From the NCBI GenBank assembly GCA_028293685.1, contig JAQGOI010000326.1:1-8324 (forward strand): a stretch of DNA of 8,324 bases, written 5' to 3'. Shown piece by piece: positions 1-8,324 of this stretch; position 1 is the first letter of the stretch, and each line of letters begins with the position of its first letter. This stretch comes from Lysobacteraceae bacterium. Its GTDB lineage: Bacteria; Pseudomonadota; Gammaproteobacteria; Xanthomonadales; Xanthomonadaceae. The translations under genes were made by a program, and so were the position numbers. The notes beneath the pieces were generated by a model. The model did no database searches. It was not told where the DNA came from and saw only the letters and a program-made list of their open reading frames with translations.

Positions 1-286
1 AGCCCAAAACGGCGAAGATGTCGTCTTCCTTCACCACGAGCAGGTCGCTGCCATCGAGCTTGACCTCGGTTCCGGCGTACTTGCCGAACAGGACCTTGTC
101 GCCGACCTTGACCTTGGGGGTGCGCACCGAACCGTTGTCCAGGGCCTTGCCTTCGCCCACGGCAACGACTTCGCCCTTGATCGGCTTCTCGGCGGCCGAG
201 TCGGGGATCACGATTCCGCCGGCGGACATCTTTTCTTCTTCCATGCGCTTAATGACAACGCGGTCGTACAACGGCTTGATATTCAT
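1..286 (-). CDS. groES: GroES (Hsp10/Cpn10) co-chaperonin, stop codon just outside the window
   Basis: This is the heptameric lid of the GroEL chaperonin, a cytosolic protein-folding machine. The minus strand from the ATG at 286-284 reads [19 protein letters not shown], then the family signature [11 protein letters not shown] at about residues 21-31 (the mobile loop that binds GroEL), then [10 protein letters not shown] and [21 protein letters not shown]. It ends at EDDIFAVLG. Ninety-five codons are visible. The single remaining base, read on this strand, is T, as expected for a stop codon, so the protein is probably complete at about 95 residues, the usual family length. An AAGAGG ribosome-binding site lies 7 bases before the ATG (294-299). 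Upstream are a sigma70-like promoter and a CIRCE operator, so HrcA-type heat-shock control is expected. groEL presumably follows beyond base 1, though it is not visible. Confidence 0.97.
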
Positions 287-331
287 GCGACAACCTCTTA
301 AGTGGTTGATTGGGTTGGAAATTGGCCGATC

Positions 332-361
332 ATTCTAGCACTCGGCTGGACTGAGTGCCAA
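332..361 (-). promoter_or_regulatory. groES sigma70-type promoter overlapping the CIRCE operator
   Basis: Read on the minus strand, a -35 box TTGGCA (361-356) and a -10 box TAGAAT (337-332) are separated by 18 bases. The -35 box lies within one CIRCE arm and the -10 box overlaps the end of the other. A repressor bound to CIRCE would therefore cover the promoter. Transcription should start near 325, giving a leader of about 40 bases. I saw no clear sigma32-type promoter, but did not score one formally. Confidence 0.75.
335..361. promoter_or_regulatory. CIRCE heat-shock operator (HrcA binding site)
   Basis: The plus strand shows CTAGCACTC, nine spacer bases, then GAGTGCCAA. The CIRCE consensus is TTAGCACTC-N9-GAGTGCTAA, so each arm matches at 8 of 9 positions and the spacer is exactly 9. 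The site sits directly before groES, the classical location. The hrcA gene itself is not in this window. Confidence 0.93.
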
Positions 362-468
362 AGATCGGCGACAAAAATGCCCGCTGAACGGGACTGGGCA
401 AGAGATGGGGCGCGTGGCCGGCCTTTCAAGAGCACAACACCTACGAGGCATCGCGTATTGCAGCTGCA

Positions 469-506
469 CAAACAACAAGACCCGCGAATGCGGGCCTTGT
501 TGTTTG
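469..506. terminator. Strong, apparently bidirectional hairpin terminator without an obvious gene
   Basis: The left arm AAACAACAAG (470-479) pairs fully with CTTGTTGTTT (496-505), and CCCGC (481-485) pairs with GCGGG (490-494) around a GAAT loop. One A/C mismatch (480/495) separates the two stems. A C-G pair (469/506) extends the base, and ATTGC (457-461) could pair with GCAAT (506-510) across a bulge. The T-rich right arm on the plus strand and its mirror image on the minus strand make it usable both ways. It lies between two divergent transcription units, so neither neighbouring gene needs it. Confidence 0.75.
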
Positions 507-641
507 CAATAGCGTCGCCGAATCCCTCGACCGGCAGCTGTTCGCCATCCTGACGGCACAGCTTGAATGGTTCCCCCGCTACTTCCCGACCTCCGTCGGA
601 CCATCACCAACGTCCTGTCGGCGCCAACATCCGTGTCGGCA

Positions 642-657
642 GCGGCAGGATTGCCGC
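642..657. repeat. Short GC-rich palindrome in the intergenic region
   Basis: GCGGCA and TGCCGC form a 6-bp stem around GGAT. No T-run follows on either strand, so it is not a typical terminator. Its role is unknown and it may be chance in GC-rich DNA. Confidence 0.3.
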
Positions 658-764
658 CCTCCCATGGTTTGAAAAGAGGGCGCGCGGCCAAAACCAGGTG
701 AGTCGCGGTGGCGTTGGCGCAAGAAAAGCGTTTCCAACCTCCGCACTCCGCGTCAACGCGCTAC

Positions 765-811
765 CAATAGTGGACATCTTGTATTGAAAGTTGTTCTCCA
801 CGTTAGTATTG
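765..811. promoter_or_regulatory. Candidate operator/promoter region before the XRE regulator
   Basis: Two overlapping partial inverted repeats are visible: CAATA (765-769) with TATTG (782-786), and GTGGA (770-774) with TCCAC (797-801). A second TATTG lies at 807-811. A weak promoter could be TTGTAT (779-784) with TAGTAT (804-809), but the 19-base spacing is poor. XRE repressors often bind such sites before their own gene, which is the main reason to note it. The arms are short and could arise by chance. Confidence 0.25.
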
Positions 812-822
812 CTGTCTCCCGC

Positions 823-827
823 GGAGG
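823..827 (+). promoter_or_regulatory. Ribosome-binding site that fixes the XRE regulator start
   Basis: GGAGG lies 4 bases before the ATG at 832. It favours this ATG over an in-frame TTG at 784, which has no such site. Confidence 0.7.
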
Positions 828-831
828 TTTC

Positions 832-1248
832 ATGACATCGCAATCCCGAATCCGGCTGGCTCGTCGCCATGCCGGCCTGTCCCAGCTGCAACTCGCCCAG
901 GCCGTCGGCGTCCAGCGCAGCGCTGTCAGCCATTGGGAATCGAGCCTGCCGAAAAACCCGAGCGTGAGTCATCTGCGTGACGTGGCACAGGTCACCGGCG
1001 TGCAGTTCGAGTGGCTGGCCACCGGCCGCGGCGAAATGGAAGTGGGCACCGAGATCCGGCTTTCGTCCGTCCCCGCGGCCGCGGCCCTGCTGGTCGAAGA
1101 ACCGATCGAGCTGCGCCTGCTGCGTGCGTTTCGCGCTGCCTCGGCGCCGTCCCGGATAGCGCTGGTGGAAATTGCCGAGCAGCTGGCATCGGGCCGCGGG
1201 GTACGTTCGTACGACGCCGGCGCACGAGCCGGTCGTGCGACCGGATGA
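832..1248 (+). CDS. XRE-family helix-turn-helix transcriptional regulator (138 aa)
   Basis: This is probably a small DNA-binding repressor. Residues 6-64 form a lambda-Cro/CI type fold: IRLARRHAGLSQLQLAQAVG holds helices 1-2, and VQRSAVSHWES (27-37) holds the recognition helix. After these come a third helix region and the phage-repressor-like motif FEWLATGRGEM (59-69). The C-terminal part (about 70-138) has a short helical stretch (ELRLLRAFRAAS) with no domain I recognise. There is no LexA-like peptidase motif. It ends 15 bases before cutA on the same strand, so the two may share a transcript. It could regulate the cutA-dsbD cluster, itself, or something elsewhere; the sequence does not decide. 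I assign the family with confidence and no specific gene name. Confidence 0.88.
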   Translation: MTSQSRIRLARRHAGLSQLQLAQAVGVQRSAVSHWESSLPKNPSVSHLRDVAQVTGVQFEWLATGRGEMEVGTEIRLSSVPAAAALLVEEPIELRLLRAFRAASAPSRIALVEIAEQLASGRGVRSYDAGARAGRATG

Positions 1249-1263
1249 TGCCGTTGCGATGCG

Positions 1264-1629
1264 ATGATGCGCAGCCCGATTGGCTGGCTGAATTGCGTGA
1301 CCGCGCTCGTTTGTCTTTGCACCTGCCCCGACGAGGCAACCGCCCAGGCCATTGCCCGGGCCTTGGTGGCCGAACGCCTGGCTGCCTGCGTCAATGTGCT
1401 TCCTGGCGTGCAATCGGTGTATCGATGGCATGGCGAGGTCACCCGCGCCGACGAGGTAGTGCTGCTGATCAAGACGGTGCGTGACCGCCTACAAGCCCTC
1501 ACTGCACGCCTGGAAGCGCTGCACCCGTATGAACTGCCGGAACTGGTCGCGGTCGAAGTGGTCGGCGGCTTGCCCGCCTATCTGGACTGGATCGCCGGAC
1601 AAACCCGCACGGGAGAGACGGACCGATGA
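1264..1629 (+). CDS. cutA: CutA1 divalent-cation tolerance protein
   Basis: This is a small trimeric protein linked to copper/divalent-metal tolerance. Its fold resembles PII signalling proteins and its exact biochemical role is unsettled. The family core is complete: CTCPDEATAQAIARALVAERLAACVN (from residue 19), then PGVQSVYRWHGEV, LLIKTV and the hallmark HPYELPEL (about 87-94), ending in GLPAYLDWIAGQ. The cysteine aligned with E. coli Cys16 is C19. The start is uncertain: ATG at 1264 gives 121 residues with an N-terminus unlike the family, whereas GTG at 1297 would give 110 residues starting (M)TALVCLCTCP, closer to normal. Neither has a good ribosome-binding site. The stop overlaps the dsbD start (ATGA), as in a coupled operon. 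cutA-dsbD adjacency is also known in E. coli, where dsbD was first called cutA2/dipZ. Confidence 0.94.
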   Translation: MMRSPIGWLNCVTALVCLCTCPDEATAQAIARALVAERLAACVNVLPGVQSVYRWHGEVTRADEVVLLIKTVRDRLQALTARLEALHPYELPELVAVEVVGGLPAYLDWIAGQTRTGETDR

Positions 1630-3980
1630 TGTCGTGGCTGCGCCCGTTGGCATCGGCCGGTGTGCTGTGCGCACTCGCCTTCACCGCGCCGCAGGTCGCC
1701 CAGGCGGTCGACGCATCGGACCTGCTGCCGGTCGATCAGGCGTTCGCGCTGACGGCAAACGCCTCGGGCAACCAGCAGATCACGCTCCATTGGGCCATCG
1801 CCAAGGGCTACTACCTGTACCGGCAGCGGATCAGCGTCCAGGCCGTGGCCGGCATGCAGGCGGACACCTTGCAACTACCGCAGGGCGAAGCGCATCACGA
1901 TCCGTTTTTCGGCGATGTCCAGACCTATCGTGGCCAGCTGACCGCCACGCTTCCCGGCGCCCCAACGGGCGGTATCGTGCAGTTGAAGGTCAAGTACCAG
2001 GGCTGCGCGGATCTTGGCGTGTGCTATCCGCCGCAGACACGCATGCTCAACGTCGCGTTGCCCGACGCCGCCGCCGCTTCGTCGACCCCGGACAGCGCAT
2101 CCGGCGACAGCGGCTTCGGTGCGCTCGGGCGATCCCTGTCTGGCGCCGCCGCGCCGGGTACGGATGCATCGCCGGCGGGGCTGGCGGATGCCCAGCCGCT
2201 GCCTGCGGAACAGGCTTTTGCATTCGAAGCGATCGTCGGTGATCCGCAGAAGCTGTTGCTGCGCTTCACACCGGCCAAGGGCTATTACCTCTACCGCGAC
2301 AAGACGTCGCTGAAGCTGACTGGTGATCGCGGCACCACGCTGGGTTCTCCCGCGTGGCCGCAGGGAACGCTGCATCGCGACGAACACTTCGGCAGTGTCG
2401 TGGTGTATTTCGACCAGGTCGACGTGCCCCTTCCGCTGGTGCGCACGGATGCAGAGCCAGCGGACGTGACGCTGACGGCCACCTTCCAGGGCTGCCAGAC
2501 CGGCGGCATCTGCTATCCGCCGATGACGCGCATCGTCGCGTTGCAGTTGCCTGCTGTCACCGCAACGCCAGCCGCTCCCGTGCGAGCGACTGAAGTCGCG
2601 ACGTCAGGCCCGTCTTCAATCCCAGGTCGAGCCGCGACGTCCGTCGCTCCCACCACAGCTCCGCTCGCAAACACCGCTGACGCAGCACCCGTCGCAGCGG
2701 AGGACAGCCGGTTGGCGGCAGCACTGGCCGGCACCAATCGCTGGCTGGCATTGCTCGGTTTTTTTGGCGCCGGCCTGCTGCTGGCTTTCACGCCATGCGT
2801 CTTGCCGATGATCCCGATCCTTTCGGGACTGATCGCCGGTCACGGCACCCGCCTGGGCACGGGTCGCGCATTACTGTTGTCGCTGGTGTATGTGCTGGCC
2901 AACGCGCTGGTGTTCACCGCGGCCGGGATCGTTGCCGGGCTGCTGGGCGCGAACCTGCAGGCCGCATTCCAGAATCGCTGGATCATCGTCGCGTTCGCGG
3001 CGCTGTTTGTCGCATTGGCGCTGTCGTCGTTCGGCGCGTTTGAACTGCAGTTGCCAGCGGCGCTGCGCTCCCGCCTGGGCGCCATCACGGATCGCCAGCG
3101 CGGCGGCTCGATGGCGGGAGTTGCCGCAATGGGCGCACTCTCGGCGCTCATCGTGGGTCCGTGCGTGGCGCCACCGCTGGCCGGAGCAGTCCTGTATATC
3201 GGCCAGAGCCACGACCCGGTGTTTGGCGGCGCGGCGTTGTTCCTGCTGGCAATGGGCATGGGCATGCCGCTGTTGGCGTTCGGGGCCGCGGCCGGACGTG
3301 GCATGCCGACCAGCGGCCCGTGGATGACGGCCGCCCAGCGCGTGTTCGGCTTCGTCTTCCTTGGCCTGGCGATCTGGATGGTGTCGCGAATCCTTCCCGC
3401 TGCGGCGACGTTGGCATTGTGGGGATTGCTTGCGTTGTCCGCGGCCGCCTGGATCTGGTCGGGCGCAACACCCACCAGCCGCAACCGCTGGCTCGTACGT
3501 TTCGCCGGATTGGTACTGGGGCTGGTCGGCGCCGCGCAACTACTAGGGGCCATGGCCGGCGGCAGCGATCCACTGCAACCACTGGCGGGCATCGCCGGTG
3601 CGCGCCAGCCAGCGACGGCACTGGTCTTCCGGACGATCAAATCCAACGCGGATTTGGACCGGGCACTGACGGCAGCGCGAGACGCGGGCAAGCCGGTTCT
3701 GTTCGACTTCTATGCCGACTGGTGCGTGAGCTGCAAGGAGATGGACCGCGATACCTTCAGCGATCCGGCGGTGAACGCGGCGCTCGCCGGCTTCGTCCTG
3801 CTCAAGGCCGATGTCACCGCCAATGACGCAGTCGACCAGGCGTTGATGCAGCGCTTCGGGATCATCGGGCCGCCGGCGACGCTGTTCTTCCGCCGTGGCA
3901 ATGAACGACGCCCGCTGCGCCTGATCGGGTTCGAAAAGTCAGCGCCTTTCATCGAGCGCGTACGCAGCGCCGCGCAGTGA
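1626..3980 (+). CDS. dsbD: Thiol:disulfide interchange protein DsbD with two N-terminal alpha domains
   Basis: DsbD is an inner-membrane electron carrier that moves reducing power from cytosolic thioredoxin to periplasmic thiol proteins. Residues 1-27 look like a signal peptide (ending TAPQVAQA). There are two copies of the periplasmic alpha domain: roughly 30-148 with cysteines C127/C133 (YQGC...CYPP), and roughly 190-310 with C290/C296 (FQGC...CYPP). Next comes an Ala/Pro/Thr-rich linker (about 311-365). The beta domain has about eight membrane segments (373-643) and its redox cysteines in TPCVLP (C391) and GPCVAPP (C513). The C-terminal thioredoxin-like gamma domain carries DWCVSC (C700/C703). 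E. coli DsbD has one alpha domain and about 565 residues, so 784 residues is explained by the extra copy. GGAGAG lies 8 bases before the first of two adjacent ATGs. It overlaps cutA by 4 bases and the next gene by 4 bases. Confidence 0.97.
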   Translation: MMSWLRPLASAGVLCALAFTAPQVAQAVDASDLLPVDQAFALTANASGNQQITLHWAIAKGYYLYRQRISVQAVAGMQADTLQLPQGEAHHDPFFGDVQTYRGQLTATLPGAPTGGIVQLKVKYQGCADLGVCYPPQTRMLNVALPDAAAASSTPDSASGDSGFGALGRSLSGAAAPGTDASPAGLADAQPLPAEQAFAFEAIVGDPQKLLLRFTPAKGYYLYRDKTSLKLTGDRGTTLGSPAWPQGTLHRDEHFGSVVVYFDQVDVPLPLVRTDAEPADVTLTATFQGCQTGGICYPPMTRIVALQLPAVTATPAAPVRATEVATSGPSSIPGRAATSVAPTTAPLANTADAAPVAAEDSRLAAALAGTNRWLALLGFFGAGLLLAFTPCVLPMIPILSGLIAGHGTRLGTGRALLLSLVYVLANALVFTAAGIVAGLLGANLQAAFQNRWIIVAFAALFVALALSSFGAFELQLPAALRSRLGAITDRQRGGSMAGVAAMGALSALIVGPCVAPPLAGAVLYIGQSHDPVFGGAALFLLAMGMGMPLLAFGAAAGRGMPTSGPWMTAAQRVFGFVFLGLAIWMVSRILPAAATLALWGLLALSAAAWIWSGATPTSRNRWLVRFAGLVLGLVGAAQLLGAMAGGSDPLQPLAGIAGARQPATALVFRTIKSNADLDRALTAARDAGKPVLFDFYADWCVSCKEMDRDTFSDPAVNAALAGFVLLKADVTANDAVDQALMQRFGIIGPPATLFFRRGNERRPLRLIGFEKSAPFIERVRSAAQ

Positions 3981-4573
3981 GCTCCACGCCAAAGGTCCTT
4001 GTGATCGCTTTGATCGCCGGCAGTCTGGGCCTGCTCGCCAGCCTATGGACGGCAGGATTCACTCCCTTGCTGCACAGCGCACTGGGGCAGCGGGTACTGG
4101 GCGCGATGCTCGCGGCGCGGGCGCCCAAGGCTCCGGCCGGCATCACAGTGGCGCGGCCAGGGTTGGCGATACCGCCGTTGCAGTTGCGCGACCTGGACGG
4201 GCGGATCGTTCCGCTTCCCCTCGCCCATGCCAAGCATGCCGTACTGATCAATCTCTGGGCGTCCTGGTGTGGTCCGTGCGTCCGCGAAATGCCATACCTC
4301 GAGCGCTTCTCCTCGCAACAGGCCGACAACGGCGTTCAAGTCCTCGGCATCGCGCTGGATGACCCGACCGCCGTGCGCGCCTTCCTGCGCCAGGTGCCGG
4401 TCACTTATCCGATCCTCACCGACGCGCCCGGACCAGGGGATGCCGGGGTCCGTCTAGGCAATCCCGCCGGCGTACTGCCGTATTCGGTGCTGGTTTCAGC
4501 CGAGGGCGTGCTGCTCAAGCAACATATCGGGCCATTTGCCGCCGGCGAGCTCGAGAACTGGGTCGAGCCCTGA
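3977..4573 (+). CDS. Membrane-anchored TlpA/ResA-like thioredoxin-fold protein
   Basis: This is a periplasm-facing thiol-disulfide oxidoreductase. An uncleaved membrane anchor or signal lies at about residues 6-24 (VLVIALIAGSLGLLASLW). The thioredoxin fold follows, with the active site WASWCGPC (C98/C101), the downstream REMPYLERF helix, and the cis-proline loop VLPYS (P168). WCGPC and the TlpA-like REMP stretch separate it from DsbA (CPHC). The GTG start overlaps the dsbD stop (GTGA) and has no strong ribosome-binding site, which suggests coupled translation; an in-frame GTG at 4001 is an alternative. Its position directly after dsbD suggests that it takes electrons from DsbD, as TlpA, ResA and CcmG proteins do. 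No cytochrome c maturation genes are visible, so its final substrate is unknown. CcmG/DsbE is a less likely name. Confidence 0.9.
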   Translation: MSSTPKVLVIALIAGSLGLLASLWTAGFTPLLHSALGQRVLGAMLAARAPKAPAGITVARPGLAIPPLQLRDLDGRIVPLPLAHAKHAVLINLWASWCGPCVREMPYLERFSSQQADNGVQVLGIALDDPTAVRAFLRQVPVTYPILTDAPGPGDAGVRLGNPAGVLPYSVLVSAEGVLLKQHIGPFAAGELENWVEP

Positions 4574-4585
4574 AGCTCCGCTTCA
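4571..4585 (+). repeat. Small hairpin at the stop codon of the TlpA-like gene
   Basis: TGAAGC and GCTTCA form a 6-bp stem around TCC, beginning with the stop codon itself. No T-run follows, so it is at best a weak 3'-end structure and may be chance. Confidence 0.3.
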
Positions 4586-4626
4586 ACAATCGCTTAAATC
4601 CGGGCAACGTCGCCTAACTGGACACC

Positions 4627-4669
4627 AACACCGGCTTCACGCAGACTGCGCCTCCCCCGAGCCGGTGTT
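4627..4669 (+). promoter_or_regulatory. Inverted repeat in the leader of aroQ, ending just before its start codon
   Basis: AACACCGGCT (4627-4636) and AGCCGGTGTT (4660-4669) are perfect 10-base inverted arms. Past one mismatch, three further pairs (4623-4625 with 4671-4673) extend the stem to within two bases of the ATG at 4675. The 23-base loop holds a smaller hairpin (CGCA, GAC, TGCG at 4640-4650). Folded, the RNA would bury the ribosome-landing region of aroQ. Only TTT follows the main stem, so it is a poor terminator. It could also be an operator or a leftover terminator of the upstream cluster. Confidence 0.5.
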
Positions 4670-4674
4670 TGTGG

Positions 4675-5169
4675 ATGGCCAAGCTGCTGGTCCTGCACGG
4701 TCCCAACCTCAACCTGCTCGGCACTCGCGAGCCGCAGGTCTATGGCAGGACCACGCTGGCGACCATCGACAGTGACCTGCGCCTGCGAGCCGAATCGGCG
4801 GGGCATTCACTGGCGAGCTTCCAGTCCAACGACGAAGGCGTACTCATCGATCAGGTGCAGGCGGCGCGCCAGGACGGCATTGCCTGCATCGTGATCAACC
4901 CGGCGGCGTTCACCCACACCTCCGTCGCCCTGCGTGACGCGCTGGCGGCGATCGCCGTGCCGTTCATCGAAGTGCATCTGTCCAATCCGCATGCGCGCGA
5001 ACCCTTTCGCCATATCAGCTACTTCAGCGATCTGGCGGTGGGCGTGATCAGCGGTTTTGGAGCCGACAGCTATCGCTATGCCCTGGATGCCGCCCTGGCA
5101 TTGATCGACCCGCAGTACCGCGCCGCGGCGAGCAGCCCAGGTGCACTTCAAGACAACCGCACTTCGTAA
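4675..5169 (+). CDS. aroQ: Type II 3-dehydroquinate dehydratase
   Basis: This cytosolic, dodecameric enzyme dehydrates 3-dehydroquinate to 3-dehydroshikimate, step three of the shikimate pathway to aromatic amino acids. Family motifs are all present: the N-terminal [21 protein letters not shown] with the catalytic tyrosine in the flexible lid, [31 protein letters not shown], and the substrate-binding [23 protein letters not shown] with the catalytic histidine. It closes with [19 protein letters not shown] chose the ATG at 4675 (MAKLLVLHG, 164 residues) over a TTG two codons earlier because it matches the family N-terminus. The ribosome-binding site is weak and lies next to a stem-loop. accB follows after 45 bases. 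aroQ-accB-accC is a common proteobacterial arrangement. Confidence 0.97.
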
Positions 5170-5202
5170 CAGTCGCACTTGGAAACAATTTTCACTTCGT
5201 AA
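5160..5202 (+). repeat. Pair of 10-base direct repeats between aroQ and accB
   Basis: CACTTCGTAA occurs at 5160-5169, where it includes the aroQ stop codon, and again at 5193-5202, just before the accB ribosome-binding site. The offset is 33 bases. It may mark a small local duplication. I see no clear promoter in this gap, so accB is probably read through from aroQ. Confidence 0.45.
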
Positions 5203-5214
5203 AGAGAGCGCCCG

Positions 5215-5691
5215 ATGGATCTTCGCAAGATCAAGAAGCTGATCGACCTGCTGGAGGAATCCAACCTCGCCGAGATCGAGATCAAGGAAGGCGAGGAATC
5301 CGTGCGACTGGCACGGACCCCGCGTGGCATCTACGCGCCAGCGCCACAGGCCTACGCGCCAGCGCCCGTGGCACCTGCTGCGCCGAGCATGCCGATGCAG
5401 TCGCCGACAGAGGCCGCCACCGGCGGGCATTCCAAGCCGCCGTCCGATATTCCGGAACGCGAAATCGTGCGTGCGCCGATGGTCGGCACGTTCTACACCT
5501 CGCCGGCACCGGACAAACCGGCATTCGTCGCGATCGGCCAGGCGGTCAAGGCCGGCGACACGCTCGGCATCATCGAAGCGATGAAGATGTTCAACCCGAT
5601 CGAGGCGGAGGTGTCGGGCACCGTGCTCAAGGTGCTCGCCGAAAGCGGCCAGCCGGTCGAATTCGACCAGCCTCTATTCGTGATCGGCTGA
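5215..5691 (+). CDS. accB: Biotin carboxyl carrier protein of acetyl-CoA carboxylase
   Basis: AccB carries the biotin that shuttles CO2 between biotin carboxylase (AccC) and carboxyltransferase (AccAD) in the first step of fatty acid synthesis. Residues 1-36 are the usual N-terminal helical segment ([20 protein letters not shown]). A flexible Ala/Pro linker spans about 40-80. The biotinyl domain (about 84-158) begins with [21 protein letters not shown], which contains the thumb loop typical of bacterial AccB. The biotin-accepting lysine is K124 in EAMKM, followed by [12 protein letters not shown]. The length of 158 matches the family. An AAGAGAG ribosome-binding site lies 6 bases before the ATG. 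The stop codon sits in the loop of an 11-bp hairpin. accC is separated from it by the S23-family gene. Confidence 0.98.
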
Positions 5692-5702
5692 GCCGATCAC
5701 GA
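5678..5702 (+). promoter_or_regulatory. 11-bp stem-loop with the accB stop codon as its loop
   Basis: TCGTGATCGGC (5678-5688) and GCCGATCACGA (5692-5702) are perfectly complementary, and the three loop bases are the TGA stop of accB. No T-run follows, so a standard Rho-independent terminator is unlikely. It could protect or define a 3' end, attenuate transcription, or lower downstream expression. It directly abuts the left heptamer array, starting two bases later. Confidence 0.7.
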
Positions 5703-5703
5703 C

Positions 5704-5731
5704 GGGATTCGGGATTCGTGAATCGGGATTC
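5704..5731 (+). repeat. Left heptamer array (four GGGATTC-type units)
   Basis: The units are GGGATTC, GGGATTC, GTGAATC and GGGATTC. The third, divergent unit provides the GTG start codon of the S23-family gene at 5718. The array is inverted relative to the one at 6120-6147, with 24 of 28 positions matching. GATTC-GT-GAATC also makes a small local palindrome around the start codon. Confidence 0.85.
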
Positions 5732-6155
5732 GGACAAGCAACGACCGCACGAGCGGCTGGACGTATGGCGCGACGCAATGTCGCTTGTCGAGTCGGTGTA
5801 TCGGATCACGGCCGGCTTTCCCGACAGTGAGCGACTTGGCTTGACGGCGCAGTTACGCCGGGCGGCGGTCGGCGTCCCCTCCAATATCGCGGAAGGTGCG
5901 GCACGTCGATCCAGGCTCGAATACATTCGTTTTCTCTCGATGGCGCGCGGCTCACTGTCTGAAATGGATACCCAACTCGAACTCGCGCATCGCCTCGGTT
6001 TCGCGGAACGCGAACCGGCGATAGCCGACCTGCTTGACCGTACCTTCGCGCGTCTCAACGCCCTGATTCGCTCACTCGATTCTTCCCAGCGCAGCGTCCG
6101 CGAGACGCCGTCGCCCTACGAATCCCCAATCCCGAATCCCCAATCCCATGCTTGA
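5718..6155 (+). CDS. Four-helix-bundle protein, S23 / 23S rRNA intervening-sequence protein family
   Basis: The 145-residue product has the family pattern: [20 protein letters not shown] (helix 1, 9-28), [20 protein letters not shown] followed by [10 protein letters not shown] (helix 2, 34-63), [20 protein letters not shown] plus LELAHRLGF (helix 3, 68-95), and [20 protein letters not shown] (helix 4, 101-120). Relatives are encoded in insertions in some 23S rRNA genes, and the diversity-generating retroelement protein Avd shares this pentameric fold. From memory, the solved structure of Xanthomonas campestris Xcc0516 belongs to this family. The molecular role is unknown; nucleic-acid binding is suspected. 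The GTG start lies in the left repeat array. The tail [11 protein letters not shown] is encoded by the right array and is not part of the bundle. The gene overlaps accC by 8 bases. The start is the least certain point; the next in-frame ATG (5778) would cut into helix 1. Confidence 0.88.
6120..6147 (+). repeat. Right heptamer array, inverted copy of the left one
   Basis: On the plus strand the units are GAATCCC, CAATCCC, GAATCCC and CAATCCC. The reverse complement reads GGGATTG/GGGATTC alternately. The last base is immediately followed by the accC ATG. These bases also encode the final residues of the S23-family protein, which explains its proline/asparagine-rich tail. Confidence 0.85.
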
Positions 6156-7515
6156 TAAAGTCGTCATCGCCAACCGCGGCGAGATCGCGTTGCGCATCCT
6201 GCGTGCGTGCCATGCGCTGGGTATCCGCACGGTCGCGGTGCATTCCACCGTCGACCGCAATCTCAAGCACGTGGCCATGGCCGACGAATCGGTCTGCATC
6301 GGTCCGGCGCCGTCATCCGACAGCTATCTCAACATGGCTTCATTGATCGCCGCCGCCGAGGTCACCGACGCGCAGGCGATCCATCCGGGTTACGGGTTCC
6401 TGAGCGAGAACGCCGATTTTGCGGAACGCGTGGAGCAGTCGGGTTTCATCTTCATCGGACCGCGCGCCGAAACCATCCGCCTGATGGGCGACAAGGTCGA
6501 GGCGATCCGCGCGATGAAGGAAGCCGGCGTGCCGTGCGTCCCCGGCAGTGGTGGACCGCTCGGCGACGAAGCCGCGACCAACATCGAAATCGCGCGCGGG
6601 ATCGGTTACCCGGTGATCGTCAAGGCCGCCGGCGGTGGCGGCGGGCGCGGCATGCGCGTGGTGCACACCGAAGCGCACCTGGCCAATGCCATCGCGACCA
6701 CCAAACAGGAAGCCAAGGCGGCCTTCGGCAACGACATGGTCTACATGGAGAAATTCCTGGAGAACCCGCGCCATGTCGAAATCCAGGTGCTCGCCGACGG
6801 CCAGGGCCACGCGATCCACCTGGGCGAACGCGACTGCTCGATGCAGCGTCGCCACCAGAAAGTCGTCGAGGAAGCGCCCGCACCCGGCATCACTGCGGAC
6901 CAACGCGCGGCGATCGGCAAGGTCTGCGTGGACGCGTGCATCCGCATCGGCTATCGCGGCGCCGGCACGTTCGAATTCCTGTACGAGAACGGGCATTTCT
7001 ACTTCATCGAAATGAATACCCGCATCCAGGTCGAACATCCAGTCACGGAAATGATCACCGGCGTGGATCTGGTCCGCGAACAATTGATGATCGCCGCCGG
7101 ACATCCGCTCTCGCTCAAGCAGAGCGATATCCATTTCGAAGGTCATGCCATCGAATGCCGCATCAATGCCGAGGATCCGGACACGTTCATGCCCTCGCCC
7201 GGCCTGATCCAGCATTTCCATGCGCCGGGCGGCCCGGGCGTGCGCGTCGACTCGCATATCTATGAAGGCTATCGGGTGCCACCGAACTACGATTCGATGA
7301 TCGGAAAACTCATCGTGCACGGCGCCGACCGCGAACAGGCGATCTGCCGCATGCGGGTCGCGTTGAGCGAACTGGTGGTCGACGGCATCAAGACCAATAT
7401 CCCGCTGCAGCAGCGCATCCTGTCCGACGGCGGCTTCCAGCAGGGCGGCCAGAACATCCATTACCTCGAAAAACGCCTGGCTGAACGCAAAGAGAAATCG
7501 CTGTCGATCGTCTGA
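6148..7515 (+). CDS. accC: Biotin carboxylase subunit of acetyl-CoA carboxylase
   Basis: AccC carboxylates the biotin on AccB using ATP and bicarbonate. The 455-residue sequence has the biotin carboxylase N-terminal domain ([20 protein letters not shown]), the ATP-grasp core with the glycine-rich loop [11 protein letters not shown] (160-170), and the C-terminal domain. Residues match E. coli numbering without a shift: K116 and K159 (ATP), E201/K202 and H209 (nucleotide), H236, E276 and E288 (metal), N290, R292, Q294, V295 and E296 (bicarbonate/catalysis), and R338. It therefore looks fully active. The ATG directly abuts the heptamer array and has no Shine-Dalgarno. The stop of the S23-family gene lies 8 bases into accC, suggesting coupled translation. 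A membrane-protein gene follows after 29 bases. Confidence 0.98.
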
Positions 7516-7544
7516 TCGGGTTTGCACTGACGACTCCAAACGCC

Positions 7545-8249
7545 GTGATCGACTCAAGCCAGCAGGACCTCGAACGTCGCGCCGCAAAAACGCAGCTCGA
7601 CCACACCGTCATCAACATCGAGCTGACGTTGATCAGCATCATCCAGGGACTCGCGCTGGGCGTGCTGGCATCCGCGGCGACGCAGCCGCTGCTGCAGCTG
7701 CAATGGCAGACGTGGCTTTACGTTGCGACCGGGTTGGCGACGATCCTGGTGTTCTGGTCGCGATCGCTGGTGCACACGCTGTCGTTCATCGGCTGGCCAC
7801 TGGAATTCGGCCACACGTTTCTGTATTTCGCCGCAACCCTCATCGAAGCTGCGGCATTGACCCAGGTCACCAATCCCGAACACTGGTTCGCGCTCAACAC
7901 CGCCTACGCCGCTTGCATCTGGGGCCTGTACGCCTGGGATCTTCGGCTTGTCCGGCGGCATGCGCAGGATTTTGAAACGCCCGGCGAGCGCGCGCTGCTC
8001 GACGACGTCATCGCCGACCAGCGATTGAACATGCGCTGGCTGATGCCGCTGGCCGTCGCATTCCAGGGGTTCTCGTGGTGGCTGCTGCATGCCTATCCGC
8101 GGCACATGATCGAGGGTCACTGGCATCTGTTGCTGATCGCCGCGTCCCTCGGCTTCACCCTCCACTATCTCTACGGTGGCGTGCGGCTGCTGCGTCGGCG
8201 CCAGCACTGGATCCTCGAGCGCGCGACGCAAGAACGCGGGGGAGGCTGA
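7545..8249 (+). CDS. Unknown integral membrane protein with about six segments
   Basis: I do not recognise this 234-residue protein. It has about six hydrophobic stretches: 27-46, 56-76, 87-107, 114-132, 165-183 and 192-212. Short charged parts lie between them, and a longer soluble stretch spans about 133-164 (RLVRRHAQDFETPGERALLDDVIADQ). Several tryptophans and histidines lie in or near the membrane (WPLEFGH, FSWWLLHAY, GHWHLL). The C-terminus is arginine-rich. There is no signal peptide or known catalytic motif. The GTG start at 7545 is the earliest plausible one and lacks a clear ribosome-binding site. It sits 29 bases after accC and 1 base before prmA, so it is probably part of the same transcript. 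Being wedged between two core genes suggests a lineage-specific housekeeping or envelope role, but that is inference. Confidence 0.75.
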   Translation: MIDSSQQDLERRAAKTQLDHTVINIELTLISIIQGLALGVLASAATQPLLQLQWQTWLYVATGLATILVFWSRSLVHTLSFIGWPLEFGHTFLYFAATLIEAAALTQVTNPEHWFALNTAYAACIWGLYAWDLRLVRRHAQDFETPGERALLDDVIADQRLNMRWLMPLAVAFQGFSWWLLHAYPRHMIEGHWHLLLIAASLGFTLHYLYGGVRLLRRRQHWILERATQERGGG

Positions 8250-8250
8250 C

Positions 8251-8324
8251 ATGCCGTTCCTCGAGCTTTCCCTGCAATGCCGCGTCGCACAACAACCACG
8301 CTACGAAACCGCGCTGGAGGACGT
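8251..8324 (+). CDS. prmA: Ribosomal protein L11 methyltransferase, N-terminal fragment cut by the window edge
   Basis: Only 24 full codons are visible: MPFLELSLQC then RVAQQPRYETALED. The MPFLEL start and the R..ALED stretch match the beginning of proteobacterial PrmA, the cytosolic methylase that trimethylates ribosomal protein L11. A strong GGAGG (8241-8245) lies 5 bases before the ATG, inside the end of the previous gene. prmA after accC is a frequent order in gammaproteobacteria, which supports the call despite the short fragment. The catalytic domain is outside the window. Confidence 0.85.
   Translation, partial: MPFLELSLQCRVAQQPRYETALED

Follow-up and report, generated by a model that had tools for sequence, protein, structure and literature searches.

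The S23 gene that lies between accB and accC and the two inverted heptamer arrays at its ends behave as a single insertion cassette, which probably represents the gene-carrying member of a two-part selfish element. The S23 protein likely recognizes the heptamer of its own lineage and would promote the spread of the element; we put the probability of this reading at about two in three. Comparison of sequences establishes that the block is present or absent as a whole, that its ends match, that S23 and heptamer are inherited together, that close relatives can have different types at one site, and that genomes are enriched in the arrays cognate to their S23. From these patterns we infer that S23 binds the heptamers and that the element is mobile. 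The new elements here are the link between S23 and the heptamers and the two-part relation; the repeats and the S23 genes of rRNA intervening sequences were already known.

The cassette in the window

The window is the entire contig of 8,324 bases. Its repeats and the XCC0516 match of its S23 gene point to Xanthomonadaceae as the family. accB (biotin carboxyl carrier protein; 5215..5691, plus strand; ORF, PF00364) is the left neighbor of the cassette and accC (biotin carboxylase; 6148..7515, plus strand; ORF, PF00289, PF02786 and PF02785) the right neighbor. groES was read by eye on the minus strand at the left edge, with a 17-bp unit in about two copies upstream of it at 607-640. Pfam profiles identified dsbD, an HTH gene, cutA, a thioredoxin-like gene and aroQ among the remaining genes, and the ORF at 7545-8249 had no Pfam match.

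The upstream array (5704..5731, plus strand) reads GGGATTC GGGATTC GTGAATC GGGATTC, and the downstream array (6120..6147, minus strand) reads GAATCCC CAATCCC GAATCCC CAATCCC, an inverted copy of the upstream array. Both were found by direct reading, by inverted-repeat search and by TRF, and the longest inverted pair in 5000-6800 has 29-nt arms that are 86% complementary and 386 nt apart. The own-pair alignment score of the two arrays is 21, compared with a maximum of 16 in 1,900 shuffles (50 for each of the 38 cassettes described below). The two inverted four-heptamer arrays of the preliminary description are therefore real.

The only gene identified inside the cassette encodes an S23, or four-helix-bundle, protein of 145 aa (5718..6155, plus strand). 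Its assignment to the S23/IVP family was upheld by PF05635 (109.3 bits, cut-off 33.8) and TIGR02436 (106.5, cut-off 24). It matches XCC0516 of Xanthomonas campestris (PDB 2GSC, E 8e-43), which among the sequences compared is itself closest (86%) to an S23 sited between accB and accC. The S23 core Q..R.......N.AEG is present, with Q45, R48, N56, A58, E59 and G60 invariant in 15 aligned sequences. There is also a match to the Avd family of diversity-generating retroelements (DGRs; phrog_3206, E 5.3e-6). A search of contig sequences with the window S23 protein returned only four relatives, and one of phage records gave no match at E 1e-5. In nine scanned ORFs of the window we saw no transposase, recombinase, reverse transcriptase, template or variable repeat. 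The lack of a transposase noted previously is thus correct for these ORFs, but gene-less array pairs occur elsewhere in the genome too.

The fit of the cassette between its neighbors is tight. The first array begins 12 nt past the accB stop and the second abuts the accC ATG. The GTG start of S23 (5718) is the beginning of the third heptamer of the first array, the C-terminal tail ESPIPNPQS is encoded by the second, and the frame with its stop codon (6153-6155) runs 8 nt into accC. The arrays were said to frame the gene; they do lie on both sides of it, but not outside it.

A perfect 12-bp inverted repeat with the accB stop codon near its center (5678..5702, plus strand) was found by inverted-repeat search just before the upstream array. 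Related cassettes carry the accB end again at this place, inverted. In G081 and G105 both arms share one change (GTAATCGGC), so the arms vary together.

accB-accC junctions across the family

We examined 149 genomes of the family, in 63 of which PF05635 was detected. accB was found in 147 (G042 and G129 gave no accB match), and all 147 junctions could be read. S23 is present at 38 of these and absent from 109. The S23-bearing gaps are 427-532 bp long, whereas those lacking S23 are ≤13 bp in 73 genomes, 14-60 bp in five and >60 bp in 31. The earlier proposal that arrays and S23 are one insertion unit agrees with these junctions.

All 38 acc cassettes have inverted period-7 arrays at both ends. 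Their heptamers fall into four types according to S23 lineage: GGGATTC, GGGAATC, GTGATTC and GTGAATC. The first five positions of the heptamer agree between the two ends in 37 cassettes, the exception being G141. Every one of the 38 has an own-pair match above the highest of the 1,900 shuffles, and re-pairing the ends among the cassettes 20,000 times never equaled their summed own-pair score. Arrays of four units predominate, both upstream (33/38) and downstream (31/38). In 37 of the 38 the earliest possible S23 start follows the accB stop by 10-28 nt, and in 26 the S23 stop overlaps with accC. Translation of S23 would begin within the first array and, at these 26 loci, finish within accC, so the operon probably tolerates the insertion.

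RNA folding predicts pairing of the two arrays. On folding 5660-6180 of the window the two arrays are paired in both the MFE and the centroid structure (z -2.36), as is the 12-bp inverted repeat at the accB stop. In the MFE predicted for each of the 38 cassettes, an array has 16-27 of its 28 bases paired with its partner; when the downstream array is shuffled only four cassettes reach 14 paired bases. The predicted stem extends, in the median, from 5 nt after the accB stop to 2 nt before the accC ATG.

The acc cassette is patchy within genera, and S23 was found in three of nine genomes of the window's own genus. Reading the 38 filled and 109 unfilled junctions revealed no evident target-site duplication, the gaps being short and diverged, and no insertion between strains of one species was caught. 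None of the 109 S23-less gaps matches a scan for the GGGATTC type, but six hold an inverted heptamer pair of another or degenerate type. In G077, G127, G144 and G028 the heptamer of this pair is that of the S23 resident elsewhere in the genome, at ≥6/7 positions at both ends. That of G016 matches the resident heptamer at 6/7 positions with weaker periodicity, and the gap in G087 is an S23 cassette that has lost its middle and kept both arrays. A different element of 87-105 bp, with two strong hairpins seen by eye, lies directly after the accB stop in the S23-less gaps of genomes from several genera (G002, G119, G063, G130, G022, G062, G110, G030, G071, G095 and G073). This may be another repeated intergenic element.

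Trees of the cassette and of its flanks differ in what they follow. The one built on DNA of accB and the beginning of accC tracks genus, requiring 45 changes for 45 labels where the minimum is 44. The S23 protein tree, built on 107 columns and strongly supported on only 10 of 34 inner branches, follows array type and not host; it requires four changes for five labels, which is the minimum, compared with a mean of 17 for shuffled labels. Close relatives can carry different types. The accB-accC flanks of G014 and G082 are 98.6% identical, but the gap only 68.5%; the corresponding values are 98.2% and 68.9% for G081 and G125, and 98.5% and 65.9% for G006 and G051. Pairs of the same type are mostly normal, e.g. 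G015/G057 (flanks 94.4%, gap 96.4%) and G051/G139 (98.2% and 96.2%), although G101 and G121 share one cassette type with flanks at 98.0% and a gap at only 82.4%. On the evidence of these alignments cassettes are exchanged, different types occupying one site in close relatives. Horizontal transfer combined with homologous recombination in accB and accC could account for such replacement. The dN/dS of S23 is 0-0.21 in 13 pairs, several of them with saturated dS (>1); judged by these ratios, S23 is under purifying selection. In view of this patchy, exchanged distribution we reject S23 as a conserved gene of the acc operon.

S23 genes and heptamer arrays at other loci

GGGATTC-type patterns miss the arrays of S23 genes outside accB-accC. 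A heptamer-blind scan finds many, with other heptamers. We therefore used a two-sided test for period-7 arrays, with ≥15/21 matches at lag 7 on both sides of the gene. All 38 acc cassettes passed it. Of the family's 47 S23 loci outside accB-accC, 23 passed and 24 failed; none of 688 random control windows passed. Three of the 47 loci came from the genus search; left out were L093-L095 (70-73 bits), which had no tblastn match to the S23 core of the window, a second fragment of the G117 gene and one G041 row below the cut-off. Among lags 4 to 12, lag 7 alone is clearly elevated. A looser test, an inverted match between the flanks of ≥20, is passed by 36 of the 47 loci and by 102 of the 688 controls. 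The heptamers at these loci include GGGACTC, GGGACCC, GGGACCG, TGAAATC and AGGGCTC, together with others.

The association extends well beyond the family. The 30 best-scoring Pseudomonadota loci divide into 16 that pass the two-sided test, TAGGCAG arrays among them, and 14 that fail, and two of four loci of other phyla pass and two fail. An S23 gene of Phycisphaerales lies between groES and groEL (genes confirmed by profile) with clear inverted AGGCACT arrays, and one of Euphemobacter has clear inverted GGGGACT/GGTGACT arrays; the inverted match is weak at an Algoriphagus locus and a second Phycisphaerales locus (17 and 19). On plasmids, tandem arrays are present on both sides of S23 in all twelve records studied (of 27, chosen from the top 18), eleven cyanobacterial and one from Gemmatirosa. 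Their period is 7 in eleven and 8 in Gemmatirosa (L320). Nine are clearly or moderately inverted, that of Gemmatirosa is ambiguous (direct score 34 versus inverted 30), and two are direct (L315 and L321); the last two are plasmids of Nostoc HK-01 and Pseudanabaena. Two plasmid S23 genes are opposite in orientation to the pair of genes that they split, nrdB/nrdA in one case and a secretion pair in the other, and two with arrays sit between cas6 and cas4. The co-occurrence of S23 and arrays proposed previously is thus common far from the acc locus.

G077 and G121 have S23 cassettes of two heptamer types between carB and carA (names confirmed by profile). A search of sister species for an empty carA-carB site turned up different inserts, of 465-656 bp, in its place. 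In this genus (g6; L290-L298) the gap holds S23 cassettes in two species and other inserts in four, and with two cassette types and other inserts it looks like a second hotspot. At L019:1833-1875 of G077 the last codons of carA come from part of an array, giving the tail MRDPGPGTRGSEKAA; arrays can therefore turn into coding sequence of neighbors too.

Arrays without a gene are dispersed through these genomes, and we counted exact two-unit patterns of five heptamers in the 149 genomes. The counts are of arrays, not pairs, and include those of the cassettes themselves; the GTGAATC type was left out. Within genera that include both cognate and non-cognate genomes, the mean count is higher in the cognate ones in all 28 genus-by-type contrasts (GGGATT in 10/10 genera, GGGAAT 6/6, GTGATT 4/4, GGGACC 5/5 and GGGACT 3/3), although these are not mutually independent, since one genus can serve several heptamers, and the cognate assignments include the weak or mixed cases G041, G037, G141, G061 and G132. 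The top genome of the genus is cognate in 25 of the 28, not in all. GGGACC gives the sharpest match, with 19-162 sites (median 118.5) in six cognate genomes, at most 24 (G023) in other S23 genomes and at most two in genomes without S23. G077 has 136 such sites, compared with 0-15 in five congeners. For GGGATT and GGGAAT the correspondence is less strict, and hundreds of sites can be present in non-cognate congeners as well. G001 is an exception, with a GGGAATC cassette yet 636 GGGATT and 46 GGGAAT sites. Of 86 genomes without detected S23, seven have over 50 sites of these five types. The arrays are thus scattered, but their type tracks that of S23; scattering without any tie to S23, which would have refuted the earlier proposal, is not what we find. 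An exact search of the genome of the window for GGGATTCGGGATT gives five sites, all close to an inverted partner; of these five only the one between accB and accC encloses a gene. The genome also has 15 GGGAAT sites.

We examined 400 kb of each of G077 and G051 more closely. These contain 35 and 28 arrays respectively, compared with six and seven in the reversed control. GGGACC arrays number nine in G077 and zero in G051. Neighboring arrays within 700 bp are convergent in 8 of 12 cases in G077 and 5 of 7 in G051, and the convergent pairs are of a single type in 7 of 8 and 4 of 5. Of the eight in G077, two could not be mapped in G051 and two correspond to a pair of the same type. At groES-groEL there is an array pair of another type in G051, and at a further gap one array of another type. 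The accB-accC pair of G077 corresponds to an S23 cassette in G051, and the last to a 47-bp gap with no array detected.

The same 800 kb bear on the idea that the arrays are generic repeats that frame any gene. Only one of 539 called genes passes the two-sided test, and none is framed by matching arrays; as none of the 688 control windows passes either, we reject it. The gene that passes is atpG (L250:18648-19511, G077), whose two arrays mismatch (inverted score 15) and are probably two separate elements in neighboring gaps. The S23 gene of G051 was missed by the gene caller, and passes with its own coordinates (16 and 16, inverted score 26).

Mechanism and alternative explanations

In the mechanism that we propose, S23 would recognize the heptamer of its lineage and promote the spread both of the cassette and, acting in trans, of short gene-less array pairs into gaps between neighboring genes. 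To our knowledge S23 has no catalytic domain or site, and the missing chemistry might be supplied by a host polymerase, nuclease or reverse transcriptase. XCC0516 was reported to form a pentameric ring (Lin 2006, cited in the available text of PMC4990558), and this together with the relation to Avd makes nucleic-acid binding by S23 plausible. Binding might be as such a ring, with one repeat per subunit; this is a guess from the comparison of four-to-five units with five subunits. In the acc mRNA, pairing of the arrays is predicted to turn the insert into a loop, bringing the accB stop near the accC start.

Tandem repeats are bound by protein rings such as TRAP. By analogy S23 could be a regulator that binds the heptamers as a ring on tandem RNA or DNA repeats, the arrays being its sites and the cassette autoregulated and moved only by ordinary gene transfer and recombination. 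The position of arrays right at stop and start codons (medians of 5 and 2 nt here; compare PMC4692102), the typical four units, the purifying selection on S23 and the correspondence of heptamer and S23 types are all consistent with this. Yet array number differs greatly among congeners, as for GGGACC in G077, and the pair in one gap can differ in type in a close relative, as at groES-groEL. S23 itself is found in either orientation between unrelated genes, and Rehm et al. report that the neighbors of the arrays are spread over functional classes (PMC4692102). We consider a regulator unlikely.

A further possibility is that S23 acts like Avd and partners a reverse transcriptase present elsewhere in the cell, with array pairs spreading through RNA copies much as DGRs copy their template repeat. 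The match to phrog_3206 and the predicted pairing of the arrays in RNA in the 38 cassettes point this way, as does the homology of PF05635 and Avd noted in PMC10053308. A homologous four-helix-bundle protein is indeed what the cassette shares with DGRs; in contrast to DGRs, neither a reverse transcriptase nor a template or variable repeat was seen in the window, and we regard retro-mobilization of this kind as rather improbable.

Alternatively the arrays might be host microsatellites, produced by polymerase slippage or as G-quadruplex repeats, that build up in any gap, S23 having merely created two more gaps. Heptamer arrays are abundant and intergenic in Xanthomonas and Nostoc with four units preferred, and convergent pairs are common in Xanthomonas (PMC4692102, from the text available); arrays are also present in some genomes without detected S23. 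Against this, no S23-less acc gap matches the GGGATTC-type scan and only six hold other or degenerate pairs, no called gene in the array-rich 800 kb is framed by matching arrays, and a lineage-specific heptamer that tracks S23 type is common to both ends. Microsatellites are thus a very improbable explanation. The preliminary description had suggested an old, conserved insertion domesticated for a role in fatty acid synthesis, and despite the location between accB and accC in 38 of 147 genomes and the selection on the reading frame in the 13 pairs compared, we find this scarcely credible, given the patchiness within genera, the different types within near-identical flanks of sister species and the S23 cassettes with arrays at carA-carB, groES-groEL, nrdB-nrdA and cas6-cas4.

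The two-part selfish element that we favor can be compared with several known systems. Intervening sequences with an S23 ORF are known in the 23S rRNA genes of Leptospira and Coxiella, and their mobility through this ORF has already been proposed (Ralph and McClelland 1993), both according to the available text of PMC4990558. As there, the S23 ORF would lie in a loop closed by inverted-repeat ends that pair in RNA, a 28-bp stem in Coxiella (PMC4990558, same text) and a predicted one here. The window insert differs in lying between protein genes of an operon and not in a 23S rRNA gene, in having ends of tandem heptamers that vary by S23 lineage, and in the gene-less cognate copies dispersed in the genome. 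The rRNA elements are further characterized by excision from RNA through RNase III.

The heptamers look like the same kind of repeat as the GGGNATC heptamers of Xanthomonas and Nostoc, treated as G-quadruplex repeats by Rehm et al. 2015, and share with them the preference for four units, the convergent pairs (70 in Xcc and 75 in Xac) and the location beside stop and start codons. In the available text (PMC4692102) those repeats are described as generally not associated with mobile elements, and S23 and four helix do not occur. They were defined there as at least two tandem GGGANTN units, intergenic, with one unit GGGAATC. GGGANTN describes three of the four upstream units and all four downstream units of the window; the remaining upstream unit, the third, reads GTGAATC. 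GGGAATC itself is absent, and both arrays overlap the S23 reading frame.

In REP/REPIN systems one RAYT gene is flanked by its own repeat and accompanied by many gene-less paired copies; RAYTs are HUH-type transposases and REPs are palindromes. The S23 gene is similarly flanked by its own repeat, with gene-less copies that mostly match the type of the resident gene. Unlike REP/RAYT, or a MITE and its insertion sequence, the full-length S23 cassette has no transposase, and the S23 arrays are tandem heptamers in inverted pairs where REPs are palindromes. Cyanobacteria have short tandemly repeated repetitive (STRR) heptamers, i.e. period-7 tandem repeats in intergenic DNA, which the arrays of the cyanobacterial plasmid S23 genes resemble. 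In the papers searched we found no connection of STRRs with S23. Eighteen IVP genes have been noted in cas loci, one of them between cmr3 and cmr2, with repeats not mentioned in the available part of that paper (PMC3936711). Among the best matches in the open-access literature, subscription papers and preprints being outside its scope, our search found no link of S23 genes to heptamer arrays.

It is an evenly balanced question whether four-helix-bundle proteins of the S23/Avd type act as the specificity factor for selfish intergenic elements that span phyla, each lineage reading its own heptamer 'code', carrying it at both ends and filling genomes with gene-less pairs. We know of no function for the S23 proteins, whose structure is solved, and of no explanation for the spread of the heptamer arrays of Xanthomonas and cyanobacteria. 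If the proposal is correct, these arrays and the S23-bearing rRNA intervening sequences would be one system, and two long-open puzzles would merge into one testable question. The elements would also form a class lacking its own transposase, and any 'four helix bundle protein' annotated between operon genes would be a probable insertion and not a member of the operon.

One genome of 2.3 Mb (G029) contains five S23 genes (L064, L070, L083, L085 and L091). Their loci have at least three different heptamers (TGAAATC, TGAAACC and GGGAAAT), and this genome is suited to the comparison of several S23 specificities in one cell.
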